Below, piece by piece: positions 1 through 64,000 of a stretch of DNA of 64,000 nucleotides (the first letter of the stretch is position 1; every line of letters starts with the position of its first letter). Origin of the DNA: Pyrenophora tritici-repentis (Eukaryota; Ascomycota; Dothideomycetes; Pleosporales; Pleosporaceae); the NCBI RefSeq assembly GCF_003171515.1, contig NC_089398.1, positions 1,674,001 to 1,738,000 of the forward strand, in the 5' to 3' direction. The notes under the pieces were generated by a model. It did no database searches. It was not told the DNA's origin and saw only the letters and a program-made list of their open reading frames with translations. Both the position numbers and the translations under genes were made by a program.

Positions 1-176
1 CCGCCGAAGCTGGATGTCGCCTCGAGCTCGGCAATATAAGCAGGCCAGTTGGAAGCCTTGGTACCGTTGGCGTAGACAGGAGCCGGGGTGCCGCAGAAGG
101 GGCCAAAGTTGATTGTCGAGTCGATTACTGCAGCCGCAGCTGTGAGAGCGGCGAACTGTAAGGCAGTGAAGAGCAT
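1..176 (-). CDS. N-terminus of a secreted protein (partial, runs off the window)
   Basis: An ATG at 176 opens a frame that stays open to the window edge (58 codons seen). It begins MLFTALQFAALTAAAAVID, a short basic-poor, Ala/Leu-rich stretch with an AAAA segment that fits a secretory signal peptide cleaved near residue 17. The mature part starts with one Cys and an N-glycosylation sequon (NGT). This suggests an extracellular protein, perhaps a small secreted or cell-wall protein. I do not recognise the family; only the first exon portion is visible. The call rests on frame openness plus the signal-like leader. Confidence 0.5.
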   Translation of the reverse strand, partial: MLFTALQFAALTAAAAVIDSTINFGPFCGTPAPVYANGTKASNWPAYIAELEATSSFG

Positions 177-548
177 TATGTTGAAGATCGTTTGGCTGAT
201 CAAATGTCGCTGCTCGGGTGGAGATGGTAGCGAAGGGCAAGTTAAGTATGAATAGGCGGAGGGGGCGCTCTTTTGACTAACGATGTGTTATGAGGCGGCG
301 CGAGCGCAATATGCTCTCTTAGACATCAGAGTGAAAGGACGGAATTTCGATGACATAGCTAAGTGCTGAAACGCGAATACCGCCCCTCTGTATTTATGTG
401 ACCGATGTAATATTATGGCGGACGTAGTTGTCTTGATAGAGATGCGTGGATAATACCCTAGGGAATTGTGCTATGGAGTTCCCCATGGTTGCATTGAGCT
501 GTCTCACGAGATAGTGCAACACGTATGAGTGACCGATGCCCATCTAGT
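177..548. other. Intergenic region, divergent from nothing recognisable
   Basis: About 370 bases between the start of the secreted-protein gene and the stop of the 2H phosphoesterase gene. It must hold the promoter of the former and the 3' UTR of the latter. I see no repeat, RNA gene or convincing TATA box. Confidence 0.5.
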
Positions 549-1524
549 TCAGCAAGTCCCAATTACATCTGCCTTCTCTTTCTGCCTGCCAAACTTCAAA
601 TAGCCCGATTGCAATTCCAAACCTTCCTTCTTGCCCACGGCCCACTCATCTTGAAACTCTTTGAGATTCGCATTGAGCTTCCCAATAAATCGTAAGAATT
701 CTTTCCTGCCTTCATCTTTTTTGAAGTATTCGTTACCAACAAATCTGCCTAGCGTAATATGCGCAGATGGCGCTGTATAACACATATCGATACTGATACC
801 GCTCTCTAGCGCTTGTGTGTGCAGGTCAGCCCGGAGGTGATGGTATGTGTAAATTTGGTCCGAGGAGGGGACGAAACTCAACGCAATACCCATGTTATCG
901 ATATTGATCTGTGGGAACACGAGCTTTGGTCGATGCTTGGAGGTAGGAGAAGCCCCGCAGGCATTTAGCATGCTTTGAATCCTGTCCAAACTAATCTCTT
1001 CCACGACTGCACGGAGATGAGAGACCGGATGGCGATGCGAGAGCTCAATGACTGAGAGGTGAAGGTTCTGAGATGGCATGATGTAAAGATCGGCCCCAAC
1101 TAAGTCTAGGATTTGCTTCTGGAGGGACATGATCAAGTCTAAGATGTTTCGGGGAGGTCGGGCCCAGATAACAGAACAATTGACGTCCTGTGATGCCAGA
1201 TCGTTTTCCACGTCGTCAATATTCGGCTGTCTTTTCTGCTTTTCCAGATATTTGATCAGTGCCTGATCAGGCGTGACTGGGTTAGACACCGCAACAGCAA
1301 ACAACTGTACTTGTTTCGCATAAAATGATTCACGATGTGATTCATACGCTTCCCGGACTTTGATCTAGTCAAGTTTATCATTGGGATTCGCTAAAGGTAG
1401 GTAACTAGCGTACTGGTCTTCCCCGGCACCCAGGATCATCCAGTAATTCCTTATACCAGTTTCTTCGCGATGGAGGACCGGCAGTAAGAGCGGGAAACTC
1501 GAATTTCTTGGTTGCGATAGTCAT
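549..1524 (-). CDS. 2H phosphoesterase (RNA ligase/cyclic phosphodiesterase superfamily)
   Basis: Two exons give 308 aa: 1414-1524, a 49-nt intron 1365-1413 (GTACGC...TTGACTAG on the minus strand), and 549-1364. The frame is continuous through the junction and upstream of the first TTG of exon 2, so the ATG at 1524 is the likely start. Two H-x-S/T motifs mark the 2H fold: H139-L-S in NLHLSVIEL and H239-I-T in AHITLGRF, 100 residues apart as is usual for the family. Such enzymes act on 2',3'-cyclic phosphates or related phosphodiester bonds; the substrate here is unknown. No signal peptide or membrane segment is visible, so it is probably cytosolic or nuclear. Family call is firm, the exact substrate is not. 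Confidence 0.75.
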
Positions 1525-1893
1525 ATTCTTTCAGTATAGGGTGGAAGCGTGGAAGCGTGCAACCGTCTCTCTCTGGCGAATTTATAGATCAAGCGATTGC
1601 GAGTGAATCCCGTGTCATTACGTGATTGATAACAGGTAGCGCATATGCACGTCTCTTATATGCAAATGGTGTGTTACAATTAGCGCTGAGTGGCCTGAAC
1701 AGAAACCGGTGACGACGCCGTGTCAAGGTTGCAGGGTGGGGTCCCGAAGTCGGCAGCTTATCCGTTGGCACCTGGATGACACGGCATACTTGACAATGTG
1801 GGTAAGCATTTAATAGTCGTGCCTAGCAACTACAGTAGCCTTTGTACACCAGTATGTAAAGTATAGCTAGGCATCATGTCACTCGGGTGCTAT
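1525..1893. other. Intergenic region
   Basis: About 370 bases upstream of the 2H phosphoesterase and downstream of the CorA-like gene. A 60-codon open frame on the minus strand has no coding character. No repeat or RNA gene seen. Confidence 0.5.
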
Positions 1894-3840
1894 TCAATTG
1901 CGAGTGGAAAATCGTCGGGTCCACTCGATGTTCGCGAATGTGCTCCTTCTGCGCGCACTGCTCTTTCGCCGCAGTCCTTTTTGCAACTTGCCGGCCTCCT
2001 CATCTTCTCGAGCGATCTTTCGCGAAATCTCATTTTCAGTCCTTCTGCGCCACATATACCAAGCAAGAAACGTCAGACACGTCAGCGGTACGATTGTGAT
2101 AAGGAGGATCCACCACTGTGATGCCGCGCGAAACGCCGATTCCGCCATGTTGGAAGGTGAGCCAGATGAGGAGCTCTCCTGGTAGAACAAATTTGTGCCC
2201 AGTACACCCTACAAAGTTGTAAATTTGTGTGCTACCGTGGGAAAGGGCGCTTACACAAATGAAAGTGCCAGGCAGGAAAAGCATGGACACGATTGCGATG
2301 GCTCGCATGGATGCGCTTTCGTACATGGCTTGTTTTCCGACCTTCTCACTCCAGCGAGCATTTTGTTGTCCAGATAAGTTGAATAGCTGGAATACTGTTA
2401 GCAGAATGAATGCTTCAATCATATGTAAATTAACTCACTAGGTCCAAAAGCCTCTGAGCTCGATTAGCCACATCTTCGATGGATGATCGGAAATAAGTCA
2501 GCTGGCTGTCTAGTCGGTCAAACTCTTCTTCAACTCGTAGGTATAGCCAGTCGCGTTGGTCTTGGTCCGGTGTCTTTCTCACAAGCCTGTAAAATAGATC
2601 GTGTTGTTTGCGCAGCCTATCGATCACGTCGAGGATGAATGTAAGCTGCACCTTGTCTTGGTCCAGATTTCGCATGGTTAGATGTAGCCTCCGCACATTG
2701 ATGGCGTTAACTTCGTTCTTTTGATCCTCTGACTTGACATGTGCTTTCTCCTCCTCACCTCGCACGCTATCTCTTGGGTCTCGCGCAGCTCGTCGGTACC
2801 ATTGTGCGGTTGAGTTGAAGTGCAGTAAAGAAATAGCAAACGGGCTTTTCGCCACTTCTTGCGTGCTGGGTTCGGTGACGAGCTCATACAGCTTCGACAT
2901 AAGCTCCAACTTGAGCTTACACGTTAGATCGTTGTATGATCTGTACTTTAGCAACACAATTGTAGAGTTGGTCGCAGGGCTGTACTTTGTCACGACAGTG
3001 ATCTTGAGGTCGGCATCCATATCTACCTCGCGAAAGTATGCTCGTGCGCGGATGGCATACCAAAATTCTGGGTGTAAGGGGTGAGTAACTTGGACGAGAT
3101 GACGTGCACTTTACTTACCAAACCCTTGCACATGGCCTTGTTCACTTTTGGTGACTCTTGAACCAAATATCTGTTCTTGGCCTCTCAGATGCGAGCATGC
3201 GGCAGGCGCGATGTCATACTTTGTCAAGATCTTGATGAGGGAGCGTCTTGAGATATTGAACCTGCTCGCCTCCCATCGAACAGGTGGCTCTGGCTCTGAG
3301 GGATCAATCGAACCATCATCATAAAGCTCATTTCTCCTGAACAGATCTGCCGTTTCGATGACCTGGGATGCCGTGTCTGCTATGCGCTCATGCACCATCG
3401 GTAGTATCAGGACGAATCGCACCTGGGGTGGAGCTTCACCCTAGACTGGGACTGAGCACCAAGAAGCCAAATGATTACGGTATGTGGCTTACCAGCAACT
3501 TGTCAATCCCATCATCGTTGTGGAAGCCAATCGTGCCTATTCCGTGGTTATGATCAAAGATTTGTATGTGTGAGTCCTCCGCATAGCCCTCTGAACGCCA
3601 CGACCTCCGTTCGTGTTTCAACTCCTGACTTGCAAGTTGACCATCGTCGAAGGCTGCGATATACGTCGGCAAATTGAAGGGGTAGTCCTTATCGTCATTG
3701 TTGCCCATGATGGAGTGAAAAGTGCGAGCGTTGAGCCTTGCCACGATCAGGCGGACTTCTGGTATTTGGTTGCCATGCGGCTTTTCTAGCTGAACACATT
3801 TGACTATGTCAAAGTTGCGGCTGGAATGTTCAGATCGCAT
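1894..3840 (-). CDS. Fungal CorA-like membrane protein
   Basis: Five exons splice to 575 aa: 3493-3840, 3119-3422, 2439-3067, 2255-2386 and 1894-2208. Introns are 70, 51, 52 and 46 nt with GT..AG ends and branch-like CTAAC or TTACAAC; phases agree at every junction. Residues near 217 read FWYAIRARAYF, a motif seen in fungal CorA-like proteins. A long charged helical stretch follows, then LFNLSGQQNARW, then TM1 near 455-478 (IAIVSMLFLPGTFICGVLG) and TM2 near 503-522 (WWILLITIVPLTCLTFLAW), with a basic cytosolic tail. This is the CorA-type layout with two C-terminal helices, but the GMN signature of true Mg2+ channels is absent. Transport is therefore unproven. The ATG at 3840 is the first in frame; an upstream exon cannot be excluded. 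Confidence 0.72.
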
Positions 3841-4625
3841 AACAAATGCACACCAAATGCACACCAAAGTGAGTGCTTCAGAGAGCCATTGGTGGGCCAA
3901 GCCAGCCACTATAACAGGCAGGACGCATCCAGGGCGACCGCATGGGGCGAAAGGCAGCCTCTTCGCTCGAGCAATGACCAGTTATATTGCCCGAATAAAA
4001 TACGGCGTCTACGTAGAGAGAGACACAAGACATTCTCAGGCTTCAGGCTGCCTACATCGGCTTGAGGCTTGCGGTGGTGGGTGTCTAGGTGAGTTGATTG
4101 TGCGCACTTATCTCCGGGGCTCCCCACGTCCCTAAGTAAGTACCTAACTTAATAACTACGACCGGCCGTATCGGTGCGTGTCAGAAACGCCATCGCAGCG
4201 CGCACCAAACAAACCTTTGATGTTCTATGTGCTTTTTCAATGATTTGCGAACCTCAATAACTAAAGCCTTAGGTCTGCGCAATACTGCTGACGAGATAGT
4301 ATAATGTAGGGGCAGATCTCGCAAGGCTGTTGTGTGTCATTGATTATTGTTATTTTTACGCTGTATACGCCTATTTTTTATTTATAGGCGAACTATATCT
4401 GCCGCTCCGTAAAAGGCTAGTACGCAAATTGCATGTGAGCTTACATCACCGAAAGGTAGCGAGGCGTAGTTAACGTGCTAAAGCCGTAAGAGTTGGTGAG
4501 GGTAGCCACTCGCCTAGCATGGCCACTCGCCTAGCACTCACGTTAGTCTAAGATTAGTAATTAATAAATCACTTTACTGCCTCTGTGCTTAGGTAGGGTA
4601 TTATGAAGATCGCCTGCGGCCTGTA
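3841..4625. other. Gene-free stretch before the first transposon
   Basis: Upstream flank of the CorA-like gene grading into TA-richer DNA. Open frames at 3800-4135 on both strands overlap each other and lack coding character. A short inverted pair around 4368-4390 (cgcctatttttta/taggcg) could form a small hairpin. No gene recognised. Confidence 0.4.
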
Positions 4626-4726
4626 CAGTCCGTGCGCAGTCAACGAGCCAGTTCAGTCAACGAGCCACCCCAACCCCTGCTGCCTCATGAACCCACCCAA
4701 CTTCAACGCGTCATAACTCCACAACC

Positions 4727-6788
4727 ATGGACCCGATTCAAGAAGCGATTGAATATATCGAATCGCGTAAGGCTGGAGATAAATTCTTATACCGCTAAGT
4801 TGCAAAAATATTTGGAGTTGATCGAACGACGCTGTCGCGGAGGCACCGGGGCGCACAGCGACCCAGGGACACACAGGCGGCCGAAGATCGACGAAACCTT
4901 AACCTACAACAAGAGGATGAGCTTATTAGATATATAGAAGGGACTACAAGAGACGGTGTACTACCTACACGAAGTATTTTAAGAAATTTCGGCACCGCGG
5001 TTGCGCAGCATAAGGTCTCCAATAGCTAGGTTACCTAGTTTCAACACCGTCATCCCGACGAGCTTATTACCAAATAGGACACTAGTATAGATCGTGAGCG
5101 TCACCTAGCTAACAACAAGCGTAAATACGAGTTGTACTTTAACTTGCTACACTCTAAGATGCGAGAATATGAGATTAAAGAGCGCAACACGTATAATATA
5201 GATAAGAAGGGCTTCTTTATTAGTATCGCCTACCGCAGGAAAAGGATCTTCTCTAAGGCAGTTTATAAGTCAAGGGAGCGTACTGCGGCGATAAGAGATA
5301 GTAATAGAGAATAGGTAACGCTGCTGGCTTGCGTATGCGCTTCTAGAGAGGCATTGCCGCTGTTACGGATCCATAGACTCGCTCGGCCCATGGCTCCCAT
5401 ATCGATAAGATCCTTATCTTATCGGACTAGCGCCTTGGCGCCCACAGCATAAGTTCGGGCTCACAACGTAGATAGCTCGATAGCTTGTATCTTGTCAAAT
5501 CCAATCTTTCTTGATCGATCCCTCACAGCCGCCCGCTCTTATCTACTAGGGCATCTCTAGGGTTTAATTAAGTTAGGTTAACAACCTGTTAGCCGATCAA
5601 CACTAAGTTTTCGTATCCTACTTAGCTTTAGGGTAGTTAAATAATAATTTAAGACTTGCCTAGCTTTAACAGGTCTTCGAACGCTATACAGCAGCCAAAG
5701 CTCGCCGGTAATAGCGCCTTCTAATCCTTAACGGCTACGCTAGCCACCTTACGCCTAGTTTTTTAGAGTATTGTAAAGCTAAACGCATTATAGTTATAGT
5801 GTATCCACCTTATTTAACTCACAGTCTGCAGCCGTTAGATGTCGTGCTCTTTTCGCCGCTTTCGAAGCACTACACTAAGGAGCTTACCTAACGCCTCTAG
5901 CGAACCTAAGGCCTCTTAAGAATTACTAAACGCGACTTCTATAGCAACTTTTAGCTAGCTTAGAGCTCTACGATAACTCACGATCTTATATTAAAAAGTT
6001 TTCAAGCTACAGGCGTATAGCCGATGGACGCAGACCTAGTACTTCAACGCTTCAACAACCACCCACAATAATAAGATAACGAGCTAGGAATTAGAGAGCA
6101 AGGCGACGGCGATAGCTAGCCTTAGCTGCGCAAAATTTTTGACGCTGCGGTAGCTAACAAGGCTAAACTTAAAGCTAAATAGCTGTCCTAAGGCCTGCAC
6201 TCGCTGTAGGTTAACAACGAGCTTCTCTACCTCTAAAACGCGGAGCTACGCGCTAAACTCGACCTTATAAGATCGCGCCCGTCTAAATCAACAACACTAA
6301 CTACTTAAGAGGGCGACGATTAGCACGGCGGAGCTGTATTCTATAGTTCTAGGAAGCTTGCTAGCATCTGCGCGCGTAAGGCCGCAGAACTAGACGAAGC
6401 CGCGGAGCTACAACTCCAAAAAGCTCGCGATAGAGAGAGAAAAGCAGTAGAAGCAGCTCACAAAAAGTAGGATTAGGCAGCCGCAAAGGCGGCTCGACAA
6501 CAAGCTAAAATAGAGAGAGATCGCGAGCAGAAACAGCGCGCTAAAGAAAAGGCAGCAGAACAGGCGCTTAAAAAGCAACAACAACAAGCTGCAACCACTT
6601 AAAAAAGTCGCGATACAGCAAATAAGCCTAAGCGAAAAGCCTTACATAAAGTAGCAGAAAAACTAACAAAGCGTCGTCGTGTTAGTGCTGCATTAAGTTA
6701 GGTTGACGCTGGTCTACCTAAGGCGTCTCCCCCACCTAAATTTGGCCTGCTCGACCGCAAACTTAGGACGCCCGCGAGATATAAGTAG
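4727..6788 (+). pseudogene. Relic of a CENP-B-type/DDE_1 transposase (P1)
   Basis: The frame opens with ATG at 4727 (MDPIQEAIEYIESRKAGD), a helix-turn-helix start common in fungal pogo transposases, followed by FGVDRTTLSRRH and a Tc5-type DNA-binding region. One frame continues through several TAA/TAG codons that look like former CAA/CAG, so RIP rather than indels broke it. NTYNIDKKGF near 5190 matches the first catalytic Asp block (usually NMDEKGF), with E changed to K. A solo LTR splits the DDE domain at 5361. The last ~350 bases encode a Lys/Arg/Gln-rich coiled-coil tail. Not functional. Confidence 0.85.
5361..5527 (+). repeat. Solo LTR, family L1 (167 bp)
   Basis: Starts TGTTACGGATCC, ends GATCCCTCACA, and is flanked by the direct repeat gccgc at 5356-5360 and 5528-5532. 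The TG..CA ends and 5-bp duplication identify a solo LTR inserted into P1. Copies recur at 13562, 24206 and 25002. Confidence 0.9.
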
Positions 6789-7010
6789 TGCAAACGCTCT
6801 AGAAGCTTCTATATATTAATACACTAAAAAATCTCACGATAATAGCTATTGTGTGTGGCTTAATAACCTCATCTTTTTGATCGTCCCATATTGGTGGGGT
6901 GGCTCGTTGACTGAACTGGCTCGTTGACTGCGCACGGACTGTAGTGAGCGCCACGTCTGGCGCTCTACTTGACCTGATCTACTTGCAAGATTCTACCCAC
7001 CGTCACGAAC

Positions 7011-8321
7011 ATGAGCGATTCCGCACCCCAAAACAATAAACGGCTTCCTATTGCGATCGTCGGTGGCGGTCTCGGCGGTCTTAGCCTTGCAATTGGCCTA
7101 CTTAGGCATGGCATCAAAGTCCATATTTACGAAGCGTCGCCTGCGTTCTCCGAGATAGGTGCCGGCATTGGATTTTGGAACAACGCAACTAGAGCGTTAC
7201 AACTGCTTGATCCCCGGCTGCTGCAAGGCTTCACGAAACACGCGACCTTCAATATAAACCCTAAGCGTAGTAACACCTTTAACACGATCAGATGGGGCAT
7301 GGATGAAAGAAAGCAGAATGGACACAAGGCTGGAGACTTTGCATTTTATCAGGACGACAATTCAGGCCCTAAGGATTTACCCGATGGCCTCCGGATGAGA
7401 GGTCGCATACACAGGGCACGATTGATAGATGAGATGGTAGCCCTGCTACCACCGGGCATCACAAGCCTTAGCAAGAGTCTTCAAAGTATCCAGGAAATGG
7501 GTAATGGTGCAATTGAACTGGCCTTTACGGATGGAACGACTACTCTAGCTAGCGCTGTCGTCGGCTGCGACGGTATTCGCAGCAAAGTTCGCAATTACGT
7601 GTGTGGCTCTGATATTCGAGCGGAATATGCCGGAGAGTGCGCTTTCCGTGCCCTGGTACCAGGCAGTGAGGCAATAAAAGCTTTGGGTGAAGATATGACC
7701 CTTAACAGCCAGCTATACTGTGGTTACGGGGGGTACGTAATCACATACCCTATCGAACACGGAAAATTCCTCAACGTCGTTGCCATGCCGCAAGATGTAC
7801 CTCCCAACCGCAGTTGGAACCACGACAATTGGACAGTGCCTACAAGTGCAGATGAGATTCGAGAAAAGTTCAAAGACTGGTATCCGCCGCTCATTGATCT
7901 TATCGCACGACATCACCTCCCGACCAAATGGGCACTCTTTGTCCTGCAGCACGACGCTCCGTACTTCAGAAACCGTGTCTGTCTCTTGGGTGATAGCGCG
8001 CATGCCACGACACCACATATGGGCGCTGGAGCCGGTATGGCAATAGAGGATGCATATATACTCAGTCATCTTGTAGCTGCTGTGGGCAGCACTGGAGACA
8101 TTGAGAAAGTATTCCAGGCATACGACGCTGTGAGAAGGCCACGGACGCAGGAATGTATAAAACGTAGTATGGATACAGCTCTGGTGTATGACTTTATGGA
8201 TGAGGGGATACATGATGACATGGAGAAGATTGAGGAAAGACTCGACGACAGTTTTGCATGGTTGTGGCACCAAGATCTGGAAAGGCAACTGCAAAGCGCC
8301 AAAGACCTTCTGACAGCATGA
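7011..8321 (+). CDS. FAD-dependent aromatic monooxygenase, salicylate hydroxylase-like
   Basis: One intact exon of 436 aa. The N-terminus has the dinucleotide-binding loop IAIVGGGLGGLSLAIG (residues 15-30) and then IYEAS, which binds the FAD ribose. The second FAD motif, CLLGDSAHATTPHMGAG, lies near residues 323-340. The layout and length match flavoprotein hydroxylases of the salicylate/6-hydroxynicotinate type, which use NAD(P)H and O2 to hydroxylate a small aromatic acid in the cytosol. The true substrate cannot be read from sequence. The next gene is an Old Yellow Enzyme on the same strand 516 bp away, so the pair may serve one catabolic or detoxification route. Transposon P1 ends only 69 bp upstream, so much of the promoter may be transposon sequence. 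Confidence 0.85.
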   Translation: MSDSAPQNNKRLPIAIVGGGLGGLSLAIGLLRHGIKVHIYEASPAFSEIGAGIGFWNNATRALQLLDPRLLQGFTKHATFNINPKRSNTFNTIRWGMDERKQNGHKAGDFAFYQDDNSGPKDLPDGLRMRGRIHRARLIDEMVALLPPGITSLSKSLQSIQEMGNGAIELAFTDGTTTLASAVVGCDGIRSKVRNYVCGSDIRAEYAGECAFRALVPGSEAIKALGEDMTLNSQLYCGYGGYVITYPIEHGKFLNVVAMPQDVPPNRSWNHDNWTVPTSADEIREKFKDWYPPLIDLIARHHLPTKWALFVLQHDAPYFRNRVCLLGDSAHATTPHMGAGAGMAIEDAYILSHLVAAVGSTGDIEKVFQAYDAVRRPRTQECIKRSMDTALVYDFMDEGIHDDMEKIEERLDDSFAWLWHQDLERQLQSAKDLLTA

Positions 8322-8837
8322 TCAGTAACTGTCAAAGCCAAGTGTACGCACAGTTCTGGTCGTCTTTATCGCCTCGATCTTCGAAACGATGTGTTGTTAT
8401 GCAGTTGGGTGCTTTGGAGATGTTTGACAAGTGGGGATCTGCTGATTAGGTCGCGGCTCGGAACGATGCAACACCAACAATCGCTGATGCCATTTGGCCA
8501 CCGTATCGCGTTCAGGAATCACGTATCTTGGCAAGTTACTTGCTTAGTCCTAGACTAGACTGTTCTGAAGGGCAAACCTGCAAGGATTTCAATAGAAGTG
8601 ATGGAAAAAATCGACGTCATCCGGGCTTGCCGTGCAAATGCCGAGATCTGCCGAGCTGCGGGTTTTGATTTCAAACCCGAGGACCGCACGCGAAACATCT
8701 GTTCTAAAAGTTATATAAGAGCAATTCTACTGTTCGTCCATGCATAGCAGCTCACGCAGTTCTCATTGATTTCCATACTGATCTGTAAACCATCTAATTC
8801 TCGGAATTCCCCCCAATCAACTGCCCACACTATCAAA
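8322..8837. other. Intergenic region holding the OYE promoter
   Basis: 516 bases between two tandem oxidoreductase genes. Apart from the TATA-like box at 8712 and a pyrimidine-rich 5' leader before the OYE start (8790-8837), I see nothing specific. Confidence 0.5.
8712..8718 (+). promoter_or_regulatory. TATA-box-like element of the OYE gene
   Basis: TATATAA in the context agttatataagagc, 120 bases upstream of the OYE start codon, followed by a C/T-rich leader and CAAA directly before ATG, a common arrangement in filamentous fungi. Confidence 0.5.
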
Positions 8838-9938
8838 ATGGCCGCCGAACGTCTCTTCCAGCCCATCAAGCTGGGCTCCATTGAGCTGAAACAGCGCATC
8901 GCCATGGCCCCTCTAACCAGATTCCGTGCCAATGACGATCACGAGGTCCTTCCCATGGCCGCCCAGTACTACGGTCAGCGCGCCTGCGTGCCCGGCACAC
9001 TTCTCATCACCGAAGCCACTCTTATCTCAAAACAATCTGGAGGCTATGCCAATGTTCCTGGGATCTACACACAAGCCCAAATCGATGCCTGGAAACCCAT
9101 CACAGAGGCAGTGCACAAGAAGGGCTCATTCATCTACCTGCAACTATGGGCGCTTGGGCGTGTGGCAAACCAAGAATTTGCCGAGAAGAACGGCATCACG
9201 ATCAAGAGCTCTAGTGCGACACCCCTAGGCGAAGGCTATGCTACTCCAAAGGAAATGACTTTGGATGAGATCAAGGAAAGCGTGAACGATTACGCTCAAG
9301 CTGCCAAAAACGCCATCCAGGCTGGCTTCGATGGAGTCGAAATTCACGCCGCAAATGGCTACCTGATCGACCAGTTCCTACAGGACACTTGCAACAAGCG
9401 TACCGACTCGTACGGAGGCTCCGTTGAGAACCGCTCCCGGTTCGCCATTGAGGTCGCCCAGGCCGTTGCACAGGCCGTAGGTGCAGACAAGACTGGTATT
9501 CGATTAAGTCCATTTTCCGAGTTCCAGGGTATGAAGATGGAAGACCCCCTTCCACAATTTACCCACATCATGCAGAAACTGGATGCGTTTGATCTTTCCT
9601 ATCTGCATCTCGTAGAGGCGAGAGTGTCAGGTAATGCAGATGTAGAAGGCTACGAGTCTCTCGATCCTCTACTCCCGCACTATTCTGGCAAGTTGCTGAT
9701 TGCTGGGGGTCTCAAGGCCGATTCGGCAAAGAAAATTATCGAGGCGCACAAGGATCGCGAAATTGTGGCGGTATTTGGACGGTACTTTATTTCCACCCCC
9801 GATCTCGTATACAGGTTGCAAAAGGGTATTGAGTTTACTCCGTACGACCGAGACACGTTCTATGTTCCGAAGAGCGAAAAGGGATACATTGACTATCCTT
9901 TCAGCAGGGAGTGGAATGAGGAACATGCGGCGGTGTGA
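8838..9938 (+). CDS. Old Yellow Enzyme-type NADH:flavin oxidoreductase
   Basis: Single exon, 366 aa, the normal OYE length. The start is the ATG at 8838 in TATCAAAATGGCC; an in-frame upstream ATG at 8766 lies in the leader and would add a non-homologous segment. FMN-barrel motifs occur in order: KLGSIELKQRIAMAPLTR (11-28), LQLWALGR (101-108), H170-A-A-N173-G-Y175-L, where His/Asn bind the substrate carbonyl and Tyr donates the proton, NKRTDSYGGSVENRSRF, and FGRYFISTPDL near the phosphate site. It reduces activated C=C bonds with NADPH. Pairing with the upstream FAD monooxygenase suggests linked metabolism of an aromatic or enone compound. Confidence 0.92.
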   Translation: MAAERLFQPIKLGSIELKQRIAMAPLTRFRANDDHEVLPMAAQYYGQRACVPGTLLITEATLISKQSGGYANVPGIYTQAQIDAWKPITEAVHKKGSFIYLQLWALGRVANQEFAEKNGITIKSSSATPLGEGYATPKEMTLDEIKESVNDYAQAAKNAIQAGFDGVEIHAANGYLIDQFLQDTCNKRTDSYGGSVENRSRFAIEVAQAVAQAVGADKTGIRLSPFSEFQGMKMEDPLPQFTHIMQKLDAFDLSYLHLVEARVSGNADVEGYESLDPLLPHYSGKLLIAGGLKADSAKKIIEAHKDREIVAVFGRYFISTPDLVYRLQKGIEFTPYDRDTFYVPKSEKGYIDYPFSREWNEEHAAV

Positions 9939-10567
9939 TTGTTACCTCAACATGTATTGCTTGAGCATCGTGGACATGGTCTCAAGGTAAAGCATGTAGA
10001 GCAATGGCAGTTTCTCAATTTCAACTACGTACCTATGGTCTAAAATTATTGTGGTTGATTTAGCGTACTAGAGTTTCATCCTGAACCCGGGGCAGCTGTC
10101 TGCACATATAGTGAGGCAATGCTGTTGCACATATACCGTCTCACACTTCGCAAAATGAGCATTGGAACAGTTCTTACTCCTGGATTGGTATTACTTGCCG
10201 ATCTCGTCTGTCTTCCTACGTTTCGATGCATGCTTGTTCTCCGGAATGGCAATACTTTCTGCTAGACTGGCAGCGGTGATGACTGTGGGCTCAAACTCAG
10301 CGCCACATTCAGCTTGGCAGGCCCGCCGTGTTCGATCCACGTCTTTGTCGTTATAGCCCACTTCGTCCTCTACATCTTCAGAACATGAGAATCATAAATC
10401 TTTTATCGAATCGGGTCTTCAACATGGACTACAAGGGCATCAGCCTCTTTGACAAATTTGCGCAGATTCTTTTGACCCTCCTTGGTGTCCATCGATTGAT
10501 TGAAACACGGTTACTTTCCCTATCCCTGGATGGTTGTTGAGGATTCATTTTTTTTCCATCGAGTGGT
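9939..10567. other. Gene-free stretch downstream of the OYE gene
   Basis: About 630 bases with only short overlapping open frames on both strands (for example 10162-10356 and 10328-10540) that show no motifs or conserved splice sites. Probably the OYE 3' UTR followed by decayed DNA. Confidence 0.4.
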
Positions 10568-11425
10568 CTAATTGCCGGTTCCGCAACATAGGCTGCAAAT
10601 ATTTGCAATGAGAGAAGAGACATGTGAAGTGTCCGCCCATTCGAAGTCAGGTGGAGCTGCATGTCTTCCTGGTAGGTAATAGTACCTATCTGTGGACTGG
10701 CGATAAAAACATGCCATGTTCCTCACTAGATTCATGACTGCATCTGCCGCAAAAGTGACGTACTTCTTGACTCTAGACTTGGCCTCCTTGGCCTCCGCCT
10801 CGTCGAGCTTCAATATGGCTCGCTTACAGGAGGTTTGAGCTAAACTATATTACTTGTTATTAACCGCTAGGTATTTGTGTTCCATTTCAGCTTTCTACAG
10901 GGCTTTCGTAGCACTGTTGGTAGTCCAGATTATGCCAGCATCTTTCGCATGTTCTCTCTCCTACATTTCTTCATACATTATGGAGATATCGAGCAGACAC
11001 ACAAGCTTGCTCAGTTGAAGGCATGCTATATGCCATGATCTCCTATCAATATAGTATTGATTTAGGCGGTACGCTTGTTTCCATGGCCCACCGCATTGCT
11101 GGAAGACTTTCCCGATAGCAGCAAAAAATTTAAGGCAAAACTCCACTTCGCAGATGGGATGATAGCCATCAGTAACAAAACCGGAAGGATGCAGCTCGTG
11201 TCCGCACGCTATTGCGGGACTTTGTTCCGGACCCGGGTTTTATCCAGCTCAGATTGAGCAAGAGCGTCATTGCCACGCCTGTAGTTGAGGAATTTTCAGT
11301 ATTCAGTGGGGGCTCGTATGAAACCTGGCTCGAAATTGTCGTAACGTTCTTCTTGCCACTTGATAAAACGTCGCACGTCCTCGTGCGAGAAGACGAGAGC
11401 CACAGGCACATGACCGACGATTGAA
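10568..11425 (-). pseudogene. Decayed gene of unknown function
   Basis: On the minus strand a coding-like frame runs from about 11146 to 10568 and is broken by stops at 10961, near 10893 and near 10845. Each reads as a C-to-T change of CAG or CAA. A second coding-like segment (11425-11170, containing VRRFIKWQEERYDNFEPGF) sits in another frame upstream. The last part is rich in Lys/Glu/Ala (KLDEAEAKEAKSRVKKY). I do not recognise the family. It may belong with the relic at 11694-12373. Confidence 0.35.
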
Positions 11426-11693
11426 CGCACCATTGGGTTGACAGTTAAGTTGAGGTTTCTACGCTAATCGTAAAACAATATAAGAGCGGTGTAACAATAC
11501 GTTACAGGGGCTAGTAAGTGAAGGAGCATGGCAAAATGTTTAAGCATTTACTGGGGGTCAAAGAGCTATACAGTGTATAATACTATTCCAATTGCACAAA
11601 TTTAGTGGAAGCCGGGACTTGTAGTGTTAGTCTGGGACTTTTAGCCGTTTAAATATAATTCAATCTTGGGTTTAGACTTATTCACCCGTCTAA

Positions 11694-12373
11694 CTACAGT
11701 TCTGCGTTGAAGGCAGACACTTCAGCATCCCGCAACATTTGGAGCTGAACGTATGGCGGGACACCTAGGTTTTTGGCAGGAATTTCCCGCCTCAACTTCT
11801 CAATGTACCAACCGACGTCTCGCTCTTCTTGCGTATCGCTCACAAACTCGAGCGATACAAGTGCTCCCTCACGTGTTGTATAGAGAATAAGAGCCTTTGC
11901 CATCCGCCATTCGTCATCGGCTTCATTCCACTCTCCACGGGACTTCTACGCCTGCATTGCCGTAAATATGCCTAAGATTTTCTCGCCGAGTGAATGGTAT
12001 CGAAGGAGGATAGGCGTACGGGGAGATGTGACTAGTGGATTGCAGGCATTCATCTGTGTTTGGAAAGCATTTTGTAGCGCCGCAGCTTCTTTTCCATCAC
12101 GTACACGAAACGTAGCGCGAACTTTGAGGTCCAGTAGCTGTTCGAAATCGTCGTACATCATACTGGTGTGAGCCATCTCCCAAAGCCTTGAGGACAGCTA
12201 TGATTTCCAGCTAAAATTTTTGGGCTTCTGCGCATGAGGCGGCACTTTTCACAACCAGGTAAAAAGTTCGTGTCTGGGTCGAAGCTCACTGACTTCTTTG
12301 GTTGAGCTAGACGGGTCTTTCTAACTGCTAATCTAGTTGCCGCAAATATCTTACCAAGTTCTAAGGTCCACAT
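11694..12373 (-). pseudogene. Decayed gene of unknown function with one RIP-type stop
   Basis: Frames 11946-12176 and 11694-11903 are the same reading frame on the minus strand, interrupted only by a TAG at 11946 that could have been CAG. Together they make about 160 codons with good coding character (FEQLLDLKVRATFRVRDG; VGWYIEKLRREIPAKNLG). An upstream frame (12158-12373) contains CEKCRLMRRSP and may be an earlier exon, though no clear intron joins them. Family unknown. Likely the 5' part of the relic at 10568-11425. Confidence 0.4.
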
Positions 12374-12812
12374 AGTAAATAAAGTGAGTGATATAAGCTT
12401 TTAATAAATTATAACGTACTCCACAAGCATGCGGCGCACTTTTGCCAAGACCCCACCAAAACCACACTCTATACGTGATGCCTCAATATAACTAAACTAA
12501 AAAAGTCTTAAAGAAAGCTAATATATAGACTGCGATTCAGGCTATTTAATAAGACGCAATACTAAAGATACAACGCGCTGCAGCGATCTTTAGCGTTCCA
12601 AAAATAATATTACGAAGGCGTCTGTCTAGGACACCTTCACGACGCGACTATATGCCTAAAATAATAGCTCTTCGTAGATCTAAAGAAGTAGCAGTTATTT
12701 AGCATACAATAAATATAGTTAACTATAGATACCTACCCTAGCTTACTAATATAGAAGATATAGCTAATTCTCTACTTACGACTTATTACCAGAAGCTACT
12801 GTAGTTAGTAAG
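12374..12812. other. RIP-like TA-rich DNA
   Basis: Dense TAG/TAA in all frames and CpA depletion. No feature recognised before the solo LTR at 12813. Confidence 0.5.
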
Positions 12813-13019
12813 TGAAAGGGGCCGGCCCTGAGGGTAATTGCCAGAAAGAATCAGATGAATTCGTTAACCTAAGATCTATAGAGGGCTATCCGGCTTCCGG
12901 ATATCTTTACCGGTAACCGATTTGTCGGGCGGGTCCTTCGTCCGGTATCGGCAGGCTCTGATGTTCTGGTCTCCGAGGCTTCCAGCCGAGTCTTATCCGA
13001 CTGGGCCTAGCCCATTACA
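12813..13019 (-). repeat. Solo LTR, family L2a (207 bp)
   Basis: Read on the minus strand it starts TGTAATGGGCTAGGCCCAG and ends GGCCCCTTTCA. It is flanked by direct repeats gtaag at 12808-12812 and 13020-13024. Its composition is nearly unmutated while the flanks are TA-rich, so it is a younger insertion. Confidence 0.85.
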
Positions 13020-13171
13020 GTAAGAGCTAGGCTGTAAACTTCGTTAAGCGTCTCCCTAAGCTTAGAGTTAAGTTTAATTAAAAGTACGACTATAAGAGAG
13101 CCCTCTACGAGAATCCTATAATCATTAGAGGCTAGTTCGAGCTTATAGAGAGTACTAAAGCTAAGTGTAGC

Positions 13172-13240
13172 TGTTAGATATTCACTCTTATCTGGAATAC
13201 TGATGAAATTGGTAATAATAATGATAACGTTAATAGTCAA
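13172..13240 (+). repeat. Truncated Copia LTR fragment
   Basis: TGTTAGATATTCACTCTTAT and the following ~50 bases match the first part of the 209-bp LTR at 15027. The rest of the LTR is missing. Confidence 0.7.
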
Positions 13241-13561
13241 CTGTTGCAAGTACGAGCTTAGGAATAATTGGGATGAGGATTATTATCTTACTATCTATGA
13301 GATGAGAGCTCGTTATATGCGAGCTCTGTTGGGTACTAGTCTATAAAGGGAAGGTGCAAGCTCGGTGTTAGAGCTCCGTCACCAAGTAAGTATGAAATAG
13401 AGCTTTACTGCGATACACCCTCTAGATTCTTGCACTTATGTTAAGAGTCTAATTAGTTAGGCTTAAAGCTTATATTATTATCGTTTACGAGCGGGGTAAC
13501 TAGAGTTTGCGATCTTAGTTATCTCCGCTAGCGTGTTTTTCGCTTCTGCTGCATACCTAGC
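13241..13561. other. RIP-like TA-rich DNA
   Basis: No gene or repeat boundary recognised between the truncated LTR and the L1 solo LTR. Confidence 0.4.
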
Positions 13562-13728
13562 TGTTACGGATCCATAGACTCGCTCGACCCATGGCCGCCA
13601 TATCAATGAGGTCCTTATCTTATCGGACTAGCGCCTTGGCGCCCACAGCATAAGTTCGGGCTCACAACGTAGATAGCTCGATAGCTTGTATCTTGTCAAA
13701 TCCAATCTTTCTTGATCGATCCCTCACA
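13562..13728 (+). repeat. Solo LTR, family L1 (167 bp)
   Basis: Same length and ends as the copy at 5361 with a handful of substitutions. Flanked by exact direct repeats ctagc at 13557-13561 and 13729-13733. Confidence 0.9.
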
Positions 13729-13733
13729 CTAGC

Positions 13734-14089
13734 TCTTGTTATTACCCCGCGATCTTAGTGTTATAAGAAACACTATAACAATTCTTGTCGCGATTACAAA
13801 CCACTTTCTATTAGCCCGTTCTCGTCTTTCTAGCTATTAGCGCTTAGTGCGTAAGCTTTTCTCTATTATAGTAGTAAGTTTCTCGTATCTAGTGCTCCCT
13901 ATTTTTAAGCTTTTTCTAATCGCGTCGTAGGGTAGGCGTAAATCTACCTATAGTAAGACCTCTAAAGAGGATACTAAATCCAAGACTCTAGCGAAGAGCG
14001 CCTAAGCTTAGTTATTAAAGCGCAAAGCTAATAAATCTGTAGAATCTCCCTAGAAACGAAAGACTAAGACCTAGCGAGTTAGTACTATT
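13734..14089. other. RIP-like TA-rich DNA
   Basis: About 350 bases between two solo LTRs, with stops in every frame. A Lys-rich coding echo near 13960-14080 on the plus strand suggests a dead transposon tail; no family assigned. Confidence 0.35.
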
Positions 14090-14094
14090 ATACC

Positions 14095-14507
14095 AGTGAT
14101 GGGCTAGACCCATGTATGCCTACTTGTAGGCTGAGAGAGAGCAGCGCAGTTATGCCTCCTACATAAATATCAACTACGCAAGCTGAATCGCATTGATTCA
14201 ACTTGTGCATGCCTTTTTGTCAGATTGTGATGGGTTATCAAAGACGGGGATAGTAGTATAATAATATGATGGGGATCGATTGTATTGTTCTGGTCTGATC
14301 TCGTGTTGTTCTGTTGTCCAACGCTGTTCGATCAGTTGGGTCGCGGTGGATTGTGCGCGCTGACTAATTTAACTGATCCACAGAATCCACAGCTCCGAAC
14401 ACCCGGATTTTGTCCACCACCCAAAATATGCCCATATTCTGACACTTTTGCGCAAAGCGTGGCGTATGTAGTCGTGCCACTAGTCTTATAGACTCACGCC
14501 CGTTACA
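14095..14507 (+). repeat. Solo LTR, family L3 (413 bp)
   Basis: Begins aGTGATGGGCTAGACCCA (the canonical first T appears as A) and ends ACGCCCGTTACA. Flanked by exact direct repeats atacc at 14090-14094 and 14508-14512. Its start resembles the ends of the L2 LTRs (TGTRATGGGCT), so these may be related families. Confidence 0.7.
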
Positions 14508-14512
14508 ATACC

Positions 14513-15021
14513 GTAGGAGGAGCGCGTTAGAGCTCGTGCTAATTGTCACGATACTACAGCTGGGTCATACTTCGGTAGGTCTTAAGGACCCCTTCGGAGA
14601 CCTATCGGCCCAAGCCAGCTACAGTCACGTGCTATAGTCGTATATATCATCTCACTGAATCCTTGATTTCTTCTTAAGGATTCGTCTTAATACAAGCCTA
14701 TACCTACATCTTAGTGCCTGTTCGAATACTCCTTACATGTAGCCTGTTACATATACGCGGGTCTTTAACGCCGCGATTACTTTTAGTAATATCTAAGAAG
14801 AGTTTAGAAGGGCCGGATTAGTTCTATTTAACCTTGACTTATTACAATAGGCCTTAATATCCGCATCTAGACTCAATTATTACTATCTATTAGTGACTCG
14901 CCCTAGTAGTTATAAACCCCTCGTAATACCCTAGAATTAGGGTTATAATTAACGCTAGTAAAGCGAAGGATCTAGACGTATATAAATAGCTCGCTGATAA
15001 GTATTACTAAGCATTTTAACT
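14513..15021. other. RIP-like TA-rich DNA
   Basis: About 500 bases without gene, repeat end or RNA that I can recognise. Confidence 0.4.
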
Positions 15022-15026
15022 ACCTT

Positions 15027-15235
15027 TGTCAGATATTCACTCTCATCTGGAATACTGATGAAATAGGTAATAATGGTGATGATGTTGATTGTTTCTTGGT
15101 TCTGTCTACGGTTGTGGGAACACCTAGGGGGTGCCAAGCCTTCCTGTGATCCGATTAGCTCTCACAGATGCCGGGTCGCGCTAGTCTAACCCAGCGTCTG
15201 TACGCTCTCATCTTCAACAGTACTATTATCTAACA
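15027..15235 (-). repeat. 3' LTR of the Copia element
   Basis: 209 bp, TG..CA ends allowing for RIP (final TCTAACA against TCTGACA in the partner). Because the element lies on the minus strand this copy is the 3' LTR. Confidence 0.88.
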
Positions 15236-18200
15236 CACCCCTTTAGCTTAGACGCTCTTTACGCTTATAAGCTAGGCACTTAGTTCTACTTAAGGCTTAC
15301 CACGAGATTTTTAAGTTTTTCTTGAATTTCTTTAAGTAGTGCTGAGTTTCTCGCCAGAATTTCTTTAGCGGAGACTAGTCCTAGTTAGTTGTTCTAGGAA
15401 TTCTAGCTATTTGTTTAGTAGTAATAGCTTAGTAAGACCGTCGGCGATTATATCAACGGTAGGCGTGTACTCTACGGAGATCTAGCCTATCGACACCTCC
15501 TGTCTAATCTAGTAGTTGTGTATATTAATATATCTAAGTTTAGTTTAAAGCTTTAAGACCTCCTTAGTAACTAGGCGAATAGTCTGTTTATTGTCGCATT
15601 AAATAGTAATACTAGGGGTGTTAAGCTAGATGTTCAGCTCCTTAAGGAGGCGGGACAGGAATAGAGCTTCCTTAGCTACTTAAGATAGGGTGAGAAGCTT
15701 AGCTTCTGTCGTTAATGTTGTAATAGTGTCTTATTTATTTACTTTCTATGCGATAAGTCTATTAAAGAGCTTAATCATGTAGCCTTATAAGCTCTTCCTA
15801 TCTAGGGTATTATTAGCAAAGGAGGCGTCGCTAGCTATCTATAGTCTAGTACCTCCTCTAAGTTATAGCGCGAGGTGTTTTATCGCTAGTAGATATAGAA
15901 GAACACGGTCGGCAGCGTTATAGTGCTCTGGTTCTAGATTAGAGAGAAAGCGGGCGAGCTGCGACGTCGCAAAGGCGATGTCTAGTTTAGTAGTTACAGC
16001 TATAAAGAGGAGTAAGCCTATCTTACGCTAGTATTTATTAATTTCTAATAGGCAGGCGAGCCTATCTCTAGGGAGTAGCTCGGCAGTCACTATTAGCGTG
16101 TCGTGTCTAATGTTAGTATGGTCGGCCAGTCTACTAATCTTATCTGCGTAGGCCGCCTACGACAGTTAGATCGTCCTTAATTTACGATCTCTAATAATCT
16201 CGACGCTAAGGAACTATTATAGGTTATTTCCCCTTATAAAGAGGTACTTCTCCTATAGGCGGGTAATTACCTACTAGGCGGATTGCTCTATATCTTTATA
16301 GTATACTAGTATAATGTCGTCCACGTAGAAGAAGATAATAATACCGCCTTTAATAAGACAGCAGGGCTCGTAAGGTACTTCTTAGAAACTAAGTTCTTTA
16401 AGAGTGCTTATAAACTCTTTCTACTAGAGGAGCGGAGATATGCGCAGTCTATATAATGCCTTGTTAAGCTTAAGTATAGTACCTAGCTTCTAATAGCTGC
16501 GTAGTACTCTTACAAATACTTCTTAGTCTATTATTACATGCACGAAGGTATTTACTACGTTGTACTATTCAAGCTCTAGGTTATACTTTACTACAGTTAT
16601 AGTTAGTATTTAGAACGATTAACTTATAAGGGTTGCTGCTTATATGTCTTACAATGTAATGTTTTACTACCAATTACCGCGGATAACTAGTTATGCCCTA
16701 TACTTAAGTAGTTAGTAATGCTTATTAAGTTTATAGGTGTATACTTATATATAATCTAGGATTTACTATCTTATTTACTTAATTTTCTTTGTAGAGATCT
16801 CTATCTGTAAGTTTATTTAATAGTAGCTTACTAGATAAGACTATTCTGCTTCCTTAAATAGTTCTCCTATTAGGTAGTTCTTAAGCTTAGTTTAGCATGT
16901 TAGCAGAGATAGTAGCTAACTACAATAGGGCTTTAAGCCTTTAGTAAGCATTTTTATAATCGTAGCCTTATCTATAGCTACTCCTTTATATTTTCTAACC
17001 TTTCTAGCTTAGATACCTACTATAAACACTGCTGCCTATAGGGTAGTCTTAGGGGTTCCTTGTTAATTCTTCTTATCTAGCGATGCTCTTGCTATTAGCC
17101 GCGCAAGTACCGCTGCGGGTAGCGGTGTTGCTAGAGGTGTTAGGTAGCTGTCCTAGATTTTCCTCCCTTAGAAGTATCCTGGCTAGTCGCCCTCGCTGTC
17201 CTAAGCGAGTAACTCCTCTAGTAGACTGTCTTCGTAGAAGGACTCTATCTCTAGTTACTACGATAGCGTTAGCAGCTCGATAGTCCTTATATATATCGCA
17301 ATTTCTTCTAGCGTACTATGCATAAGGCTATCTATTAGGTCTTTAGTCTTACCGTTAAATACTAAGTTTCCGTTAAAAACAACGTCTCTCGTGCTAATTA
17401 CTTTAGCGAGTAAGAGTATCTAAATGTGATAGATGTTTAATAATTAGTATCTAACTAGATATCTAATCTATGCCTTTAGGTTAAGGCGTTATAGGCGCGA
17501 CTTCCCTCTATAGGTGTTATTTATTATAGCGAAAGCTTTGCAGCTATATACCTTAAGATAAGTAATGTTTAGTTTTTAGAGAGATGTAACTATTCTGTTA
17601 CTAAAAGCTACTCATATAAAGAAGACTTCGTATAGTGTCTTCTAGTAATTGTTATAGTTTAGGGTTCTGTTATAGAGATAGACTGCGGCTTAAGTAATTT
17701 CTAGCTACAGTTCTTAAGAGAGATTAGCGTTAAGTCGCATTGCGCGTGCCTTCTCCTTGTTTACACCCCCTAAGCGCTCGGCTCTACTATTTTGTGCCTA
17801 TATATCTAGGGCTAAGGGCTTAACTCTAATGTCTTGTGTTGCTAGCTATCGCTTAACATCTAGCTTAATAGTTATAATCTCGTTGTTAGACTCCATAGTC
17901 TTAATAGATATATCATAATAGTTCTTTATAAATAAGAAGAAAGTTATAAGTAGCTAGATAATAGAATTAGCTATCTAGTTATTAGTAAAGTATAGGTCCT
18001 ATTAGAGCCTAAAAAACGATTTGTAATAAGCATTTAGCTCTTCTCTCTTATAATCGCCTGTGCTTTGTATATATAGAAGTTAATAGCGAGTTACTCTTTT
18101 AGGCCTTCGTCGTTAGTTCGCGGTAAGCGTCGTGTCTATCTCTTAGACTTAGCTCTTTCGCAGGAGTCGCATTATACTGTTGTTACCCCTTAAACTCGCA

Positions 18201-20116
18201 CCCCCTTAGACTACTACACGAGGTGCTTAATTACTACTAGTTTTAGGTAGCTAAGTCTCTTGTGCTATAGCATCGCTAAAGCCTTCTTTAGTCCTCTCTA
18301 CGTGCGTATTGTAATAGCTTTTATATAGATAAATGCCTAGGATAGAGGACTATACTCTAGTACCTACTAGCTAAAGGTTTCTAAGAGGTTACTAATAACT
18401 TAATTATCTAGTCCTCGTAGGTTAGTTAGGTTTAATTTAGTATCCTACTAGATTCCTCTCTACCATAGCAGTTAGAAGGATACTAGATTTTATAAAACCT
18501 CTAGGTAGATTACTATATCTCGCAGCACTAGCTTCATTATCTTATACTAGTATTATAGCGTAATGTCTGTAGTCCTGTATCCTTATATCTAAATCTTTAT
18601 ACTACTAGCCTATATATAGTCTGCTAATAATAACGGGGGGTAGTTGTATATCTAATCTAGATTATTTGTGATGTAGCACGTCGCTCCTAAATTAAGAATA
18701 AATAATTATGCGAGAGAGTACGTGTGCTTAGCTGTCCTACTTTGTGCGATAGTAGTAAGCGCAGCGTCTACGTCTATAATCTTTTAGCCTTCTAGTTATT
18801 TAATTAGTAACTAAGAAAGATCTAGGGTTAGTGTATGTAATTGCTTTAGCACTAGTGTGCGAGTATAGGGTCTACTTTATCCGTAGATTAGCCCTTAAAA
18901 CGATGAATTATATATGCGTCTAAACTTAATAAACTTGCTTATTATTTTATTAGGTTGCCACTATTTTAGGGCAGTCTCTAGGTAGAGATAAAAGTATATT
19001 CTAATGCTATAATGTTGTCTACATACTTAGTATTATACTCTAGTAGTAGTAAAAGAGTCTTATTCTAAAGATCTCTTAAGCTTAGACTTTATACTTCTAG
19101 CTTATACAATAGTATTAGGGTCTGCCCTAGTTTAGCGTTATTTACGAGGACGTCCCTAGTACGTTATTAGCGAGGTCTACCCTAGTTTTATTTTTATTAA
19201 TAGCGCGAATTTCGAACTATAAGGCGTCCCTAATAGCTCCTAGTTAGATCTACTGCTAGTAAGAGTTAATCTATATAGTCTATTATAAGCTACTATAGCT
19301 ACTTTATACATCTCTAAACTAAGGGGATAGTTTATTATTATATACTCTTAGAACCGTTTTTTATCTACTTCTAGCTTATGCCTACTGCCCTACAACTATT
19401 ATCCTAAAAATTAGTAGCCTATATAGGTGTAGTTTTATTAACAGCTACTAAGAAGTCTTTTATTATTATGCTAAGCTAGGATAGCTTAGGGACATTATAC
19501 GTCTCCGCGTAGGTTACAGCTTAGTTATACTTAGCTAGCTACGTGTCCTATTGCGCCGCGCTTCTTATAGGCCGTAAGGCCGCAAGATAGCGCTCGCGTG
19601 CTTGGTCTTTCTTAGTCTTGTTATCAACCCTAACGGTTAGTTGCAGGTTAGCAATCTACTTGCGTAATGTCTTATCTGGGAGACAGCATGTGCGTAGTAG
19701 GTATAGTAACACGCTTAATTAAATTAAGGTTATAATATATTTGAAGCTCGATTGCTCCTTTTTGTACTAGTGTTGGTCGCTCTTGTACTACTCTATCGAC
19801 ATACGATAGTACTTAAGATCTTCTTTAAATACCTTTTGCCCGCTGCTAGATAGCTCGCTTAGGCGCTCTAGTTCTCTAATGCTAGCAGCTGCTTAGTAGT
19901 TAGCGAATACTAGGATTCTAATGTCTTTTAGCTCCCGAAAGAGCTAAGTAGTAGATTTTAGGTTAATCTTATCCTTAATATTGTGCGCTACGCAACGCGC
20001 TTATAGTTGCAGCATCCACCTAGTATAGTCTAACTAGTCGCGTAAAGTCACGGTCGCGTCGCGGGTGGTAAATGTGGTCATTTTAGTAGGTAGGTAAAGG
20101 TAGTAAGACTCTTAAC
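15236..20116 (-). pseudogene. Copia gag-pol relic
   Basis: On the minus strand the segment around 16335-16310 decodes to IFFYVDD, the Copia catalytic box. The segment around 15870-15650 resembles the RNase H block DASF(A/T)DN...STT(E/K)A. The remaining protein is unreadable because nearly every CAG, CAA and TGG has become a stop. Confidence 0.8.
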
Positions 20117-20325
20117 TGTCAGATATTCACTACTATCTAGAGTACTAATGAAATAGGTAATAATAATAGTAATGTTAATTATTTCTTAGTTCTGTCTACG
20201 GTTGTAGGCACACCTAGGGGGTGCCAAGCCTTCCTGTGATCCGATTAGTTCTCACAGATGCCGGGTTGCGCTAGTCTAACCCAGCGTCTGTACGCTCTCT
20301 TCTTCAACAGTGCTATTATCTGACA
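20117..20325 (-). repeat. 5' LTR of the Copia element
   Basis: 209 bp, matching the left LTR in length and ends; it differs mainly by transitions in the first 90 bases. Confidence 0.88.
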
Positions 20326-20581
20326 ACCTTATTAAAGGCGTAGCATTCATAGTGTATAAGCTTATATTACCGTAAAAGGAGATAACTAAGCTTTAAGTTA
20401 TAAATAAGGCTACTACGCGGCGTAAATTATACAAAAAAAGCAATTTTATGTAGAAAAGTATATAATAGTAGAAGATAGCTAGCGTAAGACTACTCTATCG
20501 AAGTTTAGGGCGCGTAGTAATAAGAGAGTAAAAAGGCGGGTGCACGCTAAAGAAAGTAAACTGTTTTAAAGACGCTATAGA

Positions 20582-20787
20582 TGTAAGGGGCTACGCTCAG
20601 GGAGCTATCGCACAGGTATACTGGAGTTGTATTCGATGGGGAAGAGAACTACAAGCTATCTCGTGCTAAAGGTTATTCGGAGAGCGGCTCGGAATAACCT
20701 TTTGCCTATGGACTGTGCGGTTGGTCTGGGGGTCGTTCGGACCGAGATATCATCGTGGATTCACAAACTGGGCTCCAGCCCATCACA
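20582..20787 (-). repeat. Solo LTR, family L2b (206 bp)
   Basis: On the minus strand it begins TGTGATGGGCTGGAGCCCAG and ends GTAGCCCCTTACA. Exact direct repeats ataga flank it at 20577-20581 and 20788-20792. It shares termini with L2a but not the middle. An internal inverted pair (aaggttattc / gaataacctt, 20669-20703) forms a clear hairpin. Confidence 0.85.
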
Positions 20788-21034
20788 ATAGACGCTGTAG
20801 TTATATAGAGTATAACGTGTAAACGTGTAACTATATAGTAGAAACAGCCTCTTAATACTGTTTTATTCTCTTCTATACTATATCGTGCTAAGGTGGGATG
20901 TCATAGGCTATAATAGAGGTAGTTTTAGTGGGGTCTTAGTAGAAATGTTTCGAGAAGCGTGCTGATCCGCGAAGCATGCACTTACGTTACTTATTAGTTA
21001 GTATAGCCGTGCGATGTCCTAGTTTGCACACACC

Positions 21035-21540
21035 TAAACGCGTGGCAGAGATCAAGTGGGCGCAAGATATAGGATACGCACAGAGCAAGTGTGTTGCTAA
21101 GCGCATCTGCGTGGCAGCTGCTAAAATAAGTAGTGTTAAGCCTAGAGTGCTACGCGTTAGTCAGATCGTCGCAGATACAGTGTACGGAGTATAGAACGCG
21201 ACAGAAGCCATCCCTCTCACAATGCAATCTGCCCTCACCATCGGAGCGCTGCCCAGACTTCAGGAATCGCCCAGCTGGATGCCCGTTAATGTAGTTGCGA
21301 GAGCAGTGGCAAAGATCTCGCTCAGCGATGCAAGTGCGGGCTTCGCGCTTCAAATGATGATCCGGTGGCGAATCCTCCCATCAAGCTTGTGGATTTCTTT
21401 GCATCAAAATACGACTAGGACACGTTTGGTCCGTCGAGGAGCTATGAAACGTGTATTGCGCGGGCCTTTTCACCGTCGTTGGATAGTGCACCCGTGCTCG
21501 AGGCAAACGCCGCACAGATTTCTATGTCCTCAAAAAAACT
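21035..21540 (+). pseudogene. C-terminal relic of an NRPS-like thioester reductase
   Basis: One plus-strand frame reads AEIKWAQDIGYAQSKCVA, then RVLRVSQIVADTVYGV, a TAG at 21192 (probably former TGG), then NATEAIP, ALTIGALPRLQESPSWMPVN and VVARAVAKI. YAQSK is the Tyr-x-x-x-Lys pair of the SDR-fold reductase domain that ends fungal adenylation-reductase proteins (Lys2-like, NRPS-like). After a frameshift near 21350 the frame resumes as NPPIKLVDFFASKYD, a further TAG, and DTFGPSRSYET to a stop at 21538. Adenylation and carrier domains are absent. It marks a lost secondary-metabolite-type gene. Confidence 0.7.
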
Positions 21541-22213
21541 AAACGTGGCTATTGGACTACTACTACTATCAGTTTTGGAATCTCGTAAATGAATATATTA
21601 ATGTCATAACTTTGGGCCAACGCCCCCGTCGAACACTCGCGCTTTCCTCTCCATATCCTCCCGTTCCAGTTGCACATCGTACCGCGGCCAAGATAGAAAC
21701 GCCAAAATTAAAAGTAAATGCGTATCGAGCCGATACCATGGTGCATCCTTGTATGAAAGTAGACAATATGCTTAGTGAGGTCTGCTACTGCCATTTTTCG
21801 TCTGCCAATTACATGGAAAGAACAACATGATAGCCAGGATGATATAGCAGTGGCCTATGTAACGATTTATCAATATAATTGTCCCACTGCCACACCTCCA
21901 GTCCCCCAGCAGCGGCCAGATTACCTTGATCCGTTCCAAAATATCGCCCCAGCCCGCTAGTCTTCCGCTCATCGTCACCGTCCCACATTGACTTGACAGA
22001 AGACTTTCCTACGCTGTGTTTTTACTTGGGATCGGGATCGCAGTGGCATTGGCAATTTCCAAAATAGTCCCGAAGGGCAGTGTAACTACCGTCCTTGCTA
22101 CACTACATAACTTTTAGTTTCTTCTGTACTAACACTAAAGTTAAATTTCAAACTTACTTTATTCTCTATGCAAAGCCGAGGGCATTCCTTATGATCAGAA
22201 AGGCAGTTGCTAT
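21541..22213. other. Decayed low-identity region
   Basis: A minus-strand frame at 21772-21978 contains ILERIKVIWPLL and ILINRYIGHCYIILAIM, which loosely resemble fungal DUF6533-type integral membrane proteins, but no complete gene can be assembled. Otherwise nothing recognised. Confidence 0.3.
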
Positions 22214-22555
22214 CTATCCCCTTTTCGTCCGTATTAGCAAAGCTTGCAATGAGGTATTGGATGTACAAACCCTGAAGCCCTCCGGGGCGCTACGGCAATC
22301 ATTAGCATATGCAGCAGACACGGTGCCGATGAACGGCAATGCCATGATAATGACGTTGAGAAGACGAGCGTGCATTGTAGCGGCCTTGAAATCTGCGTGA
22401 AGACGGTGAAGTATGTAAAGTGATACAAAAAAAGCTAAGAGAGTTGCGAAGAGAGTGGTATCGATGGGCTTCCGTAAGGGCACAGCTTGATATATCTTAT
22501 AAAAGAGTTGTTCGAGAGGTTCTAGACTAGAATTGGTAAGTGCACCCGACTGCAA
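22214..22555 (-). CDS. Hypothetical two-helix membrane protein fragment
   Basis: A 113-codon frame starting with ATG has two hydrophobic segments (TLFATLLAFFVSLYILHRL near residues 34-52 and LLNVIIMALPFIGTVSAAYA near 65-84), consistent with a small membrane protein or one exon of a larger gene such as a fungal DUF6533-like protein continuing into 21772-21978. No homolog recognised and no convincing splice sites; it may be a relic. The sequence shows little RIP. Confidence 0.25.
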   Translation of the reverse strand: MQSGALTNSSLEPLEQLFYKIYQAVPLRKPIDTTLFATLLAFFVSLYILHRLHADFKAATMHARLLNVIIMALPFIGTVSAAYANDCRSAPEGFRVCTSNTSLQALLIRTKRG

Positions 22556-23339
22556 GGGTGTATGTGCATATCGCGCAGGAACACTGGGTCGTCAGGATGT
22601 TGTGGTCTCGTCTGGTTTCGTTATTGGTACCGGCTTTATTACCCGAGTTGCCTCGGATATTTCGGATACTCTCCGTCGCGGATCTCGGAGACTTAGGCCG
22701 AAGAAAAAGTGATTTTACATTGTCGACCCCTAGGCATCCGTTATGCTCGTGGGAAGCGTATATCTGGCGTGTTATGATTCATTGAGGATACAGCCTACTC
22801 CTACTATGGAGAGGGCCGGCATGAGCCTTGTCCGCTTCTTCGATTGTTGAGAGTCCACAGAACTTGCAATGAACGCTCAAAAAGAGAGTTCACTGCCACG
22901 TGTGATGATTTAGCGGTCGTCTTCATGCGTGTATATTATATTGATATTAAAGGAGTCATATTTTTCACGAAGGACCACAAAGAATAACTACTAGTTTTTA
23001 GCTCGGATGATAGCGTCTCTTAGTACACTTTTGGCCATATAAACTGCGTTAGTATTCACATAATTCAGCAGTCCTGACATAGGTAGCGCTGACGTGAGGA
23101 GAAGCAGGGATGCGTTGGTGGCACGTGCAACTAGGTAGGCCCGAAGCGTGTTGGCTGTGACTAAAGCCCCAGAGCACGCACAGCAACTGACTACAACCAG
23201 GTTCCCCGGAAAATGGCATAGCAACCGCGCTGCAGGAAAGCGTAACACACGTTGTAGAAAAGAACGCACCGCAACCTTATAGAGCCCCGTTCGCGCGCAT
23301 ACAGTACTTAACTACAGTAGGCTATTGCCAATCGACGCA
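22556..23339. other. Gene-poor stretch before the MITE
   Basis: Holds a minus-strand open frame at 22991-23269 (92 codons, Ala/Leu-rich) that I do not recognise and do not trust. No repeat ends or RNA genes seen. Confidence 0.35.
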
Positions 23340-23341
23340 TA

Positions 23342-23741
23342 ACATGGTTGGCAAGCGAGCGCCGCACCCAAAAACACACCAAAAAGCGGAGTTTGGGCAA
23401 CTCAATATCTCAACAACCAGCAGATAGATTTTTCTCAAAGGCTCTACTAGAACTCTAGGATTACATTTCTATAAGACTCTATAATTATAGGGCTCTAGCT
23501 ACTCTAGATGTAGAGATATAGAATTTGGAGGCTAAAAAAGCGGGAAGTTTCTGTTTCTGCTTAATAACTCTACAATCAAGTTGGCCATAGCCCTGTAACT
23601 ATGAAATATACATGCTTATGTGTGTGCAGCTTCACAGTAAGATTTTAAGAAAAATCTATCTGCTGGCCGTTGAGATATTGAGTTGCCAAAACTCCGCTTT
23701 TTGGTGTGTTTTTGGGTGCGGCGCTCGCTTGCCAACCATGT
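23342..23741. mobile_element. 400-bp pogo-type MITE
   Basis: Both ends read ACATGGTTGGCAAGCGAGCG, and near-perfect inverted repeats extend about 80 bp inward. TA lies on each side (23340-23341 and 23742-23743). The outer 20 bp match the TIR of the pogo element at 55185, so an autonomous relative could mobilise it. No coding capacity. Unlike the full-length elements it has only one AAGCGAG unit per end. Confidence 0.88.
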
Positions 23742-23743
23742 TA

Positions 23744-24200
23744 TATACGTTTTAAGAATTACTAATTACTCTAGAGGTAAGCTTCTGGTTCGCTAACTAC
23801 TAGCTACGCCTCTATCTATTAACGTTCGCCACGGGCGAGTGGCATAATCAGCTAAGAGCCAACCAAAACTAGAACTTATCACGATGGTATTGCACTATAT
23901 AGAACGGTAAATAAAATTTATAGTAAGCTCTTCTACTAAGAATCTACCGCTGTATCTTATCGTTGCAGAAATATATATATTCTTTGGCCGGAATGCTTAA
24001 AGATGAGTCTTTTTGCGTTTCGATACTTACATGTATAACTATACGTAACTTATACCTAGTCTTACTATAGCGTCTATAGCACCTTTATGATAGCTTACCT
24101 ATTTTGATACGCGCTTTCTTTTTCGCCTTCTACCTATTACTACGTGCCCTAAACTTCTTTAGAGTTATTAAGCGTACGCCTTTATTAACTAACGTAGTTA
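23744..24200. other. RIP-like TA-rich DNA
   Basis: No gene or element boundary recognised between the MITE and the L1 LTR copy. Confidence 0.4.
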
Positions 24201-24205
24201 ATTAT

Positions 24206-24368
24206 TGTTACGGATCTATAGACTCGGCCTATAGCCCCCATATCGATAAAATCCTTATCTTATCGGACTAGCGCCTTGGCGCCCACAGCACAAGCTCGGG
24301 CTCACAACGTAGATAGCTCGATAGCTTATATCTTGTCAAATCTAATCTTTCTTAGTTAATCCCTCACC
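24206..24368 (+). repeat. Solo LTR, family L1 (diverged, 163 bp)
   Basis: TGTTACGGATCTATAGACTC through TCCCTCAC matches the copies at 5361 and 13562, but with more C-to-T changes. Flanks attat/ttata do not form an exact duplication. Confidence 0.8.
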
Positions 24369-24373
24369 TTATA

Positions 24374-24996
24374 CAAGCTCCCTTTTAAGACAGGCCCTAG
24401 AAGCTTATTTGCGAATTATATTTTCTTGTCGCTACGAGCGACACGCCAACGACAGAAACACTTACACGACGAGGATTGTATTAACTATACGTACCGCCGC
24501 AGAAGAGCCGCCGTAGTAAAAACACCTAATTGCCTAGCTGCATAGCTATACCTACCTACTAGAAAAGATCCGCCGGCGCTTCTAGCGCTGCCGCTAATAA
24601 TAGCCTAACTAAATAAGATAAGTAAGGATGCCTACGACTAGGGTGCTTAGAACAGTACACAAACTATTCTAGCAGAGTCGCACCTTAAGTATAGTAATTT
24701 TAAGAATAACAATAACCTTACTAAAGTAGAGAAGGCGACTATTAGATAGAAACTCGCCACCTATAAGAGATAGGTTACTTTTCGCCGTAGAGACGGCTAA
24801 GGTAATAGTAAGGACAAAGGTAATAACGTTAACACCGCTAAACGCTATTAATAGTCGTATAGACAGTCTCTTAAGAAAACTATTAAGCTAGTAGGTAAGA
24901 TTTCTATAGAACTAGGCTATAAGAATAATATAGAAAACATATATCTACGTTTTTATAGTATCTACAGTAACAATAAACGCGAGATCCTCGCAGACA
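24374..24996. other. RIP-like TA-rich DNA
   Basis: Faint Lys/Asn-rich coding echoes on the plus strand but stops throughout. The same decayed sequence seems to resume at 25157, so the L1 copy at 25002 is inserted in it. Confidence 0.4.
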
Positions 24997-25001
24997 TAAG
25001 G

Positions 25002-25151
25002 TGTGAGGGATCGATCAAGAAAGATTGGATTTGACAAGATACAAGCTATCGAGCTATCTACGTTGTGAGCCCGAACCTGTGCTGTGGGCGCCAAGGCGCT
25101 AGTCCGATAAGATAAGAATCTTATCGATATGGGGGCCATGGATCCGTAACA
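25002..25151 (-). repeat. Solo LTR, family L1, inverted (150 bp)
   Basis: Reverse complement of the L1 family with a ~15-bp internal deletion near its TG end. Exact direct repeats taagg flank it at 24997-25001 and 25152-25156. Little RIP damage compared with its surroundings. Confidence 0.88.
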
Positions 25152-25156
25152 TAAGG

Positions 25157-25764
25157 AACGTTAACAACTTCACTACTTATATTACTAAACACGCTAAGAA
25201 TATCTTTAGACACCTAACAGATGTACTTAGTTAGATAGCTAAATAAGCTAAATAGCTAGACTAAGCACATAATAAAGCCCGCGTATAATAAGAAGTAGCT
25301 AACGCCTACGTAGAGCGCGCCTAGACGTAAGCTCGCGCTGCCGCTATAGACGAGCTTACCTAAGTTACCTAGAAGTATAACTATATAATTACTACTAAGA
25401 ATAGATACGCTTTACGGCTAGTAGTGCTTAAAGATAAGCTTATAGCCTTGCGTAAGTTAAACGTAAAGCTCTACTCTTAGATTAGTAACCTCTATAACAA
25501 GAGGAGTGTCTTATAATAGTACGTAGGCGTCCTAATAAATAGAAATTTATATAATATATGCCTAGCTTAGTTCTAGTTATCTCCTCCTTTAGTAACTATA
25601 AACCTGTTTATTAGCACTAGCACTAATAACTTAATACTGCCTCCCCCTATAACATGTTTTATAAGCGAGCCGCCAGTATAAGCGAGCCGCCACCTAACCA
25701 AACTTTTGTAACTTCAAAGCGACGCATCTCAATAACACGATAATACTATTGCTAGATATTAATA
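25157..25764. other. RIP-like TA-rich DNA with a stray TIR end
   Basis: Decayed sequence. At about 25660-25760 it contains ...agcgagccgcc..agcgagccgccacc..aacttttg and the same ~80-bp subterminal sequence that begins the pogo element at 25767, so a broken end of a related element abuts it. Confidence 0.5.
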
Positions 25765-25766
25765 TA

Positions 25767-27623
25767 ACTTGGTTGGCAAGCGAGTCGGTCAGACAAGCGA
25801 GTCGGTCACCCCACCAACTTTTGCAACTTTAAAGCGATATATCTCAACAACACGATAATATTATTGCTAGATATTGATATAGTAGACTACTCTATATTAA
25901 TAGTATTAGTGTTGCATGTGCGCGAGTTGTGCCCGGTCTCTTTGCATCTAGTGCAGCGCCTTTGAGCGCGCTGGCTGAGGCCTGATCGCGCTCCTCCTCG
26001 ACGCTCTTCATGAGCAATCTGCTGGTCAGCCTCATTTTGAGCTAGTATATCCTCTCCAGTTCCTTTTATAAGTACTCCGTGCTTCTGTATACGCCTTTTA
26101 GAGCGCCGCCTACGCGCTGAGGCTGCGCTGTTAGCCTTCTCAAGACTGGAGATCCGATCGCGCATTAGCTCAGCAGAGAGCATTATCACCTCAGCGCCCT
26201 TCTTCAGCTGGTCAATTGCCTCAATAATTGATGCTGGTGATGAGCTCTTGTGCTGGCGCACGCGCTCACGTATTAGGCTTGACTGAGCTTCAAGCTCACG
26301 CGCGTTGCTCGGCGTTTGAGCTACCCAGGGAGCCTCTGGCAGAGCTGCTGCTGGAGGAGTAGGTGTACGCAGCTGTACATCTAGCTTTGATAGAACAGCC
26401 TCTGGTTGTAGAGGAATAAGGCCTGCGCCGCGGAAGGCTGAGCAGATGTTGGCTGGCGTGAACGCTTGATCAAATGCTATCTTGAATGCTGGCAGAAACT
26501 CTAGCTTGGTGATGTGGTTGATGTGGTTGCGCATGAGGCTCTCCACCTCACGGCTGTACGCGCGCTTCAATGGCGAGAAGCAGCCAACATCAAGTGGCTG
26601 GAGTAGGTGAGATGAGTGAGGAGGCATACAGAGCGTATAGATATTGTTCTCCTTGCAGAGCTCCTGGAACGCTAGAGATTGGTGGCTCTTATGGCCATTA
26701 ATAATAAGCAGGCGACGCGCGCCTATAGTACGAGCCTGCGTGTGAGCGTTGAAGTGCTTTAGCCACTCAACTCTAAGCTTATTATTTGTCCAGCCATTGT
26801 TGCTGACTGCGATTGCCCAGTCGCGTGGGATCTCAGCTTCCTCGTACCAGGCTGATAGGTGGTACTGGCCAGCGAAGATGAGGAACGGTGGGACTGACCA
26901 GCCAGCAGCGCTGATAGCAGCGATCAGCGTTACCCACTCGCGATTGCCTAGCTGAAGAGTCTTCGGCCTGCCTCTCCTCTCTGCTCCTGTTATAACTAGC
27001 TGCGTTGTAATCTTGCCTATTATAAAGCTAGCTTCATCAAAGTTGTATATATCCTTATCACAGATACTAAGCTTAGCCTTTGTCTTCTCTATAAGCTCAA
27101 ACCAGCTTCTAATAAGGGCTGGATTCTCACAGAGAGCTCTCTGCCTATCGTACGCTCGGTTGAAACACGTCCGAAGACTATCTGTCCGCTTGACAAAGTT
27201 GGCTGGCCACTTCTGCCCAACCTGGCCAGCGCCGCGCGCAGCCAGCAGCTTATCAGCCATATCGCGTGCAGCTGCGTAGGTAGGCGCAAACCCGCGCTGA
27301 TCTAGCTGAAGTATATAGCTAACAATCACCTCCTCTTCTCTCTGGGTAAGCTTCCTTGAGTTAGGCTGGCAATCGCGTCGCGCGCGCTTTCCAGCGCGCC
27401 GGTCAATTAGGGTTGATTTTGGGATATCGAAGACTGTAGCAGCGCGTCGCGTACTCTGAATTTGGGCAGAATCTATAGATAAGAGAGCAAGCTGAATATC
27501 TGCTTCATTTGAAGGCACAAGAGGAGCGCGGCGTGGAGGCATTATGTGTTGAGATAGAGTAGGTGATTAAAGTTGGTGGGGTGACCGACTCGTTTGTCTG
27601 ACCGACTCGCTTGCCAACCACGT
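25767..27623 (-). mobile_element. Pogo/Fot1-like transposon P2, structurally complete
   Basis: TIRs begin AC(T/G)TGGTTGGCAAGCGAGTC and contain two tandem AAGCGAGTCGGTC units at each end. TA flanks at 25765-25766 and 27624-27625. Length is 1857 bp with one intact 551-codon transposase frame and little RIP. It is the best-preserved pogo copy in the window, but see the catalytic-residue note for its gene. Confidence 0.92.
25887..27542 (-). CDS. Pogo-like DDE_1 transposase with a mutated second catalytic Asp
   Basis: An intact 551-aa frame from ATG at 27542. Order of domains: psq-type helix-turn-helix (about 14-50), CENP-B/Tc5 DNA-binding region (about 60-130), DDE_1 catalytic core (about 160-345), basic linker, and a C-terminal CCHC zinc knuckle [14 protein letters not shown] (about 530-543). 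Catalytic residues: D169 in YNFDEASF and D318 in LQPLDVGCF are present. The middle one, normally in (V)DGHxSH, reads [10 protein letters not shown], so position 282 is Asn (codon AAT at 26697-26699). The related copy at 55185 keeps GAT there. The change is a CpA-to-TpA event, so this copy is probably catalytically dead though full length. Confidence 0.9.
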
Positions 27624-27625
27624 TA

Positions 27626-29076
27626 ATAGTTTTTACGCTATAAATAGTTAGAGTATATTTATTATACTAAAAACTAGTTAGCGAGCATTACACTAGTAAC
27701 GCTAAGAGCGTTACTTCTACTAGGCTAGCGCTAATCCCTAATATTAATGCCTATAGCTTAGTCCTTTGCTTAGCTACTCTATATTTTCTACTTTACTATT
27801 ATAATAACCCTTACTTTTACCTTTACTCCGCACTATTACTCCTTTGCATTCCCGCACAGTATACTCTCTGCTATTCTCGCCTTTATTCGCCTTCGCTCTC
27901 TCTACTTGTCTTCGTCGTTACCGCTCTAGTCATAGTAAGTTTAAGTAGCTACGTAGTAGTAAGTAAGTAAGTAAGATACTAATAAAAATACAGCCTAGGA
28001 CTACTCGCGGCAAGGCTACTTAATAAGCTAATACTAAATATGCTTATAACTCTAAGATTACTACCTCTATTAGCTCGCGTTTAGCTAGCGCTCTCTATTC
28101 TACTACTAGTAATAGCTCTAGGCCTAAGTCTTATTGCCGCACTACCTCTTTAATTAACAATAATATAAGCCCGTTTACCTACTTATTTATCAAGAAGTAA
28201 TATAACTTTTAAGCTAGCGCGTTTTATAAGTTCGCATATAAGCGTTATGTTAAGCGGTAGGCTTTAACAAATAGTAATAGGCTTTATTATAATTACGCTA
28301 ATAGTAAGAGTAGTTACTATAAGGCCTATAGGAGCTATATATATACTCTAGTGTAAGTTTTACGCTTAGTCCTTAATCTTAATTAGATTAGGTAATGCTA
28401 TTACTAGCGATAAGCTAATCGCTAGTAACGTTTACACTACTATAAAGTAAGGCATACGTGAGTAGCGCAAGAACGCCCCATTTATAGGTAATGCTCTAGT
28501 TAATTAATAGCTTACGTACAGCTAATAGGGTTGTCTTGTATATGATTAAGAAGTACTATAATGTCTTTTCTAAAATAATCTAGAAGCTTAATAATTATAT
28601 TAAGTCTAAGCGTCTATCTACTTGCGCTTCTAAGAAGACTCTCGTGTCTAACAATAATAAAAATTAATCTGTATCTAAAGAGGAGAATGTCGTTTTTAAT
28701 ATTAATAAATACTATGCCTACTTTTCTTAAAAGGAGGAGGACTATATTAATCTCTTTAGCGAGGCTATCTATACTACGCCTAATTATAAGGCGAGCATCT
28801 CTCGCTAGGATAAGTATAATCCTTTTCTTAATTATAAGACTTCTACTAGTCCTTTAACTACTTAAAAGCCTAAGCGTCTTATTATTCCTAATTGCGCTGC
28901 TGTTCGTTACAAGTTTATTTAAGACTCCACTAATCGCATTAGTAAGATAGCTATTGAGTTTGCTAAGAAGCTTAAGCGTAATAAAGTTTAGATTCTTTTC
29001 TTTTCTATTAATCTCTTGCTCCTTCTTAGGTAAACCTCGCTAATAACGCATTCTAGCTAATTAAGGCCTTTAGCCT
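27626..29076. other. RIP-ruined tract of unknown origin
   Basis: About 1.45 kb, TA-rich with stops in all frames. A repeated gtaa run lies near 27955-27975. Ser/Thr-rich coding echoes suggest a dead transposon or gene, but no motif is readable. Confidence 0.4.
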
Positions 29077-29078
29077 TA

Positions 29079-30942
29079 ACGTGGTTCCCAAGCGAGCGCC
29101 CCACCCAAGCGAGCGCCCCACAAAACACCAGCGCAGCGCACGCGCAACAATAATACACAATGTCACAATAACACTAAGCTTTTAGGCTTTATACTGAAGG
29201 TGACGTACAGCTTGCTATCTCTAATATCTAAAGAGATTAAGTAAAAAGCCTACGACACGCTAAGGCAATCTATAACGTTTCTTAAAGGACGATACAGCGG
29301 CGCTGCGATAGAAAGCGCCCTCAACGCGATTGCGAACTAAATTTAAAACGCCTTACTAAGCTAGAAGAGGAGGCGATTACACAGCGTGTACTTAAAGAGA
29401 GTCTACGTAGAATACCGCCCTCGAAGGCATACGTATAAGATATAGCGGATAGACTGCTAAGAGAGCGTGGTAGGAAGCCTACAGGCAAGAACTAGGTCGA
29501 CAACTTTATTAAGCGTACACTAGAGCTGCGAACGCGATAGAGCTGTCCGTATAATTGCTAATAAGCTGCCTGCGAGGACCTAGCGATTATCTAGCTATAG
29601 TTTAGCCTAGTTTAATCAATAAAGGCGAAGTACAGTATTGTAGATAAGGACACCTAGAATTTTAATAAGTCTAGCTTTATAATAGGAAAGATATTCTCTT
29701 AGCTTATAGTCATAGGTTTAGAGAAACCTAGGAAACAGAAGAAACTATAGCCTAGTAATCGCGAGTAGGTTACTCTAGTACAAGGCGTCGCTGCGACAAG
29801 GCGTATTATCCCACCCTTTCTTATCTTTGCGGGCAAGGTCCTTATTACTACCCAGTTCGCCAGTCTACCTCGCGATTGGATTATTACTGTTTCTCCTAGT
29901 AGCTAGATCAATAACGACGTCGCGCTAGCGTAGCTTAAGCACTTCGACACCTATATAAAGGCGTCCTCTGCTAGGGTATATAGGCTGCTTATTATTAACA
30001 GCTATAAAAGCCACTACTTAATTGAATTCTAGGACTACTATAAGAACAACAAGATTATTACTCTTTGTATGCTACCTTACTCGTCGCACCTCCTACAGCC
30101 TCTTAACGTAGTCCCCTACTCGCTGTTAAAGCGCCACTACAGCGACGGGATCTCGCTCTTAGCACGCAGCCGCATCTACTATATTAACAAAGAAATCTTA
30201 CTACTAGCGTTGAAAGCGGCTTTTAAGAAGATGTTTATAGTAGAGAATATCTGCGCAAGGTTTTGAGGCGCTAGATTAGTCCTATACAACCCTAACGTTG
30301 TGTTATCGAAGCTTAATATATAGCTGCGTACGCTAACGCTACCTACACTAGGCACTATTACCTAGGAAGCACAAACACCGCACAACGCCTGCGAGATAGA
30401 TGCGTAATCTACGCTAATTCAAAATCGTATACAAAACTATCGCGGGTCTCTAGCAAGTTTATTAGATAAGCAGGTTAAGTAGCTAAGTAAAGGCGCTTAG
30501 CAGATAGCTTATAGTATAGTGTTAATATAGGAGCAAATAGGCCGCTTGCGAGGCGCTGTTAACACGCTTATAAAGCGTAAGACCCGTAAAAGGCGGTATA
30601 TACGCGTAGAGGAGACTCTAATAGTTAGTAAGGTATCTAATCTAATTGCTGAAAAGGAGGGTAGTAGTCGTGAGGAGGGCGAGATGCCTGCGAAGAGGGT
30701 GTGCGCAGAGAGGCGCTGCGGCCGTTGCAGCGAGATTAGGCATAACTCCCGCACCTGTAAGGTAGAAATATTAGATGTAGATAATAGCGACGCTTCTAAG
30801 TAATATTATCCTCTTGCGTATAGTATAGTAATTTGTTGTAGCATTATGCTACGTCGCTATGCGTGCGCTGCGCTGGTGTTTCGTGCGGCGCTCGCTTGGG
30901 CGGGGCGCTCGCTTGGGTGAGGCGCTCGCTTGGGAACCACCT
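29079..30942 (+). mobile_element. Pogo/Fot1-like transposon P3, RIP-degraded
   Basis: TIR ACGTGGTTCCCAAGCGAGCG at 29079; the right end reads GCTCGCTTGGGAACCACCT at 30942. TA flanks at 29077-29078 and 30943-30944. The left end has two CAAGCGAGCGCC units and the right end has three, so TIR repeat number varies within one element. Transposase on the plus strand is broken. Confidence 0.88.
29160..30803 (+). pseudogene. RIP-inactivated pogo transposase (P3)
   Basis: Start ATG at 29160 is followed within four codons by TAA. Readable islands are [15 protein letters not shown] near 30069 (third catalytic block, Asp now Asn) and the C-terminal knuckle CGRCSEIRHNSRTC near 30718-30759, which keeps all CCHC ligands. 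Stops are mostly TAG/TAA from CAG, CAA and TGG. Confidence 0.8.
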
Positions 30943-31199
30943 TAAGCCTTATATAGTAGTTTCTTTAATTAGACTAATATCCTTAAATAACGCTTTATCA
31001 ATTAGTAATCTACTATTTTGTATCTTAAAGATTGAGTTACGCCTTAAACTTCTCAAACTGTTATTAGGTTAACGACTTTGTAAGACTATTAGCTAGTATT
31101 AAGCTAGTCTCTAGGTATTCTACCTAGAACGATCCCTTTGCATGCTCCTGCCTAAGCTACATATTCTAAATATCTACGTATTGTAGTTCAAATGTAATA

Positions 31200-31975
31200 T
31201 ACTTATTCTTCTTAATAACTAGCTAAATCGTTTATTAATTATTGCACTAGATCTTCTAAACGTCCCTAAGATTAAGGGTTAGTTCCTTAAAAAAGCGCTT
31301 AAGTGCTATAGCTTCCTTAGCTGTATACTTAAGAGTAAGGAGCTTAGCTTTAGTAGTCGAGGTAGTTACTATGCTCTAGCGCGTTGCTTTCTAGAAGATC
31401 GCGCCGCTAAAGAGCATCGTAATGTAGCTGTGCGATAAGCGACGCGTTTCTAGATTATCCGTAAAAGACGCGTCGCCACAGATAACTAGGTCTAGTCTAT
31501 TATAGTGCCTATACTAGATAGCATCCTATCAAGTCCTGTATAGATATATAATTACTTGTTCTACCGCCTTTATATACTAATTACTTAGATTAGTTAGGAA
31601 ATAGGATAGCATAGAGACAGCAAAGGCTACGTTAGGTCTAAGCATAATAGCTGTGTATAGGACTAATCTAACTTTTTCCTAGTATACCTTAATCTGCTAC
31701 TTAGTTACCTCTCTATTAGACTTAATAAGTTCTTTTAACAGTAGCGGAGTAAAAGGGAATATTCTATTCTCTAAGCTAAACTTCTTAGTAATCTTATTAA
31801 TGTATATGTTATAGACTAGGGTGATCGTCTAAGAGTCTTAGTCCTAAATAACCTTAACCCTAAGGAACTACTTAACTAGTCCTTATGCCTTTATCTCGTA
31901 CTTCGAACTAATCACTTTCTATAATTCTATAGCTTGTTCCTTAAACTCTTTGTAAAATATAAGCAGGATGTTGTA
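31200..31975 (-). pseudogene. Copia reverse transcriptase-RNase H fragment
   Basis: On the minus strand around 31500-31300 the frame reads DASFTDN, then SYITMLFSGAIF, then VTTSTTKAKLL and YTAKEAIALK with intervening stops. This is the Copia RNase H block. It resembles the same region of the element at 15027. The fragment is cut at the P4 insertion (31978) and has no LTRs in sight. Confidence 0.65.
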
Positions 31976-31977
31976 TA

Positions 31978-33821
31978 ACGTGTTTCCCATGCGAGTCGGC
32001 AACCCAAGCGAGTTGGCAGCTCTACCCCACTAACACGCCTTCCTAGCAACAACGCGTAATGTCTCAACAACGCAACGTCTAAATGTCCTACAACGAAGGA
32101 GATATACACCTTACTATCTCTAATATTAATTTAAAGCAAATTTAAAGCTCAAAACGCGCTGCTAAGATCTATAACGTCCCCTAAATAACGATCTAAGACT
32201 GACGCGCTAGACGACGCGCCTAACGCGACTATGAACTAAACTTAAAGCGCCTTATAAAGCTAAAAGAGGAGGTAATTCTATAGAGCGTACTTAGAGCAAG
32301 TCTACGTAGCGTACCGCTAACGAAGGATCTTATACGAGATATAGCTAATAGACTGCTTAGAGAGCAAAGTAGGAAGCCTATTAGCAAGCACTAGGTTAAT
32401 AACTTTATTAAGCGCACACATAAGCTTAAGAAGCGCTAGAGCCGTCCGTATAATCGCTAGCGAGCTACCTACGAAGACCTAGCGCTTATACTACCCTAGT
32501 TCGAGCTTATTTAATTAGTAAAGGCGAAGTACGGTATCCTTAATAAGGATACCTAGAGCTTTAATAAATTAGGCTTCTTAATAGGCAAGATTACGTCTTA
32601 GCTTATAGTTACAGGCTTAGAGAAGCCTAGGAAAGCAAAGAAACTATAGCCTAGCGATCGCGAATATACTACCCTAGTACAAGCTGTCAGCGCGATAGGG
32701 AAGCGTATCCTACCCTTTATTATCTTTGCTAGTAAGGTCCTAATCTCTACCTAGCTTAATCTAGGTATACTACGCGACTAGGTTATTTAAGTTAGTCTAA
32801 ATAGATAGAAAAGCAGCAATCTAGCGCTTAACTAGCTTAAACACTTTAATACGCATACGAAGTCTATAGGAGCGTATAGGCTGCTTATTATTAATAGCTA
32901 TACGAGCTATTGCTCGCTTACTCTCTAGAACTACTATAAGGAGAATAAGATTATCGCTCTCTACATGCTATCTCACTTATCGCACTTACTATAGCCCCTT
33001 AACGTCGCCTACTTCGCGCCGCTAAAGCGCTCTTATAGGGACAGCATCTCGGCCTTAGCGCGCAACCACATCTACTACATTAGTAAGGAAACCTTCCTAC
33101 TAGCCTTTAAAGCTACCTACGAGTAGATATTTACTAAAGAGGACGCTCGCGTAGGGTTTAGAGGCGCTAGATTAGCTCTATTTAACCTAGATGCAGTGTT
33201 ATTAAAGCTTAATATAAGGTTGCGCACGCTAACTCTACCACAGCGCGACGACGTCGCGTAGGAGTCGAAGACGCCGCGCAACGCTAAAGAGCTAGAAGCT
33301 TAGACTACGCTTATTTAATAGAGAATGTAAAGACGCCTAGATTCCTCTGCAAATTCTATTAATAAGCAGGTACGGCAGCTAAGTAAAGGCGCGTAGTAGA
33401 TAGCGCATAATATAGTGTTGCTGCAGGAGGAATAGGCGCGTATACGATGCGCAATCAAAGAGCTTATAAAGCGTAAGAGCTGTAAAAGGCAGTATATATA
33501 GGTAGACGAGACCTTAATAATTAGCGAGGTATTAGACTTAATTACTAAGAGGGAGGGTAGTAGTTGTAAGGACGGCAAAACGCCAGCAAAGAGGGTACGC
33601 GCTAAGAGGCACTACGGCCGTTGCGGCGAGGTTAGGCACAATTCCTACACCTGTAAGGTAGAAATAGAGGATGCAGATAATAGCGAAGAATCTAAGGTAT
33701 AATTTACTATTGCGTACAGCATAACATATTATTGTAGTGTTGCGCGGCGTCGTCGCGCAGGCGTGTCGGTAGGGTAGAGCTGCCGACTCGCTCGGGTTAC
33801 CGACTCGCATGGGAAACACGT
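31978..33821 (+). mobile_element. Pogo/Fot1-like transposon P4, RIP-degraded
   Basis: TIRs start ACGTGTTTCCCATGCGAGTC with two (A/T)GCGAGT(C/T)GGC units per end. TA flanks at 31976-31977 and 33822-33823. 1844 bp. Encodes a transposase related to P3 on the plus strand, now full of stops. Confidence 0.88.
32059..33702 (+). pseudogene. RIP-inactivated pogo transposase (P4)
   Basis: Same plan as P3. Readable parts include the CENP-B-like N-terminus and a C-terminal knuckle near 33600-33660 (YGRCGEVRHNSYTC), in which the first Cys of the CCHC set is replaced by Tyr. Non-functional. Confidence 0.75.
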
Positions 33822-33839
33822 TATAAGGATAATTATAAT

Positions 33840-34033
33840 TGTCGCGGAAATGGACTTGATGTTGGACGTCAGATGATCACATGATTAGATCGGGTCTTTG
33901 AGACTCCAGATCCGTGCCAAGGGACTAGTCCATTAAGTATAAATACCGGACTAGCCGTCTGATCTTTCTGATCCTTAGAGCAATCAATAATCCTACTCTT
34001 AAACAAATCCAATTAGTGTTATCCTAACTATTA
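33840..34033 (+). repeat. LTR, family L4, copy A (194 bp)
   Basis: Begins TGTCGCGGAAATGGACTTGA and ends CCTAACTATTA, with RIP-type changes compared with the copy at 42819. The following bases TAATTATC resemble a mutated primer-binding site (TGGTTATC). A retroelement relic probably continues downstream. No exact target duplication. Confidence 0.75.
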
Positions 34034-34159
34034 TAATTATCTATATCTTAGAGATCTGCGATTAATGCGGGTATACCTCTAGGTGTAGCTCTACCTCCTA
34101 GTTAATTGTCTAGATCCTTACTTCTACCTCGTCTACGCCTAATAGGTATATAGCGATAG
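34034..34159. other. Retroelement leader remnant after LTR copy A
   Basis: Short RIP-mutated stretch between LTR A and the L5 solo LTR; it resembles the sequence downstream of LTR copies B and C in places. Confidence 0.4.
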
Positions 34160-34351
34160 TGTTGGTTGGCTTTGCACTAAGTGCGTAAAGGGAAATAACG
34201 ATAACTAGGAATGCATTCTGTTCGGTGGTTCTAATTGATATCTACGAACATAGGTGCTACGAAGGTATACCTAAGCTCTTGCGCAAGGTGGGCCGAAGTC
34301 GGGCCGAAGTGTCCAGCAGCCGACGTCTCTACCGATACTCACGATCCGACA
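34160..34351 (-). repeat. Solo LTR, family L5 (192 bp)
   Basis: On the minus strand it starts TGTCGGATCGTGAGTATCGG and ends AGCCAACCAACA. Exact direct repeats gatag lie at 34155-34159 and 34352-34356. Contains the imperfect direct repeat gggccgaagtc/gggccgaagtg. Second copy at 41951. Confidence 0.88.
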
Positions 34352-34356
34352 GATAG

Positions 34357-35134
34357 ACTATATTAGGCTCTAGCTAATCTTTCTAAAGTCTCCTACTAGT
34401 CCTTTATATAGGCGCACTTAATTTAACATCTAGATCCCCTATTAGCGCAGTCGCCCTTAAGAAAGATTCTACTAATACGCGTAGTCGTCTACAACGTCTC
34501 GTGCCTTAAGTAACTAATTATTCTGAAGTAGTTATTCCCTCTTAATTATCTACGTTCGTAGACACTAGTTGCGTAGGAGATTTATTAAGTTACGTTAGGC
34601 GCTCTAGCCCTTCGCTACGTAATTGAGTAATAACTAAATTACCTATATCTAGATCTCTAATTCTATTAGGTTAATGTATTCCTTATTAAACACTAGATAG
34701 GAAACGCTAATTAGTGTCTATTCTAGAGCTATATAGCTTAGGTATCTACTTTAAAGTTATAAGTATATCCTAGATTCTAACCTATATTAAATTCTTAAAT
34801 AATTACTAGCTAGTAAATTACGTTGCTTAGTTTTTACTTACCCTTATTCTTAATTATCTAGCTAGCTAGCCTCTAGTTTAGGTCCTTTAGGTAGCTTACC
34901 CCTAAGATTACTCTTAGCAGTTAGATCTATCGTCTAGATTACCTAATCTCTAAGAAATAGGATATTAATATCTACTCTTAGATTATATAATCCTCTAATT
35001 TTAAGTATATCTATAAGTTTAATTACTTATTCCTTTAGTATCTTATCCTTATTCTTCCCTATATAGAAACGAGTCTCGTTAAAGAATATATTGCGAGAAG
35101 TAATTACTTAATTAGTAATAAGAATCTATATCTA
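34357..35134. other. RIP-ruined retroelement interior
   Basis: TA-rich tract with coding echoes on the plus strand but no clean motif. It is interrupted by the hAT insertion at 35135 and may continue at 40977. Confidence 0.4.
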
Positions 35135-35149
35135 CGCTGGCAAATGGGT

Positions 35150-35290
35150 TGGGTATACCCAGTCTTGGGTTGGGGTTGGGTTGGGGTCGCACAGACCATG
35201 GGTTAGGGTTGGGTTGGGGTCGCACAGACCATGGGTTAGGGCTGGGCTGGGGTCGCACAGACCAAGTGGTAGGGTTGGGGTTGGGTTATA
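35150..35290. repeat. Left subterminal repeats of the hAT element
   Basis: Three tandem units of about 45 bp, each containing gggttggggtcgcacagacc after telomere-like gggttagggttgggtt. The mirrored sequence lies near the right end. Position and symmetry suggest transposase-binding subterminal repeats. Confidence 0.8.
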
Positions 35291-35384
35291 TTTTTTGGGT
35301 ACTTTAACGGAACAACACTTAATTAAGATAATGTGTACACGTTGATGATATAGTAGATACATAAAACGAGATATATTAACACAG

Positions 35385-38031
35385 CTAATTATCACGGTAG
35401 CGCTGAGGACGCTGGCGCTTTCGAGGTGGCAATTGACGCTCCTCCTGGACCTCTTCCTCCGACTCTTCTTCTGTAGTCTGGTTCTCCTCATCTATATCGA
35501 AGGTATGCTCTAACGAGGCTGGAAGCTCAAAAAGATCATTAACCTCGTCAATTGGCTCTCCATCCTCCCCTAATTGAGCAACTAGGTAGTCTAGACCCTG
35601 TTCTTCCTCTTGAGATATTGTATCCTTAAGAACCATTATCTGCTGTATTGTCCGGGCAGATAGTCGGTGCCTCCGACTACCAATAACATCCTTAGCAACA
35701 TTGAAAACTCTTTCAACCCCAACCTGAGCAATTGGTATTGCTAGTATATCCTTCGCCACTTGGGATAGTCGTGGGTAGGTAGGCTCGTTCGTCTTCCACC
35801 ACTCTAGAATATCGAAAGAGTCATCTGTCATTACACAGGCAGTACTAAGGTAGGACTCTCCTTCTTGGCGGGTTGGGCCAGTTGTCTTGTCTGATTCTAC
35901 TAGTGAAGAGTTCTGGGAAGAAAAGCTGTTTAACGCTGATGTAGGGGGAGGAGCTGGCTTTCTGAACCACTCATTCCCAAGTGACCTCCTTTTGACTATG
36001 CTAGAGCCTGGGGTTGAACCTCTCCCGTCCGTATTATCATAACGATCAAGGTAAGCAAGAAATTGGCCTCGGTAGAGATGCTTGTACTGTGGCTCCCATG
36101 AATCGTCCTATAAGCGTAATTAGAGCGTGACTGTGATAAATAGCTGTGATAATCATACTTCATATGCTGTAAGCTTCTGCGTTGGATCAAGGATAGTGGC
36201 ACAATTAAACAAGAACCCACGTTCTGCGTCTGTCTTCGAATAGTACTTGCTCAGTTTTAGACGACCCCTGTCAGCTGCAGCTCGTACTACGTCTAGCCAT
36301 TCCCTATCATCTTGATTTTCTTCATCCTCATCTAGGTCCTCTGACATTTTGTCCAAGAAATCAAACAGTCGATTGTACATTAACCAAATATACTGAATCT
36401 GGGGCTTCTCGTTCTGGCTGAGGAAGCTAGTTGCTGTTTTAAACCGTTTAAGCATCTCAGTAACGAGTTCGAGATGATGCCACTCAGTCGAAGATAAGCG
36501 GAGGCGTTTAAGATCCCGGAAATCAATCTCAGCCATTTGATTGTTGTCTAGAGAGCTATCCAGGTGACTACCTGGCCTTAGCAAGATTTCTTGTTTAAGC
36601 CATTCATCAATATATTTTTGGATTTTGAGCGCGCGCTCTAACATGTCGTATGTTGAGTTCCATCGGGTTTTCACGTCGCGGATAACAGATAATCGCCCCT
36701 TTGGCGGTAGATGTTGTTGTACCGCAATAAACCGCTCAAAGCGTTGAGGTGATACGTCAATAGCGATACAAATCGCCCTTATCTAGTCTATTATTAGTAT
36801 GTGATAAATGAATGTGTTAAAAGCGAAATACCTTGCGAAGGGAATTTGGGACTGAAATATGCGTCTCAATGTCCTGTATATGACGTCTCTGTAGGGTATC
36901 CCTTGCTCCTAACTCTGTAGTTGCTGCTAGCCGAAGGTGTTGGATAATATCCTGGACAACGAGGTTGATAATATGGGCAAGGCAAGGGATAGTGTTTTCT
37001 CTGGCACTCCACTGAATGTCGACTTCTTGGAGTTTAGACTGGAGAGTGCGAGCAAGTACGCTATTGTTACTAGCGTTATCACAAGTAATAGCTAGAAGCT
37101 GGGTTTTGGTCTTTGTATCCAGAAGAATATGCAGTACCTCGTCTGCCATAGAAGTACCGGTGTGCCTGCCGCGCATAGGGAGAAAGTCAAGTAGCTTTTC
37201 CTGAAGTTTCCAGTCTTTGTTAATGTAGTAACCCTTTACCGCAAGAAAGCAGAGGTGATTAGCTGCAGACCAGGCATCTAAGGCGATTGAGATCTTTGTT
37301 GATTTTCCAAGATCTCGAAGGATAGACCTTTTTGCTTCCTCATGTTGACTCTTGAATATCGTCTTGAATTTACAACGACTAATTATCACAGTATCTGGTC
37401 GAAGGAACCGAAGAAATCGATGGAAAGATGGTCGTTCAACTGTTCGGAATGACCAGTTGCTGTCGATTACTACCCGTACAAGCTCCTTTTCAAAGGTAGT
37501 AGTAGTGTAAGCTGGTATTGATGAAGTACTGTTTCTTTGTTGACGTTGGGATAGAGTAGAGGCCGATAAGTCTGCCTCATTATGAATAGGAGTAAGGACA
37601 TTTCGACAGCTTTTTGTTTTAAGATGAGTAATAAGGTGCTTTGTCCCAATACCACCTAGATTTGGATGCTGGAGTGCAAGACTACAGTTGTAGCAGAACA
37701 CGTAGGGGTGGCCAGTTCGAAGCTCAGCAGCTTCTCCAAATCGTAACCATACTGTGCCATAGCGAGTAGGAGAGTTCCATCGTGGGTTATCATTTTTAGG
37801 GTTTATACCCCAGCTAGTATTACTCCACGACGCTGTCCATGTCCCTAAGATCTCACTTACACTATAATCTTGCAGAAAACGATTATTTGGATATTTCACT
37901 AATCCAATCGTTCTCCTGTCACCCCCCTTTGTAACCTGTGGAGAATTGATTTTTAAACAGTTGAGGTCCTCCGGAAATTCAATATTAGTAGGATTAGGCA
38001 TAAGCTCAATAGACTGTGCAGCTATGTCCAT
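35385..38031 (-). CDS. hAT transposase (BED finger, RNase H-like core, dimerisation domain)
   Basis: Three exons, 36832-38031, 36159-36782 and 35385-36107, join in phase 0 to 848 aa. Introns are 49 nt (36783-36831) and 51 nt (36108-36158), both with ACTAAT/TCTAAT branch sites and the TTATCACA motif. A BED-like zinc finger lies near residues 105-150 (CYNC...KHLITH). The RNase H-like core shows SIALDAWS (first Asp) and LLAITCDNASNN (second Asp). The C-terminus has the hAT dimerisation block VERVFNVAKDVIGSRRHRLS and an acidic tail. It moves the element by cut and paste in the nucleus. All key blocks are present and no stop or frameshift was found, so it may be active. The start chosen is the ATG at 38031 (MDIAAQSIEL). 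Confidence 0.88.
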
Positions 38032-38380
38032 CGCTTCTAGAAAGTAGTAGAATAAGGCATTAATAGTAGTAGCACACAATAGGAAAAAGTTGAGAAGTTT
38101 AAGTTTGGATGTAGGACTCAAGGCTTCTCACGCTCCTCTCAGCTTTGCTTGCGCTATGACGCCTGTAATTTAACTTGAAACCTTGGCATATTACTAGCGG
38201 AATAACATTTTTAATGCCTCATAGTAAACACATAGATCGTCAGGAGTGCACGGATATTAATCTGCATAAATGACAGATCACAATCTTAAGTTAAGATTAT
38301 ATGGCGCAATAATCCGTGTTAATTAGTTGTGATAACTGCTTACTATCCCTCAATGCTTGAAAGTGTCTTAGCCTAAAACT
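38032..38380. other. Promoter region of the hAT transposase gene
   Basis: About 350 bases between the transposase start and the stop of the acidic-protein gene. Contains one TTATCACA-type motif (gttgtgataa at 38330). No gene. Confidence 0.5.
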
Positions 38381-39583
38381 CTAATTATCAGACTCAGAAG
38401 CGGCATCAGAATCCGGAAACCCCTCAAACTCAGAGTCCTCAGATTCCTCAGACTCCTCAAGCGCTGCCTGCTTCTGTACAGCAGCCCACTGGTCGTCATC
38501 CTCGTACTCGTCTTCAAGTGAATTGAAATGCTCCTCAAGATCAGAGTCATAGTCAACCTCTTCTTCACACTCATCGCTATCGTCACCTTTAACGTACGGC
38601 TTATCAGCCTCCAGCTCAATATCAGCGTCACCAAGTAAGTCGAGAATGCTAGGTGGCTCCCGTTGCCTTATTATATTAGTATCTCTGTGATAAAAGGATG
38701 TGATAAACTTACTGCCAGTCATTATCAGTTACGACTTTCATCTCATCAGGTGTAAGTTCCTCCACGAACTTCTCAAACTCTCTCTTAGCCTCCTTGCTCT
38801 CAAAGTCGTTGTTGTTAAGCTTTGCTAATCCTTCTTGATAGGTCTTTCGAAGAATCTTTTGCAAAACACCACCTGAGCCGTAAATTCTTGCTATTCCTCT
38901 ACCACTAATGTCATGGGTGGGCTTGTCATCTTTGCTAAGCACTTTCGCAATCGTGATCTCGTGTTTTCTCATATCCACCTGCTTAGTGATCGCATCCCAT
39001 TTACGATGCACATGAGTTAGGTTTGTCTCTAGCCATTCAGCTATAGTCTATTAGCAGATGTCTATGATAAACAGCTGTGATAACTTACCAGACTTTTTCT
39101 GGGTAAACCGCTTCTCTGAAAGTATATCCCACTCTTTCTCTAGCAGCTTAGCCTGTCTAGCACTATTTGCTAATTTATACTTAGGCTGTTGCAAAAGCGA
39201 TTTCTTCAGTTGGTACTTCGCGGAGCGGTCGGCTGTTCTAACGCTTTCAAGTACCTTCTCCTCTTTATCGAAAAGAGCTTTGCGTTCACGTTGAGCAATA
39301 GCACGGGCGCTACCACTCAGAGAGCCAGTATAGGGGACGCTCAAATTGATAGGTCGGCCTTTTCGTAAACCCCACTACCTCTTTGATCTAAGATACCGTC
39401 AATCTCGTCAGCTTCACACGCAAATCCCTGCTTATATTAGCATAAGCTGTGATAAATGGCTGTGATTATTACATCGGTAAGCTGCTCCCACTCATCTTGT
39501 TCGAACCCAGGCGGAGGTTCAAGTTTGATGGCTGGAACTAGGCCTTCAGGTACGTCGCCGACTTGCTCTTTCGCGACAGGCAT
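38381..39583 (-). CDS. hAT cargo gene: protein with a strongly acidic C-terminal tail
   Basis: Four exons on the minus strand starting at ATG 39583: 39473-39583, exon 2 ending at 39089, 38713-39040 and 38381-38666. Introns 39041-39088 and 38667-38712 are canonical and each holds two TTATCACA motifs. For intron 1 there are two options. A 42-45-nt intron with a good GCTAAT branch site leaves a one-base frameshift at GGGG (about 39370). A 98-nt intron ending at 39375 keeps the frame intact. The product is about 330-350 aa: an N-terminal linker, a basic Lys/Gln-rich helical region (KALFDKEEKVLESV, AKYQLKKSLL), a middle domain (KWDAITKQVDMRKHEITIAK) and a tail of about 100 residues dominated by Asp/Glu. 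Acidic tails are common in histone chaperones, and the gene is divergent to the H3 variant, but I recognise no family. Confidence 0.6.
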
Positions 39584-40093
39584 GGCGGGGACTGTGATAA
39601 TGCGCTGTTGTAAATGGGGTGTTTTCAATGTAGTAAAGAGAGTTATTAGGTGTTGGGAGTTACTGGGCGTCAGGGGCTGGAGAAATGGGTAGACAGCATT
39701 ATGCTCACCTAGAAATGGTCCGTGCGCTGCTGCCTGCGCTAGCGCGAAAACGCGGAAATTACCCAAAATGACCAACACATCGATGATTCCTTCATTTTTG
39801 GGCTGCACGCATGCGCGAGCTCGGCGTTTATCACAGCAGTTTAACACGTTTGTATGATATGCTCGCTACTGATTTTGCAACAGAAATGGTTGTATGCGAT
39901 CGTGAAACAGCAAATTACGTCATGCAGTCCGTGCGCTGCTGCCTTTACTAGTGCGAAAATCGGGAAATTGCCGTCGCCCAAACTTTCCAGCTACCTAACT
40001 CTTTCAGCCTACTACTTTCTTAATTGTCGACCACATTTATCACAGTAATTAATCACATACGTCGCCTACGTTCATCATCTACTCTACTACGCA
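39584..40093. promoter_or_regulatory. Bidirectional promoter between the two hAT cargo genes
   Basis: 510 bp separate the start codons of the divergent acidic-protein and histone genes. A ~45-bp block is directly repeated at 39718 and 39927, sharing GTCCGTGCGCTGCTGCCT then GCGAAAA and GGAAATT. The first copy contains GCGCGAAAACGCG, whose complement holds TTTTCGCGC, an E2F/MBF-type S-phase site. Single TTATCACAG motifs occur near 39589, 39828 and 40037. Expression control in S phase is inference. Confidence 0.55.
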
Positions 40094-40666
40094 ATGGCAA
40101 GGACAAAACCACGGCCTAAGGTCACCGGTAAAGCCGGCCGGGGTGGTCCTGATGGCAAGACAGTTACTGGCGGCAAGCCGGCTCAGAAGGCCCTTGCTAG
40201 TAAGGCTAGACGTCAAGTAGCAGGAAAGTCTACGCGAAAGGCACCTGTAGCTGTTAAGAAGAAGCGCAAGTTTAAGGCCGGCAGTAGGTTATCACAGTCG
40301 TTTATCACAGCTATTTTCTAATTTAGCTTAGCTGTCGCATTACGGGAAATCAAGAGATACCAGAGAGGTTTTGAACTACTCTTGCGAAAACTCCCCTTTT
40401 CCCGCGTAGTGCGCGAATTTGCACAGGTGCACAAGGCCGATATCCGCTTTCAACGATCTGCAATCGAAGCTCTTCAGGAAGCTACAGAAGCTTTCTTAGT
40501 TGGTTATTTTGAGGGTATAGTCTATCTACCCTATACTATTTTTCATTTAATAACTTTTATAGACTGCAACATCAATGCTATTCACGCAAAGAGGGTTACT
40601 ATTCAAGAGAAGGATTCTCAATTGGCTAGGCGCTACTTTGCGCGCGAGTTACTAGCTTTTCTCTAG
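40094..40666 (+). CDS. Histone H3 variant carried by the hAT element
   Basis: Exons 40094-40283, 40332-40514 and 40563-40666 splice with 48-nt introns (GTAGGT...TTAG and GTATAG...ATAG) in matching phases to 158 aa; canonical H3 is about 135. The tail begins MARTK like H3, then diverges and is ~20 residues longer. The histone fold is clear: [63 protein letters not shown] and QLARR. Loop 1 has normal H3 length with RFQ, so it is H3-like rather than a typical CENP-A. Against H3, positions K4, K14, K36 and K79 are Lys, K9 is Thr, K27 is Gln and K56 is Arg. The C-terminus is extended ([10 protein letters not shown]). Intron 1 carries two TTATCACAG motifs. The frame is intact. Confidence 0.9.
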
Positions 40667-40834
40667 ATTATAAGATATATCTAGATACACGTGCTTAAAT
40701 GCTAGCTGGCGAAGCCTCTGTATATTATAAATGAAACTAGTTAATGCTACACTGTGTTAATCTACTGTGATACTATATAAACTTTTCTTTTATTGAAATC
40801 TATATTATACATCTTGCAATTTTTTTACTATAAC

Positions 40835-40960
40835 CCAACCCTAACCCATGGTCCGTGCGACCCCAACCCAACCCCAACCCAACCCTAAGCTTGGCGCTGA
40901 CAAATGGGTTGGGGTTGGGTTGGGGTCGCAAAATTTCTAACCCAACCCCAACCACACCCC
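40835..40960. repeat. Right subterminal repeats of the hAT element
   Basis: CCCAACCCTAACCCATGGTC followed by CCAACCCCAACCC arrays, the complement of the left subterminal array, with a second short direct-orientation GGGTTGGGG block around 40906-40928. Confidence 0.8.
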
Positions 40961-40976
40961 GACCCATTTGCCAGCG

Positions 40977-41945
40977 TATCTATATCCTATAGAGATTAGA
41001 CGCTTAATAGCTAGCTAAATAGTTCATATAACCCTTTAGATTAACTTTAAATCTATAAAAAATCTCGCCCTACTATATGGTCTTAATCTAAGAGATATAC
41101 GCGGTAGCTATAGGCGTAGATCTAACTCTAATCTAGTTATAGATCCGTAGTGCAGTGTCTAATCTACGTAGGCTCATACTATTTAAAGTACTACCTAAAC
41201 TAGCTCTTAAGGATTTTATTAGGAGATTAGTACTAATAGACTATACTAGGGCTTCTCGCGTATAGGTAAGCTGCTATATCTATAATCTTAGGCTAGAACT
41301 TCTTAGGGAAGTTTACACTAAGGCGTATTTTAATTAACTTTATAATTAGCTCTTAGCCTACTTACTTTACTAAGCTATTTAGCTTATATATATATAGTAG
41401 AGGACTAAGAATTTTAATCTATTTCTCTTTAGTCTATTCCTTGTATCTTAATCGCCCTGTCTAAGGCAAGGTAGTAGTATTATTATCTTAATAGATTTCT
41501 ATAATCTATAAGTTATACTTCTATTTTACCTAAGCTTTAAAGGTTATAATTACCTATATAATCTCTAATAGAGTGTTCCTATAGATATTATAATTGAAGA
41601 TTTTACCTAAAAAATCTTCTTTTATAATTAGAGTAAACTACTTATTTAATCGTCTTTTTAGAAAATCAAACAGATCCTACAAGACTTGATAGAATAGTTA
41701 GGGGGATCGTTTTCTTAGTCTCTAAGAGATCACCTATGTAGCATAAGTAGTAGTATAATACTTACACTCTAGCTATTAGGTGCCTTTAATCCTAACGTTC
41801 TACGTAGCTTAGGCGAGTGCCTAGAAAGCCTTCCAACTTAGGTAGCCTAATCTTTAATACTATAAGAACTTATTATCTGAGTAAAGTTTTAGCTAAGCTA
41901 ATTGTCTTATACTATTTAATCATAGTAGTATAGAAGAATAGCAGA
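40977..41945. other. RIP-ruined tract right of the hAT element
   Basis: TA-rich DNA with stops in all frames, probably the continuation of the tract at 34357-35134. No readable motif. Confidence 0.4.
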
Positions 41946-41950
41946 ATAGC

Positions 41951-42138
41951 TGTCAGATCGTGAGTATCGGTAGAGACATTGGCTGCTGGACACTTCGGCC
42001 CGACTTCGGCCCACCTTGCGCAGAGCTTAGGTATACCTTCGTAGCAGCTATGTTCGTAATCAAGAACCATCACCGAACAGAATGCATTCCTAGTTATCGT
42101 TATTTCCTTTCAGCACTAGTGCTATAGACCTTCCAACA
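41951..42138 (+). repeat. Solo LTR, family L5 (188 bp)
   Basis: Starts TGTCAGATCGTGAGTATCGG and ends CCTTCCAACA. Exact direct repeats atagc lie at 41946-41950 and 42139-42143. Opposite orientation to the L5 copy at 34160. Confidence 0.88.
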
Positions 42139-42143
42139 ATAGC

Positions 42144-42813
42144 TTATATTTAATAAAGACTAGATTATAGTTAACGTAGAGCTTTTTAAGAATAATACTA
42201 TACTCTATATTCTTAGAATAGACAGTCTAATTAAAGCTAGTGTACTAATATCTAACCTTCCTAAGTAAGGCTTTAGAAAAAATGTTAATATAAAATCCTT
42301 TAATAACTATTACGTTCTTAAGTAATAGGTCTTCTAGACTATCTAGTCTATTAAAGAAATCTTTAAACAGTTGATTACCTACCCCCAAGACTAGTAAAGA
42401 TTAAGTACTAGCCTTAACTATTAGGTAGTCTAAGCATTTCTTATAAGTTCCTAAGACTAATAGGTCCTAATTATTAGTAAAATAGAGCGCGCTACCGCTG
42501 TCGGAGATCGTGCTATAAGAAAATAGGTAACTACTATAGTTAAGGTTAAAGATAGTATTACTTAGATCTCCTAAAGTGCGAGGATTAATATTATAAGCTA
42601 CGATAGTGTTTATAGTCTTAGACTTTTTAAATATTTACTAAGTAGAATTAATTTTCTATTTAGCTTATTTTAGCCATGTAAGAAGCGTTAAAAACTTAGA
42701 ACTATAAAGCCTTTAGTTAATTATCCTAGTATCTAAATTAGATAAATAGATCAAAGTAGGTCCTAGATTAGATTTTCTAGTAATTACCTATTAAAGCTTA
42801 TAGTATTTAATAG
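42144..42813. other. RIP-ruined tract
   Basis: TA-rich with no readable gene. The last ~45 bases (ctagtaattacct...ggctct) loosely match the pogo transposase sequence just left of the insertion point at 42819. Confidence 0.4.
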
Positions 42814-42818
42814 GCTCT

Positions 42819-43012
42819 TGTCGCGGAAATGGACTTGATGTTGGACGTCGGATGATCACGTGATCGGATCGGGTCTTTGAGACTCCGGATCCGTGCCAAG
42901 GGACTGATCCATCATGTACAAATACCGGACCAGCCGTCTGATCTTTCTGATCCTTAGAGCAATCAATGATCCCACTCTTGAACGAATCTGATCGGTGTCA
43001 TCCCAACTATCA
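42819..43012 (+). repeat. L4 LTR, copy B (194 bp)
   Basis: Least mutated L4 copy: TGTCGCGGAAATGG...CATCCCAACTATCA. It keeps CpA where copies A and C have TpA. Confidence 0.85.
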
Positions 43013-44093
43013 TAGTACTTCCATACTCCTCTAGTTAATTCTCTAGAGTTTCCTCTACTTAGAATAGATTTACTACTAAACGTAAAGAATACTTTCGTTA
43101 ATCTACCTTTTCTACTAGATACTTTATACTCTTATATAGTTAAGTTAAACACTCTAGCTATATTATTAAGGCTTATAGTTAGCTAACCTATAGCAAACGT
43201 AGCCGTAATTATTTATTATAAATTACGTGCCTAGTTAGGAGCGATCTTTACTGCTAACGTATCTAGAAAGTTAGTAATAGCGAGATTACTTTTAACTTTA
43301 TAAAGTTTAATTACTTAAGCTTTTATATAGAGAGCCTGCTGATTATTAAACTATTTATCTATATTAGATCAACTAGTTTTAGCCTTCTTTAAGTAAGCCC
43401 TATATTAGATGCGTAGGAGGTTCTTAGTGTTTAAATCTAATAGCGAGAGACGCTTCTTAAGCTCCCTAACTACAGCCTATAGAGTAGATGTTCCGCGTAG
43501 GAGCTGTATAGTAATTAGCAAGAGTAAGTTCTAGGAAACTGTACAATTAATCTACTTATTAATATTTGCGATCTTTAAAGCCTTCCTAACCTACTAGTTA
43601 TATAGAACTTTATAGACGTAAATATTCTCCTCGTAATTTTAAATAGCGATCTAGTAGGCTGCCTTCTTATAATTATACTCCTTAAGAGAAACATAATATT
43701 TAGGCGTTAGCTCTAAGGTAGGCGTAGTAAGCTTAACTAGCTTAGATAGAATAGCTAGATAGACTAGCTCGAGGGATTTAATCGCTGGTATAAGAGTGAT
43801 AACATTTAGGTTAATATATTCCTAGACTCCGCGATCGCGCAAGTGTTTCTTAAGTAGTAGGAACTATCAATGCTAGTCCTTATAGGTATATAGGATAATA
43901 TTAGGTGCTAGGATTTTAGGGTAGTAATCTATAATAGTCCTCTTTATCTTAGAACTAATTAATAGACTTAACGAGAACAGAAGTAATAAATAGAGAGAGA
44001 TAGATAGAGTAATAATCTAATCGTGTAACTAACGTGAAAAAGGTGCGTAGGGAGAATTAATACTGCGATCTTAAAACGCCGGGCTTATAACCA
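43013..44093 (-). pseudogene. Gag-like relic inside the inverted-LTR composite
   Basis: On the minus strand from about 44000 to 43050 a Lys/Leu-rich helical reading frame with many TAG/TAA stops can be followed (segments such as YKKAAYQIAIQNYKEN). Its position just after an LTR and a primer-binding-site-like sequence suggests gag. No pol motif is present. Confidence 0.45.
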
Positions 44094-44287
44094 TAATAGT
44101 TAGGATAACACTAATTAGATTTGTTTAAGAGTAGGATTATTAATTGCTCTAAGGATTAGAAAGATTAGACGGCTAGTCCGGTATTTATACATAATAGACT
44201 AGTCCCTTGGCATGGATCCGGAGTCTCAAAGACACGATCCGATCATGTGATCATCTGACGTCCAACATCAAGTCCATTTCCGCGACA
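44094..44287 (-). repeat. L4 LTR, copy C (194 bp, inverted)
   Basis: Reverse complement of copies A and B, with moderate C-to-T change. Confidence 0.85.
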
Positions 44288-44678
44288 GCTCTTATGCTAG
44301 CGCACGCGCTTACGTATAAGGCTTAACTAAGCCTTAAGCTCACGCGCGTTGCTCAGCGTTTAAGCTACCTAGGGAGCCTCTAGCAGAGCTGCTGCTAGAG
44401 GAGGAGTAGGTGTACGCAGCTATATATCTAGCTTTAGTAAAATAGCCTCTAGTTATAGAGGAATAAAGCCTACGATGCGGGAGGCTAAGTAGATGTTAGC
44501 TAGTGTAAATGCTGTATTAAACGCTATCTTAAATGCTAGTAGAAACTCTAGCTTAGTGATATAGTTTATGTAGTTACGTATAAGGCTCTCTACCTTATAG
44601 CTGTACACGCGCTTTAATAGCGAGAAGCAGCTAACATTGTGTACCTAGAGTAGGTAAGATAAGTAAGGAGGTATATAG
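44288..44678 (-). pseudogene. Fragment of a pogo transposase gene (P5)
   Basis: Matches the minus-strand transposase of P2 over the region 26253-26640 with heavy RIP (for example gctagcgcacgcgctta against gctggcgcacgcgctca). It is interrupted on the left by the inverted-LTR composite and on the right by the Gypsy LTR at 44679, where the matching sequence stops abruptly. Confidence 0.8.
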
Positions 44679-44849
44679 TGTCATGGATCAAACCCGCGAC
44701 CTCTAGTAAGCGAGGTGGCCCGTGCGCCTTAAGCGAAGGCCACAGCCGAACACCAAAGTTCGACCCGCGCAGGTCTTCGAACCTGCACGCAATATCTCAC
44801 TTAGTACTTAATACAGATACGGTCATCTCAACTATTGACGTCCCTCACA
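44679..44849 (+). repeat. 5' LTR of the Gypsy element
   Basis: TGTCATGGATCAAACC...GTCCCTCACA, 171 bp. Contains the perfect hairpin GCAGGTCTTCGAACCTGC. Confidence 0.92.
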
Positions 44850-45394
44850 CTATATTGCGTCTACCATACGGTACCTAGGACACGCGCGGAAAGTGACCGC
44901 ACCGAAGAACTCAGCGCGCAATCAGTATTGCTCGTGACAGCAACCCCGCAACCCCGCGGCTGAGACGGCGACAACTCGTCCCCATCTTCGGTCACAGACC
45001 CGCATCAGGATAGCTCGCGCGCCGCCAACTGGGACTTTGAGGCTCTGTTATACGACTGCGGAGTGGAACTCAATTGTCATTGGCCCTCGTACGCGCGCGA
45101 TACAAGCTATTGTGCTGACAGCGGAAGGCGTGTTGTGCTGGAAGCCCATCATCGAAGGACGTTGCCAGTACCGCGTCGCGATTGAGAGTATCGCGATTGC
45201 ACTGGAACGATTGCGACGGTATCGCATCACCTTGGTGACTGGTAGACGGTTTGGCTCACCGCTTTACTTCGAGCAAGGAGTCAGGAGTGTGACAGCAAAT
45301 AATCAGCTGTGCTCCCCGCCCACATTTGACGCACTCTCTCACAATCATAACCACTCTCTTTCTCCACCTACATTAACCACACCCAACACCTTAA
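44850..45394. other. Gypsy 5' leader
   Basis: 545 bases of untranslated leader. A 121-codon open frame (45037-45402) overlaps the gag start but has no recognisable domain and is not called as a gene. Confidence 0.5.
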
Positions 45395-47776
45395 ATGTTT
45401 AGAACTATCAACGCCATTAGCGACAACGTCTCTACCGGCGGCCGCCACCCCCGCCGATCTAGCGACATGCAGCCTCCTCCACAGCCCAGCGTGACTGACT
45501 TCCCTATTGGCCGCAAGAAGCGCAAAGACAAAGCGCCCGCGACCCCCCGCAGCCAAGACTCCAGCCGCGAGCGACCTAAGGATACTGCATCCGACACCCA
45601 ACAAACTATTAGCCAAGGCCCCGCTCCTAAGCATGAGCCTGTTCGTCGATCCGAACCAGGCCGTCGAAGCACCTTCGGCTACCCCGCACTTCCAGTTACA
45701 GAAGGAGACAGCCAAGAGCCCACAATGGTACCACACGACCCTGCCGACATCTACGATGTTATAGTTGGCAGTTGTCGACTCCAATCCCTCAGAAACAAGA
45801 ACGTCTTGTCTGCCAAGATTACTCACTCTGAGTTCACGTTCATCACTATTGTACAAAACGAGACTGAGGATGAATTTGAGCTGTACCTAGGCCGAGAATC
45901 TCCCCTGGAAGAATTCCAAGTCCCCGTCTGCACTGACGACGACTTATTGGAGCTAGCCACTTCAAACACCGCGTTCCTGCGCTCTCTAGCTATTGAGCTC
46001 ATGAAGTTCGCCGCTGCTTGCGCTCCTATCCTGGACGCGAACATCGATGCAATAACCAAGGAAGCTCACGAAGCCGCTGTTAACCGCTTACGCCTTCGCA
46101 TCACTAAGGCTGAAGCTAAGCTTAGCTGGTACGAGAAGGAAGTCTCAAAGCTGACTGAGACTATTGAGACTACTAATGCTGAGTTGGAACACACCAACCG
46201 AGAGCGTAATGAGCTTAAGCTAGAGGTCGAGCGCTTTTATCGTCCTTCATCCTCCAAGACCGCCGGTTGCACTAACCCTACTCACCAAGACTGGTATGAG
46301 GACTGGAAACACGAAGAAGCGCAGTCCATTAAGTTCCACGGCCTGTACGAGGAGTTCTTCAGGAAGCACCAGGAAGAGCGCGCCCGCGCAGACCGCTATC
46401 ACCAGCAGCGCGCAGAACGCGACGCCGACTACGAAGATGTGGTCGCCCAGAACTGCGCACTTGAAGAACAACTTGTCCAAGCTACTGAGAATACCCGCAA
46501 GCTAGAGACCTCTCTAACTCAGCAACAGCGTGAGTACAATGACGTTGTTGCGCGCCTTCAGCGATATGATCATAACTTCCGCCCGTACACCTTGCAGCGT
46601 CGCGAGGACCGCGGTCGTAACAGTCATCTATCTACTCAGCGCAACCGACGACACGAGTCACCTGAGCGCCGTACAGATCGCCGCACTGCATCACCTAACC
46701 CGTATCCTAGCCGACAAGCCACTCCTGTTGTTACTCGGCCTGCGCCTCGCCCTCGCGGCGACTCTCACTCAAGATCGCGCTCCCGCTCCCGCCGAGATCG
46801 CGCGAATCCGTTGAACCAAGATCCTCACCGATATATCCCTCCTCCATACAACGGCCAGCAATCAGTACAACAGGCAGCGTCCACAGTTGGAGGTCTAAGC
46901 CTTTCCTTTAAGCTCCCCGACATTGAAGTCTGGAAAGGCAACGATGATACCAAGAACTACGACAAGTGGCGTCGGTCAGCCATCCAGAAGTGCGAATCTC
47001 TGCCTGAAGACAAGCAATTGGCCTACTTGGAGATGAAGGTGGACGGCGCAGCATGGCAATATATTGACGATCTCAAGTTCGAACACTACTTGGACCTTCT
47101 TGAAGGACTGGACCCATACTACGCGCGCTCTACCTACGAGAAGGTCTCAGAAGCACAGTCGCAACTCGCTGATGGCTCTCTCAAGATGGGATCGTCTGAA
47201 TCCTTTGCAGATTGGCGTGGGCGCTTTATGAGCGTGTGTCGCCTAGTGAAGCTTCCAGACAGCGCCATGATTGGCCACGCTCGCGCTTTCCTGCGACCTG
47301 GCCTCGCCGCCGCCGCCTCACACGCCTTTGACGATGAGCAAGAGAATGCTCTTGTCAAGTTCCTTGACGCCGCCCGCAAGTCTGATCTAACACAGAAACA
47401 GATTAATCAAGGCAAGACCGCTGCTGACAAACCTCGCACCAAGCCGCGCACGCGCTCCCCAAATGATCGTAATCCTGCACGAAAGGCTCGCTCTGGCCGA
47501 GGACAACATCGCGAAGCTACTACGACGCGCACAGAGTGGCAGAAGGACGCAATGGCTAAGGCTAAGGTCTGCTTCCGTTGTGGCGAGACTGGTCACCAGG
47601 CGCGCGATAAGAAGGGTTGCGCAATCTTAGACTGGGACCAAATCAAGCCTAAGCTTAGTAGTATGCATCTCTATGCTATGGGAGCGGACTTCGACGCCGA
47701 AGACGACGACTCTAATGCTTCCACTGAAGAGGAGCCTGAGTTGGACGACATGGGCGAGCCAGTTTCGGAAAACTAG
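45395..47776 (+). CDS. gag: Gypsy Gag polyprotein
   Basis: Intact 793-codon frame. Order: a basic, disordered N-terminus; coiled-coil segments (about 230-290 and 315-395); an Arg/Ser-rich stretch HSRSRSRSRRDR near 455; a retrotransposon gag domain (about 500-670, containing WQYIDDLKFEHYLDLLEG); and a zinc knuckle CFRCGETGHQARDKKGC near 726-742. The last spacing is x7 instead of the usual x4. Gag would assemble the cytoplasmic particle and bind RNA. The stop TAG at 47774 overlaps the start of the pol frame, which is in the -1 frame. Confidence 0.9.
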   Translation: MFRTINAISDNVSTGGRHPRRSSDMQPPPQPSVTDFPIGRKKRKDKAPATPRSQDSSRERPKDTASDTQQTISQGPAPKHEPVRRSEPGRRSTFGYPALPVTEGDSQEPTMVPHDPADIYDVIVGSCRLQSLRNKNVLSAKITHSEFTFITIVQNETEDEFELYLGRESPLEEFQVPVCTDDDLLELATSNTAFLRSLAIELMKFAAACAPILDANIDAITKEAHEAAVNRLRLRITKAEAKLSWYEKEVSKLTETIETTNAELEHTNRERNELKLEVERFYRPSSSKTAGCTNPTHQDWYEDWKHEEAQSIKFHGLYEEFFRKHQEERARADRYHQQRAERDADYEDVVAQNCALEEQLVQATENTRKLETSLTQQQREYNDVVARLQRYDHNFRPYTLQRREDRGRNSHLSTQRNRRHESPERRTDRRTASPNPYPSRQATPVVTRPAPRPRGDSHSRSRSRSRRDRANPLNQDPHRYIPPPYNGQQSVQQAASTVGGLSLSFKLPDIEVWKGNDDTKNYDKWRRSAIQKCESLPEDKQLAYLEMKVDGAAWQYIDDLKFEHYLDLLEGLDPYYARSTYEKVSEAQSQLADGSLKMGSSESFADWRGRFMSVCRLVKLPDSAMIGHARAFLRPGLAAAASHAFDDEQENALVKFLDAARKSDLTQKQINQGKTAADKPRTKPRTRSPNDRNPARKARSGRGQHREATTTRTEWQKDAMAKAKVCFRCGETGHQARDKKGCAILDWDQIKPKLSSMHLYAMGADFDAEDDDSNASTEEEPELDDMGEPVSEN

Positions 47777-49947
47777 ACGCTCCTGATAACAGTCGCATTC
47801 AGGAGCTAGACTGGCGCAAGGACATACAACAGAACCGCGAGACGCGAGAAAACCATAACCGTCTCAAGGTCGCTGCCGCCAGGATACTATCTCCAGAAGT
47901 CGGAGATCAGGACAACTCACAAGACGTCCAAGACCACTACATCTCTGCGATCGCCGTTAAGGGCCATCTTCGATCTACTAAACAACTACGTTACGACTCC
48001 TACACCCTCACTTCTTCTAAGGAATGGAAAAAGACAACTACTCTTATCGACACAGGCGCTAGCGCTTCCTTTGTGAACAGGCGATGGGCTAAAGCCATGG
48101 GCCTGCCCATAATGTCTACCTCTTCACCTATCCAGCTTTCTCTCGCGGATGGGAAGGTTGTTGATACATTGAATGAAGCCGTGGAAATCCAAGTCAAACA
48201 CGGCAGCCACTTATCACCAGTCGTGTGCTTCGTCGCTGACGTAGGAGACTTTGATCTTATCCTTGGTATGACTTGGCTGGAAGACCACGACCCCGGTCTC
48301 ACCTTCTCACCGCGGAGCATGAAGTTCTCTTCTTCACATTGTACTTCATGTTGTCTCGACCACGGTCTCCCTGAGACAGTATACGGCGACGGCAAGACTC
48401 CATCACTTTCAGAATCTCGGCAAACCACGCCCGTGGGCGAGATCTGCATTATCACCGCCAAGGCCGCCTACCTCATGGCTGCGCACAACCCAGACGAAGC
48501 CATCTGGGTTGAACCACAAGACTGGGAGAAGCTTGCTGACCCTCCAGACGACAATAACGATTGCGATTTAGACTCCTTCAAACGCAACATCGCCCGCCTC
48601 GCCGCCGTCACACAAGAGGACTACGACCACTATATGAACAAGATGGAGAGTCCACATATGACGGAAGCGGAGATCCGCAAACTGGTGCCAGACTGGTTGT
48701 ACAGCAAGATGCCAGACTTGTTCAGTCCTATACAAGCAGGGAAGTTGGCACCTCATCGCGAAGGCGTTGACCATGAGATTGACACCGACGGACGCATTCA
48801 CAAGCCTAAGATCTATGGGCTCACACGAACGGAGACCAGGGCCATCAAGGCCTACATCGACGACATGCTCGGACGCGGATTCATCCGACCGTCCACATCT
48901 CCGTACGCGTCACCTGTCTTAGTTGTCAAGAAACCAGGTGGCGGACTTCGCATCTGCGTTGACTACCGTCAGCTCAACGCCATCACCAAGAAGAACCGCA
49001 ACGCTCCACCCTCCATCAAGGAAACGCTGGCCCGCATGGCCAAGGTACGATGGATGACGATTGTCGACGTTGTGGCTGCATTCAACACTGTTCGGATCAA
49101 AGAAGGCGATGAAGAAAAGACAGCCTTTCTCACTCGGTATGGGCTATACGAATACGTTGTCATGCCCTTCGGCCTCTGCAATGCGCCTGGCACTTTCCAG
49201 ACCTTTATCAATGAGACACTCCGCGAGTACCTTGACGATATCTGTACAGCTTACCTCGACGACGTCCTTATATACACCTGCGACGATGACGAGTCAGTTC
49301 ATGAAGCCGACGTCATCAAGGTCCTCTCTAAGATACGCGACGCTGGCCTCCATCTTGATCCCACGAAGTGCATGACCACAAAGCGCCTCAACAGACGCCA
49401 AGCCCGTTGGGCGGAATTCATGGCAGAGTTCAACTTCATTATCAAGTACAGGCCAGGCAAGCAGGGCACGAAGCCAGACGCTTTGACAAGGCGTCCTGGC
49501 GACCTACCCGAGTCACCCGACGACATCCGCCGTCGGCATCAACTCCAGGTAGTCATCAAGCCTGACCAAGTCGATCCTGAAGCGCGCGTCTGCACCATCA
49601 ACATCGCCAAGGATGGAGGTTCTCGCCATGCAGTCTACCTCGCAAATCTCATCACACAGCGCACCCTTCCTGACTCTATCCCCGCAGTCGCGCAAATGCT
49701 GTATCAACTTAGCGAGGAAGACAACATCTCTGAACGGTACGCCGTCCTCGCCGCACTGCCTGGCATCGAGCCTGAGGGGGAGAAAACGGCGTCTCCCATG
49801 ACCTCACGAGCAAAAGATCGCTCTGTGCAGCCGATAACGTTACAATCTCGCCTATTACAACGCCAATCGCCGCAACTAGTGCGCCCGCGATACCAAACGA
49901 GACGCCCGCCGCAATTAATGTGCCCGCGCCACCGAACAACGAGCTGA
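47776..49947 (+). pseudogene. pol: Gypsy pol, protease and reverse transcriptase part, RNase H deleted
   Basis: The pol frame is -1 relative to gag and open from about 24 bases before the gag stop. LIDTGASASFV near 48040 is the aspartic protease site. Reverse transcriptase motifs follow: RPSTSPYASPVLVVKKPGGG, RICVDYRQLN, VVMPFGLCNAPGTFQ and YLDDVLIYT. Right after DAGLHLDPTKC (codon ending at 49371) the sequence jumps to MTTKRLNRRQARW, normally found after RNase H. The RT connection and the RNase H catalytic domain are thus missing in one in-frame deletion. Near 49785 (gagggggag) the frame shifts, and the remaining codons to 49947 are out of frame. Confidence 0.85.
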
Positions 49948-51626
49948 CTATTGATGCTCTGCTTGACAATATCAAGGCAGCATACAAGGATGATAAGGTG
50001 TTGCAGGCGATCGTCAAAGCCAAGAAGGACGGCCTACGACGCCTGCCGTTCAAACTCATACATGGAGAAGAGCACCTCAGGCTGGAACTTGGCGATTGCG
50101 AGATCACCGACGAACTACTCTATGTGCGCAACAAGGTCTACGTCCCCGCCGGCGCCGTTCGCACCCAAGTTATTGAACAAGCCCACAAGAGCGTCTGCGG
50201 TGGCCACAGCGGCAAACATGAGTTATACTCCAAGCTGTCGCGATGGTATTACTGGCCTAGGATGACCACGGACGTCGCGCAATATGTACGCGCGTGTCTG
50301 ACTTGCAAGAGGAGCAAAGCATACCGAGAAGGCAAGCATGGGCTGCTGCATCCGCTACCAATCCCCAGCAAATACTGGTCCAGCATCTCTATAGACTTCA
50401 TCACTCACCTGCCGCCCTGCAGGCATAACGGTCAAACGTTCACTGACATCCTCGTGGTAGTCGACCGACTCACCAAGAAGAAGAAGTTCATCCCAATGGC
50501 TAGTATGACCACCGACGCCCTTGTGGTAGCCTTTATCGAATACATCTGGCGAGAAGAGGGCTTTCCTGAGGAGATTATCTCAGACCGTGGAGCGCAGTTT
50601 GTCTCTTACTTTTGGAAGCGACTATGCCAGCGTCTGGGTGTACGCCCGAAGTTCTCGACCGCTCACCATCCCCAGACTGACGGACAAACCGAGAACGCGA
50701 ACTCCTACCTCAAGCAATACCTACGCGCCTATGTCAACTACGAGCAGGATAACTGGGCGCTTTTTCTGCCAATAGCTGAATTCGAAGCCAACTCCAGCAC
50801 CAGCAGCACAACTGGCAAGTCGCCTTTCTTCGCGACTAAAGGATACAACCCACGGAGTGGCATTGAACCCCCTGCGCCAGCGCCAGGCGCTGCGACCTTG
50901 ACTGCGCCTGCGCAACAAGAACGTCTCAACGCTGACGCTTTCGCGGATCGCATGAAAACGCTGCAGGACGAGCTGCGAGCTTCAATGCAATGGGCGCAAG
51001 CAAAACAAGCAGAATACGCCAATGAAGGAAGGCTACCCGCACCAGCTTTCAAAGTCGGCGACCAAGTGATGCTGGACACTCGCAACCTACGGACGAAAAG
51101 ACCCTCCGCGTCATTAGACCTAAAGAACCGCGGTCCCTTTACTATCGTTCGCGCCATCAACAACACCGCATACGAGCTAGATCTTCCCGCTAACATGAAG
51201 CGCATCCACAATGTCTTCCACCCATGGCTCTTACACTTGGTTGACGACAACCCACTTACTGGACAAACACAAGATCCTGAGGTCCCTGCGGAGTTCGACC
51301 CAGAAGTGGAAGACGACACTGAATACACTGTCGAAGCAATCGAAGACTGCCGCATTAATAAGAAGCTTAAGGATCCTGCCGCCCGCGGTCGCAAGGGCAA
51401 GACTACCCAAGGCCTGCTCCAATACTTGGTACGATGGGCAAACTATCCCGACGGCCCCGACAATCCTTCATGGGAACCATACATGAACCTCGCGGACTCC
51501 GCTGACACTGTGACGCGCTATCACCTTGATCACCCAAACAAGCCGCCTATGCACAGGAAGTTTAAGTCTCTCACAGGCAAACAAGATATGCTGGTTATGC
51601 GACTTCACGCTCTTAGTCGTGTCTAG
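49920..51626 (+). pseudogene. pol: Gypsy pol, integrase and chromodomain part
   Basis: A 568-codon frame, separated from the RT frame by a one-base shift near 49785; true pol codons in this frame begin at about 49787. It has an HHCC zinc region (QAHKSVCGGHSG...CLTCKRSK), the catalytic core SIDFITHLPP, ISDRGAQF and TDGQTENAN with the last Asp-to-Glu spacing being x35, a GPF-type region (DLKNRGPFTIVRAI) and a C-terminal chromodomain (EYTVEAIEDCRI...LQYLVRWANYPDGPDNPSWEP). Chromodomains direct such elements to modified chromatin. All integrase catalytic residues are intact, so it could in principle act if produced, but it lacks a start of its own. Confidence 0.88.
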
Positions 51627-51939
51627 CCAGTGGTGACAACAGCAGACAAGACCAACAATAAGACTGGGATAATATAGTTGTGCTTGCTATAATCGAGGGC
51701 GTCGATAAGTTGTGCTAGAAATAGGACTTATAGACGCTGTGCTCGTGGCAAGGACTAGACTGTCAAAGTTACTATTGTTAAGACAAGATGCTAAGGTCAC
51801 CACGCCACGATGATGATCCATAATTACTGTGCACAGACAACGGGAATAGAATGTAGTAATGGAATGGACACTGCAAGCGACACGCTTGGTATGCAGCAGT
51901 TTTGCGATATAGGTATCTCCTTTGTATACAATTTTAGGC

Positions 51940-51971
<32 letters not shown>

Positions 51972-52011
51972 GTTCGAGCGTTGGAACTTGCTCTCTTTTT
52001 TGGGGGGGTAG
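51627..52011. other. Gypsy 3' region with a 28-base poly(A) run
   Basis: Between the integrase stop and the 3' LTR. Contains A28 at 51940-51967 and the polypurine tract just before 52012. Confidence 0.7.
51940..51967 (+). repeat. Homopolymer A28
   Basis: Uninterrupted run of 28 adenines, 44 bases before the 3' LTR. Confidence 0.95.
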
Positions 52012-52182
52012 TGTCATGGATCAAACCCGCGACCTCTAGTAAGCGAGGTGGCCCGTGCGCTTTAAGCGAAGGCCACAGCCGAACACCAAAGTTCGACCCG
52101 CGCAGGTCTTCGAACCTGCACGCAATATCTCACTTAGTACTTAATACAGATACGGTCATCTCAACTATTGACGTCCCTCACA
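52012..52182 (+). repeat. 3' LTR of the Gypsy element
   Basis: 171 bp; identical to the 5' LTR except gtgcgcTttaag against gtgcgcCttaag. Confidence 0.92.
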
Positions 52183-52250
52183 ATAACCATCTACTTCAAC
52201 TCGTTGCAACGACCATGACTTAATTTAACCTTACCTTTGCCGTATTAACA
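52183..52250 (+). repeat. Truncated 5' LTR of the Copia element
   Basis: ataaccatctacttcaactc and following bases match 59826-59893. Confidence 0.85.
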
Positions 52251-55184
52251 CTAATTAGTAGTTAATAAAACTATAGATTAGCAAGATATACTGCGTGCAG
52301 AGAGGTGGCCTACCTAGGTTTTACCTCTAGTAAAGAAGCGGCTCGATCGGCACTACCTAACCTACTAAGGCCTAGGTATTACTAACTAAGCGCGAAGTAC
52401 AGATCCACCTAGCAGTACTATCCTACTAAGGATCCGTAACCGCCTGACGGTTCTGAAGGATTCCTATTACTACACTAGACCTACTAAGGCCTAGCGCTAA
52501 CAAGGGTCTGCGTCCACCACGCACTCTCACTAATCACGAGCAACTTCCTACCTCCCTCTAATCTGTGTAATGGCGACCTATAAGAGCGTGCAGGACCGAA
52601 CATAGTTCTCTAAGCTATACACTCTTAAGCATGCAGAAGTTAAGTACAGCCTCGTTAATATCGCTATTAATACTAAGTACGTTAACACCTCTATCCTAGA
52701 CTAGATAATAATAATTAAAGATAATAGCTAGTTCGACGACTTCCTTCTTATAGAGTTTAAGGAGTAATTTAGAGAGTAGTTAATAGAACTACTTAGTGCC
52801 TCTAACTAGAAGATCCGTAAGGCACTAAAGGAGCTCTTCTAAGTATAAGGAGTCTATATCCTACTTAACGCTAAGGAAATAATTACTAAGTAGTTGTTTA
52901 CTATACTTAAACTTAACACTTACCTAGTATAGCTAGAGAAGGAACTCGCCCTCGCTATGGTCGATCCGAACTTTAAGTGCCGACAAATAGTAACAATAAA
53001 ATCACGACGCTTAGTAAGCTCCCGACTAATTACTTCTCCCTCTCCCCCTCCGCCTATAAACGCGCAACTACTAGGCGTACGTGCCCTTACCAACCTTAGC
53101 AAGCTATATAATAATAAGCTTTAGTTTACTAGCGACCTCTATAATGTCTTTAACCTTAAGCTTAATATCTTTAATAACCTTTATATAAAAGCTAGCGTTA
53201 CTATAGCGTAGTACTTTGCTGCCTTTAGCACTATGCTGCGAGGTAAGGCATAGACGTACTACTACTAATATCTCGCTAGTAAGGGACTTACCTTCGTTAA
53301 ACTTTGCGAATAAACCTAAGCATACTTTTACACCTCTAAGAACTAATAGTACTTCCTTAATAAGTAGAGATCTATTATGCTAAAGGATATTATTATCGCT
53401 AACCTAGACAAGACTCTCCCGCAGTGTCTTAAGATCACTATTAACCGTCTCTAGAAGACGTACTCTAGCCTTACCTAGAACTACGGAACTATAAACGAGC
53501 TTAACTTAGTAGGGTAACTAGTATCCGTATATTAAGAAGTACTAGTATGCTCCTAAGTTCTTATAAGACTAGTAGTAACCTTTAAGGCGGTTGCCTTAGA
53601 GCTTTAGAGCGCAATTAGTATCTAGTCGCGATGCTATTCTACTTAGTAATATCTATCCTACTCCCTACTATTACCTAATAGCGACCACGCCTTCTATACT
53701 AACCGCCGCTATAACTAGAATGCGCGTTACGACTACCTAGATAAAGGTCGTGACTTATACCCTCGCTATAACCGCTTTAATAACGACTAATAAAGCGGCA
53801 ATTATAACTGTTAAGATCGTAGCAACTATATACTATAGAATAAGAAGTGCTTTGTGTGTAGAAAGATAGGCTGTTAGTTAACCTGTTACTTTTTTAAGGA
53901 GCGCGCCTAGTTACGTTAACGATTCTAGACTTACGCTTAGAGCTACGACAACGTTAACTCTAACTGCTACGTCTTCCTTACGTTATGTAAAGGAATTAAT
54001 AATAGTAGTAATAATAGCCTAGACGAAGACGATAACGAGCTTAATACCTTCTATAACGCCGCGACTTACTAGTCTTAGTTTAACACTTTAACCTGCGGAC
54101 CTGTTAACGGCTAGGTTGTTACTGCCGCACTTAATAATGCCGCTACTACCTATATAATTACTGGTATTGATCCGTACAAGGACGAGGGCGCCTAAGAGGC
54201 GACTCACCTGTTCACCTTTAACGCCTAATATAGCGTAGAGATCTTCTAAGGTATTATACCTAATACTAGCGCAGCTAGCGTCTTAACTGCTAGTAAGACC
54301 TAGGTTATAGCGCTGCAATAACTCTAATATCTTACTATTAATATATTAACTACTAGACGCTACTAAATCTAATTTAGAGATGATCTAGAGTGTATCTCTA
54401 TTAGAGATGTTAAGGTTAAGATACTATTTAGTACTATCTTGTTTGCTGTTATACCTACAAACACCCTATTTCTACTCTGCCTGGCGGACATAGATAAACA
54501 TAGGATCTATCTTAATAACGTAGACAATGTCCTTATCTATTATAGTAAATAGTACCTAGTTGTCCGCAAGTAGGGACACCTATGGTTGCTTCTTGACTAT
54601 TACGACACGGTTGTCTACTACCTGTAAGAACACTAGAGCTAGACCGCTAGGCTAATACAACCTTACAAAAAGGGAAGGATAACTAAGTAGTAGTCCTTAG
54701 TCTAGCTTAGTATATATAGTAGAGATAGTAAGGGCTAGCTACTAGGCGCTAATAGAACTGGTCTATTAGTCTAGTAAGCACTAGTCCTTACACTACCTTA
54801 CTAAGACTAAGCTCCGTTAGCTCCACTAACGCTTTAGTCACCTAGTAGTAGATCGCATGTATAAGGTCCTTAAGAAGGCTAGTCACAACGATGTCGACAA
54901 AGAGGTGATTACTAAGATTAATAAGCTATGCTACTAATGTTAGATATATAGTAAGGCACCTAGACGCTTTAAATTTACTCTTTAGGACAACGTAGACTTT
55001 AACTCCTAAGTGATCGTCGATGTTATATATATTAACTAGAAGCCTGTCCTCTATGCTGTTAACGACGCTACCTTATTTTAAGCCGCTCGCTTCCTAACTA
55101 AAATAAAGGCCACGACTACATAGGATACCCTCTAAGCTATATAGATTAATATGTACGTAGGACCTCCTAATATGATTACTACTA

Positions 55185-57021
55185 ACATGGTTGGCAAGCG
55201 AGCGGCCCACGCAAGCGAGCGGCCCACCCCACCAACTTTTGCAACTTCAAAGCGATACATCTCAACAACGCGATAATATTATTGCTAGATATTAATACAG
55301 TAGATTACTCTATATTAATAGTATTAGTGTTGCATGTGCGTGAGTTGTGCCCAGTCTCCTTGCACCTGGTGCAGCGCCTTTGAGCCCGCTGGCTGACGCC
55401 TGATCGTGCTCCTCCTTGACGCTCTTCATGAGCAATCTGCTGGTCAGCCTCATTTTGAGCCAGTATATCCTCTCCAGCTCCTTTTGTAAGTACTCCATGC
55501 TTCTGTATACGCCTTTTAGAGCGCCGCCTACGCGCTGAGACTGCGCTGTTGGCTTTCTCAAGACTAGAGATCTAATCCCGCATTAGCTTAGAAGAGAGCA
55601 TCATCACCTCAGCGCCTTTCTTTAGCTGGTCAATTGCTATAATAATTGAAGCTGGTGATGAGCTCTTGTGCTGGCGCACGCGCTCACGTATAAGGCTTGA
55701 CTAAGCCTCAAGCTCACGCGCGTTGCTCGGCGTTTGAGCTACCCAGGGAGCCTTTGGTAGAGCTGCTGGAGGAGTAGGTGTACGCAGCTGTACATCTACC
55801 TTTGATAGAACAGCCTCTGGTTGTAGAGGAACAAGGCCTGCGCCGCGGAAGGCTGAGCAGATGTTGGCTGGCGTGAAGGCGCGATTAAATGCTATCTTAA
55901 ATGCTGGCAGAAACTCTAGCTTGGTGATGTGGTTGATGTAGTTGCGCATAAGGCTCTCCACCTCACGGCTGTACGCGCGCTTCAATGGCGAGAAGCAGCC
56001 AACATTAAGCGGCTGGAGTAGGTGGGATAAGTGAGGTGGCATACAGAGCGTGTAGATGTTGTTCTCTTTGCAGAGCTCCTGGAACGCTAGAGATTGGTGG
56101 CTCTTATGGCCATCAACAATAAGCAGGCGACGCGCGCCTATGCTACGAGCCTGCGTGTGAGCGTTAAAGTGCTTTAGCCACTCAACTCTAAGCTCATTAT
56201 TCGTCTAGCTATTGTCGCTGACTGCGATCGCCTAGTCGCGTGGGATCTCAGCTTCCTCGTACCAGGCTGATAGGTGGTACTAGCCAGCGAAGATGAGGAA
56301 CGGTGGGACTGACTAGCCAGCAGCGCTGATAGCAGCGATTAGCGTTACCTACTCGCGATTGCCTAGCTGAAGAGTCTTCGGCCTACCTCTCCTTTCTGCT
56401 CCTGTTATAACTAGCTGCGTTGTAATCTTGCCTATTATAAAGCCAGCTTCATCAAAGTTGTAGACGTCCTCATCGCAGATGCTGTACTTAGCTTTTGTCT
56501 CCTCTACAAGCTTAAACCAGGTCCTAATTAGGGCTGGATCCTCACATAGAGCTCTCTGCCTATCGTACGCTTGGTTAAAACACGTCCAAAGACTGTCTGT
56601 ACGCTTGACAAAGTTAGCTGGCCACTTCTGCCCAACCTGGCCAGCGCCGCGCGCAGCTAGCAGCTTATCAGCCATATCACGTATAGCTGCGTAGGTAGGC
56701 GCAAATCCACGCTGATCTAGCTGAAGTATATGGCTGATAATCACCTCCTCTTCTCTCTGGGTAAGCTTCCTTGAGTTGGGCTGGCAATCTGCGCGCGCAG
56801 GCTTACCAGCGCGTCGGCGTCGGAGCGTCGTTCGGGGGACTTCAAATGTCTGCGCAGCATCTCTTATAGACTGAATTTGGCTTCTATTAATAGCTGAGAT
56901 TGCAAGGTGTATATTAACCTCAGAAGAGGTTGGTGGGGCTTGAATTGGGGGAGCCATAATAGGGAGGAGTTTACAAGGCGCAGAAAGTTGGTGGGGTGGG
57001 CCGCTCGCTTGCCAACCATGT
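55185..57021 (-). mobile_element. Pogo/Fot1-like transposon P6 nested in Copia
   Basis: TIR ACATGGTTGGCAAGCGAGCG at both ends with TA flanks (55183-55184 and 57022-57023). The left TIR has two AAGCGAGCGGCCCAC units, the right only one. 1837 bp. Close relative of P2 and source family of the MITE at 23342. Confidence 0.9.
55315..56957 (-). pseudogene. Pogo-like DDE_1 transposase with RIP stops (P6)
   Basis: The frame from ATG 56957 is open for 202 codons with the psq-type and CENP-B-type DNA-binding regions and D in YNFDEAGF. It then meets a TAG at 56349 (former TGG) and several later stops. The middle catalytic block is intact (LIVDGHKSH, GAT at about 56111). The third block reads LQPLNVGCF, Asp changed to Asn at 56004-56006. 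Thus this copy and P2 carry different dead catalytic positions. The C-terminal CCHC knuckle region is present near 55340-55390. Confidence 0.85.
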
Positions 57022-59700
57022 TATCGCTAGTAGGAACTTTATTAGTAAGGAGTTTCTTAATAATATAACCTCTCTAGCTATTAAAGTTAAGGAGGTACCT
57101 ATTAAAGCTTATAACTTAATTAGCAAGGTTAAACGCTACTATGTAGTTATCCACCGTGCCTTTAAGATTATTACTAGTAAACTAGGCACTGCTACTTTAC
57201 CTAAATACTAGCTCTAGATAGCTGTTAAAGCTGTTAACGATACTGCTAGCCCTAATAGCCTTATCTTAACCCTCCTTATCTTTAGGATATATCCCTAACT
57301 CGTAAAGACCTCTCCTCTATCCCTATTAATCGCAGCCTAAGCTACCGCCGTACACAAAGCTATAAGTAAGATCTGTAAGCTTAAGGCTATAAGATAGGTC
57401 TAGGATACGCTAGTAACCCGCAACGGGCCTAACGTTACTAAGGTCCTCCTCCTCTTACTCTAGAGCGACGTTAAGGTCTAGCGTAAGAATAAGGGATAGA
57501 CTAGCCCTTACACCTTGCTTAGGTTAAACCTAGACAGCACTGCTGCGATTGTTAAGATTAACGGTAAGCTAACAACCTTTTAGACTACTATTGTCTACCT
57601 ATACTACCACGATAATAGACACGCACCCCCCTAACCGCACCTAGGGGCTGCATCGCCCTAGCTATATAGGCAAGAGAACGACGGCAGCCTCGCTAATAGA
57701 GATAGTAACTACGTCCTAGAATAACCTCTAGCTCGACGAGGTTATGGTTAACCCAAGGAATCTAAGAACAAACCTAAGCTATTACTCTAGGTAATGACCA
57801 CTCCTGCTAGAACTATCTACGCGGCACATCTAACACAGAGAGAATAGGATAACCTCGTCCTTGCTTATACCTTATAATCTACTAGCAAGATTACTACGCT
57901 AGGGTAGCCCTTTAAGAAGTTAACCTAGACTAAGATTAACGCACTTATCGCTTCTAGCGTTTTTAAGTTTAAAGTATATAACTCTAAGATCTATAGTGGT
58001 ATCTATATCTTTAAGTCGCGTATTATTAATAAGGTAGAGAGTAAGACTACTAATTAGCCCTATAAAAAATCTTAGCTAGTTATCTAGGGCTACAATAATA
58101 GTAATAAGGCTCTTGTTCTTAACTAAAGCCTTACTATCTAGCGAGCGAGCTAACGTCTTATTATTGCCCTCGCTCCGTCTCTTATTGCTAAGGGCATAAT
58201 ACTGTGGCTCTAAGATATTACCTAGGCGTATACCTAGTCTAATAATGCCCTCTAGCGAACCATTATCGCTAACCTCCCTATTTAGCTCTGCGGATTATAC
58301 CTAGCTAGAATAATTATAGTTGTGATTAAGCCTCTGTACGGTATTATAGAAGCTAGAGCGTATTAGTAGTCTACGTACTTTAAGCACTACACTAATAAGC
58401 TATAGATAGAGACGTCTACGTATAACTTATACCTTCTTATCTCTAAGTTAACGGCAGCTAGCGTTAGAATTGTAGGTATCTAGACTAACGATACGCTTAG
58501 TCTATCTAACGAGCAGTTCGCTACTAAGGAGAAAGACGAGCTCCGCTTTAACGCGAAGGAGAAAGAGGTCCTTACTAAGGATAATAAGATCGACTTTAAC
58601 AGCTGTGTTACTACAATAGATAGTAATACTATCTCCCTTATCTAGAAACGCTAGGGCGAGAAACTTAAGGTAGCTATAGATTAGAAGTTGTATATCTAAC
58701 AGCGAGCCCGCGGGGCGTATATTACTTCTATCTGCTAACTAGAAGCTAGTTTTAACCTCGCCGCCGCCACTTAGACAACTACTAACCCTATAAAAGAAGA
58801 AATATCTAGATTAAACAAGCGTATTATCTAGTAAAAGCAGAACGTTAACCGTAGACTGTCGTACGTCTAGCTAAAGATAATAGATCTTAAACTATTTGCC
58901 TTTATTAACGCCTCGTTTGCTAATAATAAGGATATAAGTTTATAGATAGGATATATAATTGTCCTAGGCAACGAGATTACTAATAATACTAGCTTTACTA
59001 TCTACAGTAACATTATCTATTAGTCCTCTCTTAAGTGTAAGCGAATTACCTATAGTGTCCTTACCTCTAAGATCTACGTAATAGCCTATAGTGTTAATAT
59101 TGCTATCGCTATTAGATCTACCCTTAATATTATTATAGACCGCCTATCCCTCCTACACGTACTAATTGTTGTGTGTATAGACTCCTTCTTCCTGTACGAA
59201 TACCTCGTTAAGCTTAGCACTACTAAGGATAAGCGCCTTATAATTAATATTATAGCTATCCGTAAAGGTTACGAGCGAGGTGACCTTATAGATATCCGTT
59301 AGATCGATAGGCGCGACAACCTAGTAGACGTTATAACTAAGGCAGCCGCTAACACCTTAATAGAGCAGCTTATTAATACTAACGAGCTAGAGCTCTAGGT
59401 CTAGGGATAGGTCGATCGAGCTAACAACTAGGCCACGGCCCCTAACAACGACGACCTCCGCGAGACAACGATGTCAACTTATAGCCCTAGCTATCTTGAG
59501 GCGACTGAGCCGACTCCTCACGATACCTAGACGAGATGAGACACACAAGTGGGATAGGATAGATAAGTAGAATAGGAGGGGAACTACGGTGGTTCACACT
59601 AGTCACGGATAGGAAACTAGCTGCTACCTAGCTGCGCTTTTTTATCGCAGATTTAAGCGTTTCACAGCGATACTAACACGATAGAAGAAAAGATAGCTAG

Positions 59701-59893
59701 TGTTAGTTGCTCTTAGTTTCGAGCCACCGTACGTACGTGGCGAGCACGTGACTACGTGCGTGGCCCGTGCCGTGGGGTGGGATTCAGTTCGTACGCGAGC
59801 TGCAGCCCACCTCCTCTAATCAATCATAACCATCTACTTCAACTCGTTGCAACGACCGTTACTTGATTCAACCTCACCTTTGCCGTATCAACA
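59701..59893 (+). repeat. 3' LTR of the split Copia element
   Basis: 193 bp with TG..CA ends; little RIP compared with the interior. Holds the palindrome cgtacgtacg near 59729. Confidence 0.85.
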
Positions 59894-60201
59894 GTGATAT
59901 CCGTGGCTTTATAGTGGATTCTCACAACGCGGAATTCGTAACATAACGCGGTATTTACAATAGTGGTACAAGAAAGTAGTCAAGGTGTAAAACACCCTTC
60001 TACTCAACAAATCTTGTGCGCAGCTAGTATTTTGCATCCTCCATCCTCCATCCTCATCGAACACGCACTACCCTTTCGCTGTTTCTGTGAAAGGAGACGT
60101 TGAGCGGGCATGGTGTCAAAAGCTAGGTTATTACTACGACTACTAAAACTAACTCATCATCATTACAACTACATACACAATCCTCCATACAATCCAACAC
60201 C
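59894..60201. other. Transposon-to-gene boundary and 3' region of the permease gene
   Basis: About 300 bases. A plus-strand open frame from 60110 runs antisense to the permease and is not called. tccatcctccatcctc near 60039 is a short direct repeat. Confidence 0.5.
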
Positions 60202-61780
60202 CTATCTTCCGATAAGCTTTTTCTCAAAGTACCTAGCAGGAATATACACCAGCCCCGTAACAACAAACGTAAATTCCGGCGCAACATCACCACCTCTCCC
60301 GATCAACTTACCCAACGGTCCGACATACCACGTCTGCACCATGCCCATAACCCACGCGACCATACCAACCAGAAACGCCGCCGCGGCCGCAATACCAACC
60401 GGCAGCCGACTAGGATCGTTCCAGCCATCAAGGTCGTAATTATCAAAATTCATGCGACGAAAGACAACATGCTCACTACACAAGATGACAAAATACTGCG
60501 TGCACCAATACCCCAGCAGACTGAGGAAATTCAGGAGATAAGTGCTGAGTTTACGTCTGCCACCAATCGACAGACCGATGATGGCGGCGAAGCAAAGCAG
60601 AACCCAGATGAAGCGGGGGACGCGCGAAAAGGGCCGTGAGAACTGCTGGCAGGAGATTGCGCCGCTATAGAGGGAGATGACGTTTACGCTGACGCCGGTG
60701 AGGACGAAGAGGGTGAGGATGAGCTTTGCGAAGCCGCGGGGATACAGGGCGGTTTGGATGAGGAAGCCGAGTCCTTCTTTTGTGTATACTTCTTCCCATT
60801 CAGGGCGCGTGTTCATGCCGAATGAGACGACGGTGCCGGTGATGATTGCAAAGGAGACGGGGCCGGCGACGCCGAAGGTCGTCATGAGGAAGACCTTCCA
60901 TCGCGACGTGTTGACGGGGTAGTGGGCGTAGTAATCCGAGACAACGGCTTGCCATGACGCCGCAGCACCGTATGTGATGGAAAGCAAGCTCAGTATACTT
61001 CCCGTGAGATTCTCACCGGTGGCTAGTGTCTTTGTGCTGTTATCGGCGTACTTGCCTGTTTCTGCGAGGAAGACGATGAAGACGATGAAGTAGACGAACC
61101 AGGCATACCGCTCGTAGAAGAGCACCACTTTGAGCCCGGCGAAGGATATAATCAGTGCGACACATGCCAAGATGACAATGCCAACAATCAGCGTGAGATG
61201 TCCGTCGGCAACAGCCGTCAGTGCAAGACCACCCGTGATGCAAGCGATGGCTGCGAAGCCAACTTGCATGATGATGTTAAGCAGCGCAATGACTTTGTTG
61301 GGCCACCATCCAAATGCAAAGCGCGAGATGGAGATCTGACGCAGACCAGTAGGTGGGCCGAGTGTTGCTGCAAAGCCCGTGGCGGATGCGCCGATGAAGG
61401 AGCCAAAAATGGTGATGACAATGCACTGACGGAGATCTAAGAATACGGGGTTAGTTCCACAACGACGGGTTTGGCAGCGGTTCCTTACTTAGTCCCAATT
61501 CACGTCCTATGAAGCCAATGACAAAGGCCGACGATGTCATGTTCGCCGATGCCCAGAACAGGATCATGTTCAACTGCTGGTGCCATGGTACGTAAACTTT
61601 GTCTTCTGGAAGCTTGCGTGTGATGGCTTCCGATTCGATTCCCAGCTTGCGATCCAACCGGGCTTCCAAAACGCGCAGCTTAGCAAATAGTCCTGTTTCT
61701 TGCGCCAAGGGTGGTGTTGTAGTATCACTGCCACTGTCAGTGGAGAGGCCAGTGGTCGGATGTGGCTTTTCCGTCGACAT
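60202..61780 (-). CDS. Purine-cytosine permease (NCS1 family, FCY2-like)
   Basis: Two exons, 61489-61780 and 60202-61436, with a 52-nt intron (GTAAGG...GGAACTAACC...TTAG), give 508 aa, normal for fungal FCY2-type permeases. The cytosolic N-terminus (about 60 residues) leads to IESEAITRKLPEDK, a pre-TM1 segment typical of the family, followed by about 12 hydrophobic helices. Recognisable pieces are NMILFWASANMTSSAFVIG (TM1), GASATGFAATLGPPTGLRQI and SRFAFGWWPNK (TM2-TM3 region), and SITYGAAASWQAVVSDYYAHYP in the middle. NCS1 permeases import cytosine, adenine, guanine or hypoxanthine with protons across the plasma membrane. Both exons are intact. Specificity within the family cannot be assigned. 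Confidence 0.88.
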
Positions 61781-62305
61781 GACGGGCTAGAAATGTCACA
61801 AGAGGAGTTTTTCTGTGCCATTGCCACCAGCGGGGCTGTAGCTGTTCCTATAATCACCTCATACTCGGCCCTTTTTTACAACATGCTTGAGGGATACAGA
61901 CTACCATGTTGTTGCCGAGGCGAGAAAGAGCCGTTGAAGTGCCGTTGTGAACCAGTCGCTTATCAGGGAAGTTGCCGACCGGAAAGATTCAGCTTAGTGC
62001 TTATCGTGGTGGGGGCGGCCCGTTGACTGCACTGATGCTTGAACTAACCCTTCCAAATAAGTCGAGGCTCTCGATCGCTACACCTAGTCCTTATCGTTTT
62101 GCTCGTTGGCCGTCCTTCGCTAGGAAGTGAGTGGGGATAGTGAGATGCTTGCGCGTTCTGTATTACCATCAAGTCTTGTCAAATGCTGCCTACATAATCG
62201 TCTCAGACGCGTGTTCTGAACCTGTCAAAAGAGGTACAGTACATATATAGTATATATACACATGTTGCTACATGGTCATCGAGTCTAAATGCGTGTACTA
62301 GCCTC
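61781..62305. other. Intergenic region upstream of the permease gene
   Basis: 525 bases containing the permease promoter and the 3' end of the mL50-like gene. An alternating TA tract (acatatatagtatatataca) lies near 62245. No other feature. Confidence 0.5.
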
Positions 62306-64000
62306 TTACAGTTTCAACTGCTGCGACTTCCCCTCTGCAGTCTTGGCTAGGTAGGCCGCACCCTTGCTACTCAGAGCTTTAACAAATTGGGGTTGCTTAC
62401 CCCCCTCCCTTGCCACACGCCTCGTCTTCTTCCCCTTTGTCGACGGCGTTGTAATTCTTGACCGTGAGGCTAATCCACGCTCCCACAAGGCATATCCTAT
62501 GACTTTTTGCAGACCAGTCGTGACCCTCTTCTCCGTCTTGGTTGGTTTCTCGCGACGCAGCTCGACGTTACCAAGAGTGATCAAATCACCGAGGTCAGCT
62601 TTTCGCTTCGAGGAGACGTCGGAAGCTGGTTGCCGCTTCGCCCGCTGACGCGCCCTCTGGCCTTCCTGGAGCATGGCGGTGAAAAGGCTCGCTGGCTGGG
62701 GTTTGGAAGCATCAGAGAGCAGATTGAAGAGCTCTCCGAGGTTGTTGATAGAAGCTAGTTTTACGTCGGGGACGCGATAATTTGTGAGTTGGTATAGACG
62801 TTTGAAAAGCTATGGAGGTTAGCAATTGACAATTGGCATGTTTTATGACACCTACAGCAAACTTGACGGCAACGTCGGTGATTGAGATCTGCTGCCACCG
62901 TAATTCCTCGGCCTTGATGGTGGCCTTGCTTGCCCTGCTCTGCTCAGCAGATTGCTTCAGGGCCGCAAAGTCATCTGCGAATTGCTGTGCTTTGTCTGCA
63001 AAGATGGAATGCTTTGGGTCTTCTGTCACTATATTAGGGGTATCATCCATCGCCTTCTCTTGGTCTGCAGGAGGGGGCGAAGAGGTCAGATTTTCGACAG
63101 GATGTGCGGGCTGCGACACGACCTCTTCAACGAGCGGCTCTGAGACAGGTTTTGCGCGAGGTACAGGTCGATTTGACATGAAGTCAAACGGCTTCTTCCC
63201 GGCATCTGCCTTGACAACAGCCGCCCTCTTATATTCTGGTGTCGCAGGATCCATAGTCGGCAGTTGCTCCTGTGGAAGAACGGGCTCCAGCAATTCCTCA
63301 GCTTCCTCTACAAGAAGATCTTCCTCGCCACCTTGGACGAGAGCTTCAGGTTCCAATTCCGGAATAGTTTGCATAACTTCTACAAAATCCTCCAAACTTC
63401 TCCCCAAGGGCAAGTCGAGAATGATGTCGGCGTTTTCCGTCTTGACCAGCTTGATGTCCTTGACCCAATGCGGCGCCGCGTAGACACCGCGATTGGCAAA
63501 CTTGGAGAGGTCCATGTCGATGCCCGCCTGCTTCAGTGCGTAGACCTCGGCAACAGCTTGCGTGAAGCGGTTGCGTAGTTCCTTGAAGCCGGCAGTCCTT
63601 CTGTGAAGACCAAAATTGTAGTCGGTGTACGGTCGATTCGTAATTTCGTGTACGGTTTGAGCCATCATCAGATTGTCGTCTTTCAGTGTGTATGGGGTAC
63701 CGGTAAGCTCTTCGATTTGGTCGGCCATTTCCAGGCTCAGCGGCGTGTATGTTCGTAGCGTGAGCTTCTCAAACTCCCTGGCCATTTCTTCCTCGGCCTT
63801 TTGTTTGAGCCATTCTTCACCACCAGCTCGCTGCAGTCCTCTTGAATTTGAAGCTGGCTTGTAAGTGGGCACCGCGGATTTCCCACGCGAGCCACGCTTG
63901 CCATTTTCTTCTTCCTCGAGCACTTCCTCATACTCGCCAAGTTCCTCTGGCGCTATCCGAATCGGTGACGTCGGGTCGTATGGGTCAACGTGTGCACCCA
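62306..64000 (-). CDS. Probable mitochondrial large-subunit ribosomal protein mL50 (5' end outside window)
   Basis: Exon 62856-64000 is open to the window edge; a 46-nt intron (62810-62855, GTAGGT...TTGCTAACCTCCATAG) joins it in phase 0 to 62306-62809. About 549 aa are visible. The junction region reads ISITDVAVKFA then LFKRLYQLTNYRVPDVKL and INNLGELFNLLSDASKPQPA. That pattern (KF-x-xKR-x-xQLT-x-xRxPD) is what I recall for the mL50/39S family. The long N-terminal part (TGTPYTLKDDNLMMAQTVHE; RTAGFKELRNRFTQAVAEVY) and an acidic, Pro-rich middle precede it. The C-terminus is basic (KGKKTRRVAREGGKQ). A role in mitochondrial translation is inference from this partial match. Confidence 0.5.

What the first reader, a model, noticed from the sequence alone, without database searches (positions are those of the whole stretch)
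35135..40976. hAT transposon carrying an intact histone H3 variant and a second cargo gene
Seen: TIRs CGCTGGCAAATGGGT at both ends with a 6-bp direct repeat tatcta, subterminal repeats, an intact transposase, and between them a spliced H3 gene plus a four-exon gene. Both cargo genes lie inside the TIRs, so they move with the element. Known: cut-and-paste hAT elements normally encode only a transposase. I recall, without being able to check, a report of histone H3 transduplication by transposons in a wheat tan-spot fungus; the paired cargo and shared introns may go beyond that. Inference: the element spreads its own chromatin proteins.
Basis: partly seen in the sequence, partly recalled or inferred. 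Interest (0 to 1): 0.95.

Follow-up and report, generated by a model that had tools for sequence, protein, structure and literature searches.

The report
Jumping gene carrying a histone H3
This is a real, recently mobile fungal jumping gene (hAT type) that carries its own unusual histone H3 and a second gene; it was already published from the wheat tan-spot fungus in 2013, but protein matches suggest the histone and its partner gene have travelled together for longer than a recent accidental capture would allow.

Summary
It encodes a transposase, a central protein and a 158-aa H3-like protein (H3L). In this copy the central gene is frameshifted; intact copies exist. The genome holds 33 two-ended copies (31 sites; 11 long, 22 short). 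All 33 carry H3L sequence, intact in 30; 23 have perfect 8-bp duplications. Manning et al. 2013 described this element. I add: (1) Pyrenophora teres has relatives of H3L and of the central protein under consecutive locus tags, about two-thirds identical, so the pair is probably older than one recent capture. (2) H3L groups with other Pleosporales and metagenome H3-like proteins, apart from canonical and centromeric H3 (100/98, 20 chosen rows); five of seven lineages lack lysine at position 9. (3) Five, perhaps six, of seven introns, in all three genes, are related and carry a paired TTATCACAG motif almost confined to this family. That the cargo serves the element through chromatin is inference, untested.

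The parts
35125..35132 (.). left copy of the 8-bp target duplication TCTATATC
35133..35149 (+). left terminal inverted repeat TACGCTGGCAAATGGGT
35165..35290 (+). subterminal 33-bp repeats (TTGGG/TTAGGG-like)
   Evidence: D1, D3, I1
35376..35397 (+). left subterminal paired motif, degenerate, inverted relative to the right one
35385..38031 (-). hAT transposase gene, three exons, 848 aa
   Evidence: (PF05699)
36108..36158 (-). transposase intron T2, paired TTATCACAG motif
36783..36831 (-). transposase intron T1, degenerate paired motif
35770..39043 (.). stretch missing between the two matched pieces of the short form (end points of the alignment of L011 to the window; the pieces meet in a few shared bases)
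38381..39583 (-). central gene, four exons, 354 aa in intact copies; frameshifted in exon 2 of this copy
38667..38712 (-). central gene intron C3, paired motif
39041..39088 (-). central gene intron C2, paired motif
39428..39472 (-). central gene intron C1, paired motif
39584..40093 (.). divergent upstream region of the central gene and H3L, with a 46-bp direct repeat (83%) and single TTATCACAG motifs
   Evidence: (D6)
40094..40666 (+). H3L gene, three exons, 158 aa
   Evidence: (PF00125)
40284..40331 (+). H3L intron H1, paired motif
40515..40562 (+). H3L intron H2, no motif, unlike the others
40752..40773 (-). right subterminal paired motif, degenerate, inverted relative to the left one
40832..40930 (-). 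right subterminal repeats
   Evidence: I1-I3, I7
40962..40978 (-). right terminal inverted repeat
40979..40986 (.). right copy of the 8-bp target duplication TCTATATC

Best explanation
Shown: this is the H3L-carrying hAT transposon of Pyrenophora tritici-repentis, recently mobile, with H3L and the central gene inside its ends. Inferred from protein matches: the two cargo genes are long-standing genes of this element's lineage rather than a recent capture of the resident H3. Inferred and untested: they are accessory chromatin genes serving the element. H3L would enter nucleosomes and, lacking the ARKS context of lysine 9, would resist H3K9-methylation silencing; the acidic-tailed central protein would handle H3L or bind the element; the paired TTATCACAG motifs would be sites of a protein that coordinates the three genes and the ends. 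The confidence given is for the history (long-standing pair); the full mechanism is in the novel case.
For: Two-ended copies with H3L in 33 of 33, intact in 30 of 33, perfect 8-bp duplications in 23 of 33. Tree split 100/98 of eight H3L-like rows from canonical H3 and CenH3. H3L matches the resident canonical H3 at only 66% over residues 41-149 and its introns lie elsewhere than that gene's. 43 invariant columns remain across H3L-like and canonical H3. Related introns and motif tie the three genes together.
Against: P. teres DNA was not seen: that the pair lies in a transposon there is not shown, and none of the 49 transposase hits is named P. teres. H3L is 61% identical to a canonical H3 in the same alignment, not far below its 66-67% to P. 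teres. The tree has 98 columns, chosen rows, 11 open forks and three long rows, among them Alternaria and a metagenome one of the H3L group. Ptr H3L and the P. teres proteins have a lysine one place away from position 9, and two metagenome relatives keep K9. No selection test was possible. Central protein: no Pfam family above cut-off, poor model.
Confidence: 0.6

Rival explanations
1. Transduplication without function, the published view: a hAT recently took up an H3 gene or transcript and an unrelated gene, and both are amplified as passengers.
For: The authors of PMC3538342 and PMC6710886 read it so; near-identical copies mean recent spread; H3L has drifted far from canonical H3; the window copy itself has a broken central gene.
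Against: The pair of relatives under consecutive tags in P. teres, the H3L clade, and open frames with 43 invariant H3 columns are not expected of a recent passenger.
Confidence: 0.3
2. The shared introns come from one intron that was copied into the three genes inside the element (an introner-like process), and the paired motif is just the inherited intron sequence, with no binding function.
Against: The motif also lies outside introns: in upstream regions, inverted near both ends, and twice in transposase exons, which fits a binding site better. It has not spread through host genes: 292 of 305 places are in the 33 copies.
Confidence: 0.4
3. The motif is a site for a host factor, such as a GATA factor (the reverse strand reads CTGTGATAA), that the element uses for its own expression.
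For: The motif contains GATAA (recalled as GATA-factor core); it is present upstream of all three genes and in introns; two loci with pogo/DDE-like transposase frames carry it too.
Against: The pair with this spacing is almost absent from the rest of the genome (at most about 13 of 305 places).
Confidence: 0.25
4. H3L acts on the host: more or altered nucleosomes change expression genome-wide, and the copies are kept for that.
For: Raised as a question by PMC3538342; 30 intact copies here.
Against: No data; the same paper calls an effect on cellular expression possible though unlikely.
Confidence: 0.08

Closest known systems
H3L hAT element of P. tritici-repentis (Manning et al. 2013, G3, PMC3538342; passages and section 20 part 1)
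   Same: Same species by protein matches, same three genes, same long (about 5.6 kb there) and short (about 2.3 kb there) forms, short form joined at a shared gactat; H3L far from both H3 and CenH3.
   Different: Another assembly: 11 long and 22 short two-ended copies here (10 and 16 there). Not found in the passages I saw: the 8-bp duplication, the related introns and motif, P. teres relatives of the pair, the K9 comparison (the terms target site and lysine do not occur in its main text).
hAT with histone H3 in Pseudocercospora, Cercospora and Sphaerulina (Dhillon et al. 2019, Mob DNA, PMC6710886; parts 1-5 of 7)
   Same: hAT transposon with H3-like sequence, amplified, 8-bp duplication.
   Different: There intronless H3 sequence, copies inactivated by RIP, no similarity of the hAT to the Ptr element, about 9.5 kb; here spliced genes, mostly not RIP-mutated, plus a central gene.
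Introners / introner-like elements (PMC9860276, PMC4457414; search listing only)
   Same: Related introns in several different genes.
   Different: Here confined to one transposon family, not spread over host genes.

Membership tests
hAT superfamily | 8-bp target site duplication | tested here: met
   perfect in 23 of 33 two-ended copies, 22 distinct
hAT superfamily | short terminal inverted repeats | tested here: met
   17-bp TIR, 31 + 31 exact places in the genome
hAT superfamily | transposase with hAT dimerisation domain | tested here: met
   PF05699 72.5 bits, cut-off 21.4
hAT superfamily | transposition shown by experiment | not testable with these tools
   PMC3538342 reports no evidence yet that the full-length element is mobile
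Published Ptr H3L element | transposase, central ORF and H3L between TIRs, long and short forms, short form joined at gactat | tested here: met
Recent transduplication of the resident H3 gene | close match to the host gene, same introns or none | tested here: not met
   66% over residues 41-149; introns at other places
Histone H3 | histone fold domain of H3 type | tested here: met
   PF00125 110.3 bits, cut-off 26.4; PDB H3 chains E 4e-40 for P0016
Histone H3 | ARKS motif with lysine 9 | tested here: not met
   absent in Ptr H3L; K one place away
CenH3 (CENP-A) | groups with CenH3 | tested here: inconclusive
   the resident CenH3 falls on the canonical side of a 100/98 split, but it is a long row
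Introner-like elements | near-identical introns across many host genes | tested here: not met
   292 of 305 motif places lie in the 33 copies; only the paired motif was searched, not whole introns
Histone chaperone (central protein) | recognisable chaperone domain or fold | tested here: inconclusive
   no Pfam above cut-off; model pLDDT 56.2, not searched by fold

The most novel reading that the evidence does not exclude
A DNA transposon lineage has kept its own histone H3 variant and a partner protein across Pyrenophora as a chromatin module: the variant, unable to carry normal H3K9 methylation, loosens or marks the element's chromatin, the acidic partner handles it, and all three genes and both ends answer to one element-specific paired site.
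Probability: 0.2. Interest if true: 0.88.

Novelty: already known. Interest (0 to 1): 0.42.

Why it matters
The element is in print, so its existence is no discovery. If the histone and its partner are long-kept genes of the transposon, it would be a rare case of a cut-and-paste transposon that brings its own chromatin, and the question left open in 2013 (is there selection for the captured histone, and why?) becomes directly testable at named loci in two species.

Tried and rejected
Six-bp duplication: rejected; the ends of the copies show an 8-bp duplication outside a 17-bp TIR. Nested insertion or assembly artefact: rejected by two-ended copies at 31 different sites. The motif as a general host intron signal: not supported by genome counts (a variant pattern with a purine in the spacer gave 0 places). 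Outside places that I looked at: a transposase fragment of this family (L034, two hits), a relic of the central gene (L035, one), and two loci with pogo/DDE-like transposase frames (L038 one, L039 two; that label is recalled from the look of the frames). Identity of the central protein: no Pfam above cut-off, one weak PDB hit at E 0.6, poor model (pLDDT 56.2), so no fold search was run; a chaperone role rests only on the acidic tail. H3L model also poor (pLDDT 55.6). Better preservation of H3L than of the transposase (9 against 5 of 11 long copies): the genes differ in length and I do not count it as evidence. First thought that L024/L026 were a pair with exchanged flanks: wrong; they and L019/L025 are the same two sites on C7 and C18, flanks 100% identical over 302 bases. 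Literature. Only PMC3538342 and PMC6710886 were found to treat this subject; one search had 62 papers, of which 15 were listed. The 2022 pangenome paper has no occurrence of histone (PMC9594970, find only); PMC12543289 and PMC4994206 do not treat it in the passages found. No P. teres H3L transposon turned up.
Full report
What is there. The window lies in an unnamed 40.9-Mb genome of 41 contigs. Database proteins of Pyrenophora tritici-repentis match the element's proteins at 98-99% (best full-length or near-full-length hits), so I take the species to be that one. The element runs from 35133 to 40978. The ends of the copies show that the terminal repeat is TACGCTGGCAAATGGGT and the target duplication 8 bp, here TCTATATC on both sides.

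Genes. On the minus strand lie a three-exon transposase of 848 aa with the hAT dimerisation domain and a four-exon central gene; on the plus strand, divergent from the central gene, lies H3L, 158 aa in three exons. In the window copy transposase and H3L are open, while the central gene has a frameshift in exon 2 and stops at 65 aa. Of the 11 long copies the transposase is open in 5, the central gene to its end in 8 and H3L in 9 (L004 has no stop in the central frame but ends out of frame, so I count it as broken). Sequencing error in single-base runs cannot be excluded for some of these.

Copies. 33 copies have two ends: 11 long (5840-5882 bp) and 22 short (19 of 2574-2606 bp and three of 4141, 4804 and 8630 bp with inserts). 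Two sites occur twice, on C7 and on the 35-kb contig C18, with identical flanks (L019/L025 and L024/L026), so there are 31 distinct sites. A further place is a transposase fragment in which I found no TIR (L034). Perfect 8-bp duplications flank 23 of 33 copies (8 of 11 long, 15 of 22 short), 22 of them distinct. Of the other ten, L010/L012 and L028/L030 have exchanged flanks, which fits recombination between copies; L002, L006, L007, L029 and the twice-present site L024/L026 do not match. H3L is intact with its splice sites in 30 of 33: 19 identical to the window, 8 with one silent change, 3 with one amino-acid change; it is broken in L007 (a one-base length change), L030 (an insertion) and L033 (old, mutated). 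In the short form the stretch between about 35770 and 39043 is missing, which joins the start of the central gene to the end of the transposase, as published.

Recent insertion into RIP-like DNA. In 9 of the 10 kilobases at 30001-35000 and 41001-46000 the composition is RIP-like (TpA/ApT 1.49-2.1; CpA+TpG over ApC+GpT 0.31-0.72); the tenth, 45001-46000, is not (0.91, 1.1). The element is not (1.09, 1.09). One old copy, L033, is heavily RIP-mutated: 80 of 102 C-to-T changes lie before A and 103 of 129 G-to-A changes after T, against L003. So RIP has acted on this family, although Manning et al. call RIP inefficient in this species (passages).

What is known. Manning et al. 2013 (PMC3538342; [quoted passage not shown] Dhillon et al. 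2019 (PMC6710886; parts 1-5 of 7) describe another hAT with H3 in Mycosphaerellaceae and treat the Ptr case as a recent, independent capture of a transcript. The finding as given is therefore already known.

What is added: age. The search with the central protein returned 14 proteins: 11 of Ptr, two of P. teres f. teres (P0004, P0007) and one of Exserohilum turcica (P0014, 40%). The H3L search scored 7992 candidates and 7917 passed, of which 120 were listed; among these are two H3L-like ones of P. teres (P0068, P0108). P0108 is CFE70_001393 and P0004 is CFE70_001394, both listed with contig length 5608903. Identity to the Ptr proteins is 66% (P0108) and 67% (P0068) for H3L and 66% (P0004) for the central protein in the alignments; the BLAST local values are 58% over the whole query, 69% over 87% and 63% over 98%. 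In the same alignment H3L is 61% identical to a canonical H3, so identity alone separates them little; the shared features and the tree carry the claim. The pair thus probably existed before the two species parted, or passed between them. I could not read P. teres DNA: that the pair lies in a transposon there is not shown. Of the 49 transposase hits none is named P. teres; the nearest outside Ptr are a Boeremia exigua protein (60% over 61%) and unnamed metagenome ones (57% over 71% and lower). In this genome no place outside the family exceeds 31% identity among 104 scored of 488 candidates (first 400 residues).

What is added: the histone. A tree of 20 H3 cores that I chose, 98 columns, splits eight H3L-like rows (Ptr, two P. 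teres, Paraphoma, Alternaria, Massariosphaeria, two metagenome) from 12 canonical-side rows including the resident CenH3 with 100/98 support; 11 of 17 inner branches are open and three rows are long. The H3L-like rows share N where canonical rows have C or A before AIHA, and YY or YF near the C-terminus. Counting P. teres once, K14 and K18 are kept in 7 of 7 lineages and K23 in 6 of 7, while the lysine five places before K14 (K9) is missing in 5 of 7 (Ptr, P. teres, Paraphoma, Alternaria, Massariosphaeria) and kept in P0081 and P0083. Against this reading: Ptr and P. teres have a lysine one place further out, and Paraphoma is a partial sequence. That the change weakens H3K9 methylation is inference from enzyme preferences, recalled.

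How it most likely works. Shown: hAT ends and recent spread with the cargo. Inferred: the cargo genes belong to the element's lineage (0.6). Inferred and untested: they act on chromatin for the element (0.2 for the full module).

Noticed in passing
L005:206-339 and L007:7524-7657: 134-bp miniature elements with TIR TACGCTGGTAAATGGGT and 8-bp duplications beside long copies; the variant TIR occurs 13 times in the genome, 10 of them as five pairs 117 bp apart.
   Followed up: partly
35165-35290 and 40832-40930: Subterminal repeats resemble telomeric TTAGGG/TTGGG repeats; meaning unknown.
   Followed up: no
39742-39750: CGCGAAAA/TTTCGCGC in the divergent upstream region, like yeast SCB and E2F cell-cycle sites (motifs recalled); CRCGAAAA occurs twice in the 64-kb window. 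May be chance.
   Followed up: no
L010/L012 and L028/L030: Pairs of short copies with exchanged target duplications, as if recombination between copies had inverted the DNA between them.
   Followed up: partly
G000:C18 (35 kb) and C7:1128320-1134867: Two short copies and their flanks occur on both contigs, so C18 duplicates part of C7 in reverse order; assembly duplicate or real.
   Followed up: partly
L035 (G000:C7:2008491-2008779): Old relic of the central gene, 71% identical, that still shows intron C2 with a degenerate paired motif.
   Followed up: partly
L038 and L039: Loci with DDE/pogo-like transposase frames carry the paired TTATCACAG motif 27 bp behind a long frame; L039 also between two frames.
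   Followed up: partly
40895-40976: The right end is itself an inverted repeat of about 82 bp with a second, inner TIR-like sequence (CGCTGACAAATGGGT), kept in the other copies.
   Followed up: no
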